Both the position numbers and the translations under genes were made by a program. The notes beneath the pieces are model-generated. The model was not told the DNA's origin, made no database searches, and saw only the letters and a list, made by a program, of their open reading frames with translations. From contig NZ_JANQOO010000017.1 in NCBI RefSeq assembly GCF_028285715.1, positions 62,001 to 126,000 of the forward strand: 64,000 nucleotides of DNA, written 5' to 3'. Positions 1 to 64,000 of the stretch are shown in pieces. Position 1 is the first letter of the stretch. Each line of letters starts with the position of its first letter. Source of the stretch: Ulvibacterium sp. (lineage in GTDB: Bacteria > Bacteroidota > Bacteroidia > Flavobacteriales > Flavobacteriaceae).

Positions 1-2
1 TT

Positions 3-692
3 GTAGTAGATTCCTACAGTACAGATGGTACCTACGAGTTTTTACAGAATCATTCCAAAGTAAGGGTCATACAACATCCTTTCTCCAATTTTACCCTTCA
101 AAAATCCTTTGCCCTAAAGCAGGCTTCCCATGATTGGGTATTGTTTTTGGACGCGGACGAGGTGGTTTCCGAAGAATTAAAATTGGAGGTAATCGATACG
201 GTAAATAGCAATAAAGACCATGCTGCATATTGGTTCTACAGAAAATTTATGTTTCAGGATAGTCCATTGTATTTCAGTGGGTGGCAGACAGATAAGAACT
301 ACAGACTATTCCGAAAAAGCAAGGCCCGATTTTCCGATAAAAAAATAGTCCACGAGACATTGGTGGTGGATGGTACCTGCGCTATTTTCAAAGAAAAATT
401 AACACATTATTGCTACAAGAATTACGAGGATTACAAAGCGAAAATGTTAAAATATGGACGCTTAAAGGCCAAGGAGGATTTTTATAGGGAGCGAAGATTC
501 AGTTTTCTATCATTGATTTTTAAGCCTCTATGGAAATTTTTCAACCACTATTTCCTTCGTTTAGGTATCCTGGACGGTAAAAACGGCATAATCATTTGCT
601 ACCTGAATGCTTTGAGCGATTTGGAAAGATATCGCGAGCTAAAAAAATTGGAAAAAAAGAACGAATTGGCCTACTACTTGGTAATGCCGTAA
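3..692 (+). CDS. Glycosyltransferase family 2, WaaE/KdtX-like (5' end outside window)
   Basis: This is the C-terminal part of a family 2 glycosyltransferase; the reading frame is open from the first bases of the window, so the start lies upstream. Visible GT-A elements are VDSYSTDGT (nucleotide-binding strand) and FLDADE, the DxD-type metal site. The C-terminal half is basic and aromatic (KPLWKFFNHYF, then GKNGIIICY), as in the lipopolysaccharide inner-core beta-glucosyltransferases of the WaaE/KdtX type. Known members add a hexose to the LPS core at the inner face of the membrane; the sugar used here is unknown. It converges with the next glycosyltransferase, and the two stop codons overlap by 19 bp. 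The surface-glycan neighbours agree with the call. Confidence 0.85.
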   Translation, partial: VVDSYSTDGTYEFLQNHSKVRVIQHPFSNFTLQKSFALKQASHDWVLFLDADEVVSEELKLEVIDTVNSNKDHAAYWFYRKFMFQDSPLYFSGWQTDKNYRLFRKSKARFSDKKIVHETLVVDGTCAIFKEKLTHYCYKNYEDYKAKMLKYGRLKAKEDFYRERRFSFLSLIFKPLWKFFNHYFLRLGILDGKNGIIICYLNALSDLERYRELKKLEKKNELAYYLVMP

Positions 693-1486
693 TAGGTCCA
701 TACACTTTTTTTCTGTCTTACTTCCTTACGGATTACCTGATTCTTGGCAATGGCCTCCGGTGTTCTGTACCCCCGCTCATGATCTAGATGAACACAGACG
801 GCACTATAGCGTAATTGCTTTGATCGTACGCCAAAATTGAAAAGACGCTCACCAAATTCGCGGTCCTCACCTCCGTATTGCATTCGCTCATCAAATCCGT
901 TGACATTGAGAATATCTTTCTTCCATCCTGACGAATTATGGCCGTTCCAACTGGCATTGGTCGGTGTAAATGTGTTGAACAAGGTAGATATGAACCCTTT
1001 AGCCGTCAATTTGTTATTCTTGAATGTCTTTGGGATACCTTTTTCCTTTAGCCATTGAATGTTGAAACAATTCTGCATTTCAATATCCTTCAAGGTAATA
1101 GCCCTCGAAATATTCATAGGCAACATATAATATCCCCCGGAAATAAAATAACCAGGTTCTTTGTTGATGTAGTGGACCTGTACAAAATCCTCACGGGGAA
1201 TGCAGTCCCCATCCGTCATGATAATATATTCTGTGCTGGTTGCCTGGATCGCCTTGTTTAAAATCCTGCACTTTTGAAATCCATCATCCTCCTGCCATAC
1301 ATGATGTATGGGAAAACTTACCTTTTCACGTATTTGCTCTATGAGTTCCTTGGTTTCCCGACCGGAACCGTCATCGGCGATAACGACCTCAAAATCCTTA
1401 TAGGTCTGGCATTGAAACCCCCATAAAACCTTTTGCAGCCATTCCGGTTTGTTATAGGTACTTATGATTACACTGACCGTGCTCAA
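674..1486 (-). CDS. Glycosyltransferase family 2 with galactosyltransferase-like C-terminal domain
   Basis: The protein opens with VSVIISTYNKPEWL and has VVIADDGSG and MTDGDC, the GT-A nucleotide-sugar and DxD-type metal sites. It ends with a region around FDERMQYGGEDREFGERL that resembles the galactosyltransferase C-terminal domain (Glyco_transf_7C). It probably extends an LPS or other surface glycan; donor and acceptor are unknown. The frame is open to an ATG at 1600, but I chose the TTG at 1486 for two reasons: the conserved GT2 fold begins right after it, and a good minus-strand promoter ends at 1516, so a start at 1600 would lie upstream of the transcript. Divergent from the sialyltransferase-like gene; overlaps its other neighbour tail to tail. 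Confidence 0.85.
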   Translation of the reverse strand: MSTVSVIISTYNKPEWLQKVLWGFQCQTYKDFEVVIADDGSGRETKELIEQIREKVSFPIHHVWQEDDGFQKCRILNKAIQATSTEYIIMTDGDCIPREDFVQVHYINKEPGYFISGGYYMLPMNISRAITLKDIEMQNCFNIQWLKEKGIPKTFKNNKLTAKGFISTLFNTFTPTNASWNGHNSSGWKKDILNVNGFDERMQYGGEDREFGERLFNFGVRSKQLRYSAVCVHLDHERGYRTPEAIAKNQVIRKEVRQKKSVWTYYGITK

Positions 1487-1497
1487 GCTATTTTCCT

Positions 1498-1505
1498 TAA
1501 ATTTG
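1498..1505 (+). promoter_or_regulatory. -7 box of the nonulosonate cassette promoter
   Basis: TAAATTTG matches the Bacteroidota -7 consensus TAnnTTTG at every fixed position. It lies 24 bp before the proposed TTG start at 1529. No TTG sits at the expected -33 distance, so it may be weak or activator dependent. It is interleaved with the divergent minus-strand promoter at 1516-1545. Confidence 0.45.
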
Positions 1506-1515
1506 TCCAACTTTA

Positions 1516-1545
1516 CAAATGTAGTTTTTTGAGTTCCATCTCCAA
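1516..1545 (-). promoter_or_regulatory. Promoter for the minus-strand glycosyltransferase
   Basis: Read on the minus strand this is TTG (1545-1543), a 19 bp spacer, then TACATTTG (1523-1516), a full match to the Bacteroidota consensus TTG-N17-21-TAnnTTTG. It predicts a transcript start near 1509 and supports the TTG start codon at 1486. Confidence 0.6.
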
Positions 1546-2608
1546 TATAAATCCAAAAAATTCTATTGGCCGAACCTATGTCGGTTCTACAATCTACCAC
1601 GTTTATCTGTCCATATTACATATTATCCGAGATTCGGCATATCACCCGGACAATTACGGAAACAATCTTTTGTTCTTGGTTGAAAGTACGCCCATGATAG
1701 AGACCTTGATTCCCAATCTAAAAAAGCGATTTTTTAGGGATGTACATATTATTTCCGAACGTAAAGATCATGTAGCGGATCTGGGGAAATTTGATTATTC
1801 CTTTCGCAGAAAGAAAAAGCTACCCCCTTATTTAGAAGAGAAACATCCCATTTTAAAGAAGGAAAAGGCATTTATTGAATCATCGGACCTTTATCTGTGC
1901 GATACGGATTCCTCCAAGAGTTATTTTCTATACCTGTTCGGCAAAAAGGATATTAAAATGATCGAGGATGGTGCACGAACCTACAATCAAAGGCATAGTT
2001 TTTTTGAGCAGTTGATCAAGCAGTACCTTACAAAAACCCCTGTTGGTGGAGGTTTCGATAAGGAAATCAAGACTATTTTTGCGCAATTTCCGGATAGGTT
2101 ACCCCAACCACTGCAAAAAAAGGCCGAACAACTTAACATCAAAAAAGAAACAAAGAAACTGGACGAGGCCACAAAAAATGAAATCTTCGAAATTTTTCTT
2201 TCCCAGGATGCCTTTACGATAGAAGGGCAAAATAACGCTTTGATACTTAGCCAGCCCATTTCCGAAGACAAAGTGGTTAAAAGTGAGTCGGATAAAATAA
2301 AAATCTATGCGGATGTAATCTCCAAGGTGCCGAAAAATATGAATATTGTCTTAAAGGTGCACCCAAGGGAAACGACCCAATACAAGGAATATTTCACCGA
2401 TATCGTTGTCCTTCCAGCCCTGTTCCCTATTGAAATTTTGGGTCTTAGGGAGGGGTTTTATTTTGAACAGGGCTATACCCTTTTCTCTACGGCACTCTCC
2501 AATTTGGAAATTGTAAAGGAGCGGTTTTTTCTAGGTAAGGATTATTTGGATAAATTTACCGTTAAGGCTACCCGAAATCTAATTGAAAACATGGTCGTGG
2601 ACCAATAA
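1529..2608 (+). CDS. Sialyltransferase-like glycosyltransferase (GT52/polysialyltransferase type)
   Basis: The protein carries the motifs shared by bacterial sialyltransferases of families GT38, GT52, GT80 and GT97: a D/E-D/E-G motif (MIEDGARTY, about residues 146-148), an HP motif (LKVHPRE, about 278-279) and a late serine/threonine motif (LFSTALS, about 320). In known members the first supplies the general base and the HP motif binds the CMP moiety of CMP-sialic acid. It is followed after 8 bp by the CMP-sugar synthetase and then the synthase, which strongly supports transfer of a CMP-nonulosonic acid to a surface glycan. The frame is open from an ATG at 1433, inside the divergent gene; the TTG at 1529 sits just downstream of a -7 box and is my preferred start. 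Linkage and acceptor are unknown. Confidence 0.8.
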   Translation: MSSISNINPKNSIGRTYVGSTIYHVYLSILHIIRDSAYHPDNYGNNLLFLVESTPMIETLIPNLKKRFFRDVHIISERKDHVADLGKFDYSFRRKKKLPPYLEEKHPILKKEKAFIESSDLYLCDTDSSKSYFLYLFGKKDIKMIEDGARTYNQRHSFFEQLIKQYLTKTPVGGGFDKEIKTIFAQFPDRLPQPLQKKAEQLNIKKETKKLDEATKNEIFEIFLSQDAFTIEGQNNALILSQPISEDKVVKSESDKIKIYADVISKVPKNMNIVLKVHPRETTQYKEYFTDIVVLPALFPIEILGLREGFYFEQGYTLFSTALSNLEIVKERFFLGKDYLDKFTVKATRNLIENMVVDQ

Positions 2609-2616
2609 CTCAGCAT

Positions 2617-3786
2617 ATGACTAAATCGATAGGATTCATTCCCCTTAGAAAAAACTCCAAAGGTATTCCGGGCAAGAATAAGAAAAAACTGCTGGGCAGA
2701 CCTTTGTTTACTTGGGTTTTGACCGAGGCCATTTTTTCCAATTTGGATGAGGTTTTCGTTTTTACGGACGATATGGGAATTATAGAATATGTAAACACCC
2801 ATTTTAATTGGTCGGCCAAGGTAAAGTGTCTAGAACGGTCTTCGGAAAATGCCTCGGACACAGCTTCGACTGAGGCCGCCATGCTGGAGTTTTGTGAAAA
2901 AGTAGAAACAAATTTTGATGTTTTCTGCTTACTGCAGGCCACATCGCCCTTGACGCAAAGAACGGATATTGACCGAGGGTTGGAAAAATTGCAAAAGGAA
3001 GGATATGATGCCGTTTTAAGTGTGGTAAACACGCATAGGTTTACCTGGTCCAAGGATGGGAAACCACGGAATTATGATGTTTACAAGCGTCCTCGTCGAC
3101 AGGATTTTGAAGGTCTGCTCATAGAGAACGGCGCCGTATATTGTACGACCAAATCTGGTTTGTTGACCTCCAAAAATCGATTAAGCGGAAAAATCGGCCT
3201 TATAGAAATGTCGGAGGATACGTTAGTTGAAATCGATTCTGAAACTGATTGGCAAGTAGTGGAGCAACTATTGATTTCAAATTTTAAACACAATAAATCA
3301 GCACAACGTATCAATTATTTGATTTTGGACGTGGATGGGGTATTTACGGATGGCCGGGTAACCTTCAATAGCGAAGGGGAATTCTCCAAAGTATTTGATA
3401 TGCGAGATGGAATGGGACTCGAAATATTGAGACAACATGGTGTACAGGTCATGGTAATGACCTCCGAGAATTCCGACGTTGTAGCGCAACGCATGAAAAA
3501 ATTAAAGATAGAGGATGTCTTTCTTGGTATAAAGGACAAGTATTCCTGTTTAGAGGATATTTGTTCGGAACGGAACATTTCCTCTAAGGAAATTGCATAT
3601 ATCGGTGATGATATAAACGACCTTAGCAACATGCTTAGGGCGGGCTGGTCCCTTTGCCCTTCCAATGCTACCAGGCCCATTCAATTCCATGCGGATATCG
3701 TTTTGAAAAACAAATCGGCCGAAGGTGCTATCCGTGAGGCATCGGAATTTATTATCAATTATAACCTAAGATTTAATGACCTATAA
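2617..3786 (+). CDS. neuA: CMP-nonulosonate (acylneuraminate) cytidylyltransferase fused to KdsC-like HAD phosphatase
   Basis: Two domains are visible. Residues 1-225 form a CMP-sialic-acid synthetase: P-loop-like RKNSKGIPGKN at 11-21, LQATSPL at 106-112, and ENGAVY near 170. Residues 233-389 form a KdsC-type HAD phosphatase: LDVDGVFTDG with the nucleophile pair D238/D240, the motif II region VMTSEN, a lysine near IKDKY, and GDDINDL. The first domain would activate a nine-carbon 2-keto acid with CTP; the second would remove a sugar phosphate, as in the animal-type and Bacteroides KDN 9-phosphate routes. Animal CMAS proteins carry a related C-terminal module without being obligate phosphatases, so activity must be tested. 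The stop overlaps the synthase start by 11 bp, implying translational coupling. Confidence 0.9.
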   Translation: MTKSIGFIPLRKNSKGIPGKNKKKLLGRPLFTWVLTEAIFSNLDEVFVFTDDMGIIEYVNTHFNWSAKVKCLERSSENASDTASTEAAMLEFCEKVETNFDVFCLLQATSPLTQRTDIDRGLEKLQKEGYDAVLSVVNTHRFTWSKDGKPRNYDVYKRPRRQDFEGLLIENGAVYCTTKSGLLTSKNRLSGKIGLIEMSEDTLVEIDSETDWQVVEQLLISNFKHNKSAQRINYLILDVDGVFTDGRVTFNSEGEFSKVFDMRDGMGLEILRQHGVQVMVMTSENSDVVAQRMKKLKIEDVFLGIKDKYSCLEDICSERNISSKEIAYIGDDINDLSNMLRAGWSLCPSNATRPIQFHADIVLKNKSAEGAIREASEFIINYNLRFNDL

Positions 3787-4645
3787 AGAGCCCTATATTA
3801 TAGCGGAAATTGGCTGCAATCACAAAGGCGATATGAAGATTGCCAAGGAACTCATTAACATGGCCAAGATTTTTGGTAATGCCAATGCCGTAAAATTTCA
3901 AAAAAGAAATAATCGCGAACTCCTTACCAAGGAACAGTACAATGCGCCGCATCCGAATCCAATAAATTCCTACGGTGATACCTATGGTGCGCATCGAGAA
4001 TTTTTGGAATTTGACATTGACCAACACCGAGAACTTAAGGAATATTGCGAAGAAATTGGCATTACGTACTCTACCTCGGTCTGGGAGATCACCTCCGCTA
4101 GGGAAATGGCAAGCTTGGAACCGGACTTTCTCAAAATTCCTTCCGCATGCAATAACAATTTTGAGATGTTAGGCTGGTTGTGTGATAACTACCAAGGGGA
4201 AATCCATGTTTCAACCGGGATGACCACCAAGGATGAAATTGAGAACCTCGTTGATTTTTTTGATATTCAAGGTCGAGGGAAAGATGTAGTGGTATACAAT
4301 TGCACCTCCGGTTATCCGGTCCCTTTTGAGGATATTTGTTTACTGGATATTGTAAAACTTCGGGGGAAATACGGGAATAAGGTAAAGAGCATAGGATTTT
4401 CCGGTCATCATTTAGGTATTGCCGTGGACGTTGCGGCCTTTACTCTCGGAGCCCATATCATTGAACGGCATTTTACCTTGGATCGAACCTGGAAAGGTAC
4501 CGACCATGCCGCATCATTGGAGCCCATGGGATTGCGGAAATTATGCCGAGATCTTAGGGCAACCCATAAGGCATTGACGTATAAGAAAAAAGATATCCTA
4601 GATATTGAAAAAGTACAGCGGGACAAATTAAAATATCAAAAATAA
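3776..4645 (+). CDS. neuB: Nonulosonate (sialic acid / KDN-type) synthase lacking SAF domain
   Basis: This is a NeuB-family TIM-barrel synthase that would condense phosphoenolpyruvate with a hexose or its 6-phosphate. Family marks include AEIGCNHKGD (9-18), VKFQKR, VSTGMTT, GFSGHHLG and HFTLD..KGTDHAASLEP. At 289 residues it stops after the barrel. Canonical bacterial NeuB proteins are about 340-350 residues with a C-terminal SAF (antifreeze-like) domain that contributes to the partner active site. Short versions are known among 9-phosphate synthases of the Bacteroides KDN pathway, which fits the phosphatase fused to the upstream gene. The start overlaps that gene by 11 bp. No epimerase (NeuC-like) or ManNAc kinase is in the window, so the precursor is unresolved. 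Confidence 0.88.
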   Translation: MTYKEPYIIAEIGCNHKGDMKIAKELINMAKIFGNANAVKFQKRNNRELLTKEQYNAPHPNPINSYGDTYGAHREFLEFDIDQHRELKEYCEEIGITYSTSVWEITSAREMASLEPDFLKIPSACNNNFEMLGWLCDNYQGEIHVSTGMTTKDEIENLVDFFDIQGRGKDVVVYNCTSGYPVPFEDICLLDIVKLRGKYGNKVKSIGFSGHHLGIAVDVAAFTLGAHIIERHFTLDRTWKGTDHAASLEPMGLRKLCRDLRATHKALTYKKKDILDIEKVQRDKLKYQK

Positions 4646-4759
4646 TCGGTAGTTTTCGATGCTTTTGATTTAAAAAACCAACCCTTTCGTCAGGTACAGA
4701 TCATTACTTTTAACCCCTTTACCTGTCTCATAATGGCACTTTCCGAAATGGTATACTAA

Positions 4760-6187
4760 ATGGAACAACAAAACCACAAGAAGGTACTTATAAATCCAGT
4801 TTTTACCACGATTGCCGACGCTGCCAAGGAACTTGGGGTAGACACTTATGTAATAGGTGGTTTTGTACGGGATTATTTGCTGGACAGGGGTATTCCCAAG
4901 GATATCGATATTGTTGCCGTTGGAAGCGGTATAGATCTTGCCAAAAGGGTTGCTTCCCTTCTTCCCGGCAACCCCAAAGTTTCCGTATTCAAGAATTTTG
5001 GCACCGCTATGATAAATCATAAGGGGCAGGAATTGGAGTTTGTAGGGGCGCGAAAAGAAAGTTATCATAGGGAAAGCCGGAAACCGGTGGTTGAGGACGG
5101 TACCCTGGCAGAGGACCAAAAGCGAAGGGACTTTACCATTAACGCCTTGGCGCTATCCTTAAATGAAGAAGACTTCGGCACTTTGTTGGATCCGTTCAAT
5201 GGCTTGGGCGATCTTACTCGAAAACTGATCCGAACCCCATTGGAACCGGGAATTACCTATTCCGATGATCCCTTACGAATGATGCGGGCCATTCGGTTCG
5301 CTACACAATTGGGATTTACAATCCATAGCGACTCCCTTGCGGCCATTATCGAACATAAACAACGTATTAAAATCATCTCCCAGGAACGGATTGTGGACGA
5401 ACTCCATAAAATCTTGGGAAGTGAAAAACCTTCGGCCGGTTTTGCCTCGTTGTATGAAACAGGACTTCTGCAATACATACTTCCGGAACTTAAGGCCTTG
5501 GAAGGTATCGAGGAAGTTGAAGGCCAACGTCATAAAGATAATTTTTGGCATACCTTGGAAGTTGTGGACAACATTGCCAAGACCACCGAAAACCTTTGGT
5601 TGCGCTGGGCGGCCTTATTGCACGATATAGGTAAAGCTCCTACTAAAAGATTCCATAAAAGAATTGGCTGGACCTTCCATGGTCATGAATTTGTGGGCTC
5701 CAAAATGGTGTATGCCCTGTTTAAAAGGCTCCGTATGCCCCTGAACGAAAAGATGAAGTTTGTGCAAAAAATGGTACGTATGAGTTCCAGACCTATTATA
5801 CTTTCCGAGGACTTTGTCACAGATTCCGCAGTTCGTCGGCTTATCTTCGATGCAGGGGATCACCTAGAAGACCTGATGACCCTGTGTGAAGCGGATATAA
5901 CTACCAAAAATCCGAGGAAGCAACGAAAATATAAAAACAACTTTAAGCTGGTACGCCAAAAAATAGTTGAAGTCGAGGAACGTGATCATGTGCGCAATTT
6001 TCAACCTCCTATCGGCGGGGAGGAAATCATGCAGACTTTTGGCCTAAAACCTTCCAGGGAAATTGGCATCCTAAAAGAGGCCATCAAGGAGGCTATTTTG
6101 GAGGGTGTTATCCCCAATGAATATAGCGCCGCCCAAAATTATATGCTTCAAAAAGGAAATGAAATGGGCTTAAAAGCTAAAATATAA
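4760..6187 (+). CDS. cca: CCA tRNA nucleotidyltransferase with HD domain
   Basis: A class II tRNA nucleotidyltransferase, which adds or repairs the 3' CCA of tRNA. Visible motifs are [11 protein letters not shown] (about 31-41), the catalytic DIDIV, the [11 protein letters not shown] motif that reads the sugar, and the [19 protein letters not shown] helix region. A C-terminal HD phosphohydrolase domain follows (HDIGK near residue 290), as in many bacterial enzymes; in characterised proteins it has metal-dependent phosphatase or phosphodiesterase activity. Length, 475 residues, is normal for the HD-containing form. The 114 bp upstream hold no clear promoter box, so it may be read with the nonulosonate cassette or from a weaker promoter. 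Confidence 0.95.
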
Positions 6188-6212
6188 AGCAGAAAATCCA
6201 CAAAGTATAGTT

Positions 6213-6239
6213 TTGATTCTCCATACTGACGTAATTTTG
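6213..6239 (+). promoter_or_regulatory. Probable ctaA promoter
   Basis: TTG (6213-6215), a 16 bp spacer and TAATTTTG (6232-6239). The -7 box is a full match, but the spacer is one base shorter than the usual 17-21. It lies 28 bp before the ctaA ATG. Confidence 0.45.
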
Positions 6240-6267
6240 CAACGTACAGAACCGGATATCTCTTTTT

Positions 6268-7299
6268 ATGCATAAAAGATTTAGAAAAATTGCCAAAGTC
6301 TCCTTGGTGTTGGTGTACCTGGTCATCATAGCAGGGGCGGTAGTGCGGATGACGGGCAGTGGTATGGGTTGTCCTGATTGGCCAAAGTGTTTTGGATATT
6401 ACATTCCACCGACCCAGGAATCCGAACTGCAATGGCAAGCGGAAAAGACATACAAAAAAGGGCAAGTAATTATTCGAGATGAAACCCTTTTGGTAGCGGA
6501 AACGGATTTTATGACCTCCTCCGCTTTTGAGGAGGAAAACTGGACGGCCTACACCAAACATGATTACGCCATTTTTAACCCATGGCATACTTGGATAGAG
6601 TTTATTAATCGGCTTTTTGGAGCGTTGGCCGGCTTGGCTACTTTCATTCTGGCCATCTTCTCTTTAAAATACTGGAAAAGAACAAAGTGGATTCCTATTT
6701 TTTCATGGCTGGTGGTATTTGGCATGGGATTTCAGGCATGGTTGGGCGCCACTGTCGTTTACTCGGTATTGGAGCCGGTTAAGATTACACTTCATATGGT
6801 CATGGCATTGGTCATTGTGGCCTTGATACTATATGTGATATATTTATCAAAAAAAGAAATACCGGCATTCCCGTATGACCGTACCACATTTGCCATTTTA
6901 ACTTCCGCTCTTTTACTTACCATAGTACAAGTTGTATTAGGTACCCAGGTGCGACAATTTGTGGACGAGCAAATAGACTTGGTCGGTGAAAACCCGTATT
7001 TATGGTTGCAGGACCCTTCCTTTCAATTCTATGTACATCGATCATTCTCCATAGTAGTTGTCCTGATCAATTTGTATGTAGCGTATCGTATCTACAAATT
7101 AAGCTTGAACCTTGCCAAAATCAATTGGGTCCTTTTGATCTTATTGGCCGAAGTTATTACCGGAATGGCCATGTATTATTGGGATTTCCCCTTTGCCAGT
7201 CAGCCTTTGCATCTGGTACTGGCTTCCCTGCTTTTTGGAGTTCAGTTTTATTTGGTACTGGAAACCTATAATTTCAAAAGAAGTCCCAAATCTTTGTAA
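6268..7299 (+). CDS. ctaA: Heme A synthase (COX15/CtaA family)
   Basis: A membrane protein with about eight transmembrane helices that oxidises the C8 methyl group of heme O to make heme A for aa3-type cytochrome oxidase. Family marks are VRMTGSGMGCPDWPKC in the first loop (C35 and C41) and conserved histidines in WHTWIEF (H107), TLHMVMA, FYVHRS and SQPLHLVLA that would ligate the two hemes. The position often written as EYxHR is EFINR here (N114), with a histidine four residues before the glutamate, an arrangement also seen in other family members as far as I recall. The first periplasmic loop is long (about residues 46-98). No oxidase genes are adjacent. Confidence 0.92.
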   Translation: MHKRFRKIAKVSLVLVYLVIIAGAVVRMTGSGMGCPDWPKCFGYYIPPTQESELQWQAEKTYKKGQVIIRDETLLVAETDFMTSSAFEEENWTAYTKHDYAIFNPWHTWIEFINRLFGALAGLATFILAIFSLKYWKRTKWIPIFSWLVVFGMGFQAWLGATVVYSVLEPVKITLHMVMALVIVALILYVIYLSKKEIPAFPYDRTTFAILTSALLLTIVQVVLGTQVRQFVDEQIDLVGENPYLWLQDPSFQFYVHRSFSIVVVLINLYVAYRIYKLSLNLAKINWVLLILLAEVITGMAMYYWDFPFASQPLHLVLASLLFGVQFYLVLETYNFKRSPKSL

Positions 7300-7304
7300 C
7301 TTTG
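7297..7304 (+). promoter_or_regulatory. -7 box before the pRiA4b ORF-3-like gene
   Basis: TAACTTTG, a full match to TAnnTTTG. It begins in the ctaA stop codon and lies 24 bp before the next ATG. There is no TTG at the -33 distance, so support is moderate. Confidence 0.35.
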
Positions 7305-7328
7305 CCTTCACCCAAAAAGTGAAAGCAA

Positions 7329-7823
7329 ATGATTTATAAAATCAGGATAATCCTGGATGCAGAGGAGGATATTTTCCGGGATTTGGAGATCAGCGCGGAA
7401 AACACCTTGGAAGATTTTCACAACGCGATAACCCAATCCTTTGGCTTTTTAGGTAGTGAAATGGCCTCTTTTTATACTTGCGACGATAATTGGAACCAAG
7501 ATGAGGAAATAGCCCTTTTTGATATGACCGAAAACGGCTCGGACGTTCGCCTTATGAACGAAACTTTTTTGGAGGACATCCTTACCGAAAAGACCCCAAA
7601 ACTTATCTATGTATATGATTTCCTTAATATGTGGACCTTTTTTGTAGAATTGGCCGATATCGTAAAAAAAGAAGATGGACGATCGTATCCCAATCTGCTA
7701 TTCAGCTTTGGTGAACTACCGGAAAATCCACCTGAAAAAAACTTTAAATCCGACCCCAAGTTTGATTTTGAGGACACTTTTGAGAATTATGATGATCTTG
7801 ACTTTGACGAGAACTGGAATTGA
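7329..7823 (+). CDS. Plasmid pRiA4b ORF-3-like family protein
   Basis: A 164-residue acidic protein. The N-terminal half (YKIRIILDAEEDIFRDLEISAENTLEDFHNAI followed by QSFGF) matches the pRiA4b ORF-3-like fold (PF07929), a family named from a plasmid and found near insertion elements but common in chromosomes. Its biochemical role is unknown. The last 25 residues are mostly aspartate, glutamate and aromatic residues (FDFEDTFENYDDLDFDENW), probably disordered. No transposase is nearby, so there is no sign of mobility here. It sits between ctaA and the nucleoid-associated protein on the same strand. Confidence 0.75.
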   Translation: MIYKIRIILDAEEDIFRDLEISAENTLEDFHNAITQSFGFLGSEMASFYTCDDNWNQDEEIALFDMTENGSDVRLMNETFLEDILTEKTPKLIYVYDFLNMWTFFVELADIVKKEDGRSYPNLLFSFGELPENPPEKNFKSDPKFDFEDTFENYDDLDFDENWN

Positions 7824-7907
7824 TCATCTCGGTAATTCACCACTATTTTTCCGCTGACCTTTTCTGTATTTTAATCCTTACGCCTAACCCAAAACATCAT
7901 CCGTACA

Positions 7908-8966
7908 ATGCTAAATTTGTATTCAACCCAAATCGAAACGATTTCCCTGCACAGAGTTGGTAATAAAAATAAGAACGAGGGCATTTTTTTGTCCGAAGAA
8001 TCTCTTATTTTGAACGATGAGACCACTGGTCTTCTAAAAGAGTATTTTTTTAAGCCGTTTCGGGAAAAAGAGGAGAACTACTTCAAGCTGTCCCATGAAG
8101 TTGATCTTGAGTTTAATGAACTTTTTAAAATTGTTACCGAAATTTTTAAAGATCGCGACGGCATCCATTTGAATTCCAAAAAAATTGCCACCCACCTTTT
8201 TGAACAATCCAACCATCCCCATATAAAGAGTGGAGAGGTTTACGTGGCCTATCTCACCGGTATAATGCTGGACAATACCAAAGTAGATGCCGTTGGCATT
8301 TTCAAAAGCGAGCTAAAACATGATTTTTTACAGTTCAAGGAAAGGAGCGGCAATCTGGACATTGTCATTCAACAAGGAATCAATGTTAACAAATTGGACA
8401 AGGGTTGTCTTATCTTCAATGTACACCAAGAAGAAGGCTACAAAGTCTTGTCCGTTGACAGTAATCGGTATGATACCAAATACTGGCTGGAAAACTTTTT
8501 GGGTGTTGATGTATTGGCAGATGAAAACTTTTACACCAAAAACTATCTAAAGTTTTGTCAAAACTTTGCCAAGGATGTTGTTTTGCCCGCCGAGGACAAA
8601 CAGCAGGAAGTCCTTTTTATGAATAAGGCCGTTAACCACTTTGCCAAAAACGATGCCTTTGAGGAATCCAACTTTCTCAACGAAGTCATGGAAAATCCTG
8701 AACTTATTCCCGAATTCAAACACTATAAGGTAGAAAAAGGGCCAAAGTACAGCATTGAGGACGTTTCCAATTTTGATATTGCCAACAAAGCTGTTTCCGA
8801 TGCACGGAAGAAAATCAAGAATGTCATTAATCTAGATACCAATATCCAAATAAAACTGGATTTCATCAATCCGGAATCTGCCGAAAAATTTGTTGAAAAA
8901 GGCTGGGACGAAGAACGGCAAATGTACTACTATCTGGTTTATTTCAATAAGGAACAGAAAAGTTAA
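7908..8966 (+). CDS. Nucleoid-associated protein, NdpA/YejK family
   Basis: The 352-residue protein matches the 37-kDa nucleoid-associated protein family (PF04245). It has the N-terminal LHRVGNK region, the central GEVYVAYLTGIMLDNTKVDAVGIFK stretch, and LSVDSNRYDTKYWLENFLGV, all typical of the Bacteroidota version. In Escherichia coli the homologue YejK binds the nucleoid; the function in Bacteroidota is not established. It is transcribed with the upstream small acidic protein after an 84 bp gap, and converges on the minus-strand orphan at 9107. I see no hairpin terminator in the 140 bp between them. Confidence 0.82.
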   Translation: MLNLYSTQIETISLHRVGNKNKNEGIFLSEESLILNDETTGLLKEYFFKPFREKEENYFKLSHEVDLEFNELFKIVTEIFKDRDGIHLNSKKIATHLFEQSNHPHIKSGEVYVAYLTGIMLDNTKVDAVGIFKSELKHDFLQFKERSGNLDIVIQQGINVNKLDKGCLIFNVHQEEGYKVLSVDSNRYDTKYWLENFLGVDVLADENFYTKNYLKFCQNFAKDVVLPAEDKQQEVLFMNKAVNHFAKNDAFEESNFLNEVMENPELIPEFKHYKVEKGPKYSIEDVSNFDIANKAVSDARKKIKNVINLDTNIQIKLDFINPESAEKFVEKGWDEERQMYYYLVYFNKEQKS

Positions 8967-9106
8967 CGCAGTCTCATTTCGTTTCCCGAATAAAGTTGTC
9001 ATTAGGCCGGTAAACGCGTCTTACATCATCTTGTTTTCGAATTCATGGATCCGGGGATAGGTTCTCTGGAAAAATAGGGGTATTTAACCGTGATTGCTGC
9101 CATTAA

Positions 9107-10192
9107 TTATGAAACATCGAACTTTTTCTCGATAATTTGCCGCATACTCACATTTTCATAATTGCGTTTTACAAAATTCAAGGCTAGATCCAATATCTCT
9201 CCCATGGTGCTACACTGCCTAAAATCTTTATCAAGTACAAGTTCATAGATCTGCTCCTTCAAGAGATCTACGTTTTCCTTTACACTTATAACATCCGTTT
9301 TACAGGCATTCCTAAGCTTTTTTAAACGATTTCCGGAGCTGAGTATACGCTTGGCCACAATGGAACGCTCCTCAATTTTATATTGATCTACGGAATCCTG
9401 TAATAGCTTTTTCTGTACCATTTCTACCATTACAAAGTTCTCCTTGAAGAATTGAGGGAGATAAACCTTCAGTTTGCCTTCAAACGATTGTTGATCAAAA
9501 TCTATGGCCCTAATTTTATATACCACATGATCAAAATCATGTACCGGCATGATAACGTAGTTGTAGGACCGCATATCCCCCAATAACCGTATCATACAGC
9601 GTTCATTGAATTTCACAAACTCCTTGGCCAATTGGGATTTCTCCGATTCGGAACAATTGGGTAATATGTCCTTGATGAATACATCTCCCGGAATCCCTGC
9701 TATATGTTCCTCTATTAAGGTATCCTCATGGACCAAAAAATTAAGATGATAGGGAGAAAGCATATGCTCCAGTTCCAATCCATAGATTCGCGAAGCATCC
9801 GTTTTCTTTACGTAGAAATAGGTGAAGTTATCATTTAAGATATTCCGTACTTTGATGCGAAAGGGTTTTGAATTCCCAAAGGTGCAGAAATCAACGGCAT
9901 CGACATTGAGGTATTGGAAAATCCGGTCGCTGCCGTCCGAGTGTAATATGGAATATACCATTTTTAGGCTCAGGTCTATCTCTTCCCTATCGGAATCCGA
10001 GTAATACACGCGTACCCATAAAGTATCTTCCCCTTCGGCATCATACACTGCTACAGAACCTGCGAAACGTAGCAAATCCTCATAAAATATGGGAATTTCA
10101 ATTTTTCGATTGTATTCCCCCAAGTACGCGTCCAGCTTTTCGCTGACGGGGTAGGCCGGTTTCTTTCTGGACATCAACTTTTCATCCTCCAT
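9107..10192 (-). CDS. Uncharacterised protein with possible divergent kinase-like fold
   Basis: I do not recognise a named family. Reading the 361 residues, I can trace an order of motifs resembling a protein-kinase/aminoglycoside-kinase fold. There is a lysine in a strand (FYVKK, about 127-130), a following helix with glutamates (GLELEHML, about 138-145), a hinge-like segment (TLIEEHIAGIPGD, about 158-170), GDMRSYN with D206 and N211 spaced exactly like the kinase catalytic Asp and Asn, then IDFD (231-233) in the place of DFG. This is inference from pattern only. A -7 box at 10229-10236 places the transcript start near 10222, so I use the ATG at 10192 rather than the upstream one at 10231. 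It is divergent from the ABC transporter operon. Confidence 0.6.
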   Translation of the reverse strand: MEDEKLMSRKKPAYPVSEKLDAYLGEYNRKIEIPIFYEDLLRFAGSVAVYDAEGEDTLWVRVYYSDSDREEIDLSLKMVYSILHSDGSDRIFQYLNVDAVDFCTFGNSKPFRIKVRNILNDNFTYFYVKKTDASRIYGLELEHMLSPYHLNFLVHEDTLIEEHIAGIPGDVFIKDILPNCSESEKSQLAKEFVKFNERCMIRLLGDMRSYNYVIMPVHDFDHVVYKIRAIDFDQQSFEGKLKVYLPQFFKENFVMVEMVQKKLLQDSVDQYKIEERSIVAKRILSSGNRLKKLRNACKTDVISVKENVDLLKEQIYELVLDKDFRQCSTMGEILDLALNFVKRNYENVSMRQIIEKKFDVS

Positions 10193-10228
10193 ACTATATT
10201 TTTTTTGTTTTAGAGGCCCTGATCGTAA

Positions 10229-10236
10229 CAAAGTTA
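10229..10236 (-). promoter_or_regulatory. -7 box for the kinase-like orphan
   Basis: TAACTTTG on the minus strand fully matches TAnnTTTG. It lies 36 bp before the ATG at 10192. No TTG at the usual -33 spacing. Confidence 0.4.
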
Positions 10237-10284
10237 AGCTTTCCTCGTCAAGTTAACATAAACCATCCCAAAAGACCTTTAAAT

Positions 10285-11187
10285 TTGGAAAAGATACTTA
10301 CCGTCAACAAACTTACCAAGAAATTCGGCTATCTCACCGCCGTTAAGGACCTGTCATTTTCCATTGAAAAGGGCAACGTCTATGGTATTTTGGGGCCCAA
10401 TGGAAGTGGCAAATCCACAACTTTGGGTATTGTCCTAAATGTGGTAAACCGTACTAGTGGGGACTTTTCGTGGTTCAATGGGAACACCTCCACCCATGAG
10501 GCACTTAAAAAAGTGGGCGCGATAATTGAGCGACCCAATTTTTACCCCTACATGACCGCTGTCCAAAACCTAAAGCTTGTTTGTAAAATTAAGGAGGTGT
10601 CCGACGATAAAATCGAGGAGAAATTGGAACTTGTGGGGTTGCTGGAACGAAAAAACAGTAAGTTCCGTACCTATTCCCTTGGGATGAAACAACGCTTGGC
10701 CATCGCTTCGGCCTTACTTAACGATCCCGAAATCCTGATTTTGGATGAACCCACTAATGGTCTGGATCCCCAAGGCATCCATCAAATCAGGGAGATTATC
10801 AAGAAAATTGCATCCGAGGGCACTACCATTTTGCTGGCATCACATTTGTTGGACGAGGTAGAAAAAGTGTGTAGTCATGTGGTTATCCTTAGGAAAGGCG
10901 AAAAGCTTTACTCCGGCCGTGTGGACGGAATGCTGGCTAGCTACGGTTTCTTTGAACTCAAATCCAATGATCTGGACAAACTAAAATCCATCTTGGAGAA
11001 CAATGGCAGTTTTGGTCAGATTAAAATGGAAAACGGCCTACTGACGGCATTCCTTAAGGAAGAGATGAACGCAGAAGTATTGAACAGACTTCTATTTGAA
11101 AAAGGGATTGTGCTCTCCCATTTGGTGAAAAGAAAAGAGAGCTTGGAAGAACAGTTCCTAACTCTTACCAAATCCCAGAACAACTAA
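10285..11187 (+). CDS. ABC transporter ATP-binding protein (BcrA/NatA type)
   Basis: A 300-residue ATPase subunit with Walker A GPNGSGKS (about 36-43), signature YSLGMKQRL, Walker B ILILDEPTNGLDP and the switch histidine in ASHLLDE, followed by an 80-residue C-terminal extension. It would power the ABC-2 permease encoded 7 bp downstream. Such pairs export lipids, peptides or antibiotics; the substrate is unknown here. The start is a TTG at 10285: no ATG exists between the divergent gene and the first ABC strand. A TAAATTTG box overlaps this codon, which would give a nearly leaderless transcript, or may be chance. Three T9SS surface-protein genes follow the permease. Confidence 0.92.
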   Translation: MEKILTVNKLTKKFGYLTAVKDLSFSIEKGNVYGILGPNGSGKSTTLGIVLNVVNRTSGDFSWFNGNTSTHEALKKVGAIIERPNFYPYMTAVQNLKLVCKIKEVSDDKIEEKLELVGLLERKNSKFRTYSLGMKQRLAIASALLNDPEILILDEPTNGLDPQGIHQIREIIKKIASEGTTILLASHLLDEVEKVCSHVVILRKGEKLYSGRVDGMLASYGFFELKSNDLDKLKSILENNGSFGQIKMENGLLTAFLKEEMNAEVLNRLLFEKGIVLSHLVKRKESLEEQFLTLTKSQNN

Positions 11188-11194
11188 AATACTT

Positions 11195-12028
11195 ATGATC
11201 CGACTACTGCAAATAGAATTTATAAAACTTTGGAACAATAGGGCTAGTAGAGTGTTGATTCTTTCATACTTTATCTTGCTTACTTCGATTGCCCTTGTGG
11301 CCGCCATTAAATTTGATATTGGGCCCATAAAGTTCCACTTGGCCGAAATAGGAATTTTTAATTTCCCCTACATATGGCACTTCAATACCTTCGTAACGGC
11401 CTTTTTCAAACTGTTTCTGGCCATTGTAATCGTTTCCATGATGGCCAATGAATATAGCAACAAGACCATAAAACAAAACTTGATCGATGGATTATCCAAA
11501 AAGGAATTTATACTTTCAAAGTTTTTGACGGTACTTTCTTTCGCGTTGGTTTCAACGGCATTTGTATTCGTCGTGTCGTTGATATTGGGACTTGTCTATT
11601 CCGATTATGACGAACTGCCCATCATATTTTCCGATCTTGAGTTTGTACTTGCCTTTTTCGTGAAATTGGTCGGTTTCTTCTCCTTCTGCCTATTTCTCGG
11701 CATTTTGGTCAAGCGTTCCGCATTTGCCCTTGGTTTTTTAATCCTTTGGCAAATTTTGGAGGGCATAACAAGAGGCCTTATTCGATGGAAACTCTTAGAT
11801 GCGGAAACCACGGAAAGGGTCATGGGGTTTTTCCCTTTACAGGCCATGTACAATCTTATCAAGGAGCCTGTCACTAGATTGGAGGCCGTACAAACGGTGG
11901 CGGATCAGGTAGGAGAAAAAATTAATTTGGATTATCAGGTACATGCCTACGAAATTCTTATCGTACTCTGCTGGACGGCGATTTTTGTCTATTTATCCTA
12001 TGCATTATTAAAAAAGCGTGATTTGTAG
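11195..12028 (+). CDS. ABC-2 type ABC transporter permease
   Basis: A 277-residue integral membrane protein with about six hydrophobic segments, beginning with an amphipathic MIRLLQIEFIKLWNNRASR typical of ABC-2 permeases. The ANEYSNKTIKQNLIDGLSKKEF segment after the second transmembrane helix is the coupling region of this family. It pairs with the ATPase ending 7 bp upstream. Substrate unknown. The gene is followed after 26 bp by the first T9SS surface protein on the same strand, so co-transcription is possible, although a functional link is not shown by the sequence. Confidence 0.88.
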   Translation: MIRLLQIEFIKLWNNRASRVLILSYFILLTSIALVAAIKFDIGPIKFHLAEIGIFNFPYIWHFNTFVTAFFKLFLAIVIVSMMANEYSNKTIKQNLIDGLSKKEFILSKFLTVLSFALVSTAFVFVVSLILGLVYSDYDELPIIFSDLEFVLAFFVKLVGFFSFCLFLGILVKRSAFALGFLILWQILEGITRGLIRWKLLDAETTERVMGFFPLQAMYNLIKEPVTRLEAVQTVADQVGEKINLDYQVHAYEILIVLCWTAIFVYLSYALLKKRDL

Positions 12029-12054
12029 TATCTTGTAGTGTTTCGGGAAACGCT

Positions 12055-14769
12055 ATGAATAAGACTATTGCACTCCTCCTCTGGTTAGGGATAACATTTC
12101 CTGTCTTCATTTTTGGGCAAGGCGAAACCTCCACCTGGTATTTTGGGAATGGTGCGGGCATCTTGTTCAACGATGATGGAAGCGTTTCTCCCTTGACCAA
12201 TGGTATGCTTGAAACCTTTGAAGGGTGCGCCACCATTTCGGATAGTTTTGGAAATTTGCTTTTCTACACTGACGGTATTACGGTATACGATCGCACACAT
12301 TCCATTATGGAAAACGGAAGGGGACTTTACGGAGATCCATCCAGCACTCAATCCGCCCTTATAGTTCCGGCTCCATCAAGTCCCGAAATCTTTTACATTT
12401 TTACCGTAGACACCTCCACTTTTGAAAATGACCCAGATAGGGGACTGAACTACTCCGTAGTGGACATTTCCCAAAATAGCGGAAATGGTGCAGTTACTGA
12501 AAAAAACATAAGCCTTCTCAAGGATTGTTCCGAAAAAATTACAGCAGTAGTAAAGGATTGCTCAGACCAATCTATATGGGTAATGACCTTGGCTTCCGAA
12601 ACCGGTTCCCGGGGATTTTTAAATACCTATCATGCCTTTGAGGTAAATGCCAATGGAGTGGTGGAAGATGCCATCCGAACAACTTTTGGCGACCTTAAGA
12701 CTGAAGACCCTAGAGGCTATTTAAAGTTTTCTTCGGATGGGACTAAAATGGCCAGTGCCAATATGCGATTTGGGCTCTATGTTTATGATTTTGATGCAGA
12801 GACCGGAAAACTTTCAAATCAGAACGGGGTAACGCTACCGGTAGGGAGTAAAAACCCTTATGGTATTGAGTTTTCGCCCAACGGAAGATACCTTTATGTG
12901 CATGCATCAAATGACCTACAAGCGGATGTGGGCCACAGTTCTTCATTGTTCCAATTGGATATGGAGGCAGAGGATTTATCCAGTTCATCCGTGGTATTGG
13001 ATAAAAGAGCTATTTATCGTGGGGCCTTACAATTAGGAAGCAACGGCAAAATTTATAGGACCCTATCCGAAAACTATTTTACCGGTTCATCTTTTTTAGG
13101 AGTGATCAATAAACCCAATGAGAGAGGTATGGACTCGGAATATATACATAACGCCATTTCACTGGATGGAAAAAGCGCCACACAGGGACTTCCACCTTTT
13201 ATCCAGTCTTTTTTCAATAAGATAGAGTTGATTCAAAATGAGGACGGAACCACAAGCAGTTCACTGGATTTATGTGAAGGGCAACCCTTTTTGCTAGAAA
13301 CGGAAAGCATTGCCGGAGCCGTATATATTTGGAAAAAAGATGGTGTTGTTTTTCAAAACCCGAGTACAAATAGCTTTCAAATCAATGCGGCGGACGAAAC
13401 CCATTCGGGAAAATATAGCTTGGAAATTCTATTACCAGATCCCAAGGCATGTCCTATTCTGGGGGAATCCCTTATAAATGTTCATCCCCTCCCACCAAAC
13501 GGGCAACTTACCCTAGTGCAATGCGAGGTGGATATGGACAAACCTACCGATGGGATTACTTCCGTCAATTTAAATCAAATAGTGCCAGGCCCGGAATATA
13601 CCTATAGTTTTTTTGAAACCGTACAGGATAGAAATCTGGATATTCCCATCCTCAACCCGGAAAGATTTGTCAATACCCAGGCATTTGATCAAATCATACA
13701 TTACAGAGTTACCAATTCTTTGGGATGTGAAAATTTTGGGGAGATACAGGTTGAGATAAAATCCGTTGATCTTGAAGAAACAGCTCCAATGGCATATTAC
13801 ACCTGCGATGATAATCCTGTAGACGAAATCCTTGTAGGCACTTTTGATCTTGAAAATTTCGGAAATAGAAATTACCCTCAAGGCGAAGTGGTCTTTTATC
13901 AGAACTTGGAGGATGTGGCACTGGAGCAGAACCCCTTACCCAGCCTCTATAGTACGGAACCGAAGATGATCTTTGCCCGTCTCGAAAATTTGAATCAGTG
14001 CGAGGATATTGTGGAAATTGATTTAAGGGTAAATGCATCACCTTACTTTACTATCCAACCCGTTCATAGGCTTTGTACGGATAATCCAAACTTACGTATT
14101 ACGGGACCCTATGGATTTGACACCTATACCTGGTTTAAGGAAGACGGAAATTCGCGAAGCGTGATTTCCAACGATCAACAAACGGATATTCATGAAGTTG
14201 GGAACTACACTTTGGAGGTGGCATATGTTTATGACGTTAATAGGGAAAATCTAATATGTGCCCGTCAGAAAGACTTTACCGTGTTGCCCTCGAACAAGGC
14301 CCTATTGGAAGATATTCTAATTGAGGACATATCAGAAAACAATACCGTTCAGGTTGTGGTTTCGGGGGATGGCGATTATGAGTTTTCCTTGGACGAGTCC
14401 CCCTACCAGGACGAAGCTTTTTTTGATGACGTAACACCCGGATTTAGAACCATTTCCGTTAGGGACAAAAACGGTTGCGGTAGTATTGAAAAACCAATAT
14501 CGGTAATAGGATACCCCAAGTTTTTTACCCCGAATGGGGATGGCGTAAACGATTTTTGGCAGATTATCGGAGTAGATCAACGTTTTCAGGCCAATACTTC
14601 AGTGACCATATTTAATCGATATGGAAAACAAGTTGCCCAAATAGGGCCGGGAGATATTGGGTGGAACGGCACATACAACGCTAAAGTATTACCCGCCTCT
14701 GATTATTGGTTTAGTGCTATTCTTGAAGATGGCAGGGAATTTAAGGGCCACTTTGCCTTAAAAAGATGA
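12055..14769 (+). CDS. Large secreted protein: beta-propeller-like N-terminus, Ig-like region, T9SS type B sorting domain
   Basis: A 904-residue cell-surface protein. Residues 1-22 are a signal peptide ending at IFGQ. Residues about 25-390 hold repeated strands of a WD40/lactonase-like propeller, for example FSSDGTKMAS near 225 and FSPNGRYLYV near 272. Residues about 400-800 contain Ig/PKD-like segments with spaced cysteines. The C-terminus from about 820 is a type B sorting domain (gliding/CHU_C type): FFTPNGDGVNDFW, IFNRYGK and GHFALKR. Such proteins leave the cell by the type IX system and are attached or released at the outer membrane. The binding target is unknown. It is followed by two smaller proteins with the same sorting domain. 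Confidence 0.88.
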   Translation: MNKTIALLLWLGITFPVFIFGQGETSTWYFGNGAGILFNDDGSVSPLTNGMLETFEGCATISDSFGNLLFYTDGITVYDRTHSIMENGRGLYGDPSSTQSALIVPAPSSPEIFYIFTVDTSTFENDPDRGLNYSVVDISQNSGNGAVTEKNISLLKDCSEKITAVVKDCSDQSIWVMTLASETGSRGFLNTYHAFEVNANGVVEDAIRTTFGDLKTEDPRGYLKFSSDGTKMASANMRFGLYVYDFDAETGKLSNQNGVTLPVGSKNPYGIEFSPNGRYLYVHASNDLQADVGHSSSLFQLDMEAEDLSSSSVVLDKRAIYRGALQLGSNGKIYRTLSENYFTGSSFLGVINKPNERGMDSEYIHNAISLDGKSATQGLPPFIQSFFNKIELIQNEDGTTSSSLDLCEGQPFLLETESIAGAVYIWKKDGVVFQNPSTNSFQINAADETHSGKYSLEILLPDPKACPILGESLINVHPLPPNGQLTLVQCEVDMDKPTDGITSVNLNQIVPGPEYTYSFFETVQDRNLDIPILNPERFVNTQAFDQIIHYRVTNSLGCENFGEIQVEIKSVDLEETAPMAYYTCDDNPVDEILVGTFDLENFGNRNYPQGEVVFYQNLEDVALEQNPLPSLYSTEPKMIFARLENLNQCEDIVEIDLRVNASPYFTIQPVHRLCTDNPNLRITGPYGFDTYTWFKEDGNSRSVISNDQQTDIHEVGNYTLEVAYVYDVNRENLICARQKDFTVLPSNKALLEDILIEDISENNTVQVVVSGDGDYEFSLDESPYQDEAFFDDVTPGFRTISVRDKNGCGSIEKPISVIGYPKFFTPNGDGVNDFWQIIGVDQRFQANTSVTIFNRYGKQVAQIGPGDIGWNGTYNAKVLPASDYWFSAILEDGREFKGHFALKR

Positions 14770-14820
14770 ATGGTCAAAACTAATGGGAAAAGAAAAAATT
14801 GCAGAAGGCTAAATTGTAAA

Positions 14821-16557
14821 ATGCTCAAAAAAACCCTTTATATCATTTGTTTTCTATACGTCAATCATGGCATCTACGCACAGTTGACATGTCCTGATTT
14901 GACCGGTCCCATGGACGGGGGCCTTAACGTACCTGTGGATAGTGGTATCTCTTGGAATCCCGTGGACGGAATCACCAGCTACTTGATCAGTATTGGAACA
15001 TCGCCCGGGGCAGGCGATATCATCAATCGTGCCGGCACAGGAAATGACACGACATATACGCCACCCTTCGGACTTCCCGAAAATACCGTAATTTATGTAA
15101 CGATTACCCTTTTCGTGTTTGATGGAGCAGATGTTATCTGTACTGTAGGTTCCTTTAGAACGCAGGATGTTACCACACCCCCTCCTTGTACTTCTTTAGA
15201 GTTTCCGATGGATGGTGCCACGGATGTTGATATAGGCACACAACTAAGCTGGAACTATGCCCCAAGCTCCACCGGGTATAGGCTTATCTTAAGTACCACT
15301 CCGGGTGGAAATGATATTGTGGACGAAACGGTGATGACCTCACTAAACTTTGAGCCTACAAGCGATTTACCGGTTAATACGGAAATCTTCGTAAGAATAA
15401 TTCCATTCAATGAAAACGGTTCGGCCCCTGGGCCATGTCCGGAATATAGTTTTATTACCGGCGCAGTATCGGAAATACCCGACTGTACTAGGCTTACCAA
15501 TCCGCTTGACGGTGCTGTCAATATTCCATTGAACTCTACTTTGGAATGGGAAGAAGTGCCAGGAGCAGATGGTTACCGCATTTCCATTGGAACCTCTCCC
15601 ACAGATAACGATATTTTGGATAATGGAATTTTCAACAGTACTACGGCAGAACTTTTGGACTTCCTGCCTAGACGGACATTCTTTGTAACCATAATCCCTT
15701 TTAATGACGGAGGTGATGCCCTAGGATGCGTTCAGGAATCGTTTTCCACGATTTTGGGATGCGACCCTTTTGTGGATTCAACCAGCGGTGAACTTGTTTC
15801 CTTCAGTCCCCAGATAGATTTCCCAAACGTTGTTTCCTTATGTTTAAACGATGGTCCCCGAAGCATAGTGGCAACCGATCAAGCCGATGGGTATCGCTGG
15901 TACCAATTAAACACGGACGATACGGAAACCCTGATCTCACAAACATCCGAAGTACGCATTTCCGAAGAAGGTAGCTACCGCTATGAAATTTACAATACGG
16001 TTTCCCAACCGGGAAGCGTTTTTGAATGCTCAAGCACAAAGGAATTTGCGGTAATCTCTTCCGAAATCCCCGATATAACCAATATTGATGTTACGGAACA
16101 GTCCGCAGGCTTACGCATCATAGTAGAAGCCGAGGGTATTGGTGATTACGAATTTGCATTGGACGCCAACGGTCCCTTTCAGGATAGCAATATTTTTGAT
16201 AACCTTCCCCAAGGTACGTATACCATTTTTGTGCGGGACAAGAATGGGTGTGGTGTCGCTGAGCGTAGCTCCAACAATGGCTTAAGCCCTGATGATTTTC
16301 CAAAATTCTTTACGCCAAACGGGGATGGCGTCAATGATTTTTGGCAGTACGATCCCGTAATAGATATAGAAGAAGTCGATTTGCAAACGATTTATATTTT
16401 TAATCGTTTAGGGGCCTTATTGACGCGAATAGATCCCAAGTCCCAGGGCTGGGATGGCAACCTTGATGGCGTACCTCTTCCGTCATCCGATTATTGGTTC
16501 AAAGCCAGATCCACGGACAACAAGGAAATAAAAGGACATTTTTCGCTAAAACGATAA
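14821..16557 (+). CDS. Secreted protein with three ~99-residue Ig/FN3-like repeats and T9SS type B sorting domain
   Basis: Signal peptide (hydrophobic core LYIICFLYVNHGIYA), then three tandem repeats beginning at cysteines 24, 123 and 222, exactly 99 residues apart. Each has the pattern C..L..P.DG...V......W....G...Y.....GT.P...DI. After a linker with an Ig-like segment come FVRDKNGCG and, from about residue 496, the type B sorting domain (FFTPNGDGVNDFW ... GHFSLKR). The frame is open from 14770, but that start would put a charged 17-residue leader before the signal peptide, so I use the ATG at 14821. Its closest relative in the window is the next gene, which has two repeats. Probably a surface adhesin or glycan-binding scaffold; inferred. 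Confidence 0.88.
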   Translation: MLKKTLYIICFLYVNHGIYAQLTCPDLTGPMDGGLNVPVDSGISWNPVDGITSYLISIGTSPGAGDIINRAGTGNDTTYTPPFGLPENTVIYVTITLFVFDGADVICTVGSFRTQDVTTPPPCTSLEFPMDGATDVDIGTQLSWNYAPSSTGYRLILSTTPGGNDIVDETVMTSLNFEPTSDLPVNTEIFVRIIPFNENGSAPGPCPEYSFITGAVSEIPDCTRLTNPLDGAVNIPLNSTLEWEEVPGADGYRISIGTSPTDNDILDNGIFNSTTAELLDFLPRRTFFVTIIPFNDGGDALGCVQESFSTILGCDPFVDSTSGELVSFSPQIDFPNVVSLCLNDGPRSIVATDQADGYRWYQLNTDDTETLISQTSEVRISEEGSYRYEIYNTVSQPGSVFECSSTKEFAVISSEIPDITNIDVTEQSAGLRIIVEAEGIGDYEFALDANGPFQDSNIFDNLPQGTYTIFVRDKNGCGVAERSSNNGLSPDDFPKFFTPNGDGVNDFWQYDPVIDIEEVDLQTIYIFNRLGALLTRIDPKSQGWDGNLDGVPLPSSDYWFKARSTDNKEIKGHFSLKR

Positions 16558-16575
16558 CCTATACCAAATAGGACA

Positions 16576-18045
16576 ATGACCAGGTACATTGATAAAATAC
16601 TACAATTTCAAATTCTCTTAATGCTGATATGCGCCGTATCCTCATTTGGACAGCAATGCCCTCGACTGATTTATCCTCCAGACGGCGCCGTAGATGTTCC
16701 TGTTGACGCCACTATTAGTTGGCCAAACGTCAATGGCATTACGGCCTTTATATTTTCCCTAGGCTCCACTCCGGATGGAGAGGATATATTGAATAGGCGT
16801 ACCTCTGGTCCAATTGACTCTTACATCCCCCCTTTGGGCCTTCCGGATAACACACAAATATACATGTCCATAATTTTACAGTTTGAGGACGGTTCCACCC
16901 AAGTTTGCCCAGGACAGACCTTTAGTACAGAAGATGTTACGAGTCCTCCTCCCTGTACTACATTGAGCGAACCCTTAAATGGGGAAACGAGCGTTTCGTC
17001 CAATACTCCAATACAATGGAATTACGCATACGGTGCCACGGGCTATAGACTTTCCATTGGAACTGCACCTGGCGCACAGGATATTCTTTCCAACTTTGAT
17101 GCGGGAAATACACTTTCCTATAAACCTGTGCTTGATTTGCCCTTGGACACCGAGGTTTTTGTGAGTATTGTTCCCTACAATGAAAATGGTAATTTAGGTC
17201 CCTGCACCGAAGAAAGTTTTTTCGTAAATGAGAACGCCAATTTCTGCGAACCATTCTTTGACAGTTCCCAAGGTGGACTTGTAAAACGAAGGCCGGATAT
17301 AAACTTCCCGGATAGGGTAGCAATATGCCGGGGAAATTCAGCAACGGGGATTGCCACTGAAGACATTGCAGATGGTTTTAGATGGTTTAAGATACATGAC
17401 GATGGCACCGAAACCTTCCTTGCCGAGGGGCCGGAAGTAAATCTATCCGAAATTGGGAGGTATCGTTATGAGGCCTACAATGCCATATCCATATCCGGGA
17501 GTACTATAGAATGTGCCGCTTCCAAGGAATTCTTGGTTTTCCTCTCAGAGGCTCCCATAATCGATGGTATCGATGTTATGGGCCCATTCGATAATCGGGA
17601 AATTAGAATAAACGTCGGTGGTTCGGGAGATTATGAGTTTGCATTAAACGACCCTAATGGTCCCTATCAAAATAGTAGCGTCTTTACCAACGTTTCGGAG
17701 CGAAGACAAATGGTCTATATCCGGGATAAAAATGGCTGCGGGATAACGGAAGGGGTTATTGCCCGTGAACTTTCTGTGGACGATTTTCCGAAATTCTTCA
17801 CGCCGAACGGAGATGGTATCAACGATTTTTGGCAGTATATTGTGCCTGAAGAGGATGGGGAGATAAAGGTGGACCGAATTTGGATCTTTGATCGTTATGG
17901 CTTTTTAATCGTTCAGATAGATCCTTCCTCGGAAGGTTGGGACGGAAGTTACCGGGGCAAGGCACTCCCATCATCCGATTATTGGTTTAAAGCGGTATCT
18001 TCCAGCAACCAAAATATCCGGGGGCATTTTACCTTAAAGCGATAA
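16576..18045 (+). CDS. Secreted protein with two ~99-residue Ig/FN3-like repeats and T9SS type B sorting domain
   Basis: A 489-residue paralogue of the preceding gene. After a signal peptide ending near SSFGQ come two repeats starting at cysteines 28 and 127, again 99 residues apart. Then follow a linker region with FRWFKIHDDGTE (compare YRWYQLNTDDTE in the neighbour), YIRDKNGCG, and from about residue 407 the type B sorting domain (FFTPNGDGINDFW ... GHFTLKR). It lacks the third repeat of its neighbour. The gene starts 18 bp after the previous stop, so the two are one transcription unit. Role inferred as cell-surface adhesion; no catalytic motif is visible. Confidence 0.88.
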   Translation: MTRYIDKILQFQILLMLICAVSSFGQQCPRLIYPPDGAVDVPVDATISWPNVNGITAFIFSLGSTPDGEDILNRRTSGPIDSYIPPLGLPDNTQIYMSIILQFEDGSTQVCPGQTFSTEDVTSPPPCTTLSEPLNGETSVSSNTPIQWNYAYGATGYRLSIGTAPGAQDILSNFDAGNTLSYKPVLDLPLDTEVFVSIVPYNENGNLGPCTEESFFVNENANFCEPFFDSSQGGLVKRRPDINFPDRVAICRGNSATGIATEDIADGFRWFKIHDDGTETFLAEGPEVNLSEIGRYRYEAYNAISISGSTIECAASKEFLVFLSEAPIIDGIDVMGPFDNREIRINVGGSGDYEFALNDPNGPYQNSSVFTNVSERRQMVYIRDKNGCGITEGVIARELSVDDFPKFFTPNGDGINDFWQYIVPEEDGEIKVDRIWIFDRYGFLIVQIDPSSEGWDGSYRGKALPSSDYWFKAVSSSNQNIRGHFTLKR

Positions 18046-18229
18046 AACCGGTCTTAAGACTTTTCAAAAAGCATTCTCAATTTCGACCCTTTTTGTAATT
18101 TTAAGCGATGAGATTTACTTCTCAAAAATTCAAGAACGGTTCGAAATATCTTTAAGTCCAAATCTGATTTTCTAAAAGCCACGGAACGCAGGATTGCAGG
18201 CGGCCACAAGAACAAGCAAACAAGAGCAT

Positions 18230-20218
18230 ATGAAATTCAAAGTCATATCCGAGTTCAAGCCTACTGGGGATCAGCCAGAGGCCATACAACAATTATCGGA
18301 AGGTATTATTGCAAAGGAACCGTATCAGACACTTTTGGGGGTTACTGGGTCCGGTAAGACCTTCACCGTGGCCAATGTAATCGAAACAACACAACGACCT
18401 ACCTTGGTATTGGCCCATAACAAGACCTTGGCCGCGCAGCTCTACTCGGAGTTCAAACAGTTTTTTCCGAACAATGCCGTAGAATATTTTGTATCCTATT
18501 ATGACTACTATCAACCGGAGGCCTATATTCCAACATCCGGACTATACATTGAAAAGGATCTTTCTATCAATGAGGATATTGAAAAATTGCGTTTAAGCGC
18601 GACATCTTCACTACTTTCCGGCAGAAGGGATGTCCTGGTCGTGGCTTCCGTTTCCTGTCTTTATGGTATCGGGAATCCGGTTGAATTTCAAAAGAACGTT
18701 ATTTCGATACGAAAAGACCAGGTAATCGCCCGGACCAAATTTATGCACCAATTGGTCCAAAGTCTCTATTCCAGGACTACGGCCGACTTTAGAAATGGTA
18801 ACTTTAGGGTGAAGGGCGACGTAGTAGATGTTTTCCCAAGCTATGCGGACCATGCCTTTAGGATTCATTTTTTTGGGGATGAGATAGAGGAAATCGAGGC
18901 ATTTGATCCTTTTAACAATACGGTTTTGGAGGTATATGAAAATTTGAACATTTATCCGGCCAATATGTTTGTTACTTCCCAGGATGTACTCCAAAATGCC
19001 ATACATCAAATACAGGATGATTTGGTAAGGCAAGTAGACTATTTTAAGGAAATAGGTAAACCTCTTGAAGCCAAAAGATTGGAGGAACGTACCAACTTTG
19101 ATTTGGAAATGATACGGGAACTTGGCTATTGCTCTGGTATAGAGAATTATTCAAGATATTTGGATGGAAGGGAACCGGGAACCCGCCCTTTTTGCCTACT
19201 GGACTATTTTCCGGACGATTACCTTATGGTTGTGGATGAAAGCCATGTTACCATTCCCCAGGTACATGCCATGTACGGCGGGGATCGCTCACGGAAGGAA
19301 AACTTGGTTGAATACGGTTTTCGGCTCCCCGCAGCCATGGATAATCGTCCCTTGAAGTTTGAGGAATTCGAAGCCTTGCAGAATCAGGTAATTTATGTAA
19401 GTGCCACACCAGCGGATTACGAACTACAATTGAGCCAAGGGGTATATGTGGAACAGGTGATACGACCCACCGGACTTTTAGATCCTGTCATAGATGTTAG
19501 GCCCAGTTTGAATCAAATCGATGATTTGGTGGAGGAGATTCAATCACGGGTAGAAAAAGACGAGAGGACCTTGGTTACCACCCTTACCAAACGCATGGCC
19601 GAAGAGCTGACCAAATATTTAAGTCGAATCGATATTAGGTGCCGATACATCCATAGTGATGTGGACACCTTGGAGCGGGTAGAAATTATGCAGGACCTAA
19701 GAAAGGGTATTTTTGATGTGCTTATAGGTGTTAACCTATTACGGGAAGGACTGGATTTGCCAGAAGTATCCCTAGTGGCCATTTTGGATGCGGACAAGGA
19801 AGGCTTTCTACGAAGCAATCGATCGCTTACCCAGACTGTGGGCAGGGCGGCAAGACATTTGAACGGAAAGGCAATCATGTATGCCGATACCATTACGGAA
19901 AGTATGCAAAAGACTATTGATGAGACCAACTACCGCCGCGAAAAACAATCTACCTACAATGCCGAGAACAATATTATCCCAAAAGCATTGAACAAAAGTC
20001 TGGATAGCGCCTTGGCCAAGAACTCGGTTTCTACCTATCATTTTGAAAAGGAAACCATGCGCGCAGCGGAACCGGATATGGAATATTTGACCAAAGATCA
20101 AATTGAAAAATTGATCCGGGAAAAAAGAAAGGCTATGGAAAAAGCGGCCAAGGAATTGGACTTTATGCTGGCCGCAAAACTTCGGGATGAAATAAAAATG
20201 TTACAGGAACAGGATTGA
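18230..20218 (+). CDS. uvrB: Excinuclease ABC subunit UvrB
   Basis: The 662-residue DNA-damage recognition helicase of nucleotide excision repair, which is loaded by UvrA and guides UvrC incision. Visible are TGDQPEAI, Walker A LLGVTGSGKTFT, the beta-hairpin region YYDYYQPEAYIP, DESHVTIPQ, the helicase motifs LVTTLTKRMAEELT and GINLLREGLDLPEV-like (here GVNLLREGLDLP), QTVGRAARH, and a C-terminal UVR domain that contacts UvrC. The longest frame begins with a TTG at 18194, but the ATG at 18230 gives the normal N-terminus (MKFKVISEFKPTGDQ). It follows the T9SS genes after 184 bp, probably as its own unit. Confidence 0.97.
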   Translation: MKFKVISEFKPTGDQPEAIQQLSEGIIAKEPYQTLLGVTGSGKTFTVANVIETTQRPTLVLAHNKTLAAQLYSEFKQFFPNNAVEYFVSYYDYYQPEAYIPTSGLYIEKDLSINEDIEKLRLSATSSLLSGRRDVLVVASVSCLYGIGNPVEFQKNVISIRKDQVIARTKFMHQLVQSLYSRTTADFRNGNFRVKGDVVDVFPSYADHAFRIHFFGDEIEEIEAFDPFNNTVLEVYENLNIYPANMFVTSQDVLQNAIHQIQDDLVRQVDYFKEIGKPLEAKRLEERTNFDLEMIRELGYCSGIENYSRYLDGREPGTRPFCLLDYFPDDYLMVVDESHVTIPQVHAMYGGDRSRKENLVEYGFRLPAAMDNRPLKFEEFEALQNQVIYVSATPADYELQLSQGVYVEQVIRPTGLLDPVIDVRPSLNQIDDLVEEIQSRVEKDERTLVTTLTKRMAEELTKYLSRIDIRCRYIHSDVDTLERVEIMQDLRKGIFDVLIGVNLLREGLDLPEVSLVAILDADKEGFLRSNRSLTQTVGRAARHLNGKAIMYADTITESMQKTIDETNYRREKQSTYNAENNIIPKALNKSLDSALAKNSVSTYHFEKETMRAAEPDMEYLTKDQIEKLIREKRKAMEKAAKELDFMLAAKLRDEIKMLQEQD

Positions 20219-20519
20219 AAAATCGGTTTAAAATCCTTAACTTCGACCTAATTCACAGTAAATATCCAACATCTAAATTCATACCTCAGTTAACACCTCC
20301 CAATCATCTGATATAAAATATATTACCTATTATTTTTAGATTAGTCTAAATTATTGAATTGTCTCTTTTTTTCGGATTTTATTAACACCAGTATACAAGA
20401 AAGGGTAAAAAAAAGAGTGCCCTGAAAAAATAGGGCACCCTTCAACTAACCAACTAAACCAACCATTATGAAACTACCCTACTAAGAAGTGGGAGATCGC
20501 ATAATTTCTTTGTCATCCT
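20219..20519. other. Intergenic region between convergent uvrB and hsp20
   Basis: AT-rich, 301 bp. It holds the minus-strand terminator of the hsp20 gene at 20406-20439. I see no ORF with coding character and no terminator for uvrB. Confidence 0.6.
20406..20439 (-). terminator. Rho-independent terminator of hsp20
   Basis: On the minus strand, stem GTGCCCT / AGGGCAC (7 bp, 8-nt loop) is followed by C and eight T residues. The plus strand has no T-run after the stem, so it serves the hsp20 gene. Confidence 0.8.
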
Positions 20520-20945
20520 TTATGATAGTTCAATCATTCTCTTGGGCTTGGGAAGAGCCTCTTCTTTTTTGGGTAAAGTAAACTTCAACAAGCCATCGAT
20601 ATAGGTCGCTTTGATTTTGTCCTCATCGATAGTTTCAGGTAAAGTAAAGGCTCGCTTAAATGAATAAAACCCAAATTCCTTTCTTGTGTAGTTTTCCTCT
20701 GATTTTGTTTTTTCGGATTTCGTCTCAGCGGAAATGGTCAAGACATTGTCATCGACCTCGATATTGAAATCTTCCTTCGTTCTTCCGGGTACGGCCAATT
20801 CCAGTTCGTAATCCGTTTCATTTTCCTTGATATTTACCGCAGGTACTTTAGCGTTATAGTTTTCCGTACCTCCAAACCAATCCGGTTTAAAAATTTCATT
20901 CAGCAAGGAAGGGAACAATACATCATTTCTTCTTATTATACTCAT
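20520..20945 (-). CDS. Small heat-shock protein, Hsp20/alpha-crystallin family
   Basis: A 141-residue ATP-independent holdase that binds unfolding proteins. The alpha-crystallin domain spans about residues 35-130 with YELELAVPGRTKEDFNIEVDDNVLTISAE and the closing GLLKFTLPKK, then a C-terminal tail PKPKRMIEL carrying an I-x-L-like oligomerisation motif. It is preceded by a 14-bp palindrome at 20971-20984 and followed by a clear terminator, so it is probably a monocistronic, stress-regulated gene. Confidence 0.93.
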   Translation of the reverse strand: MSIIRRNDVLFPSLLNEIFKPDWFGGTENYNAKVPAVNIKENETDYELELAVPGRTKEDFNIEVDDNVLTISAETKSEKTKSEENYTRKEFGFYSFKRAFTLPETIDEDKIKATYIDGLLKFTLPKKEEALPKPKRMIELS

Positions 20946-20970
20946 GATTTTATTTTTATAGGGTTAAACA

Positions 20971-20984
20971 CAATTTTCAAATTG
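20971..20984. promoter_or_regulatory. 14-bp palindrome upstream of hsp20
   Basis: CAATTTTCAAATTG is a perfect inverted repeat (6-bp arms, 2-bp centre), 26 bp before the hsp20 start. Position suggests an operator, or it may be part of a promoter spacer. It is AT-rich, so chance is possible. Confidence 0.3.
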
Positions 20985-21026
20985 TACATGGCAAAGGGTA
21001 TACCAACCCAACATGAGTGACTTTTT

Positions 21027-21061
21027 GACATTAATTCAAGTCAAAGAACTGTCATAATGTC
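21027..21061. repeat. Inverted repeat GACATTA-N21-TAATGTC between TerB-like gene and hsp20
   Basis: Perfect 7-bp arms at 21027-21033 and 21055-21061. A second overlapping pair, TTTGAC (21024-21029) and GTCAAA (21040-21045), lies inside. Together they form an unusual nested dyad upstream of hsp20 on the minus strand. Could be a regulator site or an mRNA structure. Confidence 0.3.
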
Positions 21062-21145
21062 CTTTTAAGTGAAGGATATGGATATTATCGCAAAAGAGAA
21101 GGCTTGCATAATTATCCCTCAATCTTTAAAGAACGGGCGGACTTT

Positions 21146-21547
21146 CTAGTTGTAATGGGCCTTGAAGATATTGATAAGCACGTCCGGAGGTACTATTTTA
21201 TCGGGATATTTGTGCATCACGGACAATACCTGTTCTATGGCGGATGGAGGTAGGCCTAAACCCAATCCAATATTATGCAACCTGCTAATCTCAACACTGC
21301 TTTGCTCTTGATCCACGTTCATCAAAAGGACCAATCGGTGAAACTGCAGGATTCGCTCGGCCTGGGAGTTTGGAATTACACGTTCCACTTTAGTTTCAAA
21401 AAGAGTATCGAAGGTTTTACGGTCCACCCCCAATTGGGAGGCAACCCCCAATAGGAAATTATATTCGGATTCCTTAACAACCTTATCCGCTTTGGCAAAA
21501 GCGATCATTTCGGAAAGAATGCTCAGTTTTTCTTCATAGCTGCCCAT
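21146..21547 (-). CDS. TerB-like (tellurite-resistance TerB fold) protein
   Basis: A 133-residue all-helical protein. The N-terminal KLSILSEMIAFAKADKVVKESEYNFLLGVASQLGVD is the TerB-type helical pair with its acidic metal-binding character, common in proteins of unknown role in Bacteroidota. The frame is open to 21586, but the ATG at 21547 gives MGSYEEKL, the normal start of this family. No other ter genes are present, so tellurite resistance should not be assumed. It lies upstream of hsp20 on the same strand with a 200-bp gap. Confidence 0.72.
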   Translation of the reverse strand: MGSYEEKLSILSEMIAFAKADKVVKESEYNFLLGVASQLGVDRKTFDTLFETKVERVIPNSQAERILQFHRLVLLMNVDQEQSSVEISRLHNIGLGLGLPPSAIEQVLSVMHKYPDKIVPPDVLINIFKAHYN

Positions 21548-21679
21548 AAAACAGGGATTTGAGGTGTTTCCACACTTTAATAACAAAAAAAAGAATGGTT
21601 TCGTATAAAATATGGGGAAAGATCCCGTAATTCCTAATCGAATTCCTAATTTGCAATTCCCTTGAAATCATAAAGGATT

Positions 21680-22042
21680 ATGAGCAATAACGACATTTTT
21701 AAAAAATTAAGGGTGGCCCTTATGCTACGGGACGACGATATCGTTGGAATTTTGGAATTGGTCGATTTTAAAATATCCAAAAGTGAACTTGGTGCTTTTT
21801 TCAGAAAGGAAGATCATCCAAAATATATGGAGTGCGGGGATCAGATTTTACGGAATTTTTTAAATGGACTGGTAATTTATTTAAGGGGAACAAAAGAAAA
21901 TCCTAAAAACCCCGGGGAGGTCTTGCTCAAGGAGAAAGGACATACATCAAAAAAACCTCCTTTTAAAAAGAGGCGGTTCGATTCCAAAAAACCGGATATT
22001 ACACCGGTGAAGTATAAAAATAAAGGCAAACCCCGGACTTGA
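21680..22042 (+). CDS. DUF1456 (YehS-like) family protein, single-repeat form
   Basis: Residues 1-66 (MSNNDIFKKLRVALMLRDDD through NFLNGLVIYLRG) match one DUF1456 repeat. Family members such as E. coli YehS have two such repeats in about 155 residues. Here only one is present, followed by a basic lysine-rich tail (KKPPFKKRR ... KYKNKGKPRT) that could bind nucleic acid. Function is unknown. The gene converges with the secreted protein at 22075; a hairpin lies at the junction. Confidence 0.72.
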   Translation: MSNNDIFKKLRVALMLRDDDIVGILELVDFKISKSELGAFFRKEDHPKYMECGDQILRNFLNGLVIYLRGTKENPKNPGEVLLKEKGHTSKKPPFKKRRFDSKKPDITPVKYKNKGKPRT

Positions 22043-22063
22043 TAAGCATCACGTCCGAGGTTT
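22028..22063. terminator. Possible terminator at convergent junction
   Basis: AAACC-C-CGGAC pairs with GTCCG-A-GGTTT around a 14-nt loop that contains the stop codon of the DUF1456 gene. The plus strand has only four T residues after the stem, so efficiency is uncertain. Confidence 0.45.
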
Positions 22064-22074
22064 TCATAGGCTTC

Positions 22075-22410
22075 TTAACTTACTATTTTAATAGGCATAG
22101 TATACCTTCTGCCTTCAGAAATTGCTTTTGAGTTTACCTTGTGGTAGTTTAACCTAGACTTGACAAAATATTCCAATACCTCATCTTCAGTCTCTACGGA
22201 TAGGACCACGAATTCGTTTTGCTTATTTACCGTAAATAAAATGGTGGCCGTCAAATCCTTTTCGGAAGTTGGCATGGAGTAACCTCGTAAAAGTTTCCTG
22301 ACCTGGGTCTTAATAGATTGCGTTGGATCATTCTCCTTTGGACCGTTGGCAAAAACACTTCCTGCGGACAACAACATTGCAGCTACGAATACTAAACTAA
22401 TTTTTCTCAT
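22075..22410 (-). CDS. Secreted hypothetical protein
   Basis: A 111-residue protein with a clear signal peptide (RKISLVFVAAMLLSAGSVFA). The mature part, with LLRGYSMPTSEKDLTATILFTVNKQNEFVVLSVET, has alternating strands reminiscent of the TonB C-terminal or energy-transducer fold, but no TonB motif is clear. Similar short periplasmic proteins are common in Flavobacteriaceae without known function. It lies between the DUF1456 gene and sucC as its own unit. Confidence 0.65.
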   Translation of the reverse strand: MRKISLVFVAAMLLSAGSVFANGPKENDPTQSIKTQVRKLLRGYSMPTSEKDLTATILFTVNKQNEFVVLSVETEDEVLEYFVKSRLNYHKVNSKAISEGRRYTMPIKIVS

Positions 22411-22598
22411 GACACTTGGTTTTTTGATTAATAAATTGATGAATTACTAAAAAGACTCATGAAACACACAAAGTGTTACACTGAAATCTATGATTAACAT
22501 AATTTTAATCAATCTCAACTATTCCTATTAGTCAATAGACGGTATGACCCCTATTAAAAATGGGCGAATTAAAAATCCTTGATATCCTTGAAGTATGA

Positions 22599-22628
22599 GA
22601 AAAAAGAAAGCCGCTGTAATAGCGGCTC
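22599..22628 (-). terminator. Rho-independent terminator of sucC
   Basis: Minus strand: AGCCGCT, loop ATTAC, AGCGGCT, then TTCTTTTTTC. A 7-bp GC-rich stem with a T-run, 30 bp after the sucC stop. Confidence 0.85.
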
Positions 22629-22656
22629 TCTATGTTGTATTATAGCTTCTTGAGCA

Positions 22657-23850
22657 TTATGTTAGCACCTCCTCCACCTTGTCCGCCGCTTCTTGAAATT
22701 GGACTGCGGAGTGGACGGCCAGACCGGAATTGTCGATAATTTCCTTCGCAAGCTCTGCATTGGTACCCTGTAAACGCACTATGATAGGAACGTTTATGGC
22801 GTCTCCCATGTTTTTATAGGCATCAACCACCCCTTGCGCAACACGGTCACAGCGCACAATTCCTCCAAAAATATTGATCAGTATAGCTTTTACCGCTGGA
22901 TCCTTTAAAATGATTCGGAACGCCTCCTCTACCCTCTTGGCATCGGCGGTACCCCCAACATCCAAAAAGTTGGCCGGTTCGCCACCCGCCATTTTGATAA
23001 GGTCCATTGTAGCCATGGCCAAACCGGCACCGTTGACCATACAGCCAACATTACCATCCAAATCCACATAGTTTAGCCCTACGGCCCTGGCCTCTACCTC
23101 AATAGGGTTTTCTTCTCGAAGATCTCGCATTTCCGCATACTGCTTTCTGCGATAAAGCGCATTGTCATCTATGGAAACTTTGGCGTCCACGGCCATAATC
23201 TTGTCGTCCGAAGTTTTTAGTACGGGATTTATTTCAAACAAGTTGGCATCACTTTGGTCATAAGCCCTGTATAAAGCTGTGACAAATTTTGTCATCTCTT
23301 TAAAAGCCGTTCCCGAGAGTCCAAGGTTAAAAGCCACTTTCCTGGCCTGAAAAGGCAGAAGTCCTGTTGCCGGGTCTATTTCCTCGGTAAATATTAAATG
23401 AGGTGTTTTTTCCGCTACCTCTTCAATATCCATACCTCCTTCTGTGGAATACATGATCATATTCCTACCTGTGCCCCTATTGAGCAGTACGGACATGTAA
23501 AATTCGTTGGTCTCACTATCGCCAGGATAATAAACATCCTCGGCCACCAGTACCTTATGCACTTTCTTTCCTTCAGCGGAGGTTTGAGGGGTTACGAGAT
23601 TCATCCCTATTATGCGGCCCGCTACCTCCTCCACCTCTTTTAGGTTTTTGGCCAACTTCACGCCTCCTCCTTTTCCTCTACCGCCAGCGTGTACCTGCGC
23701 CTTGATTACGTGCCAACTGGTACCGGTTTCGGAAGTAAGCTGTTTGGCGGCTTCCACCGCTTCCTTGGCGTTATGGGCCACTACACCTCTTTGTATCCGT
23801 ACACCAAAACTGGCCAATATCTCTTTTCCCTGATACTCGTGAAGATTCAT
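22657..23850 (-). CDS. sucC: Succinyl-CoA synthetase (ADP-forming) beta subunit
   Basis: The 397-residue beta subunit of the citric-acid-cycle enzyme that converts succinyl-CoA to succinate with substrate-level phosphorylation. It opens with MNLHEYQGKEILASFGV and has an ATP-grasp domain (KAQVHAGGRGKGGGVKLA). The C-terminal CoA-ligase domain carries MVNGAGLAMATMDLI, FLDVGGTA and NIFGGIVRCDRVA. No alpha subunit (sucD) is adjacent, and the gene has its own terminator, so in this genome the two subunits are encoded apart. Two -7-like boxes (TATTTTTG at 23878-23885 and TAGTTTTG at 23911-23918, minus strand) lie upstream. Confidence 0.97.
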   Translation of the reverse strand: MNLHEYQGKEILASFGVRIQRGVVAHNAKEAVEAAKQLTSETGTSWHVIKAQVHAGGRGKGGGVKLAKNLKEVEEVAGRIIGMNLVTPQTSAEGKKVHKVLVAEDVYYPGDSETNEFYMSVLLNRGTGRNMIMYSTEGGMDIEEVAEKTPHLIFTEEIDPATGLLPFQARKVAFNLGLSGTAFKEMTKFVTALYRAYDQSDANLFEINPVLKTSDDKIMAVDAKVSIDDNALYRRKQYAEMRDLREENPIEVEARAVGLNYVDLDGNVGCMVNGAGLAMATMDLIKMAGGEPANFLDVGGTADAKRVEEAFRIILKDPAVKAILINIFGGIVRCDRVAQGVVDAYKNMGDAINVPIIVRLQGTNAELAKEIIDNSGLAVHSAVQFQEAADKVEEVLT

Positions 23851-23910
23851 ATATGATACATCTTATGGGTTCGCCAGCAAAAATAGGAAACGAAGGTTAA
23901 TTACCCTAAT

Positions 23911-23918
23911 CAAAACTA
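23911..23918 (-). promoter_or_regulatory. Candidate -7 box upstream of sucC
   Basis: TAGTTTTG on the minus strand matches TAnnTTTG. A second full match, TATTTTTG, is at 23878-23885, closer to the start. Neither has a TTG at 17-21 bp, so which is used is unclear. Confidence 0.3.
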
Positions 23919-23950
23919 CGCTATATCTACTAACCTAGCTGCACTATACC

Positions 23951-24589
23951 TTATATTTTGAAATCCTTAAAATCCAAGGGGTCAAAGTTTCTGAAATCCC
24001 CGTTCATCTCTATATTACGCTTGGTGCGGTCCACTTCCTTTAAAACACTGGTAGTGGCCAACAAATGTGCGTTAATAAATGATAATCGTTCGCTTTCCTT
24101 AGACATTTGCAGCAATTCATATTCCTGCTCAAAGGACAATCCCATTTTGTGTGCCAGTATGTAACTATTGAATTTTTCAACCGGAATTGTCGTATACGGT
24201 ACACCCATAAGGTCATACAGCTCTTCAATACCATTCAATACTTTCCTTTTCATAGCAAGGTCGGCATCGTTTACATTATCCAAAAATTGAACAATTCCTC
24301 CTGCATAGGGTTTGCCATCAATCTCATTGTCAAAAGTAATGACCTTAAAAACCTGCCTGGCTACACAAACCACATCCATTTCTCCGCCCTCGTAGGTCGT
24401 TACCACCTCAACCAACTGTACTTCCGTGCCGTAGGCAAGTCCGTCATATATGTATACAGGGATACCAAAAGTAATCGCTTCTTTCCTGCAATCGTTGATC
24501 AACTGTTTATAGCGTTCCTCAAAAATATGGAGGGGTACGGTTTCCCCTGGAAAAAAAACAGACTGTAAAGGAAATAGAGGTAATTTCAT
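23951..24589 (-). CDS. LON peptidase substrate-binding domain protein
   Basis: A 212-residue stand-alone Lon N-terminal (PUA-like) domain: LPLFPLQSVFFPGETVPLHIFEERYKQL is the family signature, with VARQVFKV and a helical C-terminal half. It lacks the AAA+ and protease domains of Lon. Stand-alone versions occur widely and may bind unfolded polypeptides; the role is unknown. It is upstream of sucC on the same strand with a 100-bp gap that contains a candidate sucC promoter. Confidence 0.88.
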   Translation of the reverse strand: MKLPLFPLQSVFFPGETVPLHIFEERYKQLINDCRKEAITFGIPVYIYDGLAYGTEVQLVEVVTTYEGGEMDVVCVARQVFKVITFDNEIDGKPYAGGIVQFLDNVNDADLAMKRKVLNGIEELYDLMGVPYTTIPVEKFNSYILAHKMGLSFEQEYELLQMSKESERLSFINAHLLATTSVLKEVDRTKRNIEMNGDFRNFDPLDFKDFKI

Positions 24590-24813
24590 TCTTTAATTAG
24601 ATAAGGATTGTGTTTTGGGCTTTCAGATTTATATGGGATGGTCTCCGGATAACTTACCATTTATGGAAACAGGAAAAATGGCATTGAACCATCACCTTCA
24701 ACCATTGCCCTAAAGTACAATTCAAATAACGCAATGACAAAGGGTCAAAGCATCAATTTTTGTTATAAAAATAACAAATTGTTGTATTATTTAATTATGA
24801 AGGTTTTTTTTTT

Positions 24814-24844
24814 GCTCAAGCCATCCTAACAGTTTAGTTTTGTG
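24814..24844 (+). promoter_or_regulatory. lysA promoter
   Basis: TTG (24814-24816), 20-bp spacer, TAGTTTTG (24837-24844): full match to the Bacteroidota consensus, 17 bp before the ATG. Confidence 0.65.
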
Positions 24845-24861
24845 TCAAATTACGAAGTATT

Positions 24862-26103
24862 ATGGAATACAGTGACCTACTTAAAATCGCGAAGACCTAT
24901 GGTGATCCGGTTTATGTGTATGATTCGGAGAAAATTATTTCCCAGTTCCAGAGATTGACCCAGGCGTTTGGGAGCGTAAAAAAGTTAAAACTGAACTATG
25001 CTGCGAAGGCGTTGTCCAACATTACCATACTAAGATTAATGAACAGCTTGGGCAGTGGCTTGGATACGGTTTCTGTGCAAGAAGTAAAATTGGGTTTATT
25101 GGCAGGGTTTAAACCAGAATCCATAATTTTTACACCCAATGGTGTCTCCTTGGAAGAAATAGAGGAAGCAGCGGCACTTGGGGTTCGGATAAACATAGAT
25201 AACCTTTCCATTTTGGAGCAGTTTGGAAGTAAACATCCCGATATACCTGTATGTATCCGAATTAATCCCCATGTAATGGCGGGTGGGAACTCAAAAATTT
25301 CAGTTGGCCATATCGATTCAAAATTTGGTATCAGCATCCACCAAATCCCTCATTTATTGCGGATAGTTGAGCTGACCCATATGAATATCAATGGTATCCA
25401 CATGCACACGGGAAGCGATATTCTGGATATCGATGTATTTCTTTATGCATCAGAAATTCTATTTGAGACCGCAAAGAATTTTAAGGACCTGGATTTTATT
25501 GATTTTGGTAGTGGCTTTAAAGTACCTTATAAAGAAGGCGATATAGAGACCAATATTGAGGAACTTGGTAAGAAGCTGAGCTCCCGATTCAATACCTTTT
25601 GCAAGCAATATGGCAAGGAATTGACCTTGGCCTTTGAACCAGGTAAATTTTTGGTTAGTGAGGCAGGCTTCTTCCTGGCCAAGGTGAACGTTGTAAAACA
25701 GACCACTTCAACCGTATTCGCTAGTATAGATTCAGGATTCAATCATTTGATACGCCCTATGTTCTATGGGTCCAATCATGAAATCATAAATATATCCAAT
25801 CCAAAGGGAAAGGAACGTTACTACTCCATTGTCGGGTACATTTGCGAAACGGACACTTTTGGAAGCAACCGAAGGATCAACGAGATTTCGGAGGGTGATA
25901 TTCTGTGCTTCCGCAATGCCGGTGCCTATTGTTTTACCATGGCCAGTAACTATAATTCCAGGTTTAGGCCTCCAGAGGTACTTTGGCACGAAGGAAAGGC
26001 TGTTTTGATCAGGGAGCGCGAAACCTTTGAAGACCTTATTAAGAATCAAGTAGATGTAAAGGACCTATTTTCTTCCCAGAGGGAAAAGGTCGTTGCGAAA
26101 TAA
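24862..26103 (+). CDS. lysA: Diaminopimelate decarboxylase
   Basis: The PLP enzyme that decarboxylates meso-diaminopimelate to lysine, the last step of lysine synthesis. It is a fold type III (alanine-racemase-like) protein of 413 residues. K49 in LNYAAKA is the Schiff-base lysine; GIHMHTGSD, DFGSGFKVPY, EPGKFLV and the catalytic cysteine in GYICETDTF are all present. The gene has its own promoter and no aspartokinase fusion or lysine-pathway neighbour in the window. Confidence 0.96.
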   Translation: MEYSDLLKIAKTYGDPVYVYDSEKIISQFQRLTQAFGSVKKLKLNYAAKALSNITILRLMNSLGSGLDTVSVQEVKLGLLAGFKPESIIFTPNGVSLEEIEEAAALGVRINIDNLSILEQFGSKHPDIPVCIRINPHVMAGGNSKISVGHIDSKFGISIHQIPHLLRIVELTHMNINGIHMHTGSDILDIDVFLYASEILFETAKNFKDLDFIDFGSGFKVPYKEGDIETNIEELGKKLSSRFNTFCKQYGKELTLAFEPGKFLVSEAGFFLAKVNVVKQTTSTVFASIDSGFNHLIRPMFYGSNHEIINISNPKGKERYYSIVGYICETDTFGSNRRINEISEGDILCFRNAGAYCFTMASNYNSRFRPPEVLWHEGKAVLIRERETFEDLIKNQVDVKDLFSSQREKVVAK

Positions 26104-26120
26104 AAGTGCTCAATTTTCGT

Positions 26121-26128
26121 TAGCTTTG
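26121..26128 (+). promoter_or_regulatory. -7 box before the secreted thioredoxin gene
   Basis: TAGCTTTG fully matches TAnnTTTG and lies 37 bp before the ATG at 26166, in the 62-bp gap after lysA. No -33 TTG at the right distance. Confidence 0.4.
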
Positions 26129-26165
26129 GTATACTAATTGGACTAACTCTCCATAAAAACATACC

Positions 26166-26699
26166 ATGAATAAAAGCAGGACGGTCATTATAAAATCCAC
26201 TTTCCTTTTTTTTATCGGATTGGCTACGGCGAATACCTATGCACAAAAAGTGGAATGGCTTACTTGGGAAGAAGCCACTACCCTGGTCATGAACGAAGAA
26301 AATCCTAAGAAGGTATTCGTTGATATTTACACGGATTGGTGTGGTTGGTGCAAAAAAATGGACAAGGATACTTTTCAAAACCCGGAGGTGGCCGCGTACA
26401 TGTCCGAGAATTTCTATATGGTTAAATTGGATGGTGAAGGCAAAGATCCCATAGAGTACAAAGGCAAGACCTACAATTTTGTACCCTCCGGCAGAAAGGG
26501 CTATCATGAATTTGCAGCCGCACTTATGCAAGGTCGTCTAAGCTACCCCACAACTATTTTTCTGGACGAGGAAATGAATATGCTTTCCCCTCTACCTGGT
26601 TACCAAAAGCCAAAACCCTTTTTGAATATTGCCAAGTACTTCGGTGATGACATTTATAAGGAAAAGGATTGGCAGGCGTATAGCGGTAAGGGAAAATAA
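26166..26699 (+). CDS. Secreted thioredoxin-family protein
   Basis: A signal peptide (IKSTFLFFIGLATANTYA) is followed by a thioredoxin fold with VFVDIYTDWCGWCKKMD; the CGWC pair is the redox site. It is of the Thioredoxin_7/DUF255 type, with the cis-proline loop at YPTTIFLDEE. In the periplasm it would reduce or shuffle disulfides of exported proteins; partners are unknown. Length 177 residues is normal for the group. It follows lysA on the same strand but has its own -7 box. Confidence 0.88.
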   Translation: MNKSRTVIIKSTFLFFIGLATANTYAQKVEWLTWEEATTLVMNEENPKKVFVDIYTDWCGWCKKMDKDTFQNPEVAAYMSENFYMVKLDGEGKDPIEYKGKTYNFVPSGRKGYHEFAAALMQGRLSYPTTIFLDEEMNMLSPLPGYQKPKPFLNIAKYFGDDIYKEKDWQAYSGKGK

Positions 26700-26866
26700 G
26701 TCCTCAAGGCATTCCTGTTCTACTTTTTTTACTTCATTCCCCTTCCCTACACGTTCGAAATTGTTGTTTGAAATTTATGACATCGGGTTTTGATGCCGCG
26801 TGGCATCCAAAACCAAAATTGTTGTACATTGGTGAACCATTTTTTAGTTGTACACAGCCAATAGTC

Positions 26867-27754
26867 ATGAAAATCCGCCATGTAATGCAAACAGAACGTT
26901 TTACCCTTTCCCTTTCGTTCGTATTTTTAGTAGTACTAAACCATACCCTTATGGCACAATCAGCAGTAAAAAAGGAGACTTTACATGTTGGTATTGGGCA
27001 GATGCACGTGAACGGAGGCAATCCTGAGGTAAACCTCAAAAATGCCACCCTTTTTATTAAGCAGGCTGCTGAAAATTCATGCGATGTCATCGTTTTACCG
27101 GAATGTCTGGATTTTGGCTGGACGAATTCCTCTGCAATAAACGAGGCGCAACCCATTCCCGGGGACCATAGTAAAGTCTTGCAGGAGGCCGCAAAAGAAA
27201 ACGCGATTTATGTGGTTGCCGGACTCACGGAGCGAGACGGGAATCAAATTCATAATACCGCACTCCTAATCTCACCCAATGGGCAGATTTTAGGAAAACA
27301 CCGAAAAGTCAACATTTTGGATATTGCACGGCACATCTATACACCAGGCATGAGTTGTACCGTGACCCCTACGGATTTAGGGATGATCGGAATGAACATT
27401 TGCGCGGACAATTCCCCGGCTACGAATGAACTAGGACATGCCCTTGGATATATGGGCGCAGATATCATACTATCTCCATGTAGTTGGGCCGTACCCCCCG
27501 ATTATGATAACGAGAAAACGCCATATGGGGACATTTGGAAAGAATCCTATACGGAAATTGCCCAAAAACACCATATCCCGGTAATCGGAGTGAGCAATAC
27601 CGGACTAGTAAAGGATGGTGAATGGAAAGGTTGGTGGTGCATAGGTGCCTCATTGGTGGTTTCCAAGGATGGTGAAATTCAAAAACAATTTGCGTATACC
27701 AAGGAGGAAAGCAAACTCTACACAATCCAGATAGAGGTCGGGACCGACCGATAG
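26867..27754 (+). CDS. Secreted carbon-nitrogen hydrolase (nitrilase superfamily)
   Basis: The catalytic Glu-Lys-Cys triad is readable: E in VIVLPECLDFG, K in GKHRKVN, and C in GMNICADNSP. It would hydrolyse an amide or nitrile; the substrate is unknown. Most nitrilases are cytoplasmic, whereas this one has a signal peptide (FTLSLSFVFLVVLNHTLMAQ), so it acts in the periplasm or outside. The frame is open from 26768, but the ATG at 26867 leaves a short basic n-region before the signal peptide, which is more reasonable. An alternative start is the ATG at 26885. Confidence 0.85.
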   Translation: MKIRHVMQTERFTLSLSFVFLVVLNHTLMAQSAVKKETLHVGIGQMHVNGGNPEVNLKNATLFIKQAAENSCDVIVLPECLDFGWTNSSAINEAQPIPGDHSKVLQEAAKENAIYVVAGLTERDGNQIHNTALLISPNGQILGKHRKVNILDIARHIYTPGMSCTVTPTDLGMIGMNICADNSPATNELGHALGYMGADIILSPCSWAVPPDYDNEKTPYGDIWKESYTEIAQKHHIPVIGVSNTGLVKDGEWKGWWCIGASLVVSKDGEIQKQFAYTKEESKLYTIQIEVGTDR

Positions 27755-27783
27755 TTCAATATATCAGAACATCCTTCGGTGCA

Positions 27784-29103
27784 CTATTTCAACCACGTAT
27801 CGAACCAGGTAAACGCATCCTCCTGCATGGCCGAATCAAATTTATGCCCGCCAGGGTAGAATTTGCCGCTATATCGGTCGGAGGCACCTGCCTTACTATA
27901 AACTTCTTGTAAAATAGCGTCTGCCTTTTTCATTTCAGGCAAAGTGTACAATTGGTCTTCATTATTGCTCATGACCATGGTTGGTAAGGGTACGCGAAGG
28001 CCCAGAACTTCGGGAAAATCCAAATATTTTGGCAAGAGCGGAACATAGGTCATCCAGGTATGTGTAAAGGACTTGTTCACTAAAAAGTCGTTCCAAGTGG
28101 ACATAAATCCTACGCTAATGGCACATTGTATCCTATGGTCCAAGCCCCCTAGATAATCCGTACGGAGTCCTCCTCCCGAGAGACCGCAACAACCCACTTT
28201 TTCTTCATTCACATCGGGTCGGTTACATAGGATTTCCAGAGCTATTCGATCCTCCAGCAAAGTCACTCCCGGCCAAGTAGTTCCTCCACAAAAAAGGGAT
28301 TTTGACATAATATGCTCATGTTCTGCGGCCCATTCATTATATATTTTGATATTCTTGGAATCCTCCGGATTTTGATCTGTTTTGTCCTTGACGCTACAAT
28401 GCCCCCAAGTAATGCCCTCCACATCAGAGTACCTGACCCTTCTTGAGCCAAAAGTAAACGTATCATGTACCAGCACAACATAGCCCCTTTTCGCTAATTC
28501 ATTGGCCCAAGCCAGACCTGAATACGAATCTTTTTGATGGGCTACCATAACGGGATGTACCTCATCCGAGGTTTTGGTAATCTTTCTTTTTCCAAAATAC
28601 TTTTGCCCGCCATGGTCATGAAGGCCCAAAACGGCAGGTAAAGGTCCATTGGCACCTTTTGGCTTAAGGAGAACGGCATCCGTGGGATTGCCATAGGGAA
28701 GTTGCCATTGCAACTCCTCGACCGCGAGGCCATCATATTCATAACTTGATTTTGTGACAACCTTCAATGGGCCCTTTTCTATAGCAGGGGCAGAAACCAA
28801 TTCCCTTGTTTTTTCCAGTGCCTTTTGACGCCAATGGTTCAAATTGGTCCACTCGGTATGCCTGAAAGAAAGCTCGGGAGGATTTGCTACCAAAGAAGTG
28901 GCCCAATCCCCATATGCTCCAATAATGCTTTTAGTACCGTCAATGTTAAAAGTACTTTCCTCCATATGAGGGCCTAAAATAGATTCGTCAGCTATATTTA
29001 AGGGGTATGGAAAAAGAGGAATACTACTAAGGGCCATGGCCGAAGTCAAAAATTCCCGTCGGGATTTTGATGTTTTTTTAGATGGTCCGTTTTTGGATTT
29101 CAT
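27784..29103 (-). CDS. Tat-exported alpha/beta hydrolase (acetylxylan-esterase / dienelactone-hydrolase like)
   Basis: An N-terminal twin-arginine signal is present (KSRREFLTSAMALSS). The hydrolase domain has LGLHDHGGQ (oxyanion loop), the nucleophile elbow CGLSGGGLR, an aspartate in MSNNEDQLY and a histidine in GGHKFD, giving a Ser-Asp-His triad. The 439-residue size and layout resemble large Tat-secreted esterases of Bacteroidota linked to polysaccharide breakdown (AXE1 or Abhydrolase_7 groups). The substrate cannot be read from the sequence, and no glycoside hydrolase is adjacent. It converges with the nitrilase-like gene. Confidence 0.85.
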   Translation of the reverse strand: MKSKNGPSKKTSKSRREFLTSAMALSSIPLFPYPLNIADESILGPHMEESTFNIDGTKSIIGAYGDWATSLVANPPELSFRHTEWTNLNHWRQKALEKTRELVSAPAIEKGPLKVVTKSSYEYDGLAVEELQWQLPYGNPTDAVLLKPKGANGPLPAVLGLHDHGGQKYFGKRKITKTSDEVHPVMVAHQKDSYSGLAWANELAKRGYVVLVHDTFTFGSRRVRYSDVEGITWGHCSVKDKTDQNPEDSKNIKIYNEWAAEHEHIMSKSLFCGGTTWPGVTLLEDRIALEILCNRPDVNEEKVGCCGLSGGGLRTDYLGGLDHRIQCAISVGFMSTWNDFLVNKSFTHTWMTYVPLLPKYLDFPEVLGLRVPLPTMVMSNNEDQLYTLPEMKKADAILQEVYSKAGASDRYSGKFYPGGHKFDSAMQEDAFTWFDTWLK

Positions 29104-29181
29104 GAGTTCTTGATGTACTTATATATGCCTAATCCATACAATTCGTAGTAGCACTATAAATATACCAATAAACTACCAAGC

Positions 29182-30654
29182 TTATCTACTGTAATTGGGA
29201 GATTCCTTGGTGATGGTCACATCATGGGGGTGGCTTTCATTGATACCGCTTGCCGTAATTTTAACAAAGCGACCAGTTTTCTGTAAAGTAGCGATGTCCT
29301 TTGCACCGCAATAGCCCATTCCAGCACGAAGGCCACCAACAAATTGATGGATACTTTCGAACAGTTCGCCTTTGTAAGGAACCCGGCCTACAATGCCTTC
29401 TGGAACCAATTTTTTGATATCGTCCTCCACATCCTGAAAATAACGGTCCTTGCTACCTTCTCTCATGGCCTCTACCGAGCCCATGCCCCGATACGATTTA
29501 AACTTTCGACCCTCATAAATGATGGTCTCCCCAGGTGATTCCTTAGTACCGGCCAAAAGTGATCCAAGCATAACCGTATCCGCACCGGCCGCGATGGCCT
29601 TGGGAATATCGCCCGTATATCGTATGCCGCCATCGGCAATTACGGGAACACCGCTTCCCTTTATGGCCGAAGCAACCTCCAGCACGGCGGAAAACTGCGG
29701 GAAACCAACCCCTGCCACTACTCGAGTCGTGCAAATGGAACCTGGTCCTATACCTACTTTTACGGCATCTGCGCCGGCATCTACCAAATACTTTGCCGCT
29801 TCACCCGTAGCAATGTTGCCCACAATGGTCTCAAGGTCCGGAAATTTCTTTTTTACATTCTGCAAGACAGTAACCACACCCTGGGTGTGGCCGTGGGCCG
29901 TATCGATAACGATGGCGTCGACGCCTGCATTGACCAAGGCCTCGGCCCTTTCCACAGCATCCGGGGTAACGCCCAAAGCTGCGGCTACCCTGAGCCTGCC
30001 ATATTTATCCTTATTGGCTATGGGCTTTTGGGTCAATTTTGTGATATCCCGGAAGGTAATAAGACCTACCAGTTTATAGTTCTCATCGACCACCGGTAAC
30101 TTCTCTATTTTGTTCTCCTGAAGAATATCCTCTGCCTGAGCCAAGGAGGTACCTTCACCTACAGTGACCAAATTATCGGAGGTCATGACCTCTGAAATAG
30201 GTCTATCATTGTTCTTCTCAAAACGCAAGTCCCTATTGGTTACGATACCGATCAACTTTCCAGAATCGTCCACGATGGGAATACCCCCGATACTAAATTC
30301 CCGCATACTGGCCTTTGCGTCCTTTACCAAAGCATTGGAAGGTAAAGTAACAGGGTCCAAAATCATACCGCTTTCGGCCCGCTTTACTTTGCGCACCTTC
30401 ATGGCCTGTTGATCTATGGTCATGTTCTTATGTAGGACTCCTATTCCTCCCTCCTGTGCAATTGCAATGGCCATTCGGCTTTCCGTAACCGTATCCATGG
30501 CTGCGGATACAATGGGAACATTAATGGTTATATTCCTCGTAAATTTGGTCTGAATGTTTACTTCCCTTGGAAGGACCTCTGAATAGGCAGGAACCAAGAG
30601 TACATCATCGTAAGTAAGACCTTCTCCTAGAATTTTATTGTGGTGGGCTTGCAT
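29182..30654 (-). CDS. guaB: Inosine-5'-monophosphate dehydrogenase
   Basis: The 490-residue enzyme oxidises IMP to XMP with NAD, the first committed step to GMP. It has the TIM barrel ([19 protein letters not shown] at the start), two CBS domains inserted at about residues 95-215, and the active-site loop [11 protein letters not shown] with its catalytic cysteine. [17 protein letters not shown] and YRGMGS follow. It is monocistronic, with a -7 box at 30678-30685. Confidence 0.97.
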
Positions 30655-30677
30655 GGCAATTAAGGATTAATTGCGTG

Positions 30678-30685
30678 CAAATGTA
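30678..30685 (-). promoter_or_regulatory. Candidate -7 box of guaB
   Basis: TACATTTG on the minus strand fully matches TAnnTTTG, 23 bp before the guaB ATG. No TTG at -33. Confidence 0.4.
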
Positions 30686-31091
30686 ATGAATATATCGCTA
30701 CCTACCTATTCCCCAACACAAGCGGAAATCTTATTTTGAACCCAAGAAAGAACGTATCATTCCACAAACCGATTGCCCAAAGCTGCTTTGAGCCATATTA
30801 GGATTATTTTCCGATCAACACAGGAGAAAACATCCTTTAATCAACATGAAGTTGACCTGGATTGTAATTTCTTACCCCTTGATGGTTCATCTTTCCGGTA
30901 GTATTTGGTTTGAGGGCAATGCCCCGATGTCGCTTCGCAGGTATCTTAGCCAAAAGTAGATGTAGTATGGATGACTGCATATGTTTTTATCGGAAATCCC
31001 TATGCGCAAGATGGGAGTGACCCAGGCATCTTCAGAGCAGCTTTAATTTTAATCAATCTAGATATAAATATTTGAAAATCAATTATTTATA

Positions 31092-31122
31092 TTGTTTCTA
31101 ATATAAACCAAGTGTATTTTTG
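31092..31122 (+). promoter_or_regulatory. Promoter of the Cys-rich miniprotein
   Basis: TTG (31092-31094), 20-bp spacer, TATTTTTG (31115-31122), 23 bp before the ATG. A full consensus match. Confidence 0.65.
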
Positions 31123-31145
31123 TGTAAACATTTAAATAGAGTGTC

Positions 31146-31391
31146 ATGCCCATTAGATTAGCAACCAGTTGCTCCAATTGCAACAATCTTTCCGGAGGGA
31201 ACACCTGTACCCAACATAAAATACAGGTAAGTGAACGACATACTTGCGATAGTTTTTCTATGCAAGAAGCCCTTAAGAACAACATGAACTGCGGCACCTG
31301 TACACGGTTTAATACCTCCGATTGCCCGCATCCTCAAAAGGCATCGGCAGAAATGTTGTGCTCAAGTTGGGCGCCCAAAGCTGTAGCCTAA
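31146..31391 (+). CDS. Cysteine-rich 81-residue protein with two CxxC...C.H...C modules
   Basis: A small soluble protein with eight cysteines. They fall into two copies of one pattern. Module one is C9-x2-C12-x8-C21-x2-H24-x9-C34 followed by DSF; module two is C49-x2-C52-x7-C60-x-H62-x9-C72 followed by SSW. The repeated ligand spacing points to two zinc or iron-sulfur sites produced by internal duplication. No signal peptide or membrane segment is seen, so it should be cytoplasmic. I do not recognise a named family. It is a complete unit on its own: a consensus promoter lies 23 bp upstream and a strong terminator 24 bp downstream, which suggests it is well expressed. Confidence 0.8.
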   Translation: MPIRLATSCSNCNNLSGGNTCTQHKIQVSERHTCDSFSMQEALKNNMNCGTCTRFNTSDCPHPQKASAEMLCSSWAPKAVA

Positions 31392-31414
31392 AACTAAACT
31401 AACTCAAAAAACCG

Positions 31415-31443
31415 AAAAGGAAGACCATGGTCTTCCTTTTTTT
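31415..31443 (+). terminator. Rho-independent terminator of the Cys-rich gene
   Basis: Palindrome GGAAGACC-ATGG-TCTTCC region (perfect dyad 31419-31436) followed by seven T residues. The A-run before the stem pairs with the T-run, so it could also work weakly on the minus strand. Confidence 0.88.
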
Positions 31444-31626
31444 GGTTATAACTTCATCATCCTTACCTTGATAAAAACCAAGGTTCTAGGCGAATTCTAG
31501 AAATCGTTGAATGGTTCGGATTATTTTTCATTTGAATTCGATTTAACAAGGGCCAGTATATTTTCTATCTCTAAAAAGAGCAAATTCCAATAGTTTTTAA
31601 CTCTATATCAGTGGATATGAGCAGTA

Positions 31627-32493
31627 TCAGTAATAAGAGGAAAATAACTCGGTTGCCTTATTGTAAGCCGCCTCAAAGGCCATCCAATTCACTTGGGCGT
31701 CCACCTTTAAAGAGGTAAAATGTGAGAGCATTTTCTCGGTGGGCATATTCCCGGTAAGCTCGTCCTTGGCCATAGGGCAACCCCCAAAACCTTGTACGGC
31801 GCCATCAAACCTTCGACAGCCGGCCTTAAAAGCTGTGTCTATTTTTTCATGCCATTTGGAAGGAGTAGTATGTAAATGGGCTCCGAACTCAATATTGGGA
31901 TATTTAGGAATGAGGTTGGAAAAGAGGTACGCTATAGTCTTTGGCGTAGAAGTTCCCACGGTATCCGACAAGGACAAGATCCTAACGCCCATTTTAGCCA
32001 ATCTTTCCGTCCACTCCCCAACTATCCCTACATCCCAAGGATCTCCATAGGGGTTGCCAAAGCCCATGGAAATATAGGTCACCACCTCTTTATGGGATGC
32101 ATTGGCAATATCAAGGATTTCCTTTAAGGTTTCTACGGATTGTGCTATGGTCTTATGGGTATTTCTCATTTGGAAATTTTCGGAAATGGAAAATGGGTAA
32201 CCCAAGTAGTCGATCTTTTTATGTTTACAGGCATCATTGGCCCCTCTGACATTGGCAACAATTGCCAGAAGCTTACTTTTTGTTTTGGACAGATCTAGTT
32301 TGGAAAGCACTTCAGCGGTGTCGGTCATTTGGGGAATGGCTTTAGGGGATACGAAACTCCCAAAATCGATGGTATCAAATCCACACCCCAAAAGGGACTG
32401 GATGTACCTCACCTTTTGATCTGTTGGGATGAAGGTTTTGATACCCTGCATGGCATCCCTCGGACATTCAATTATCTTGACCTGTTCGGACAT
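31627..32493 (-). CDS. Hydroxymethylglutaryl-CoA lyase
   Basis: A 288-residue TIM-barrel enzyme of the HMGL family, which splits HMG-CoA into acetyl-CoA and acetoacetate in leucine degradation. It begins IIECPRDAMQGIKTFIP (the ExxRDxxQ metal and substrate motif of the family), has SLSDTVGTSTP and GAHLHTTP (metal-binding HxH), and ends with the signature region GCRRFDGAVQGFGGCPMAKDELTGN containing the catalytic cysteine. No other leucine-pathway gene is next to it. A consensus promoter lies in the 3' end of the upstream LysE-type gene. Confidence 0.93.
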   Translation of the reverse strand: MSEQVKIIECPRDAMQGIKTFIPTDQKVRYIQSLLGCGFDTIDFGSFVSPKAIPQMTDTAEVLSKLDLSKTKSKLLAIVANVRGANDACKHKKIDYLGYPFSISENFQMRNTHKTIAQSVETLKEILDIANASHKEVVTYISMGFGNPYGDPWDVGIVGEWTERLAKMGVRILSLSDTVGTSTPKTIAYLFSNLIPKYPNIEFGAHLHTTPSKWHEKIDTAFKAGCRRFDGAVQGFGGCPMAKDELTGNMPTEKMLSHFTSLKVDAQVNWMAFEAAYNKATELFSSYY

Positions 32494-32512
32494 AGTGTTT
32501 AAATACCAATAC

Positions 32513-32541
32513 CAAAATTAGCACTATTTATCCGATAACAA
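32513..32541 (-). promoter_or_regulatory. Promoter of the HMG-CoA lyase gene
   Basis: Minus strand: TTG (32541-32539), 18-bp spacer, TAATTTTG (32520-32513); full consensus. Most of it lies in the last codons of the LysE-type gene, so the lyase gene can be transcribed independently. Confidence 0.55.
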
Positions 32542-33147
32542 TATATAGAGCCCAATACCCACAAAAACCAATATCTGCAACCATTTTAGGACTATTCCCA
32601 TATTGGGGTTTCCGAGTAGATATTTTGAAATGTTCCCGGCAAGAATTGCGATCAAGCCAAAGACGGAAAAGGATACCAAGATAAAAAGAAGGCCCAGCAC
32701 GTAGAATTGGACCACCGTACCCAATTCCTCACTAAATAAAAATGCTGGAAAAAAAGCCAAAAAAAAGATCGTCACCTTTGGATTTAAAACGTTCATAATA
32801 AATCCTTGCTTAAATAGCTGCGTCAAACTCTTTTTGGAAACGCCCGTATCCGATAGTTTTAAAGCGTCACTACGAAACACCTTAAAGGCAAGGTAGAACA
32901 GGTATAACGCTCCGAACAATTTAATCCCAAAAAAGAGTCGATCATTTCCTTTTATCAGTGCCGATACGCCAAGGGCCAACAAGGTGGTATGGATCAGACA
33001 ACCGGACATAAGGCCTGCCGCGGTGGCCAAACCATATTTTTTGCCATGGACCATACCCTGCATAAGCACATAGACATTATCCGGTCCCGGCGAGATTGCC
33101 AGAGCGGCGGTAGCTCCAATAAAAGTCAATAAAATTTCGTAATCCAA
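32524..33147 (-). CDS. LysE/RhtB family amino-acid exporter
   Basis: A 207-residue inner-membrane protein with about six hydrophobic helices. The N-terminal motif ATAALAISPGPDNVYVL is the LysE/RhtB signature. Members export amino acids or their analogues; the substrate here is unknown. The start codon at 33147 is TTG (no ATG or GTG fits), and a near-consensus TATTTTCG box (33165-33172, minus strand) lies at a suitable distance. It is upstream of the HMG-CoA lyase gene, 30 bp apart on the same strand, and divergent from the Dabb-domain gene. Confidence 0.9.
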   Translation of the reverse strand: MDYEILLTFIGATAALAISPGPDNVYVLMQGMVHGKKYGLATAAGLMSGCLIHTTLLALGVSALIKGNDRLFFGIKLFGALYLFYLAFKVFRSDALKLSDTGVSKKSLTQLFKQGFIMNVLNPKVTIFFLAFFPAFLFSEELGTVVQFYVLGLLFILVSFSVFGLIAILAGNISKYLLGNPNMGIVLKWLQILVFVGIGLYILLSDK

Positions 33148-33225
33148 GGTTTAAACTTTGAAACCGAAAATACAAATTCCATGGACTAAAGTTTAATTTT
33201 TATATCTTTCCACAAAATAGAAAAA

Positions 33226-33651
33226 ATGAAAATCCTATATGTAGCTTTCCTCCCATTCCTGACCTTATTGGCCATTTCCAAGGAACCAATGAACAAAAAA
33301 AATGGTAGGGCGATCCAAACCGAAATTACTATGGAACAAGACAGCGTTTTACGCCATGTGGTACTTTTTAAATTCAAGGAAGGGACCAGTCAGGAAAAAA
33401 TCAGTGAAATAGAGGATGCTTTTGCAGCACTTCCATCTAAAATTCCGGAAATCGCAGGTTATGAATGGGGCTTGAACAACAGTCCGGAAGGCCTGAACAA
33501 AGGGCTCACCCATGCCTTTTTGCTTACTTTTAACAGTGAAGCGGATAGGGCCATTTATTTACCGCATCCGGACCATAAAGCTTTTGGCGCATTGTTATCC
33601 CCGCATTTGGCGGATGTCACTGTAGTGGACTACTGGAGCAAGGAGAATTAG
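33226..33651 (+). CDS. Dabb (stress-responsive A/B barrel) domain protein, exported
   Basis: Residues about 42-138 form a dimeric alpha-beta barrel: LRHVVLFKFKEGTSQEKISEIEDAFAALP and the closing HPDHKAFGALLSPHLADVTVVDYW. The histidine and aspartate-rich edge fits the Dabb family, whose members have varied or no enzymatic roles. The N-terminus (KILYVAFLPFLTLLAIS) is a signal peptide or anchor, unusual for the small cytoplasmic versions. Convergent with pyrD. Confidence 0.85.
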   Translation: MKILYVAFLPFLTLLAISKEPMNKKNGRAIQTEITMEQDSVLRHVVLFKFKEGTSQEKISEIEDAFAALPSKIPEIAGYEWGLNNSPEGLNKGLTHAFLLTFNSEADRAIYLPHPDHKAFGALLSPHLADVTVVDYWSKEN

Positions 33652-33710
33652 GTGGCTCCTTTTGACATATTTAGTCCCTATACATATCTGGAAAACTGGA
33701 ATCGAAATTT

Positions 33711-34763
33711 TCAATCCCCTTCTTCCTCGGCTTTTTTTAGAATTGCCTTGTTGATTTGCCTTACCAGTGAAGGCCCTTCGTAGATGAATCCGGTATACAA
33801 TTGGACCAAGTCTGCACCAGCATCCAATTTTTCTAAGGCATCATCGGGAGAATGTATACCTCCTACTCCGATTATAGGAAAGGCTTTATTGCTTTTTTCG
33901 GCTAGAAATCGAATGACATCGGTACTTTTATTCCGTAAGGGTTTTCCGCTCAATCCACCTTTCTCTTCGGTCTGAACCAAGTCGGACTTTAAATTTTTTC
34001 GTTCAATAGTAGTATTGGTCGCAATTATGCCATCTATTTTTGTGGTTTCCACTATTTGGATAATATCCAACAATTGATTGTCCGTCAAGTCTGGGGCAAT
34101 TTTTAGAAGAATAGGTTTTTCCTTATTGTCCCTATCATTGGCATATTTTACATTTTCCTTCTTCAATTCCCTTAACAAGGCCACAAGGGGCTTTTTTCCC
34201 TGTAGTTCCCGAAGTCCCGGAGTATTTGGAGAGCTTACGTTAACGGCAAAATAATCCACATGATCAAAAAGTGCGTCAAAACAAATCAAATAATCCTTAA
34301 TGGCATCGTCATTAGGGGTGACCTTATTTTTACCAATGTTACCCCCTACGAGAACATTATGTTCCTTCTTAAGACGTTCGACGGCATCGAAGACCCCTTT
34401 GTTATTAAACCCCATCCGATTAATTATGGCCTCATCTGCCTTAAGGCGGAATAAACGTTTTTTTGGATTGCCTTTTTGGGGTTTTGGGGTCAATGTCCCT
34501 ATCTCTACAAACCCAAAACCAAAGTTCGAAAACTGATTGTACAATAGGGCATCTTTGTCGAATCCGGCTGCAAGACCTACAGGATTTTTGAACTTTAGTC
34601 CAAAAACTTGTCTTTCCAATCGCTTGTCCTCTATGGTATATAAACTTTTAAAGACCTTGGAGAATCCAATTTTTGATAGGAATCGTACCAATGAAAATAT
34701 GAGGTGATGCGCCCTTTCTGCATCAAGTAGGAAAAGGAAGGGGCGAACTAGAAATTTATACAT
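33711..34763 (-). CDS. pyrD: Dihydroorotate dehydrogenase (quinone), class 2
   Basis: The 350-residue FMN enzyme oxidises dihydroorotate to orotate with a membrane quinone in pyrimidine synthesis. The extended N-terminus ([25 protein letters not shown]) is the membrane-associating helical region of class 2 enzymes. [13 protein letters not shown] binds FMN, and [11 protein letters not shown] carries the class 2 catalytic serine. [12 protein letters not shown] and [13 protein letters not shown] close the barrel. A TATTTTTG box at 34784-34791 (minus strand) lies 20 bp upstream. Confidence 0.96.
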
Positions 34764-34783
34764 GGGCCACAGTAAGATTTCGT

Positions 34784-34791
34784 CAAAAATA
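34784..34791 (-). promoter_or_regulatory. Candidate -7 box of pyrD
   Basis: TATTTTTG on the minus strand matches TAnnTTTG, 20 bp before the ATG. No TTG at the -33 distance. Confidence 0.35.
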
Positions 34792-34855
34792 CAAACTTAA
34801 CCCTAGTATTTCTTCTGTCTAAACCAATTTTTTGATTATTTCGATAAAATGAAAA

Positions 34856-35302
34856 TCAATGGGATCTAACCGAATCCTTGACCGCTACTGGGATAATTCT
34901 GATAGGTTTTCGAAATGCTTCGTGGCAGAGATCTAAGTATCGTCCATATTGTCTTTCATTGAAGGTACTTAAAAGTTTTTTATCACATTCCCAGGATGCA
35001 TCCATTACTTTTTTTTCCAGCACCCGATATTTATCCGCCAAAACCTGCAGCTCCTCCGTACTACTTTGTGGATGGTCGTCAAAAAGTTTTTGAATGTCTT
35101 CCTTTAGACCTTTTATCTGGATTTCCAAATCGGATTTTAGGTTCTCCATGGTTTTTATCTGAGCATCGTTAAGCTGAAAGACCTCTATCATCATATCCGT
35201 ATTGTCCCCTCCAATATCCAATGTACAATCCTGGGCCAACGATACCGAAGAAAAGATTGTACAGCCCAAGAGGACATAAAACATCCTTGTGAATTTTATC
35301 AT
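34856..35302 (-). CDS. Secreted coiled-coil hypothetical protein (Spy/CpxP-like layout)
   Basis: A signal peptide ([18 protein letters not shown]) is followed by about 125 residues that are almost entirely helical. [33 protein letters not shown] and [34 protein letters not shown] are long amphipathic segments. The layout, two antiparallel helices with a Q-containing turn near LNDAQ, recalls periplasmic chaperone-like Spy/CpxP proteins, but the LTxxQ motif is only partial. Function unproven. I use the ATG at 35302; one at 35308 is equally possible. It is divergent from pepT. Confidence 0.65.
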
Positions 35303-35369
35303 CGTCAAAAAGAATATTACTGTGAGATTCCTGATGTATAAACAGTATTTTTATGCAAAAATTATATCG

Positions 35370-36599
35370 ATGCGACAATTAGTAGAGCGATTTATAAATT
35401 ACGTGAAAATCGATACCCAAAGTAATCCCCATTCCAAAACGACACCCAGTACGGAAAAACAGTGGCATCTGGCCTTGGAGCTTGTGGAAGAACTAAAACA
35501 AATAGGTTTGGAGGAGGTTACCATTGATCACAATGCGTATATCATGGCCACATTGCCCAGCAATTTGGAAAAAGAGGTACCCACTATCGGGTTCATCTCC
35601 CATTTTGACACCACGCCCGATTTCACCGCTGTGGATGTTAATCCAAAAATTGTTAAAGACTATGATGGTGGGGATATTATTCTGAACGAAGTAGAAAATA
35701 TAGTTTTATCTCCACGTTATTTTGAGGATTTGCTCCTTTACAAGGGCCAGACCTTAATAACGACGGATGGCACCACGTTATTAGGGGCAGACGACAAGGC
35801 GGGCATTGCAGAAATCATTACTGCCATGGAATACCTAATACATAACCCGGACATTAAACATGGAAAAATACGGATAGGCTTTACACCGGATGAGGAGATA
35901 GGCCGGGGAGCACATAAATTTGATGTGGAGCAATTTGGGGCGGATTGGGCCTATACGATGGACGGGAGTCAAATCGGTGAATTGGAGTACGAGAATTTCA
36001 ATGCGGCAAGTGCCAAAATTCGTATTGCCGGAAAAAGCGTCCACCCTGGTTATGCCAAAAACAAAATGATCAACGCCATAAGTATCGCCAATGAGTTTAT
36101 GAGCATTCTCCCTCCGGAAGAAACACCTCAGCACACTTCCGATAGAGAAGGTTTTTTCCATGTACATAAGCTAAAAGGCGAGATTGAACATGCCGAATTC
36201 GAATTGATTATCCGTGACCATAATTTTGAAAAATTCGAAAAAAGGAAGGAATTTTTGAGGACCATTACAGCCAAACTCAATGAAATCCATGGCCATTGTG
36301 TTGAACTGGAACTGCACGACCAGTATTTCAACATGCGTGAAAAAATTGAGCCGGTATTCCACATCATAGAAATTGCCAAGGAAGCCATGCAGGCCGTAGA
36401 CGTTCTACCCATTATTAAACCTATTCGCGGAGGTACGGACGGGTCACAATTAAGCTATATGGGCCTACCTTGTCCCAATATCTTTGCAGGGGGGCATAAT
36501 TTCCATGGAAAATACGAATACATTCCGGTTCAAAGTATGCAAAAGGCGGTAGAGGTAATCATAAAAATATGCGAATTGGTAGCCGCCAAAAGTTATTGA
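35370..36599 (+). CDS. pepT: Peptidase T (tripeptide aminopeptidase)
   Basis: A 409-residue M20-family metallopeptidase that removes N-terminal residues from tripeptides in the cytoplasm. Zinc ligands and catalytic residues are in [42 protein letters not shown] and [22 protein letters not shown] is also typical. The frame is open from 35289, but the ATG at 35370 gives the family start [18 protein letters not shown] and the usual length. The DUF1801-type gene follows 39 bp downstream. Confidence 0.96.
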
Positions 36600-36638
36600 A
36601 AATACATAAATTAGTATAGGAACAGTACTATCGTTACC

Positions 36639-37235
36639 ATGGATATTTCAAAAAAAGTCGAAACATATTTCGGGGAAGAACACCTATTTAAGAAAGAGAT
36701 TGCCGTTTTAAGAAACCTGGCCCACAAGACAGAAGCGATGGAAACTTTTAAATGGCATGCCCCGGTCTATACGATCAATAATAAGAACGTATTTTGGATT
36801 GCACGCTTCAAGCTTCATTTTGGATTGGGTTTTTTTAACGGGATGCTCCTCACAGACCCAAAAAATGTCCTGGAAAATGCCCAGGAGGGCAAGACCCAAG
36901 CCATGCGACATTGGAAGTTTACGACCATGGATGAAATTGATGAAGAGGGCGTTGTCAGTTATATGATAGAGGCTTTGGAAAACCAAAAAAAGGGTATTAC
37001 AGCAAAACCCGAAAAAAAGGAAAAAGCAAAGACCCCCTTACCACAAATGCTTAAGATGGCCCTGAATGCTGACAAAGAGTTAGGCAGGAGATTTAAGACA
37101 TTGTCTCCCTACAAACAAAACGAATATGCCTCCTATATAGCGGATGCCAAACAAGAAAAAACCAAACTTTCCCGGTTGAAAAAGATAACTCCCTTAATAT
37201 TAGAAGGGAAAGGTCTTAACGATAATTATAGATAG
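36639..37235 (+). CDS. DUF1801 / YdeI (OmpD-associated)-like protein
   Basis: Two modules are readable in 198 residues. The N-terminal part (LRNLAHKTEAMETFKWHAPVYTINNKNVFWIARFK) matches the DUF1801/YdhG group. The C-terminal 65 residues (LPQMLKMALNADKELGRRFKTLSPYKQNEYASYI followed by a basic tail) match the bacteriocin-protection YdeI/OmpD-associated domain. The biochemical role of neither is known. It is downstream of pepT on the same strand and ends in a long-stem terminator shared with the convergent oxidoreductase. Confidence 0.8.
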   Translation: MDISKKVETYFGEEHLFKKEIAVLRNLAHKTEAMETFKWHAPVYTINNKNVFWIARFKLHFGLGFFNGMLLTDPKNVLENAQEGKTQAMRHWKFTTMDEIDEEGVVSYMIEALENQKKGITAKPEKKEKAKTPLPQMLKMALNADKELGRRFKTLSPYKQNEYASYIADAKQEKTKLSRLKKITPLILEGKGLNDNYR

Positions 37236-37243
37236 TGCTCATT

Positions 37244-37310
37244 AAATTCCCCAAATCCCTCCTTCTAATGAACATTGCGTCTTAAGCAGGGATTTGGGAA
37301 TTTGATTTTT
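37244..37310 (+). terminator. Long-stem terminator at convergent junction
   Basis: AAATTCCC-C-AAATCCCT (37244-37260) pairs with AGGGATTTGGGAATTT (37288-37303): a 16-bp stem with one bulged C and a 27-nt loop, followed by GA and five T residues. The T-run overlaps the stop codon of the minus-strand oxidoreductase. Confidence 0.7.
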
Positions 37311-38658
37311 AAATCATAGGTAATTTCCAACCATTTTGATAATTTGCTTTCATATATTGGTTGGCCTCTTCCTCTTTGAACTTGTTACTAGCAGTATCCC
37401 AATAAATCCTATTACCCGTTTTAAAGGCAACATTGCCCATGTGAGATACCAAAGCGGCATCGTAGCCTACCTGAATCGGTGCCGTGAGTTTGGAAGCGTC
37501 CCTGGCCTTTACCGCTTCAATAAAATTAACGGTGTGCAGATCAAGTCCGCTTACCCCGTCCTTGTCCTTTAAAATAGCTTCCATTTTTGGTGTTCTTTCC
37601 TTACCCCATCCATTGAAGTTTTTTTCCGGGATTACTTCCCATCCATTTCTGTCCAATACCAAGGTTCCATTGTTTCCAATAAAGGAAATGCCGTGGTTAC
37701 GGCCATAGTTACCACCATCAATGCCCGTGGCATGTTCCCAAAGAATGGAAAAGCCATCGTATTCAAAAACGGTCTGTAAAGTATCCGGGGTTTCTGAAGC
37801 ATCATCGGGATATGCAAATTTTCCACCTAGGGCCATTACCGATTTTGGTCTACCGGCCTTCATGCCATAAAGGGCGTAATCTATCAAGTGAACACCCCAA
37901 TCCGTCATCAATCCCCCGGCATAATCCCAAAACCATCTAAAGTTAAAATGGAACCGATTAGTGTTAAAAGCACGCTGGGGTGCGGGTCCTAGCCACATAT
38001 CATAATCCACACCATTGGGAACGGCTTCATCAGGAACCGTGGGCACCGGTTTCATCCATCCTTGGTAGGCCCAGGCCTTGGCCAATCGAATCTCTCCCAA
38101 TTTACCGGAATGCACAAAATCAATCGCATCCACAAAATGTGGTTGACTACGCTGCCATTGACCGATCTGGACCATACGATCACTAGAGTTCACGTAATTC
38201 AACATAATATCGGCTTCCTCAATAGAATTTGCTATAGGTTTTTCACAATACACATCCTTGCCTGCCTGTAGGGCATCGGTCAATTGAAGGCAATGCCAAT
38301 GGTCCGGGGTTCCGATTATCACCACATCCACATCCTTGTTTTCCAGGAGCTGCCTATAGTCCTTGTACCATTTCGGCTTCTTGATACCTGCCTTTTTTAA
38401 ATCCGCAGTACGGGATTCCAGTACACTTTCGTCGACATCACATAAGGCAATCACATTGGTCTCGCTTATTTTTAGCATGGAACTTAAATCACTAAAGCCC
38501 ATCCCTTTGCAACCAATGACCCCAACGTTGATACGGTCATTGGGCCCGACCCTTTTTCTCATGGTGGCCAATAGTTCCATGGGGAATGCAAATGCAGCTC
38601 CTGTTCCAGCTAATGCCAAGGAGCTCTTTTTTATAAAGTTTCGTCGATTTTGGTACAT
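37309..38658 (-). CDS. Tat-exported Gfo/Idh/MocA family oxidoreductase
   Basis: A 449-residue NAD(P)-dependent oxidoreductase. The Tat signal (NRRNFIKKSSLALAGTGAAFA) shows export in folded form with bound cofactor. The Rossmann domain has INVGVIGCKGMG and VIIGTPDHWHC, then the family signature CEKPIANS. The large C-terminal alpha/beta domain includes FRWFWDYAGGLMTDWGVHLIDYAL, characteristic of the Bacteroidota and Planctomycetota Tat-type subgroup. The natural substrate is probably a sugar or cyclitol derivative; unknown. It stands alone and converges with the DUF1801-type gene. Confidence 0.93.
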   Translation of the reverse strand: MYQNRRNFIKKSSLALAGTGAAFAFPMELLATMRKRVGPNDRINVGVIGCKGMGFSDLSSMLKISETNVIALCDVDESVLESRTADLKKAGIKKPKWYKDYRQLLENKDVDVVIIGTPDHWHCLQLTDALQAGKDVYCEKPIANSIEEADIMLNYVNSSDRMVQIGQWQRSQPHFVDAIDFVHSGKLGEIRLAKAWAYQGWMKPVPTVPDEAVPNGVDYDMWLGPAPQRAFNTNRFHFNFRWFWDYAGGLMTDWGVHLIDYALYGMKAGRPKSVMALGGKFAYPDDASETPDTLQTVFEYDGFSILWEHATGIDGGNYGRNHGISFIGNNGTLVLDRNGWEVIPEKNFNGWGKERTPKMEAILKDKDGVSGLDLHTVNFIEAVKARDASKLTAPIQVGYDAALVSHMGNVAFKTGNRIYWDTASNKFKEEEANQYMKANYQNGWKLPMI

Positions 38659-38862
38659 GATTGTAGAATTTTGTTTTGTCTTTCAAGATAATGATTTTCA
38701 GCGAAAAATTGTCCAATATTTTAAGTGTGGAACTACCTTTCCCACCTACAAAAAAGACAATACCAACTTTGATGTTCTATAGATTACATTAGTTGGAAAT
38801 GTACATGACGCCTGTTACCCATTTGGGTCGACTTAGAAGTCATGATCGGGTTCAATTTTATA

Positions 38863-38892
38863 CAAAAAAACGCCGATTTGATAAACCGGCGT
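38863..38892 (-). terminator. Rho-independent terminator of the nusB-DUF1573-yajC operon
   Basis: Minus strand: ACGCCG, 11-nt loop with three further possible A-T pairs, CGGCGT, then seven T residues. It lies 26 bp after the yajC stop. Confidence 0.85.
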
Positions 38893-38917
38893 CCTTAATA
38901 TTCTTATGTAAAGGAAT

Positions 38918-39205
38918 CTACTTTTTAGCAGGCGTACTGAGTTTTTTGCTCATTTCCATGGATATGGCAGATCTGTCAAATTTTATCTTTCCCGCCATGG
39001 TCTCCAAAACACAGGAATAATCCTTGTCATTAAGATCCACTACCTTACCGTACATTCCACTTTTTGTAACTACCCGATCCCCTTTTTTTAGTTCCGAAGC
39101 AAAACGTTTTTCATCCTTTTGCCTTTTCATTTGTGGACGGATCATAAAAAAGTAGGCCACCACAAAAATAAGGATCATGGGCAAAAACTGTCCTATATCT
39201 CCCAT
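38918..39205 (-). CDS. yajC: Preprotein translocase subunit YajC
   Basis: A 95-residue protein with one N-terminal transmembrane helix (FLPMILIFVVAYFFMIRPQMKRQK) and a cytoplasmic beta domain with KKGDRVVTKSGMYGKVVDL, the standard YajC layout. YajC associates with SecDF next to the SecYEG channel. It is the last gene of the operon with nusB and the DUF1573 lipoprotein, 26 bp after the latter, and is followed by a strong terminator. Confidence 0.95.
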   Translation of the reverse strand: MGDIGQFLPMILIFVVAYFFMIRPQMKRQKDEKRFASELKKGDRVVTKSGMYGKVVDLNDKDYSCVLETMAGKIKFDRSAISMEMSKKLSTPAKK

Positions 39206-39231
39206 TATTTACGAGTCTAAGTTTTTGTTGA

Positions 39232-39702
39232 CTAGTTTACCGTTGGTCCTACTGGAGCTGCACCTTTGGGGTTTACAAAAGCCTTGATGCGCAATAGCTC
39301 GGAGCCTTTTTCTGTATTGGCAGTCACCGTAATGGTCTTTGTGACCTGATTTTGACCAGATCCGTTGAACTTTACCAACAACTCCCCCGTCTCACCTGGA
39401 GCTATGGGATCTTTAGGTGGGTTGGGTACCGTACAGCCACAACTGCTTTTGGCGTCGGTTATGATCAATGGGGCCTCGCCGGTATTGGTAAACTTAAAAA
39501 CCGTCTCTTGAGCGGCACCTTGTTCAATGGTTCCGAAATCGTGCTCGGACTTTTCAAAGGACATTACTGGAAGCTTTTTAGCGGCTTCGTCCCTTTCGGC
39601 AGCCTGTGCCACCTTATCGGTATTTATCTTACTGGATGCATTTTCCTTACAGGAAACTGCCAATAGTGCCATTAGACCTAGGCTTAAAACTATTCTTTTC
39701 AT
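39232..39702 (-). CDS. DUF1573 domain lipoprotein
   Basis: A lipobox (GLMALLAVSC, Cys 18) marks a lipoprotein of 156 residues. The mature region has the DUF1573 immunoglobulin-like fold: HDFGTIEQGAAQETVFKFTNTGEAPLII, then SSCGCTVPNPPKDPIAPGETG. The CGC motif and this strand pattern are constant in the family. Function is unknown despite its high abundance in Bacteroidota. It is the middle gene of the nusB-DUF1573-yajC operon. Confidence 0.92.
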   Translation of the reverse strand: MKRIVLSLGLMALLAVSCKENASSKINTDKVAQAAERDEAAKKLPVMSFEKSEHDFGTIEQGAAQETVFKFTNTGEAPLIITDAKSSCGCTVPNPPKDPIAPGETGELLVKFNGSGQNQVTKTITVTANTEKGSELLRIKAFVNPKGAAPVGPTVN

Positions 39703-39745
39703 TATGTAATAATTTTTGTATTGCGTAAAATTACAGAAATATTGT

Positions 39746-40693
39746 TTATAACAAGCCCCTACCTGTTTTTTTAAGTTTTCCCTCAGCTCTGTACTCCTTT
39801 ACCAATTTGTCCAAAATACCATTGATGAATATGCTGCTTTTAGGAGTTGAATACTCCTTGGCAATTTCCAAAAATTCATTTATGGTCACTTTTTCCGGAA
39901 TGGAAGGAAAGTTCAAAAGTTCACAAATACCCATTTTGAGCAAAATCGCATCTACATCGGCAATACGGTCCTTGTCCCAATTTGGTGTCTTTCCCTCGAT
40001 CTCCTTCTCCCAACGTGAATTGTTTAACAATGTCTTTGTCAGGAGTTTTTGTGCAAAATCCATATCGGCCTGATCCTTTAGCAGTTTGGGCAAAAAGAAA
40101 GATTCGTTATGACTTTCCTTGGCTTTCTTCAATAACTTTAAAACAAAGGTGTTCACAATAGGAATGTCATCGACCCAGGTCAACTTATCGTCTTCAAAAT
40201 ATTCGTAAATTTTTTCATTAGGAGCGATGATATCACGGAACACATCAAGAACAAATTGACGATCCTCTTCATAATCGTTCTTCTTGGAGGACATATATCT
40301 ATCGTAGATAGAGCTTTCCAAAATCTCTTTGTAAATCAATTTTACATACTCCTCGTTCAGGTACCAATTTTGGAGTTTTCTTTTTTTCATTTCGCTCTCC
40401 AATAAGCTATTACCGGAAATTTGATGCAACAGTCTATTGTTTATGAATTTTTCCTTGTTGGGATAATGGTCCGAAGTGCCCGCCAAGTACTTTTTAGAGG
40501 TAATTTTCAGATGGCCGTTGGCCTTGTGCCGTATTTCGGAAAGCAGGCTTAAGACCAATAAATAGAGAACGTACATCCCTTCGATGCTGGTCCTCAGAAA
40601 TTTTTGCTGTTTCTCCAAGGAATCATCTTGGGATTGGGTCAAAGCATAGATACATTGCATTACCTTTACCCTTATATGCCTTCTTGTCAACAT
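39746..40693 (-). CDS. nusB: Transcription antitermination protein NusB (long Bacteroidota form)
   Basis: NusB binds boxA RNA with NusE (ribosomal protein S10) to allow rRNA operon read-through. The N-terminal RRHIRVKVMQCIYAL is the conserved RNA-binding helix. The C-terminal half (RIADVDAILLKMGICELLNFPSIPEKVTINEFLEIAKEYSTPKSSIFINGILDKL) is the classical NusB domain. At 315 residues it is about twice the size of E. coli NusB; the insert is the norm in this phylum. First gene of the operon; a TATTTTTG box lies at 40736-40743. Confidence 0.95.
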   Translation of the reverse strand: MLTRRHIRVKVMQCIYALTQSQDDSLEKQQKFLRTSIEGMYVLYLLVLSLLSEIRHKANGHLKITSKKYLAGTSDHYPNKEKFINNRLLHQISGNSLLESEMKKRKLQNWYLNEEYVKLIYKEILESSIYDRYMSSKKNDYEEDRQFVLDVFRDIIAPNEKIYEYFEDDKLTWVDDIPIVNTFVLKLLKKAKESHNESFFLPKLLKDQADMDFAQKLLTKTLLNNSRWEKEIEGKTPNWDKDRIADVDAILLKMGICELLNFPSIPEKVTINEFLEIAKEYSTPKSSIFINGILDKLVKEYRAEGKLKKTGRGLL

Positions 40694-40735
40694 TTGCGGA
40701 GAACTTTTGAAAGAATTGGGTTAATCATCGCCCCG

Positions 40736-40743
40736 CAAAAATA
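40736..40743 (-). promoter_or_regulatory. Candidate -7 box of the nusB operon
   Basis: TATTTTTG on the minus strand, 42 bp before the nusB ATG. No TTG at the -33 distance. Confidence 0.35.
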
Positions 40744-40802
40744 GCAATCTATTTTAATTTTGTATAAAGGTCGTGGGCTTTATCTTAGGTATTTTATAAC
40801 AC

Positions 40803-40830
40803 TTGTATGTCTTCCAAAAACCTATCTTTG
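40803..40830 (+). promoter_or_regulatory. Promoter of the MsbA-like ABC exporter
   Basis: TTG (40803-40805), 17-bp spacer, TATCTTTG (40823-40830), 41 bp before the ATG; full consensus match. Confidence 0.6.
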
Positions 40831-40871
40831 GCAAAATCAAGAATACGCTAGACGCCTAGCCTTACCACTGC

Positions 40872-42620
40872 ATGAAGGAACTTAAGCACCTTAACAAATA
40901 CTTTAAAAAATATTGGTTTAAACTATTGATAGGTATTTTAATTACTATCATTGCCCGTATATTCCAGTTGGTAATGCCTTCTTACGTCAACAATTCCATA
41001 CAAGTTGTCGAGGACTTTATGGGCCAAAAGATTACCGAACCTGCAGCTAAGGAAATGCTCTTGGAATTTATATTGATCATCGTAGGTGCGGCGTTACTTT
41101 CAGGATTCTTTACTTTTTTAATGCGCCAGACGATCATAAACGTTTCGCGTTATATAGAATATGACCTCAAGAACGAAGTCTTTGACCATTATCAACTGCT
41201 AAGTCTTGGTTTTTATAAAAAAAACAGGACAGGGGATTTGATGAACCGCATTAGCGAAGATGTGGGCCAAGTACGAATGTACGCCGGACCGGCATTGATG
41301 TATGGCATAAATACGGTCACCCTTTTTGCTTGTATTATTCCAATAATGTTCATAAAGGCTCCTACCTTGGCCGCATATACCCTGATACCGCTCCCCATTT
41401 TATCCGTTCTTATTTATCAAATCAGTAAGGTAATCCACAATCGAAGTACGGTTGTCCAGGAATATCTTTCTACCCTATCTACCTTTACACAAGAAGTGTT
41501 TTCCGGGGTCTCGGTCATAAAGGCATATGCCCTGGAACCCCAGGTGAATGCCGACCTTGGGGTCCTGGCCATGGAAGGAAAAGACAAAAGTATGGATCTG
41601 GCCAAAGTGAACGCCTGGTTCTTTCCCTTAATGATCTTGCTCATAGGTATAAGTAATATTTTTGTCATTTATATAGGTGGCAAACAATACATAGATGGTG
41701 AGATAAACTCCATTGGTGTTATTGCAGAATTCATTTTATATGTAAACATGCTCACATGGCCGGTAGCCATAGTAGGATGGTTAACCTCCATCGTACAACG
41801 TGCGGAGGCCTCACAGAAGAGAATAAATGAGTTCTTAAAGGAACGACCCGAAATACGTAATCAGGCGTCCGAATTAATATCCATTAACGGAAAAATAGAG
41901 TTCAAAAATGTATCCTTTACTTATGAGGATACCCATATTACGGCATTAAAGGACATTTCGTTTTGTATAAATCCAGGGGAAACGGTAGCCATTTTAGGAA
42001 AAACCGGAGCCGGTAAATCCACCGTTCTTGATCTAATTGCCCGTCTTTACGATGTGTCTTCCGGTGAAATATTGATCGATGATGTACCGATCAAGGAAAT
42101 AAATCTAAAAAGCCTTCGGGAGTCCATTGGTGCTGTCCCCCAAGACGCCTTGTTGTTTTCCGATTCCATTGAAAGTAACATAAAATTTGGCAAATACGAC
42201 GCAACGAAGGAAGAAGTCATTACAGTGGCCAAAAATGCCGCCGTACATGAGAATATTATAGGTTTTTCCATGGCATATGATACCGTACTCGGAGAAAGGG
42301 GAATTACACTTAGTGGCGGCCAGAAACAAAGAGTATCCATAGCAAGGGCCTTATTGAAAGACCCTAAGATATATCTATTTGATGACTGTCTCTCCGCAGT
42401 AGATACCGAGACCGAAGAGGAAATATTAAACAATTTAAAGAAAGTCTCCAATGACAAAACAACGATTATAGTGAGCCATAGGGTATCCTCGGCCAAGAAT
42501 GCCGATAAAGTTTTTGTATTGGATAACGGTCAACTTTTACAAGAAGGCACCCACGAGGAATTGAACAATGTAGAGGGGTATTATAGAGAGCTTTACATAA
42601 ACCAACTCTCGGAGAAATAA
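40872..42620 (+). CDS. ABC exporter, fused membrane and ATP-binding domains (MsbA/LmrA type)
   Basis: A 582-residue half-transporter. Residues 1-330 contain six transmembrane helices with the ABC_membrane fold. Residues 345-582 hold the ATPase: Walker A ILGKTGAGKST, Q-loop VPQDALLFS, signature LSGGQKQRVSIARALL, Walker B IYLFDDCLSAVD, and the H-loop IIVSHRVSS. Such homodimers flip lipids or export drugs and peptides. The Walker B carboxylate is D-D rather than D-E (FDDCLS), a change in the catalytic glutamate position that would be expected to slow ATP hydrolysis and is common in one type of MsbA-like subgroup. It has its own promoter. Confidence 0.93.
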   Translation: MKELKHLNKYFKKYWFKLLIGILITIIARIFQLVMPSYVNNSIQVVEDFMGQKITEPAAKEMLLEFILIIVGAALLSGFFTFLMRQTIINVSRYIEYDLKNEVFDHYQLLSLGFYKKNRTGDLMNRISEDVGQVRMYAGPALMYGINTVTLFACIIPIMFIKAPTLAAYTLIPLPILSVLIYQISKVIHNRSTVVQEYLSTLSTFTQEVFSGVSVIKAYALEPQVNADLGVLAMEGKDKSMDLAKVNAWFFPLMILLIGISNIFVIYIGGKQYIDGEINSIGVIAEFILYVNMLTWPVAIVGWLTSIVQRAEASQKRINEFLKERPEIRNQASELISINGKIEFKNVSFTYEDTHITALKDISFCINPGETVAILGKTGAGKSTVLDLIARLYDVSSGEILIDDVPIKEINLKSLRESIGAVPQDALLFSDSIESNIKFGKYDATKEEVITVAKNAAVHENIIGFSMAYDTVLGERGITLSGGQKQRVSIARALLKDPKIYLFDDCLSAVDTETEEEILNNLKKVSNDKTTIIVSHRVSSAKNADKVFVLDNGQLLQEGTHEELNNVEGYYRELYINQLSEK

Positions 42621-42705
42621 ACAACCAAATTGTTGCCTGATTCCCATTTTTTTCACATTTTTGAAGGATTAATACCATTTATTTAACAACTATAAACTAC
42701 ACAAA

Positions 42706-43077
42706 ATGAGCGAGAGAGAACTAATGGATCAGGAAGAAATCCATTCCAAGGTTTTGAGGGCGGGGAGAAGAACCTATTTTTTTGATGTAAGGAGCACTAA
42801 AGCCGGGGATTACTATCTGACCATTACCGAAAGTAAAAAGTTCACACATGATGATGGTTCTTTTCACTACAAAAAACACAAGATTTACCTATACAAGGAA
42901 GATTTTGAGGCGTTCAGGGAAAATGTTGAGGAAATGATGGATTTTATTTTTAGTGAAAAAGGTTCCGAGGTAATTTCGGAGCGTCATCAAAAAGATTTTA
43001 AGAAGGAAGAACCTAGTGAAAACGGACAGGTAAAATCTGCAGAAAGCTTCACAGATGTTGACTTTGATGATATTTAA
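42706..43077 (+). CDS. PUR-family (DUF3276) DNA/RNA-binding protein
   Basis: A 123-residue protein in which residues 10-85 match the DUF3276 PUR-alpha-like domain: EIHSKVLRAGRRTYFFDVRSTKAGDYYLTITESKK and HKIYLYKEDFEAFRENVEEMMDFI. Structures in this family form single-stranded nucleic-acid-binding dimers. The tail is acidic (EEPSENGQ ... FTDVDFDDI). It is almost universal and well expressed in Bacteroidota; targets are unknown. A strong terminator follows at 43107-43134. Confidence 0.9.
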   Translation: MSERELMDQEEIHSKVLRAGRRTYFFDVRSTKAGDYYLTITESKKFTHDDGSFHYKKHKIYLYKEDFEAFRENVEEMMDFIFSEKGSEVISERHQKDFKKEEPSENGQVKSAESFTDVDFDDI

Positions 43078-43106
43078 GTCTAAAGCAGATTAAATAATTA
43101 GGATAG

Positions 43107-43134
43107 CGGCTCTTCGGATAAAGGGCCGTTTTTT
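43107..43134 (+). terminator. Rho-independent terminator of the PUR-family gene
   Basis: CGGCTC, 10-nt loop, GGGCCG (one G-U pair), then six T residues. Confidence 0.85.
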
Positions 43135-43164
43135 GTTTGTGATGTCCATAAATTTTAACCCTAT

Positions 43165-45696
43165 ATGAAAACTACATTATCTCTATTCTTGCTTTTCTGT
43201 GCCTCTCATTTAGTTACTTCCCAGGAATCCCTGGATTTAGGCTATTATCTGCCCCAAGGTATGAGCTACAATGAAGAAATACCTACACCCAAGGAAATCA
43301 TTGGACATGAGGTGGGCGAATGGCACGTAACGCATGACAGGCTTGTGTTTTATATGCAGGCTTTGGCCAAGACCAGTGAACGCGTGACCCTCGAAAATGT
43401 AGGTAAAACCTTTGAAGGGCGTCCCCTTTTACTTTTGACCATTACCTCTCCAAAAAACCAGAATAACCTTGAAAAGATCAGACAAGAACATCTTACTCTG
43501 ACCGAAGCAAATGGCAATTCCTTGGATACGGAAAAAATGCCTTTAGTAGTCTACCAAGGATTTACCATACATGGCAATGAACCTAGTGGAACCAATGCGG
43601 CTATGGCCTATGCCTATTATTTGGCAGCTGCCGAAGGACCCGAAATTGAAGAGACCTTGGATAACCTGATCATTTTATTGGATCCCTGCATGAATCCAGA
43701 CGGTCTACAACGTTTTGCCTATTGGGCGAACACCAACAAAAGCCAAAACCTCAATGCGGATAACAACGAAAGGGAATATCATGAGGTGTGGCCTGGTGGG
43801 CGTACCAATCACTACTGGTTTGATATGAATCGTGATTGGTTACCTGTTCAATTGCCAGAAAGTCGCGCGCGTATTCATACCTTTCATAAATGGCTACCCA
43901 ACATCTTGACGGACCATCATGAGATGGGTACAAATTCTACCTTCTTTTTTCAGCCGGGTGAACCTTTACGAGTCCACCCACTAACGCCAAAATTGAATCA
44001 AGAGCTTACTGCGGAGATTGGAACCTATCATGCCAAAGCCTTGGACAGAATTGGGTCGTTGTACTATTCGGAAGAGAACTTTGATGATTACTATTATGGA
44101 AAAGGATCCACTTTCCCGGATGTTAACGGAGGCATTGGAATTCTTTTCGAGCAAGGCAGTTCCAGAGGACACATCCAAGAGAGTGAAAATGGTCTGCTTA
44201 CCTTCCCCTTTACGATACGAAATCAATTCACCACCTCACTTTCCACCATAGAGGCGGCAAGAAAGATGCGGACCAAAATCCTGAATTATCAGCGCGATTT
44301 TTACAATGACGTTCGGAACGAAACTTCCCGAAGCAAGACACAGGCCATAATTTTCGGGGATAGCAAGGATGCTTCCAAGGCCTGGCATCTTGCCGAAATT
44401 CTGCAACGGCAAAACATAAAATTGCATGAACTGGCCAGTGACATAACACTGGAAGGCAAACAATATCGCAAGGGATACAGCTATGTAGTACCCATGCGTC
44501 AAAAAAATCATCGTCTTATAAAAGCCATGTTCGAAAAGCGTACCACATTCAAGGACAGCTTGTTTTATGATGTTTCAGCCTGGACCTTCCCCATGGCTTT
44601 TAATCTGGACTATGCAGAGGTAAATACATTGGAAAATGCGGGTTCCGAAATAACCGAACTTACAGGTTTATCCGGAAGTATCGATATAGAGAGCGAGTAT
44701 GCCTATCTTTTTGAATGGCATGGGTATTATGCCCCTAAAGCCCTGAATATGATTCTGGAAAAAGGATTGCGTGCCAAAGTTGCCAAATACCCTTTCTCCC
44801 TGGAAGGCAGGCAATATGATTATGGAACCATTATGATTCCGGTTCAGAATCAGGAATTGGGCCCAAAGGAACTCCACCAATTTTTAAGTACTGTTGCCCA
44901 AGAAAGTAATTTGCAAATAAAAGCCGCCAATACTGGGCTTACCAGGGGAATTGATTTAGGCAGTAATGACTTTGATCCCATTAAAAAACAAAAAGTGGCC
45001 ATCCTAGTCGGTACCGGAATACGTTCGTATGATGCTGGTGAAATATGGCATTTGTTCGACACCCGATATGATATGAAAATCACCAAAATAGATATTTCCT
45101 ATTTGGACAAGGTAGATTTGAAAAAATATACCGACATAATACTGCCAAGTTCCAGTAGCGCCAATATGGTTTTGGCCGCAAAAAGCTCTCAGAACCTAAA
45201 AGATTGGGTAATGGAAGGGGGAACTTTAATAGGCTATAGAAATGTCGCCGAATGGTTTGAAAAGAATGAGTTCATGAAGCTCAAATTCCGAAAGGATACT
45301 TTAGTCGCTAAAAACGTTTCATTTGGGGCGAAAAACGATTTTAAAGGTGCACAGGTAACGGGTGGGGCAATTTTTAAAGCCAAACTGGATCGCTCCCATC
45401 CTATTAATTATGGGTATAAAAACAATAGATTGGCACTTTTTCGAAATACGAATGTTTATATTGAACCGCATAAGGATAGTTACAACAACCCCATTCAATA
45501 CACCAATACCCCTCTACTGAGCGGATACATTTCCGAGGAAAATTTGGCCATGTTGAAGGGAAGCGTCCCTTTTCGGGCCCAAAAGCTGGGCAAGGGTAGG
45601 GTCATTGTATTCACGGATAATACGAACTTCAGGGCATTTTGGTATGGTACCAATAAACTGTTGATGAACGCTATTTTCTTTGGCGGATTAATGTAG
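43165..45696 (+). CDS. Secreted M14-family zinc carboxypeptidase
   Basis: A signal peptide (LSLFLLFCASHLVTSQ) precedes an 823-residue mature protein. The M14 domain (about 60-370) has HGNE, the first zinc ligands H-x2-E; LLDPCMNPDG; MNRDW with the substrate-binding arginine; the second-half zinc His in TDHHEMG; and the catalytic Glu in FEQGSS. The C-terminal 450 residues include a Rossmann-like region resembling class I glutamine-amidotransferase domains (VAILVGTGIRSYDAGEIWHLFDTRYD), as found in large Bacteroidota M14 proteins. It acts on peptides in the periplasm or outside. Confidence 0.92.
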   Translation: MKTTLSLFLLFCASHLVTSQESLDLGYYLPQGMSYNEEIPTPKEIIGHEVGEWHVTHDRLVFYMQALAKTSERVTLENVGKTFEGRPLLLLTITSPKNQNNLEKIRQEHLTLTEANGNSLDTEKMPLVVYQGFTIHGNEPSGTNAAMAYAYYLAAAEGPEIEETLDNLIILLDPCMNPDGLQRFAYWANTNKSQNLNADNNEREYHEVWPGGRTNHYWFDMNRDWLPVQLPESRARIHTFHKWLPNILTDHHEMGTNSTFFFQPGEPLRVHPLTPKLNQELTAEIGTYHAKALDRIGSLYYSEENFDDYYYGKGSTFPDVNGGIGILFEQGSSRGHIQESENGLLTFPFTIRNQFTTSLSTIEAARKMRTKILNYQRDFYNDVRNETSRSKTQAIIFGDSKDASKAWHLAEILQRQNIKLHELASDITLEGKQYRKGYSYVVPMRQKNHRLIKAMFEKRTTFKDSLFYDVSAWTFPMAFNLDYAEVNTLENAGSEITELTGLSGSIDIESEYAYLFEWHGYYAPKALNMILEKGLRAKVAKYPFSLEGRQYDYGTIMIPVQNQELGPKELHQFLSTVAQESNLQIKAANTGLTRGIDLGSNDFDPIKKQKVAILVGTGIRSYDAGEIWHLFDTRYDMKITKIDISYLDKVDLKKYTDIILPSSSSANMVLAAKSSQNLKDWVMEGGTLIGYRNVAEWFEKNEFMKLKFRKDTLVAKNVSFGAKNDFKGAQVTGGAIFKAKLDRSHPINYGYKNNRLALFRNTNVYIEPHKDSYNNPIQYTNTPLLSGYISEENLAMLKGSVPFRAQKLGKGRVIVFTDNTNFRAFWYGTNKLLMNAIFFGGLM

Positions 45697-45738
45697 TCCA
45701 AAGCCTAAGTGACCACAACAATCACCTGCCTAACAGGC

Positions 45739-46767
45739 CTATAACTTTACATAACCCCAATTGAACAGAAAAATACCAAGGACTATGACAAAGGCGGTTA
45801 TTGGGGTATAAAGAAACATGAGCACTATGAACACCAATGTGTAGTAAAGCGGAAATGCCAGAAGAGCGAAACCAAATCTGATGGTGGCCGTAAACTCCGG
45901 CTCCCAGACCCGGGGCCTTACCCTAGTTTTCCAAAGCAGTATTATGGGAAAATTAAAAAGGTAAAAAGCTATTTGGAGAAACCCGTTTTCCGATTTTCTT
46001 GTTTTAGGAATCCTTTGTGGTTTTAGGTCCTGTAGTTTTGAATTGACTTTCATTGGATCTAAATAATCCGTCCTTTCCCCGTCCAAATGATTGACAATTG
46101 TATCGTACGAGGTTTCATCTTCAATGTGGGTGGTCAATGTTTTTAATACTTTGGAAACCTCTTCCTTGATGGTATGGGTAGATGAGATTAAATTAGAAGG
46201 GTCATACAATTGTTGTACAGGAATTTCCTCGCCAAAATAAATGGCCGTCGAATCCGGGAAGCTTTCTGCATTCTGATAGTTTAGTCCTATAGGCACCAAA
46301 CGGATATCCAAATCGGGATTTTGCTCCAAAGCAGCGAACAAGATCCGTGTAAAACCTTTACTCAAAGGTCTTACCCTACGTTTTAGGCTATGATTGGCTT
46401 CCGGGAACATGAGTATGGCCTCTTTATGGTCCAACAAAGTGGCACAACGATCAAATACCATGGTATTGTTCTTAAGGGATTCCCGACCATCGCGAATTCT
46501 GTAAATAGGTATCATCCGTAGAAATCCGAAAAATTTTTTTAGCAGAGGTTTTTTGAACACATCGGCCCGAGTAAGAAAATAAGGTCTGCGATTACAATCT
46601 ACCGCGATAAGGAGTACATCCATCAACGCACTTTGATGATTGGCGAGAAAAAGTACCGGCTTGTCCTTCGAAACATTTTCAAGACCATGTACCTTAATTT
46701 TAGAAAAGTATAGATGTAATCCGCCTTGTATCCAGGCTTTTATGAGGTAATACCCAATTTTCTTCAA
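45739..46767 (-). CDS. PlsC-like 1-acylglycerol-3-phosphate acyltransferase
   Basis: A 342-residue membrane-bound acyltransferase, probably in phospholipid synthesis. The active-site block is LANHQSALMD (H44, D50), which has five residues between His and Asp rather than the usual four, a spacing I know from other Bacteroidota PlsC-like proteins. The phosphate-binding FPEANHS replaces FPEGTRS. Two hydrophobic segments near the C-terminus (FGFALLAFPLYYTLVFIVLMFLY and AFVIVLGIFLFNWGYV) anchor it. Acceptor uncertain. Convergent with the M14 peptidase gene. Confidence 0.85.
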   Translation of the reverse strand: MKKIGYYLIKAWIQGGLHLYFSKIKVHGLENVSKDKPVLFLANHQSALMDVLLIAVDCNRRPYFLTRADVFKKPLLKKFFGFLRMIPIYRIRDGRESLKNNTMVFDRCATLLDHKEAILMFPEANHSLKRRVRPLSKGFTRILFAALEQNPDLDIRLVPIGLNYQNAESFPDSTAIYFGEEIPVQQLYDPSNLISSTHTIKEEVSKVLKTLTTHIEDETSYDTIVNHLDGERTDYLDPMKVNSKLQDLKPQRIPKTRKSENGFLQIAFYLFNFPIILLWKTRVRPRVWEPEFTATIRFGFALLAFPLYYTLVFIVLMFLYTPITAFVIVLGIFLFNWGYVKL

Positions 46768-46956
46768 ATCAATCCCTTTTTTCCGTTTTTCACTCTAGAT
46801 CGACAAAAATTCAAACCATAGAATGGAAATAAGTCATCTTGGTCCAATTTAACGCAAACAATATAAAAAACTTACAAGCTCTATTTGGGGCACTTCATTT
46901 AGATTTTTTGAATATACCATTAGTTTGTTAAAACACAAGGTCGGCGAAATTCTTTT

Positions 46957-46964
46957 TACCTTTG
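46957..46964 (+). promoter_or_regulatory. Candidate -7 box for the thioredoxin-family gene at 47032
   Basis: TACCTTTG fully matches TAnnTTTG; 67 bp before the ATG. The nearest upstream TTG is too far for a -33. Confidence 0.35.
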
Positions 46965-47031
46965 ATGAACCAAATAATTGAGCGGCCTTTGGATATTTTC
47001 AATCTGCAATAAAAACAAAAATTTAAATCAA

Positions 47032-47592
47032 ATGGCAAACACTCCCAGCAATATGCTACCTCTGGGGACATTGGCTCCTACATTCAATTTAACGGATACC
47101 GTGACCGATAAAAATTTGAGACTTCAAGATGTAAAAGGCACCAAAGGTACGGTAGTCATGTTTATCTGTAACCACTGTCCTTTTGTAAAACATGTAAATC
47201 CCGAAATTTCAAGACTAGGGCAGGAATACCAAAAAAAGGGGTTTGGCTTTGTTGCCATATCCAGCAACGATGTTGAGAATTATCCCCAGGATGGCCCTGA
47301 TTTAATGAAAGAGACGGCCAAACAAGAAGGCTATTCCTTTCCTTACCTTTATGACAAAACACAGGAAACGGCAAAGGCGTATGACGCCGCCTGCACACCA
47401 GATTTTTACCTGTTTGACAGTAGTTTGAGACTTGTATACCGCGGACAATTGGATGATTCCCGCCCTGGTAATGGGATAGCGGTTACCGGAAACGACCTTA
47501 GAAATGCAATGGATGCCTTATTGGAGGGAAAGGAAGTCGACACGTTTCAAAAACCTAGCATAGGCTGCAATATCAAATGGGCGAATACTTGA
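47032..47592 (+). CDS. Thioredoxin-family (AhpC/TSA-like) protein with CNHC motif
   Basis: A 186-residue cytoplasmic protein. LPLGTLAPTFNLTDTVT is the AhpC/TSA-type entry strand; VVMFICNHCPFVKHV holds the redox pair in a CxxC arrangement (CNHC); and CTPDFYLFD contains the cis-proline loop, with an additional cysteine. The family is common in Bacteroidota and cyanobacteria and is annotated only as thioredoxin-like. The frame is open from 46978, but the ATG at 47032 gives the normal start. No signal peptide. Confidence 0.88.
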   Translation: MANTPSNMLPLGTLAPTFNLTDTVTDKNLRLQDVKGTKGTVVMFICNHCPFVKHVNPEISRLGQEYQKKGFGFVAISSNDVENYPQDGPDLMKETAKQEGYSFPYLYDKTQETAKAYDAACTPDFYLFDSSLRLVYRGQLDDSRPGNGIAVTGNDLRNAMDALLEGKEVDTFQKPSIGCNIKWANT

Positions 47593-47716
47593 CTTAAATT
47601 TTTCGGTAAGGCCATCGGGACCGAAGTATTAAATTTTGTCACAAACAAGGCTACGACACTGAGGAAAGAAATTCTTTGGCCGGATACGATAAAAGAAGGC
47701 CCTCGCTTAAAAGCTT

Positions 47717-47740
47717 TACCTTAAGTTTGGATTTAAGGTA
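47717..47740. repeat. Inverted repeat TACCTTAA-N8-TTAAGGTA
   Basis: A perfect 8-bp dyad in the 233-bp gap between convergent genes. No T-run follows on either strand, so it is not a classical terminator. It could be an operator or a factor-dependent end. Confidence 0.35.
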
Positions 47741-47825
47741 CCGAATTTACCAAACGAACGGCAGACGCTCATACGCTACACTAATTTAGTCCAAAACCAC
47801 CTTTTTCATGAATCCGCGAAAGGAC

Positions 47826-48368
47826 CTACCAATTGTTTTTGTCAAGAAGGTTTTTTATGTGGGCATAATGATGATTACCGTGCCATACATACCGTCCTAT
47901 ATTCTCTTTTAAGGATGTCTCCGCCCTGCTTTCGGGATGAATGAAGGTTCTATTCAAATCACTTGGGGCAAGCTTCCTTAACAAATACACCAATTTGGTG
48001 TGTATAGCACTCAAATGGTCCAGTGACATTTCAATTGGCCCAGTTTGGGTATCCAACAAATTGGCCCAAGCCTTTTCATCATAAGCCTTGATTACGGGTT
48101 GGTCTTCGGTCAATGTCCATTTAAACCGGATATAGCTGTTGTGGTGACTGTCCGAAACATGGTGGACAACTTGTCTTACGGTCCATCCGCCCGGTCGGTA
48201 TACCGTATCCAACTGTTTATCGTTGAGATTCTTGACCAGAAGGCTGAATTTTTGAGGAAAAATCTCTAATTCCGAAATCCAATTTTGGATAGTTGTATCA
48301 TCAAAACTTTCCGGAACCACAAATTGCCCTATTGGGTAACGTAATTCCTCTAGATCCATTTTTTCCAT
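47826..48368 (-). CDS. DinB/YfiT-like putative metal-dependent hydrolase (bacillithiol-transferase family)
   Basis: A four-helix DinB-type protein of 180 residues that begins LRYPIGQFVVPESF, the entry of the YfiT/bacillithiol transferase group. The three-His metal site is seen in WTVRQVVHHVSDSHHN and the final YVWHGNHHYAHI. Members use nickel or zinc and transfer thiols or act as hydrolases; whether this organism makes bacillithiol cannot be judged here. The frame extends to 48440, but the ATG at 48368 gives the family start. Divergent from the peroxiredoxin gene. Confidence 0.85.
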   Translation of the reverse strand: MEKMDLEELRYPIGQFVVPESFDDTTIQNWISELEIFPQKFSLLVKNLNDKQLDTVYRPGGWTVRQVVHHVSDSHHNSYIRFKWTLTEDQPVIKAYDEKAWANLLDTQTGPIEMSLDHLSAIHTKLVYLLRKLAPSDLNRTFIHPESRAETSLKENIGRYVWHGNHHYAHIKNLLDKNNW

Positions 48369-48534
48369 GAAATAAAGATAACCAAGATTATATTTCCTTG
48401 GAAATAAAACCACTCCTTCCCAAGGAAAAAAATGCTCCAAACTTTAATAGATTTTTAACCAAAAAAATAAGGGAATGCTACTTAATCCCATAATCTTTGT
48501 ATCCTAATGTAATTCACAATCTAAAACACGACAT

Positions 48535-49173
48535 ATGGCAACAATACGATTGGGCGACTTAGCCCCGGATTTTACGGCTGAAACCTCGCAGGGAACCCTA
48601 AACTTTTATGATTATTTGGGAGAAAGCTGGGGAATTCTTTTCTCTCATCCGGCTGACTTTACACCGGTATGTACCACCGAATTGGGAACGGCAGCGAAAT
48701 TCAAGGATGAGTTCGATAAGCGCAATGTAAAAATGATAGCATTAAGCGTGGATGGGGCGGAGTCCCATGCGGAATGGATAAAGGACATCAACGAAGTAGA
48801 AAAGACCACGGTGAACTTTCCAATTATTGCCGATGAGGATAGAAAAGTGGCTACATTGTATGATATGATCCACCCCAATGCGGACGATAAACTTACCGTA
48901 CGTTCGGTATTCATCATAGCTCCGGACAGAACGGTAAAATTGATACTTACATACCCTGCCTCCACAGGACGTAATTTTTATGAGCTCCTCCGTGTCGTGG
49001 ATTCACTACAATTAACTGCCTATCATAAGGTAGCTACTCCTGCCAACTGGGAACATGGACAAGATGTTGTGGTAAGCCCGGCCATCCCCACGGAACAAGC
49101 CAAGGAAATGTTTACAAAAGGTGTGGAAGAAGTAAAACCCTACCTTAGAATGACACCAGATCCGACCGCGTAA
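48535..49173 (+). CDS. 1-Cys peroxiredoxin (Prx6-type)
   Basis: A 212-residue thiol peroxidase. FSHPADFTPVCTTELGTAAKF contains the peroxidatic cysteine in the PxxxTxxC context of the Prx6 group. The C-terminal PxHDK-like extension (YHKVATPANWEHGQDVVVSPAIP) and the length match Prx6 enzymes, which use one cysteine and an external reductant. It reduces hydrogen peroxide or organic hydroperoxides in the cytoplasm. A strong hairpin follows the gene. Confidence 0.95.
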   Translation: MATIRLGDLAPDFTAETSQGTLNFYDYLGESWGILFSHPADFTPVCTTELGTAAKFKDEFDKRNVKMIALSVDGAESHAEWIKDINEVEKTTVNFPIIADEDRKVATLYDMIHPNADDKLTVRSVFIIAPDRTVKLILTYPASTGRNFYELLRVVDSLQLTAYHKVATPANWEHGQDVVVSPAIPTEQAKEMFTKGVEEVKPYLRMTPDPTA

Positions 49174-49267
49174 CAAGAGATTCCCAGATTTAATCCTTTA
49201 CTTGATAAGTCTGTTTTGAATTTTGGAATTCAGAACTAGGCTTTATGAGATGCCGTAATAAAAATAG

Positions 49268-49294
49268 GCCCCTTATTTTGATAAGGGGCTTATT
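49268..49294 (+). terminator. Terminator of the peroxiredoxin gene
   Basis: GCCCCTTAT, 4-nt loop TTTG, ATAAGGGGC, then TTATT. Very stable 9-bp stem, but the T-run is interrupted. Confidence 0.7.
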
Positions 49295-49521
49295 ACATGA
49301 AATTCATGCTTTGGTCGAAGGCATCGGAATTCAATTAAATATCCGTTAACCTAAGTATACTATTTAATTTCAAGTCTTTTTTTCTTGTAACCCTCATTTG
49401 ATCAATGTTCTTTGATCTATTCCGAACTACGGCTTTACAAAAAGATAACCCCCAAAAAATCATCGAATTAAAAAATTTAACAGTACCTTCGCGCTTTAAT
49501 TTAATTTCTAATTTTTTTATT

Positions 49522-49716
49522 ATGGGTAAAGGAACAGTAAAATTCTTCAATGATTCCAAAGGATATGGTTTTATCACCGAAGAAGGTTCAAACGAAGATC
49601 ATTTTGTACACATTTCTGGCTTAATCGATGAGGTTCGCGAAGGTGATGTTGTGGAATTTGAGCTACAACAAGGTAAAAAAGGATTGAACGCCGTTAATGT
49701 AAAAATAGTTGACTAG
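49522..49716 (+). CDS. Cold-shock protein (CspA family)
   Basis: A 64-residue single cold-shock domain: GTVKFFNDSKGYGFIT (RNP1) and HFVHISGL (RNP2), which bind single-stranded RNA or DNA and melt RNA structures. A longer frame from 49405 exists, but the ATG at 49522 gives the exact family start MGKGTVKFF. The 5' region is long: a near-consensus TACCTTCG box lies at 49484-49491, and more AT-rich sequence lies upstream. A strong terminator follows. Confidence 0.95.
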   Translation: MGKGTVKFFNDSKGYGFITEEGSNEDHFVHISGLIDEVREGDVVEFELQQGKKGLNAVNVKIVD

Positions 49717-49743
49717 GTAACAAATAGACTTTTTTATAGGATA

Positions 49744-49775
49744 AAAGCCCTGGCAGTTTAGTCAGGGCTTTTTTT
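49744..49775 (+). terminator. Rho-independent terminator of the cold-shock gene
   Basis: AAAGCCCTG, 10-nt loop, CAGGGCTTT, then further T residues (seven in total). Confidence 0.88.
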
Positions 49776-49817
49776 GTAGGATTTTTAAATAACTGTAAGA
49801 TTAATACTTCTTTTTTA

Positions 49818-49825
49818 TAATTTTG
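49818..49825 (+). promoter_or_regulatory. Candidate -7 box for the small membrane ORF
   Basis: TAATTTTG matches TAnnTTTG, 83 bp before the ATG at 49909. No TTG at -33. Confidence 0.3.
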
Positions 49826-49908
49826 TTTAATCCGAACGCAACCTTTAGCACTAATTTCTATCTAAGTTTAAACAAAATATAACACCCCACTTCTAACAAG
49901 AACACTTT

Positions 49909-50004
49909 ATGTTGACCTTTTTTGGGATTCTTTTCATACTGCTTGTCATTAACATCATTCTTCTATTTTTGAGTACTAGACGCGCTAAAACCCTGGACAA
50001 GTAG
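49909..50004 (+). CDS. Putative 31-residue single-pass membrane miniprotein
   Basis: The frame ATG-TTG-ACC... encodes MLTFFGILFILLVINIILLF followed by LSTRRAKTLDK. About 21 hydrophobic residues form one transmembrane helix, ending in a positively charged tail (two Arg, two Lys), which predicts the N-terminus outside and C-terminus inside. It lies alone after the csp terminator with its own -7 box. A hydrophobic stretch followed by a basic tail and a stop is more orderly than expected by chance in AT-rich DNA, but conservation would be needed to confirm it. No function proposed. Confidence 0.45.
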   Translation: MLTFFGILFILLVINIILLFLSTRRAKTLDK

Positions 50005-50161
50005 AACTATTTGGCCATATCCTGTGCTTAGGGTATATTCCATGGTATTGGTCTAAAATTGGAAGCAATTGTACCTTTAAATTTGGGAACCATTTGTTAA
50101 CTACCACCTTACACTTGGCAAAAGGTGTAATTCAGCGCCGGGTAATTTCTATTTTTTCGAT

Positions 50162-51094
50162 TTAACCTACTTTTACCAGCTCAACATCAAATAGAAGTGT
50201 GGCATTTGGTGGAATAACTCCTCCGGCTCCCGCGCTACCGTAAGCCAAATTCGGAGGAATCACAAATCGGGCCTTATCACCTACCTTCAAAAGAGAGATG
50301 CCCTCATCCCATCCGGGGATCACCTGTCCTATTCCCAACTTGAAATCTATTGGCTGATTGCGTTGATATGACGAATCGAATACCTGTCCGTTAAGTAAAG
50401 AACCTTCATAGTGAACGGAAACCTGTTGGCCTTTTTCGGCTTTGGTACCATTTCCATTTTCTATAAGTTTATAGCGAAGACCACTAGGGGTCTTATCAAA
50501 TCCAGCCGCAACTTTCTCCAGTTCCGCGGCTATTAATTTTCGCTCTTCTTCCAATCTCTTTGCCTTGGAACTTTCAAAACCATCAAATGCTGCGAGCGCG
50601 TCCCACTGCACGGCTTCATTACCGACACGTAAGATTTCCAAGCTTTCAATGACATCTCCTTGGGCAATGGCATCCACCGCCTCCTGTCCGGAATGCACGT
50701 GACCGAATACTGTATGCTTATTATCCAACCATGGGGTAGGTACATGTGTAATAAAAAATTGGCTCCCGTTGGTACCTGGTCCGGCATTGGCCATGGATAG
50801 TACACCCGGTTCGGAATGTTTTAGTTCTGGATGAAACTCGTCATCGAACTTATAGCCTGGATCACCCGTACCCGTACCTTGGGGACAACCACCTTGGATC
50901 ATGAAGTCGGGTATTACTCTATGAAATTTTAGGCCGTCATAATAAGGTTCCCCTTTGGACTTTGCGGAATTGTTCTTTTTCCCTTCGGCCAATGCCACAA
51001 AATTACCTACGGTTCCCGGAGTTTTATCATGGGTTAGTTTTACCAGTATCTCTCCCTTTGAAGTATTAAATTTTGCATAGATTCCTTCTTGCAT
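50162..51094 (-). CDS. Dual-family immunophilin: cyclophilin-FKBP fusion peptidyl-prolyl isomerase
   Basis: A 310-residue protein with two unrelated prolyl isomerase domains. Residues about 5-165 are a cyclophilin ([34 protein letters not shown]). A helical linker rich in Glu and Lys (about 170-200) leads to an FKBP domain at about 203-310 ([52 protein letters not shown]). Fusions of this order (CFBP) are known from Flavobacterium. No signal peptide is seen, so it works in the cytoplasm, presumably helping folding. A TACCTTTG box lies at 51118-51125. Confidence 0.93.
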
Positions 51095-51117
51095 TTTTCG
51101 CTTTTTTTAATAAGCGG

Positions 51118-51125
51118 CAAAGGTA
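51118..51125 (-). promoter_or_regulatory. Candidate -7 box of the dual immunophilin gene
   Basis: TACCTTTG on the minus strand, a full match, 23 bp before the ATG. No -33 TTG at the expected distance. Confidence 0.4.
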
Positions 51126-51197
51126 GGGAATTTTGTTGGGTATGGGATGCGAATCCAAAACTTGGGAGGTAAAAAATCAAAGCCCTTCTTTGCCGTC

Positions 51198-52574
51198 CTA
51201 ATCAACGGTGCCATACTTGTCAAAAAGATAGACTAAACTGGTCATGGCAGCTGCGCCTAGTTCCAATTCGCGTTTGTTCACATGCTCAAATGTATCATTT
51301 TCCGCATGATGATGGTCAAAATAGCGCTGGGAATCAGGACGAAGTCCCGCCATCACCGTTTCACCATTATTCAGCGGGCGTATATCGGCTCCTGAATACC
51401 CCAGCTCAAAAAAATGGATCAAATAGGGTTTAAACAATGGTGCCCAAGACTGGGCCTGTCTTAAATTGGCATCTGAGGATTCAAAGGAAAAACCTCTAGG
51501 AGAAAAGCCACCGGAATCACTTTCCAGGGCAAAAATGTGGTTCTCATTTTTTTCCTGAGCCGTTTCCTTGTATTTATTTCCACCATGAAGCCCATTTTCC
51601 TCGTTCATGAACAAGACTGTACGGATAGTTCGTTTTGGTTTATATCCCGTTACTTTCAAAAGACGAAGCACTTCCATACTTTGTACACATCCTGCACCAT
51701 CATCATGCGAACCATCCCCCAAATCCCATGAATCCAAATGACCGCCAACCAAAATTATCTCATCAGGATGGCTGGCGCCTGTGATTTCACCGATAACATT
51801 AAAGGATTCCACGTCTTCTTCCTGTCTGCAGTTTTGCTTGAAATAGAATTTAATATTTGGATTTAATTTCAATGTGGTACTTAACAATTCTGCCCCGTTG
51901 GTACTAATGGCCGCTGCAGGGATTCTATTTTCCAAGGCGGTTTCACCATAACTCATGGCACCGGTATGGGGAAAATCATCCAAACGAAGTGTCATTGACC
52001 GAACTATAACACCCACAGCACCGTATTTGGCGGCTTCCTCCGCCCCATTATTCCGTTGATCTACAGAACCGGAATAAGATTCAAAGGTATCTATTAACTT
52101 GGGATCCATAGGACGATTGAAAAATACTATCTTGCCCTTTATCCTTTCTTCCCCAAAGACCTTCAAGTCTTCCAAACTCTTTACCTCAACTACATTGGCC
52201 TTTAACCCCCCAAGAGGTGTAGCCACGGATCCTCCCAAAGCACAGATGGGGACATTGGTGGTTATACCAGGCGTAGTCTCTATATAAGCAAATTCGGGGG
52301 TTCCCCGAACCCATTTAGGAACCATTACAGGTTGTAGCCAAACACGGTCCAAACCCAACATATCCAATTGAGTTTTGGTAAAGTCTACCGCCTGTTGTGC
52401 CTGTACGGAACCGGATAGTCTTCCTCCTATTTGATTGGAAAGGTGCTTAAGCCAATTGTAAGCAGACCCCTGGGTCAGGGCAGTCTCATAAATGCGCTTT
52501 ATCTGTTGTTCATCTTCGGTCTGTGCGGGCGCAACTATGCATGTAAAAAAAAACAGTACACAAATTTTTTTCAT
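51198..52574 (-). CDS. Secreted M28-family metallopeptidase (carboxypeptidase Q / aminopeptidase type)
   Basis: Signal peptide KKICVLFFFTCIVAPAQ, then a 440-residue mature M28 peptidase with an inserted PA domain (about 110-250). Zinc ligands are read in GGHLDSWDLGDGSHDDGAG, NEENGLHGG (catalytic Glu), ESDSGG and YFDHHHAENDTFEHV. The overall layout is that of plasma glutamate carboxypeptidase (carboxypeptidase Q). It would trim peptides in the periplasm. The start overlaps the stop of the upstream PPK2-like gene by 4 bp, so the two are translationally coupled. Confidence 0.93.
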   Translation of the reverse strand: MKKICVLFFFTCIVAPAQTEDEQQIKRIYETALTQGSAYNWLKHLSNQIGGRLSGSVQAQQAVDFTKTQLDMLGLDRVWLQPVMVPKWVRGTPEFAYIETTPGITTNVPICALGGSVATPLGGLKANVVEVKSLEDLKVFGEERIKGKIVFFNRPMDPKLIDTFESYSGSVDQRNNGAEEAAKYGAVGVIVRSMTLRLDDFPHTGAMSYGETALENRIPAAAISTNGAELLSTTLKLNPNIKFYFKQNCRQEEDVESFNVIGEITGASHPDEIILVGGHLDSWDLGDGSHDDGAGCVQSMEVLRLLKVTGYKPKRTIRTVLFMNEENGLHGGNKYKETAQEKNENHIFALESDSGGFSPRGFSFESSDANLRQAQSWAPLFKPYLIHFFELGYSGADIRPLNNGETVMAGLRPDSQRYFDHHHAENDTFEHVNKRELELGAAAMTSLVYLFDKYGTVD

Positions 52575-53455
52575 TTCCCTTCATTTTCCAGTTGCTGGAT
52601 GTAGGCCTCTAAATTAGCCTGTATTTTCGAATCGAGCTCAGGTTCCTGAATATCTTTGTATTTTTTTAACTCTTGAAGTAGAATGGACGCCGTAATTACC
52701 CTTGCCGCATCTTTGTTGTCCGATGGGATAACATACCACGGTGCATGTGACTTGGAAGTTCTATTTATGGCCTCCTCATAGCACTCTTGGTATTGGTCCC
52801 AGAGCTTACGCTCCTCTAGATCACCTGGGGAGAATTTCCAATTTTTCCTTTTTAGCTTTAACCTTCTTAATTGTCTCAGGCGCTGCTCCTCTTTTGAAAG
52901 GTGCAGGAAAAACTTGAAAATTATCATCCCGTTTTCTGTAATATGACGTTCAAAATTATTGATCCGTTCAAAACGCCTATCCCAGAATTTCTGGTCTACA
53001 TCCTCAACACTAAGAATATCCGGCATATTTTCGCTCAATAAGTATTCTGGGTGTACGCGCGTCACCAGCACATTTTCGTAATGTGTTCGGTTAAATACCC
53101 CAAATTTTCCTTTTGGGGGAAGAGCAATGTAATGGCGCCAAATATAATCGTGTTTGCGCTCCAAATCCGTAGGAACCTTAAAACTATGTACCACAACGCC
53201 ACGTGCATTAAAATCCTTGAATACCTCACGGATCAAGCTGTCCTTTCCAGCAGCATCCATGCCCTGTAGGCACACTAAAACACCATATTTACCATGTGCG
53301 TATAACGTGTCCTGGAATTTCCCAAGTTTTTCCCGGATTTCTTCCAGGGTCTTTTTCAAATTCTTTTTTGATGTACCTAGGTCCTCCAAGGTTGGGGAAT
53401 CCTTCAATTTTATGGGTGTTTCTACCTTATAACTGGCTAAATCTACTTTCTTCAT
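52571..53455 (-). CDS. PPK2-family polyphosphate:nucleotide phosphotransferase
   Basis: A 294-residue kinase that uses polyphosphate to phosphorylate a nucleotide. Walker A is CLQGMDAAGKDS (about 62-73). The lid and Walker B regions follow as DYIWRHYIALPPKGKFGVFNRTHYENVLVTRVHPE, with FNRTHYE in place of the FDRSWY of other PPK2 classes; this matches the class often called PPK2 family 3 (TIGR03709). Which nucleotides (AMP, ADP or both) it uses cannot be read. First gene of a two-gene unit with the M28 peptidase. Confidence 0.92.
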   Translation of the reverse strand: MKKVDLASYKVETPIKLKDSPTLEDLGTSKKNLKKTLEEIREKLGKFQDTLYAHGKYGVLVCLQGMDAAGKDSLIREVFKDFNARGVVVHSFKVPTDLERKHDYIWRHYIALPPKGKFGVFNRTHYENVLVTRVHPEYLLSENMPDILSVEDVDQKFWDRRFERINNFERHITENGMIIFKFFLHLSKEEQRLRQLRRLKLKRKNWKFSPGDLEERKLWDQYQECYEEAINRTSKSHAPWYVIPSDNKDAARVITASILLQELKKYKDIQEPELDSKIQANLEAYIQQLENEGK

Positions 53456-53653
53456 AAGTGGAATATAAAATATTTTATCGTTGAAATGCAGCGAATGTTA
53501 AAAAAAGTGACCGTTTGTCATCCATAAAAACCGCTTCATCCAAAATTTGGCATAGGCTTTCCCGTCTATCGAAAAAAGTAGGTGACCCTGGTCGGTAATT
53601 TTTAACTTTACCTTGTAAAATGTCCCAGATTTTACTCCTAAACAACCACAAGA

Positions 53654-54361
53654 ATGGAAAAGTGTACTGTAGTGCTATGCGCTCTTTTTTTCTACCTGTT
53701 ATCCTCCTTTAAGCCCAGTGCGGCCTGTGAATACGCAGGTTCCAACATTGGTTTTGTAAAATCCCAGACCGAGAAGGCCATCGCTGTTGACAATATTAAT
53801 CTAGCGCGCTATTATGCCTATAAGGCCTTGAATGCCATTGTTAAATCCAGACAACAACTTTCGGAATGTGGTTGCGAGCATGCGGTAATAAGTATCGAAG
53901 AAGGGTTTGATAATTTGAAAAGAGCCACCCGTACCACTACATTGAGGGCCACCAAGATATTATTGAATAGGGCTTTGGAGAATACTCTGGAAGGTTTGGA
54001 AGCAGTTTTAACATACGAGGCACATGATAGCCCCTATCCAAGTGATGTTTTGGTAATGAACACCAAGAGGGCCAAGAAAAAAAGGATAATTCTTAAAGAC
54101 ACCGATATTAAGGTTTTAAGGAATAAAATTGATATGGCCTTGGTAAACTATCAAAAGTCATTGGATAACGTAATGAATTCCGTGGATTGTGAGGAAGCCA
54201 AAGCATTTGCCCAAAAAATTCATGACCATTGCGAACAACAGCTCCTAAGACCCAATTTGACCGAGGGCAAAAAGTACTACAATCTTAGGACCAAGCAGAT
54301 TTCCGCAGCAGCTTTAGAGCGCTTGGGGGGCTGTGAAGATCAATTACTAAGTAGCAGATAA
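53654..54361 (+). CDS. Secreted helical hypothetical protein
   Basis: I do not recognise a family. A signal peptide (VVLCALFFYLLSSFKPSAA) is followed by about 210 residues that are largely helical. It has six cysteines in the mature part (CEYAG, SECGCEH, SVDCEEA, DHCEQQ, LGGCED), spaced in a way that would allow disulfides. A central basic patch (MNTKRAKKKRIILKDTD) separates two helical halves of similar length, which may be an ancient duplication: each half begins with a segment like NLARYYAYKALNAIVKSRQQLSECGCE or NKIDMALVNYQKSLDNVMNSVDCEE. It converges with the sigma-54 regulator operon. Confidence 0.65.
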   Translation: MEKCTVVLCALFFYLLSSFKPSAACEYAGSNIGFVKSQTEKAIAVDNINLARYYAYKALNAIVKSRQQLSECGCEHAVISIEEGFDNLKRATRTTTLRATKILLNRALENTLEGLEAVLTYEAHDSPYPSDVLVMNTKRAKKKRIILKDTDIKVLRNKIDMALVNYQKSLDNVMNSVDCEEAKAFAQKIHDHCEQQLLRPNLTEGKKYYNLRTKQISAAALERLGGCEDQLLSSR

Positions 54362-54430
54362 ACGGATTTTTGTTCTTATGCATTTCAGTAGGAGTTTCTT
54401 TGAAATCCTTTGATTTGGATAGCTGGCAGA

Positions 54431-55594
54431 CTACTTGCTAGCGAAAAGGGTAACGTCCGCCTCACTAACTTCTTTGCCGCCCAAAATTATCAAGCGCTCC
54501 ACTACATTTCGCAGTTCGCGTATATTTCCCGTCCAGTCGTAAGTCTTCAATAGCTTAATGGCCTTGTCCGAAAAAACCTTTGGGGCTATTCCTTGTTCCG
54601 ATGCAATTTTTTCCGCAAAATGCCCTATCAGCAAAGGAATATCCTCACGGCGTTCGTTCAAGGATGGGACTTTTATCAAAATAACGGCCAACCTGTGGTA
54701 TAGATCTTCCCGAAAATTCCCCTCCTCAATTTCCTTTTTTAAATTTTTGTTGGTGGCCGCTATTACACGAACGTCTACTTTGATGTCCTTGTCCGTGCCC
54801 ACCCTTGAAATTTTATTTTCTTGCAGGGCCCTCAATACTTTTGCCTGTGCGGAAAGGCTCATATCACCTATTTCGTCCAAAAAAATGGTGCCCTTATTAG
54901 CCGCCTCGAACTTTCCTGCCCGGTCCTTTACAGCAGAAGTAAAGGCTCCTTTAACATGGCCAAAAAGTTCGCTCTCTATGAGTTCGGACGGAATAGCGGC
55001 ACAATTAACCTCTATAAAGGGAGCATTGCTTCTCTGGCTTTTTTCATGGATCCAATGAGCCACTAGTTCTTTTCCCGTTCCGTTTGAACCCGTTATCAGT
55101 ACCCTGGCATCGGTAGGGGCCACTTTTTCTATCATATCCTTTATGGCAGTGATTTCCTTGCTTTCGCCCACCATTTCATAGTTCTTGCTCACTTTTTTCT
55201 TAAGGATCTTGTTTTCCACAACCAATTCCTTACGATCCAGAGCGTTACGTACCGTGGTTAAAAGCCGGTTTAAATCCGGGGGTTTGGATATATAGTCAAA
55301 TGCCCCTAGGCGCATGGTATTGACGGCCGTGTCCAGATCACCATGCCCTGATATCATAATAAAGGGAATTTCCGGTTTAATCTTCCGTGCGGCCTGTAAA
55401 ACCTCAACCCCGTCCATTTTGGGCATTTTTATGTCGCAAAGCACCAGATCATAATCGTTGTTCTTAATGGTTTCAAGGCCTTTTAGGCCATCTTCGGCCT
55501 CTTCTACCTGATAGGTATCGTTCTCTTCCGAAAGAATCTTTACCAATACCCGTCTTATAGCCGATTCATCTTCTATCACCAGTATTTTTGACAT
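54431..55594 (-). CDS. NtrC-type sigma-54 response regulator without HTH domain
   Basis: Residues 1-115 are a receiver domain with the phosphoacceptor D54 in VLCDIKMP. Residues about 140-375 are the AAA+ sigma-54 activator domain: Walker A GSNGTGKE, the sigma-54-contacting loop GAFTSA, Walker B GTIFLDEIGD, the arginine region REDLYHRL, and WTGNIRELRNVVERL. The protein ends at residue 387, twelve residues after that region, so the Fis-type helix-turn-helix of NtrC is missing. It could activate sigma-54 from solution or through a partner. It is the last gene of the operon running from 59672; no histidine kinase is near. Confidence 0.92.
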   Translation of the reverse strand: MSKILVIEDESAIRRVLVKILSEENDTYQVEEAEDGLKGLETIKNNDYDLVLCDIKMPKMDGVEVLQAARKIKPEIPFIMISGHGDLDTAVNTMRLGAFDYISKPPDLNRLLTTVRNALDRKELVVENKILKKKVSKNYEMVGESKEITAIKDMIEKVAPTDARVLITGSNGTGKELVAHWIHEKSQRSNAPFIEVNCAAIPSELIESELFGHVKGAFTSAVKDRAGKFEAANKGTIFLDEIGDMSLSAQAKVLRALQENKISRVGTDKDIKVDVRVIAATNKNLKKEIEEGNFREDLYHRLAVILIKVPSLNERREDIPLLIGHFAEKIASEQGIAPKVFSDKAIKLLKTYDWTGNIRELRNVVERLIILGGKEVSEADVTLFASK

Positions 55595-55603
55595 GTTTTG
55601 ATT

Positions 55604-56488
55604 TTAAAAAATTGATATCTTAAATCCCGTTCTAAGATAAATATTTCCCTCGTCATTCAGGACAAAGGCCCTATCTCGATTACCATCCCTTAACAATCCC
55701 TCTTGGGTCAAGGAATACCCCAAAAGACCGTAAAACGAGATATACTTCGATATTTTATACTGATACCCTATTGCGCTTACCAAAGCAGAAAGTGAAACCG
55801 TAGTTCCTACCACATTTCCCGGAAGCAAGATATCATTTTGAATGTTTACAAAATAACCATCCAAAAACAGTGCCGTTTGCAGAATATGTTTCTTTCGTAT
55901 GTAATATTTCAGGTCCATTCTGGGAATACCCAGCGAATAGGACCAATTGGGATGAAATCTTTTTTGATAATTGATAAGGGGCAACGGAAAGGGTAGCCCC
56001 GTAGCGCTATTGAACGTAAGACCCAAAATTAGACGAAAAGGTTTGTCAATATCCGGTTTTTCCTTCCAGACCAAGGCAGAAAAATTGAAGAGAAAATCAT
56101 TGTTCTCTATACCTTCCACAAAATTCGATGCCAGGCGGGGGGTAACAATACCTACAAATCGCCAGCTTGGGTTCCATTTAAGTATGTATCCCAAATTGAC
56201 ATCAATAATATGAATCTCCTCCAAGGAGTTGGAAGGAAAAGGTAGTGGATTGTTAAATTCAAAACGATAAGTATTGTACTCCGATCCGGCGACTAAATAG
56301 TTCTCCTTGCCCATTTTAAGGGGAACATTGAACAAGGCCCGGTATCTTGAAGTGCTGATGCCAAAATCGTTCTCAGGTATATGAGTGTACTCCATTCTTA
56401 ATAAATCCGTGGTCTGTGAAAGACCAGCGGAGTGAAATAAGACCATCCCAAAGACACTTGTTAAACACTTTGCGAACCTAATCCCCAT
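55604..56488 (-). CDS. DUF6268-type outer-membrane beta-barrel protein
   Basis: Signal peptide (FAKCLTSVFGMVLFHSAGLSQ), then alternating amphipathic strands ending in YLRTGFKISIF, with a terminal aromatic as required for outer-membrane insertion. The pattern (DLLRMEYTHIPENDFGISTSRYRALFNVPL and LGYSLTQEGLLRDGNRDRAFVLND) fits the DUF6268 family. Function is unknown. It overlaps the MscS-type gene by 11 bp and lies 9 bp before the sigma-54 regulator. Confidence 0.8.
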   Translation of the reverse strand: MGIRFAKCLTSVFGMVLFHSAGLSQTTDLLRMEYTHIPENDFGISTSRYRALFNVPLKMGKENYLVAGSEYNTYRFEFNNPLPFPSNSLEEIHIIDVNLGYILKWNPSWRFVGIVTPRLASNFVEGIENNDFLFNFSALVWKEKPDIDKPFRLILGLTFNSATGLPFPLPLINYQKRFHPNWSYSLGIPRMDLKYYIRKKHILQTALFLDGYFVNIQNDILLPGNVVGTTVSLSALVSAIGYQYKISKYISFYGLLGYSLTQEGLLRDGNRDRAFVLNDEGNIYLRTGFKISIF

Positions 56489-57431
56489 TCTCTCCTTTGG
56501 ATTTTTTCATTTGATCGTATTGAAAAGGCCGATCTTGGAATATGTGAACATCCCTTTGTGGAAATGGAATTGTGATATTGTTTTCCCTAAACCCCGCATC
56601 TATCCTGTAGCGCATTTCGCTTTTTATTTTCGGATCTCCAAAACTGTCATTCGTGAAAAAATTAATGGAGAACAACAATGCCGAATCGCCAAAATCCTCA
56701 AATAGAACAAACGGTTTTGGGTCTTTGAGCACACCTCTTTGGGTGTGGGCCACTTCTTCCAAAACACGTGTTACCAAATCAACATCGCTTCCATAGGCCA
56801 CCCCAATGCTTACCCTTTCGCGTGTGGTATTGTGATTTTGGGTGTAATTATGAATAATATCACTTATAAACTTATGATTGGGAATAATAATCACTTTATC
56901 ATCACGAGTGATGGCCCTAGTGGTCCTCAACTTAATTTCGAAAACCTTGCCTACCTTTCCATCTACCTCAACAATATCGCCTACATGCACAGATTTGTCC
57001 AAAATAATGAAGATACCGGCTATGACATCTTGAAAAAGCTCTTGTAACGCAAGTCCAAGACCAACGAACAATGCTGCGGATGCCGTGATCAGTATGGTAA
57101 CATCTATACCGGCAGCACTCATCGTAATCAAGATTACGGCTACATAAACCACATACTTGATGAATTTAAAAATGCTGATGAACTTGAGCTTGTCATCAGA
57201 GTCCATTTTTCGTGTGAAGAGTTGGCGCAGCCATTTGAGAATAAAGCTGGTGACCAAAAAGGCAACGGTTAATAGCAGGAGGATACCAATTGTAATATCG
57301 ATACGTTTGTCACCTTGGCCAATATGAAGTCCTAGATCTAAAAATTCCTTAAGATTGCCCCAGATATCTTCTTTGATAATCTCTTCTACTTTATTCGCCT
57401 CTTCCTGAACCATCATCAATACTTTAGCCAC
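56478..57431 (-). CDS. MscS-family mechanosensitive channel
   Basis: A 317-residue small-conductance-type channel that would open under membrane tension after hypo-osmotic shock. Two N-terminal helices are followed by the pore helix region VDVTILITASAALFVGLGLALQELFQDVIAGIFI, the Ala/Gly-packed TM3 of MscS, and the beta domain GDIVEVDGKVGKVFEIKLRTTRAITRDDKVIIIPNHKF. The cytoplasmic cage domain includes VSIGVAYGSDVDLVTRVL. The gene overlaps both neighbours (16 bp with the permease and 11 bp with the DUF6268 gene). Confidence 0.94.
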   Translation of the reverse strand: MAKVLMMVQEEANKVEEIIKEDIWGNLKEFLDLGLHIGQGDKRIDITIGILLLLTVAFLVTSFILKWLRQLFTRKMDSDDKLKFISIFKFIKYVVYVAVILITMSAAGIDVTILITASAALFVGLGLALQELFQDVIAGIFIILDKSVHVGDIVEVDGKVGKVFEIKLRTTRAITRDDKVIIIPNHKFISDIIHNYTQNHNTTRERVSIGVAYGSDVDLVTRVLEEVAHTQRGVLKDPKPFVLFEDFGDSALLFSINFFTNDSFGDPKIKSEMRYRIDAGFRENNITIPFPQRDVHIFQDRPFQYDQMKKSKGENGD

Positions 57432-58744
57432 TTGTACAACTCCTTATAACTGGGTTTTTTACCGTACATTAAAATCCCTACTTTGTAAATCTTCGCTGCC
57501 AACCAGACGATTCCAATAAATGTCCCGACCAGTAATACGATGGAAGTGATAAGCTGCCAAACGGGCACCCCTCCTGCCCCTATACCCCCCGGCAGGCGCA
57601 TCAACATTACTATGGGCGATGTAAGGGGAAACAAGGAAAAGCCAATTGCTATGGGACCATGAGGGTTGCTGAATACTGAAAAGAAGCCAACGTAAATGGC
57701 AAGCATTAAGGGTAAAATAATTGGAAAAATAAATTGTTGGGTATCGGTTTCGTTATCTACGGCCGCTCCTATGGCAGCATAAATGGAACTATATATTAAA
57801 TATCCCAAAATAAAATACAGGATAAAAAATGTAATAAGCATAAACCACGGTATTTGAACGAACTCCATAGCGTACAATCGCATGTCCTCGTCCATGGGTG
57901 ACATGGATTGTGCCATTCCCGGTGCCAGATGAGGCGTGTTTTTCAGTACCGCCAGGTCCACTCCAAAGAATAATAGGACCAAAAACAGTAGCAATGATGC
58001 CGATAAAATCCAAATGGCAAATTGTGTAATGCCCGCAAGGGAGGTACCTATTATCTTACCCATCATTAATTGAAAAGGCTTAACGGAGGAAATGATGACT
58101 TCAATAATCCTACTGGTTTTTTCCTCTATGACACTCCGCATAACAAAACCTCCATAGATAATTATGAACATCATAATGAGATAACCAAATCCGCCCCCAA
58201 TAAAAGCTTTCACCTCGTTGATTCCCTTGAGGTTCAGTTGACCTGAAAATGTGGCTGTCTTGATTTCAAAACGATCATCCACCTTTGCAAACTCCTCGGC
58301 GGAAACCCCTAAATTTTGCAGCCTTTGTTGGAAAAGACGATTTTGAAAGACACCCTCCAACCGCTCCAGAACAGTGGAGCTAGGGGCTTCTTTACTGTAA
58401 AAAAAAGCGTTCGCCGAAACTTGCTCAAGACTGGCTGCCCTGGGTATGTGGAGCAACCCGTAATATCCTAATCTCACGGTGGAATCTTTTGCGGACCGCA
58501 AGGTTAAATCCTTAAAATTAACGTAGGATGTAGTCTCCGTGGTCAGAAATTCGTTGGAAAAGAAATCGCTTTCATTCAATACCCCGATTATTCTCTTTTC
58601 ATTGTCATTTATTTTCGTGAGATAGGCAATTAAAACCACCATACCTACCATTAAAATGGGGCTTAAAAAAGTCATTATTACAAAGGACTTGTTACGTACT
58701 TTGGCCAAATATTCCCTTTTTATAATTAAAGGTAGTTTATTCAT
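57416..58744 (-). CDS. ABC transporter permease (NatB type)
   Basis: A 442-residue ABC-2 type permease. The first helix (KSFVIMTFLSPILMVGMVVLIAYLTK) and a large extracytoplasmic loop are followed by five or six helices. EEKTSRIIEVIISSVKPFQLMMGKIIG is the coupling segment of the NatB/YhaP-like group. It pairs with the ATPase encoded just upstream, whose stop it overlaps by 8 bp. NatAB homologues export sodium; other members of the family handle different substrates, so this is open. Confidence 0.92.
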   Translation of the reverse strand: MNKLPLIIKREYLAKVRNKSFVIMTFLSPILMVGMVVLIAYLTKINDNEKRIIGVLNESDFFSNEFLTTETTSYVNFKDLTLRSAKDSTVRLGYYGLLHIPRAASLEQVSANAFFYSKEAPSSTVLERLEGVFQNRLFQQRLQNLGVSAEEFAKVDDRFEIKTATFSGQLNLKGINEVKAFIGGGFGYLIMMFIIIYGGFVMRSVIEEKTSRIIEVIISSVKPFQLMMGKIIGTSLAGITQFAIWILSASLLLFLVLLFFGVDLAVLKNTPHLAPGMAQSMSPMDEDMRLYAMEFVQIPWFMLITFFILYFILGYLIYSSIYAAIGAAVDNETDTQQFIFPIILPLMLAIYVGFFSVFSNPHGPIAIGFSLFPLTSPIVMLMRLPGGIGAGGVPVWQLITSIVLLVGTFIGIVWLAAKIYKVGILMYGKKPSYKELYKWLKY

Positions 58745-59672
58745 GAACCTCTTTACTTTGTACGGTTTTTATAAAAATATCATTCGCAGAGGGTACGGTT
58801 TCAATAAAACGAACAATATTGGCCCTATTGGAGAGGTAGGCCAATATTTCCTTGGAATCGGCAAAAGACAGTTCTACGGTAAATTCCAACTGACCTTCTT
58901 CCCGGTTATGGCTGGATGAGTGTAATTCAAATTTTTCTTCCAACTCCATTAATAGGGAATCGCCATCTTTGACGTCCAAACAAACATCAAATATATTATT
59001 CCGATATTCTTTTTTAATCTCCGATAATTTTCCGTCCAATACTTTCTCGGAATTGTGCAACAGCGCAATATATTCACACAACTCCTCAACGGACTCCATT
59101 CTATGGGTAGAAAATATTATGGAGGTTCCATTTTCCCTAAGTTGCAATATTTCATCCTTAATGATATTGGCATTAATGGGATCAAAACCGCTAAAGGGCT
59201 CATCAAAAATTAAAAGTTTAGGTTTGTGGAGTACTGTTACGATGAACTGTATTTTTTGAGCCATTCCCTTAGAAAGTTCCTGCACCTTTTTATGCCACCA
59301 TCCTTCTATTTCCAGTCGTTCAAACCAAAACTTTAAACGTTTTTTGGCCTCCGATTTACCAAGTCCCTTCAATTGTGCCAAATAAAGGGCCTGCTCACCG
59401 ACCTTCATACTCTTGTAGAGACCTCTTTCTTCCGGCAAGTATCCTATTTGTGCAATATGATGGGAATTCAGGGGTTCACCATCAAAAAATACCGTACCCT
59501 GGTCCGGAAAAGTTATCTGATTTATAATTCGTATTAGGGTGGTCTTCCCCGCTCCATTAGGGCCTAACAGTCCGTATATGCTATTTTTGGGAATTTCTAG
59601 GGATACTTTGTTCAGTGCTGTATGCTCTCCAAATCGTTTGGTAACCTCCTTAGTAACCAAAATGTTGTTCAT
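58737..59672 (-). CDS. ABC transporter ATP-binding protein (NatA type)
   Basis: A 311-residue ATPase with Walker A LLGPNGAGKTTLI, the Q-loop region YLPEERGLY, signature ELSKGMAQKIQF, Walker B LLIFDEPFSGFDP and the H-loop IFSTHRMESVE, plus a C-terminal DUF4162-like domain. It forms an exporter with the permease that overlaps it by 8 bp. The frame is open to 59753, but the ATG at 59672 gives the ABC entry strand directly. A TATCTTTG box at 59687-59694 would give a short leader. Confidence 0.92.
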   Translation of the reverse strand: MNNILVTKEVTKRFGEHTALNKVSLEIPKNSIYGLLGPNGAGKTTLIRIINQITFPDQGTVFFDGEPLNSHHIAQIGYLPEERGLYKSMKVGEQALYLAQLKGLGKSEAKKRLKFWFERLEIEGWWHKKVQELSKGMAQKIQFIVTVLHKPKLLIFDEPFSGFDPINANIIKDEILQLRENGTSIIFSTHRMESVEELCEYIALLHNSEKVLDGKLSEIKKEYRNNIFDVCLDVKDGDSLLMELEEKFELHSSSHNREEGQLEFTVELSFADSKEILAYLSNRANIVRFIETVPSANDIFIKTVQSKEVHE

Positions 59673-59686
59673 GCAAGCAATTTTGC

Positions 59687-59694
59687 CAAAGATA
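59687..59694 (-). promoter_or_regulatory. Candidate -7 box of the five-gene membrane operon
   Basis: TATCTTTG on the minus strand fully matches TAnnTTTG; 14 bp before the ATG at 59672. No -33 TTG. Confidence 0.4.
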
Positions 59695-59882
59695 TAGAAT
59701 TGCTTTAAAAAGTGTTTCTGTTTTCCGGTATTTTCTATGCAATGCAAGAACAAAACGCATTTGTCCTTGAAATCCCGAACTTCTCATAATATATCCGCAA
59801 GAACCAATGTTTCGGGTATTTTCGGCTTGCCGATTGGAGCGCCTCCAAAAAAAGAACAGGCACTTTTGGGATAAAACCTCTA

Positions 59883-59921
59883 GAAAAAACAAAACCCACC
59901 CTTAAAGAAATTAAGGATGGG
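59883..59921 (-). terminator. Terminator of grpE-dnaJ
   Basis: Minus strand: CCCATCCTTAA pairs with TTAAGGGTGGG (one mismatch) followed by TTTTGTTTTTTC. An 11-bp stem with a T-run. Confidence 0.8.
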
Positions 59922-60012
59922 AAAAAAATTGCTATGAAAAAGAAAATTAATATTGGTTTCCCAATATCAAATCAAATATACGTTTTTTATTTAAAACCCA
60001 AATATTATTTGG

Positions 60013-61131
60013 CTAAGAGAACATATCTTTAACTTTCTCGAAAAAAGATTTGTCCGACTTTTCAGGTTTTGGCTCAAAATTGTCGTTTCCCTGCATACGT
60101 TCAAAGAACTCCCTTTGCTCCTTGGTAAGCTCTTTTGGCGTCCAAACATTCACATGGACCAAAAGATCACCACTTCCATATCCATTGATACTGGAAATCC
60201 CTTTACCGCGTAACCGCAATATCTTTCCCGATTGAATTCCGGGTTCCAGCTTTATCCTCACTTTGCCACCTACGGCATCAATCTCCTTGGAAGTTCCTAA
60301 AACAGCTTCTGAAATACTAATGTAGAGATCATAGTGAAGATTATCCCCTTCCCGCTTTAACGTACTGTGATCTTCGGTCTCTATGGCAACCAACAAATCG
60401 CCGGGAACTCCGTTACCAGGAGCTTCGTTCCCTTTTCCAGATACCTTTAACTGCATACCTTCCTCTACTCCGGCCGGAATCTTGATAGATACCGTTTCTT
60501 CGGCCACCTTTAACCCTTGTGAGTCGGCGTCGCTGGGGCGCTTATCCAGAATCTGACCACTACCGCCACAGGTCGTACATGTGGCAGCAGTTTGCATCCG
60601 ACCCAATATGGTATTGGTAATCTTGGTAACTTGGCCAGTACCGTTGCAAGTTCCACATGTCTTGTAGGTTACCCCCTTGGCTTGGACCTTTCTTCGAACT
60701 TTTACTTTTTTTTCAACGCCGTGGGCAACTTCTTCCAAGGTAAGTTTTACCCGTATTCTTAGGTTACTCCCTTTTACCCTTCGTTGACCTCCTCCGAAAC
60801 CGCCAAAACCACCAAAACTACCTCCTCCAAAAGCACTACCAAAAATATCCCCGAATTGGCTGAAGATATCCTCCATATTCATCCCGCCGCCGCCAAAGCC
60901 ACCTCCACCCTCAAAGGCTGCATGCCCAAATCGGTCGTATCTCGCTTTTTTATCAGGATTACTAAGGACTTCATACGCCTCGGCAGATTTCTTAAACATT
61001 TCCTCGGCTTTTGAATCCCCAGGGTTTTTATCAGGATGGTATTCCAATGCCTTTTTACGATACGCCTTTTTAATTTCGGCGCCCGTAGCATCTTTATTTA
61101 CCCCCAGTATATCATAATAGTCTTCCTTCAT
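60013..61131 (-). CDS. dnaJ: Chaperone DnaJ with reduced zinc-finger region
   Basis: The 372-residue Hsp40 partner of DnaK. The J domain (1-65) has the HPD motif at 32-34. A glycine/phenylalanine-rich linker runs from about 75 to 116, followed by the two C-terminal substrate-binding domains. The zinc-finger region has only two CxxCxGxG motifs, at C159-C162 and C185-C188, where classical DnaJ has four. Their spacing matches motifs 2 and 3, so zinc site II is kept and site I (motifs 1 and 4) is missing. The downstream [19 protein letters not shown] block is standard. It lies 9 bp after grpE in one operon. Confidence 0.96.
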
Positions 61132-61140
61132 ACTTAGCTT

Positions 61141-61701
61141 TTAATTTCCATACACCACTTTAGGATGACGGATTATCCTATCTCCCAACTTATACCCTTT
61201 TTCGATTATATCGATTATTTTGCCCTTTAATTTCTTGTTGGGTGCAGCAATCTGGGTAATGGCATCATGTACTTCGGCATCAAATGCGTCGCCTTGTTTC
61301 ACGACTACTTCTTCCAAGCCCTTGGATTTTAAGGTCTCCCGTAATTTTGTACTTATCAGTTCAACACCTTTAAACATTTCTGTATCGTCAGATTTGGCCA
61401 ATTCCTTTAGGGCCCTGTCAAAATCATCGATAACCGGTAAAAGTGAAACGATAACTTCTTGCCCTGCCGTCTTAAATAGGTCCATCCTTTCTTTTGAAGT
61501 CCTCTTTTTGTAGTTTTCAAACTCCGCAAAAAGGCGCAGAAATTTATCTTTTTCCTTCGCTAAATCTTCCCGAAGTTCTTCTTCCTCGGTGAGTGTGCTT
61601 TTACCGGAATTTTCTTTTTGATTCTCGCCATTTTCTTCCGTAGATATATTTTCTTGAGAAACGGCTTCCTCCATTTCCTCTGCCTTAACTTTCTTGCTCA
61701 T
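61141..61701 (-). CDS. grpE: Nucleotide exchange factor GrpE
   Basis: The 186-residue exchange factor that releases ADP from DnaK. An acidic disordered N-terminus (EEMEEAVSQENISTEENGENQKE) leads to the long coiled coil, then the core LRLFAEFENYKKRTSKER, LPVIDDFDRAL and the four-helix and beta-wing region KLRETLKSKGLEEVVV and HDAITQIAAPNKKLKGKIIDIIEKGYKLGDRIIRHPKVVV-like ending. First gene of grpE-dnaJ; a consensus promoter lies at 61740-61771. No CIRCE element is visible. Confidence 0.96.
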   Translation of the reverse strand: MSKKVKAEEMEEAVSQENISTEENGENQKENSGKSTLTEEEELREDLAKEKDKFLRLFAEFENYKKRTSKERMDLFKTAGQEVIVSLLPVIDDFDRALKELAKSDDTEMFKGVELISTKLRETLKSKGLEEVVVKQGDAFDAEVHDAITQIAAPNKKLKGKIIDIIEKGYKLGDRIIRHPKVVYGN

Positions 61702-61739
61702 ATGATTTTGGACTTTTTAATCAATAATTTTTCAGGTGG

Positions 61740-61771
61740 CAAAAGTACTGCCATTTCTTTAAAAATGTCAA
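61740..61771 (-). promoter_or_regulatory. Promoter of grpE-dnaJ
   Basis: Minus strand: TTG (61771-61769), 21-bp spacer, TACTTTTG (61747-61740). Full consensus match, 38 bp before the grpE ATG. It suggests basal transcription by the primary sigma factor. Confidence 0.55.
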
Positions 61772-61788
61772 AATGTCATCAAACTTTA

Positions 61789-61813
61789 TAAAAAAATCCG
61801 CTAGAAGCGGATT
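61789..61813 (-). terminator. Rho-independent terminator of the TIGR01777 epimerase gene
   Basis: Minus strand: AATCCGCT, loop TCT, AGCGGATT, then five T residues. It lies 30 bp after the gene and just upstream of the grpE promoter, so it separates the two units. Confidence 0.85.
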
Positions 61814-61842
61814 CACAAAAAAAGAAAACTGTTTAAGTTGGG

Positions 61843-62805
61843 TTAAGAAAGAAACTCTTTTTGAAAAAGTTTGTCCAGAGACTTTGTCTCATTCCCTTTG
61901 ATATAGATATGTTCCAAGGTTTTACAAATATTCTTATGATGAAAGACAAAACCTTCCTTCTCTATCTTTTTGGAGCTAACACGTTGACTTGCAAATAAAA
62001 TGTAGGACATCTCCCCCAGGACAGCTTTCATAACAAATTTTGGGATATTTGGTAGGAGTAAGGGACGATTCAAAACTTTGGCAATTTCCTTTATAAGCTT
62101 GTTATTCGTTACCGGATTGGGTCCCACACCATTGTATATGCCCTGTAGTTTATTTTCCACCGCGAACAGGAAAATCCGTGCCAAATCGCGTATGTGTATC
62201 CATGATTGCCATTGCTCTCCAGAACCAAATCCAGTTCCGACGTAATTCTTAATGGGCCTGGCCATCTCGGGCAAGGCTCCCCCTTCCTGGGCCATTACCA
62301 AACCGATTCGAATTTTGGCCACAGGAAAGTCAAACGAGGTTAATACATCTATTTCTTTTTCCCAAGAGGCAACAACTTCGCCTAAAAAGCTTGGGTCTAC
62401 TTCTTTTTCATGCTCAGAATAATAACCGGTCAAGGAAGTGGGATAAATACCGATGGCGGATGCCGAGACGAAGGAAGTGATATGATCCGTATTGATTTTC
62501 CGCAAAGCATCGCTCAAGGTCCTTACCGTATTTATTCTACTGGTAAGAATTTCCTTTTTGTAACTAGATGTCCATCTTTTGGAAATACTAGATCCGGCCA
62601 AATTTATAATGGCATCCACCTCATGAAGGCTTTCCATATCGATTTCCCCCAAGTTTGGGTTCCAGTAAAACCCCTTGTAATTATCCTTGGTGATAATTTT
62701 GTCCTTACTTGTGGTCAAGTAGTTTACTGAAATATTTTGGGAGTGGCAGAGGTCCACAATTTCGCGACCAATCAATCCAGTAGCTCCTGATATCAATACT
62801 CTCAT
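61843..62805 (-). CDS. TIGR01777 family NAD(P)-dependent epimerase-like protein
   Basis: A 320-residue extended short-chain dehydrogenase-type protein. RVLISGATGLIGREIV is the glycine-rich NAD(P) motif; INLAGSSISKRWTSSYKKEI is the TIGR01777 signature; and FVSASAIGIYPTS contains the S and Y of the catalytic site. The C-terminal DUF1731-like segment (LNRPLLLPNIPKFVMKAVLGEM) completes the family. The homologue YfcH in E. coli has no proven substrate. It is followed by its own terminator, then grpE. Confidence 0.92.
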   Translation of the reverse strand: MRVLISGATGLIGREIVDLCHSQNISVNYLTTSKDKIITKDNYKGFYWNPNLGEIDMESLHEVDAIINLAGSSISKRWTSSYKKEILTSRINTVRTLSDALRKINTDHITSFVSASAIGIYPTSLTGYYSEHEKEVDPSFLGEVVASWEKEIDVLTSFDFPVAKIRIGLVMAQEGGALPEMARPIKNYVGTGFGSGEQWQSWIHIRDLARIFLFAVENKLQGIYNGVGPNPVTNNKLIKEIAKVLNRPLLLPNIPKFVMKAVLGEMSYILFASQRVSSKKIEKEGFVFHHKNICKTLEHIYIKGNETKSLDKLFQKEFLS

Positions 62806-62932
62806 GGTACAAAATTAATTGATTTATTAGGTTATTTGCGCAGATTTAATTAAGGTTTAACAGTGTTGTTTAACGCTATATCACTAATTGGCAGGCTATG
62901 GCAAACCGGCACTTCCCTTTGAACAAGGCACC

Positions 62933-63595
62933 TCAAGGTTTTCTGGCCCTGAGCATTTCACGTTTTCCAGGAGGACCCGGCAGGCGTTCCACAAGAAACC
63001 CAACCGACTGCATGGCCCTACGCACACTGCCTTTGGCTGCGTAAGTGACCAATATACCATCTTTTTTCAGAGACCTGAACATTTTTTTAAACATGGCCTC
63101 GGTCCAAAGCTCGGGTTGCACCCTTGCACCAAAAGCATCAAAATACACTAGATCGAACAAAGCCTGGCTATCTATGTCCAAAAAGTGAATCTGTTTCTTA
63201 TGTAATACAAAGTTGTTTGAAATCCCGTAATCCCTTTCCCATGGGCATTTGTGCATTTTTTCAAAAACGCTTAGCAATTTCTCTGCCTTCAATTCCGTAA
63301 TATAGTTTAACTGCTCCAGTTCCTCAGGCAAAATCGGATGGGCCTCCACCCCTGTATAGTGAACGTTTACACCAGCTTTTTCCGCTTCCATAAAAGTAAT
63401 CAAGGCGTTGAGGGCAGTACCATAACCCATTTCCAAAATGGAGATTGGCCCTCTATTAAAAAGTGAAAGTCCGTTTTTTATGAATACATGGTAAGCCTCT
63501 TGGATGGCACCATGCTTGGAATGGTAGTGCTCATCCCAGCCCTCAAGGTAAATGGTAGTCGAACCATCCGCTGTGGTAACAATCTTTCTTTTCAT
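62933..63595 (-). CDS. mnmD: tRNA (5-methylaminomethyl-2-thiouridine)(34)-methyltransferase MnmD
   Basis: A 220-residue SAM methyltransferase that completes the mnm5s2U modification at the tRNA wobble position. It opens with KRKIVTTADGSTTIYLEGWDEHYHSKHGAIQEA, the MnmD signature. SILEMGYGTALNALIT binds SAM, and YFDAFGARVQPELWTEAMF and GILVTYAAKGSVRRAM follow. It lacks the FAD-dependent MnmC2 domain found in the fused enzyme of enterobacteria, as usual for Bacteroidota. The ATG at 63595 is preferred to 63607, because the family starts with MKRKI. Confidence 0.94.
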   Translation of the reverse strand: MKRKIVTTADGSTTIYLEGWDEHYHSKHGAIQEAYHVFIKNGLSLFNRGPISILEMGYGTALNALITFMEAEKAGVNVHYTGVEAHPILPEELEQLNYITELKAEKLLSVFEKMHKCPWERDYGISNNFVLHKKQIHFLDIDSQALFDLVYFDAFGARVQPELWTEAMFKKMFRSLKKDGILVTYAAKGSVRRAMQSVGFLVERLPGPPGKREMLRARKP

Positions 63596-63689
63596 TCTGT
63601 TGGCCACAATACTAAAGTACCGACATTATGAAGATGAGAGGAATAGCCCTCTTTGAAATAAGAAATTCCATAGTAGGGTTTCCTTTAAA

Positions 63690-64000
63690 TCAATCTTTTA
63701 ACAAAACCCCGACAGCCTCAAAACCATAAGCTTTTAGAGGTTCCGATATGCTTTCGATTTGCTTTTCCGATTTCCCGCCATCCCTTGCAAAATGTTTTTG
63801 ATCGGCCACACTTATTTCCTCAACAAATGCAGTTCCACTCACCACAACTTCCTTTCCGATAATATCTTTTGGGACAAAAAAACCGTAATCCTTAAAACGA
63901 ACCATAGTTTCGCTATTTTCCCTAAGTCGAAGCTTCATCCAACATCCTTTTACCTTACAAACATCTGTGACCGTTGCCCTAAATTTGGTCTCCAAGGAAT
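63690..64000 (-). CDS. DUF4920 domain protein (5' end outside window)
   Basis: The last 103 residues of a protein running off the right edge; codons continue to the final bases, and the only start-like codon inside is an internal TTG. The visible part (SLETKFRATVTDVCKVKGCWMKLRL, then VRFKDYGFFVPKDIIGKEVVVSGTAFVEEIS) matches DUF4920, a small OB-like domain with a VCKVKGCWM cysteine pair, typical of periplasmic proteins in Bacteroidota. Its function is not known. It is upstream of mnmD on the same strand with a 94-bp gap. Confidence 0.8.
   Translation of the reverse strand, partial: SLETKFRATVTDVCKVKGCWMKLRLRENSETMVRFKDYGFFVPKDIIGKEVVVSGTAFVEEISVADQKHFARDGGKSEKQIESISEPLKAYGFEAVGVLLKD

Follow-up and report, generated by a model that had tools for sequence, protein, structure and literature searches.

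What is the short reading frame at positions 31146-31391 (plus strand, stop included) of the window, by which we mean the whole 64,000-nucleotide stretch of Ulvibacterium sp. DNA analysed here, and when and to what end would its product be made? Starting from an ATG, the frame encodes an 81-residue, 8.8-kDa protein, MPIRLATSCSNCNNLSGGNTCTQHKIQVSERHTCDSFSMQEALKNNMNCGTCTRFNTSDCPHPQKASAEMLCSSWAPKAVA, built from two cysteine modules. Of 397 Flavobacteriaceae genomes sampled, 63 carry a homologue, all eight cysteines are invariant in 97 distinct homologous sequences, and close homologue pairs gave pN/pS values of 0.05/0.72 and 0.04/0.74, so that the frame is not a chance one and the family is under strongly purifying selection. 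That we are dealing with a chance frame or an artefact, as the lack of any matching database family might suggest, is exceedingly improbable in view of the invariant cysteines and of pN/pS ratios far under 1. The protein thus represents a real, conserved and unnamed family that is widespread in marine Flavobacteria.

How far does this family reach? Among GTDB contigs, at least 132 stretches encode relatives of the protein, and the best 80 of these 132 all belong to Bacteroidota, with Allomuricauda, Maribacter, Aquimarina, Dokdonia, Leeuwenhoekiella, Polaribacter, Capnocytophaga, Psychroflexus, Cyclobacterium and others among the genera. A phylum-wide sample gave matches in 11 of 395 genomes, three of the 11 being weak and crossing stop codons. 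The distribution is patchy, since the gene is absent from both other genomes of the window's own genus that were searched. An origin from a phage or plasmid was considered and rejected: the viral contigs of IMG/VR hold no relative, there was no credible phage match, and the plasmid matches are megaplasmids of Persicobacteraceae. Searches of Pfam, NCBIfam and PHROGs with the single protein returned no convincing family, only weak and mutually discordant matches, and the same disagreement among weak matches was seen when 65 family members were run against Pfam and PHROGs. The PDB yielded no match to the family by sequence or by profile, and Rfam none within the window.

The first functional handle on the family comes from its promoter, and it points to iron. 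The preliminary description had credited the gene with a promoter of its own, and this is indeed present in the Bacteroidetes form: a TTG at -33 (31092-31094, plus strand), a spacer of 20 nucleotides and the -7 element TATTTTTG (31115-31122, plus strand), which follows the Bacteroidetes pattern TAnnTTTG. The position of these elements is conserved, the last base of the TTG lying 21 nucleotides before TAnnTTT in nearly all homologues, and DNA similarity to relatives starts at about 31047 and continues through the gene. A scan for E. coli-type sigma-70 promoters found none on the gene's strand, as expected of a model that is not that of Bacteroidetes. The preliminary description had also given the gene a very strong terminator. 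The terminator scan found a real hairpin at 31414-31441, a 12-bp stem followed by a T-run, but the stem holds only four G-C pairs, and the opposite strand also reads as a terminator, so that it probably serves the convergent gene too.

Two Fur-type boxes lie in this promoter region. The upstream one, TAATTTTAATCAATCTAGATA (31044-31064), scores 12.3 bits against a matrix that we trained on 75 sites outside the family of the 81-residue protein and used with a threshold of 5 bits. The second, TATTTATATTGTTTCTAATAT (31084-31104), lies exactly 40 bp further downstream and overlaps the -33 element; alone it scores 2.1 bits, because the TTG of the -33 element replaces the centre of the box. The box over the -33 element recurs in the family, 81 of 101 upstream regions sharing the motif CAGYTATTTAWATTGNTTCTAA (box TATTTAWATTGNTTCTAA), which has the frame of the palindrome TATTTAGAATNATTCTAAATA. 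Elsewhere in the family loci this palindrome stands upstream of TonB receptors, genes of the DUF4856/imelysin operon, ferritin and a fur-like gene. With the matrix, scores above 5 bits were reached by 75 of 79 family promoters, while in the control, which comprises 819 regions upstream of other frames and includes the training sites, 83 did so; a box of the kind that membership of a Fur regulon calls for is thus found in nearly all homologous promoters and in that of the window. Among 78 promoters, the best box is separated from the second-best by 40 bp in 52 and by 41 bp in 5 more, the second box being taken here without a threshold.

Fur-type boxes also precede the single-module genes found in some relatives (L135-L138), and the pair at 40 bp is kept in two of them (L135 and L136) and in a short two-module form (L142). 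A second fixed geometry occurs before DUF4856/porin-like genes, where pairs of Fur-type boxes lie about 72 bp apart (L048, L062, L073, L102 and L052). The motif overlapping the -33 element, which has two matches in the genome, was also considered as an element specific to this gene; this we rejected, as it is a Fur box merged with a -33 element. Its only other near match (C26:99106) precedes a gene for an FAD-dependent oxidoreductase, which is a possible electron-transfer partner, although one match may be chance.

Judging from these promoters, the gene is in all likelihood under Fur control, and the protein would very probably be made when iron runs short. A box placed over the -33 element suggests repression by the iron-loaded regulator and induction at low iron, and we infer that the repressor is Fur itself. 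This speaks against the earlier expectation of an abundant product: with two Fur boxes in its promoter, the gene should be off when iron is plentiful, and constitutive abundance of the protein is not supported. We found no earlier report of the gene as a Fur target in the literature searched.

Could the boxes belong instead to another regulator of the same family? The genome encodes four FUR-family proteins, FUR paralogues have similar boxes and cysteine-rich buffers are typical of zinc stress, so that one may think of PerR or Zur and of a protein serving peroxide or zinc stress, for instance as a metal buffer. The company that the palindrome keeps makes this improbable, as it flanks iron genes both in the genome of the window and in relatives. 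In the former, nine palindromes were found at three or fewer mismatches, compared with none for a control pattern, which means that the palindrome is specific; they flank hemA with an AraC regulator, feoB, sdhC, a cytochrome-c gene and TonB receptors (the translated neighbours were identified by reading rather than by a family scan). The palindrome is moreover the Fur box of another member of the Flavobacteriales, Riemerella anatipestifer, in which the box is ATTTAGAATTATTCTAAAT and Fur bound four promoters in electrophoretic mobility shift assays (PMC5609570). Two of the palindromes in the genome of the window stand upstream of respiratory genes that use iron, sdhC (C11:498419) and the gene for an ActA-like cytochrome c (C29:632633), where they could reflect activation by Fur or iron sparing.

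Does the neighbourhood of the gene fit an iron function? In the window the gene lies beside guaB and an HMG-CoA-lyase-like gene, and an imelysin gene is absent from the genome. In relatives, the gene is often accompanied by operons for iron uptake: guaB lies near it in 36 loci, an operon of a TonB receptor, HTTM-VKGC, imelysin and DUF4856 in about 24, an imelysin/di-haem oxidoreductase/imelysin arrangement in 4, and HmuY with TonB receptors in several. A single imelysin match is present in 18 of 25 genomes that carry the gene, and in 12 of these 18 it lies within 7 kb of the gene; random placement (14 kb of about 3.5 Mb) would give well under one such case. Part of this linkage may be inherited gene order, guaB being part of that block in many genomes. 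Between guaB and the gene, relatives carry DUF6686, of which no remnant is detectable in the window; in six loci (L035, L036, L037, L038, L041 and L042) the DUF6686 (PF20391) gene begins some 50 bp behind a Fur-type palindrome that it shares with the divergent guaB, and DUF6686 may itself be an iron-regulated protein.

What would such a protein do with its cysteines? Module 1 (31170-31256, plus strand) reads C9-x2-C12-x8-C21-x2-H24-x9-C34-D-S-F37, and module 2 (31290-31370, plus strand) reads C49-x2-C52-x7-C60-x-H62-P-x8-C72-S-S-W75. The preliminary description had seen C-x2-C-x8-C-x2-H-x9-C in both, at nearly equal spacing; the pattern is exact in module 1, and in module 2 two of the gaps are each one residue shorter. 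It had also named the cysteines beforehand as the point on which two zinc or iron-sulphur sites would stand or fall, and such sites are likely, since the 97 homologues keep all eight cysteines and the C-x2-aromatic tails, the invariant residues being C9, C12, C21, H24, C34, D35, C49, C52, C60, P63, C72, W75 and P77. The histidines did not hold up as ligands. Of the 97 sequences, 69 carry Asn and 27 His at position 62, and in distant homologues from Persicobacteraceae (L143 and L144) position 24 is Asn and position 75 Tyr, with all eight cysteines kept. As both histidines can be replaced by Asn and the cysteines stay, the likely ligands are two sets of four cysteines, each with the common pattern C-x2-C-x7/8-C-x11/12-C-x2-aromatic, and we regard two Cys4 metal sites as probable. 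AlphaFold2, run on 65 family sequences, gave a low-confidence model (pLDDT 44, pTM 0.24), with which Foldseek found no match.

Did the two modules arise by duplication, as had been suggested? This is possible but weak, and it rests mainly on the cysteine spacing. The profiles of the two modules align weakly (p = 0.0055, and 0.029 with the cysteines masked), which leaves duplication plausible and unproven. Small-genome flavobacterial relatives encode proteins of 41-46 residues with module 1 alone (L135-L138, of which L135 lies near a contig end). One module can therefore stand by itself, and these proteins lend duplication independent support.

The N-terminus, M-x-I-R-x4-C, shows no signal peptide when the sequence is read by eye rather than with a predictor, so that the protein should be cytoplasmic. 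Our preferred reading, which we put forward tentatively and at somewhat less than an even chance, is that of a Fur-repressed, iron-starvation-induced cytoplasmic metalloprotein, acting as a small iron-sulphur electron carrier or iron donor for iron mobilisation. When iron is sufficient, iron-loaded Fur would sit on the two boxes, 40 bp or about four helical turns apart and one of them over the -33 element, and keep the gene off. At low iron Fur would leave, and the monocistronic promoter would make the 8.8-kDa protein. Each module would then hold one metal centre with its four cysteines, most likely a small iron-sulphur centre with ligands in a general CX2CXnCXnC order. Functionally a counterpart of the Bfd of proteobacteria, the protein would help to free iron from storage or from imported ferric complexes. 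The family with its invariant cysteines, the boxes with their spacing and the iron genes nearby are seen in the sequences themselves. We infer both the electron-carrier role and iron-sulphur in place of zinc, and the former is favoured because Bfd is a precedent for a small iron-sulphur protein that frees stored iron; that the protein is an iron-sulphur electron carrier for iron mobilisation is possible, if somewhat doubtful.

The same Fur-controlled gene could alternatively encode a protein whose two Cys4 sites bind structural zinc, a small adaptor or RNA-binding regulator of an iron-sparing response like the Fur-controlled FbpA/B/C of Bacillus. We consider this unlikely, though worth keeping in mind. 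The Fur boxes and a small, monocistronic, cytoplasmic protein would suit it, as would the C-x2-C-x8-C-x2-H within module 1 and a few weak Pfam matches of zinc-finger type, for example to Prok-RING_2 in 26 of 65 members (best E 0.0026). Each site, however, has only one CxxC pair: of the ligand pairs of zinc ribbons and CCCH fingers, C-x2-C and C-x2-[CH], the second is absent from module 2, and in module 1 its H24 is replaceable by Asn. The family also has a median pI of 6.7 and a mean net charge of about zero, which is a mild argument against nucleic-acid binding.

Under our preferred reading of an iron-sulphur carrier or iron donor, the family would be a candidate for the handling of scarce intracellular iron in marine Flavobacteria, which live under chronic iron limitation and whose iron stimulon is poorly described. 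The predicted flavobacterial Fur regulon gains an unnamed protein family, and the fixed two-box promoter offers a clean reporter. We further speculate, with clear doubt, that the family is a new class of Fur-repressed mini iron-sulphur or iron-binding proteins made of one or two 40-residue Cys4 units, a flavobacterial counterpart of the reductive iron release of the Bfd/FhuF type with a free-standing one-module form in small-genome relatives. If so, that form of 41-46 residues would rank among the smallest iron-sulphur proteins, and the one-module homologues provide a very small model metalloprotein.

How does this compare with known systems? The Fur regulon of R. anatipestifer shares the palindrome with our locus, and its TonB-VKGC-imelysin operon, which is among the Fur-derepressed genes there (PMC5609570), adjoins the gene of the 81-residue protein in relatives; unlike in that regulon, the gene has a pair of boxes whose spacing is fixed at 40 bp, one of them on the -33 element. 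HiPIPs resemble the modules in size and in the order C-x2-C-xn-C-xn-C followed by x2-[WYF], but the spacings of our protein are shorter than those of 1cku, HiPIPs hold one cluster and they are exported. Homology to HiPIPs was rejected, because in hhalign 5-10 of 100 shuffles with fixed cysteines scored equally and nothing was significant beyond the cysteines. C-x2-C-xn-C-xn-C is also the pattern of HiPIP-like [4Fe-4S] subunits, and the small subunit of 4-hydroxyphenylacetate decarboxylase (HPAD) is a 9.5-kDa protein with two [4Fe-4S] clusters (PMC12358834). With about 9 kDa, as in the HPIP_like small subunits of BSS and MASS, and two CX2CXnCXnC-like sets as in HPAD gamma, its best analogue in architecture, our protein might be thought a two-cluster subunit of a glycyl-radical enzyme. 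This is very improbable and is largely refuted by the absence of a partner: a PFL-like enzyme occurs in 2 of the 25 gene-bearing genomes, is missing in the other 23 and is absent from that of the window. The HPIP_like model PF18524 is matched by none of 65 family members at E<=1, the hosts are marine and mostly aerobic, and the gene is predicted to be Fur-controlled. Bfd holds one [2Fe-2S] cluster with the cysteine spacings C-x-C and C-x2-C, from which the spacing of the 81-residue protein differs, and the Bfd model PF04324 is matched neither by the protein nor by 65 family members. The likeness to Bfd is one of kind and setting: Bfd is a small iron-sulphur protein of iron mobilisation that frees stored iron (PMC7760384), and the 81-residue protein would likewise be a small cytoplasmic cysteine protein tied, by its predicted regulation, to iron mobilisation under low iron.
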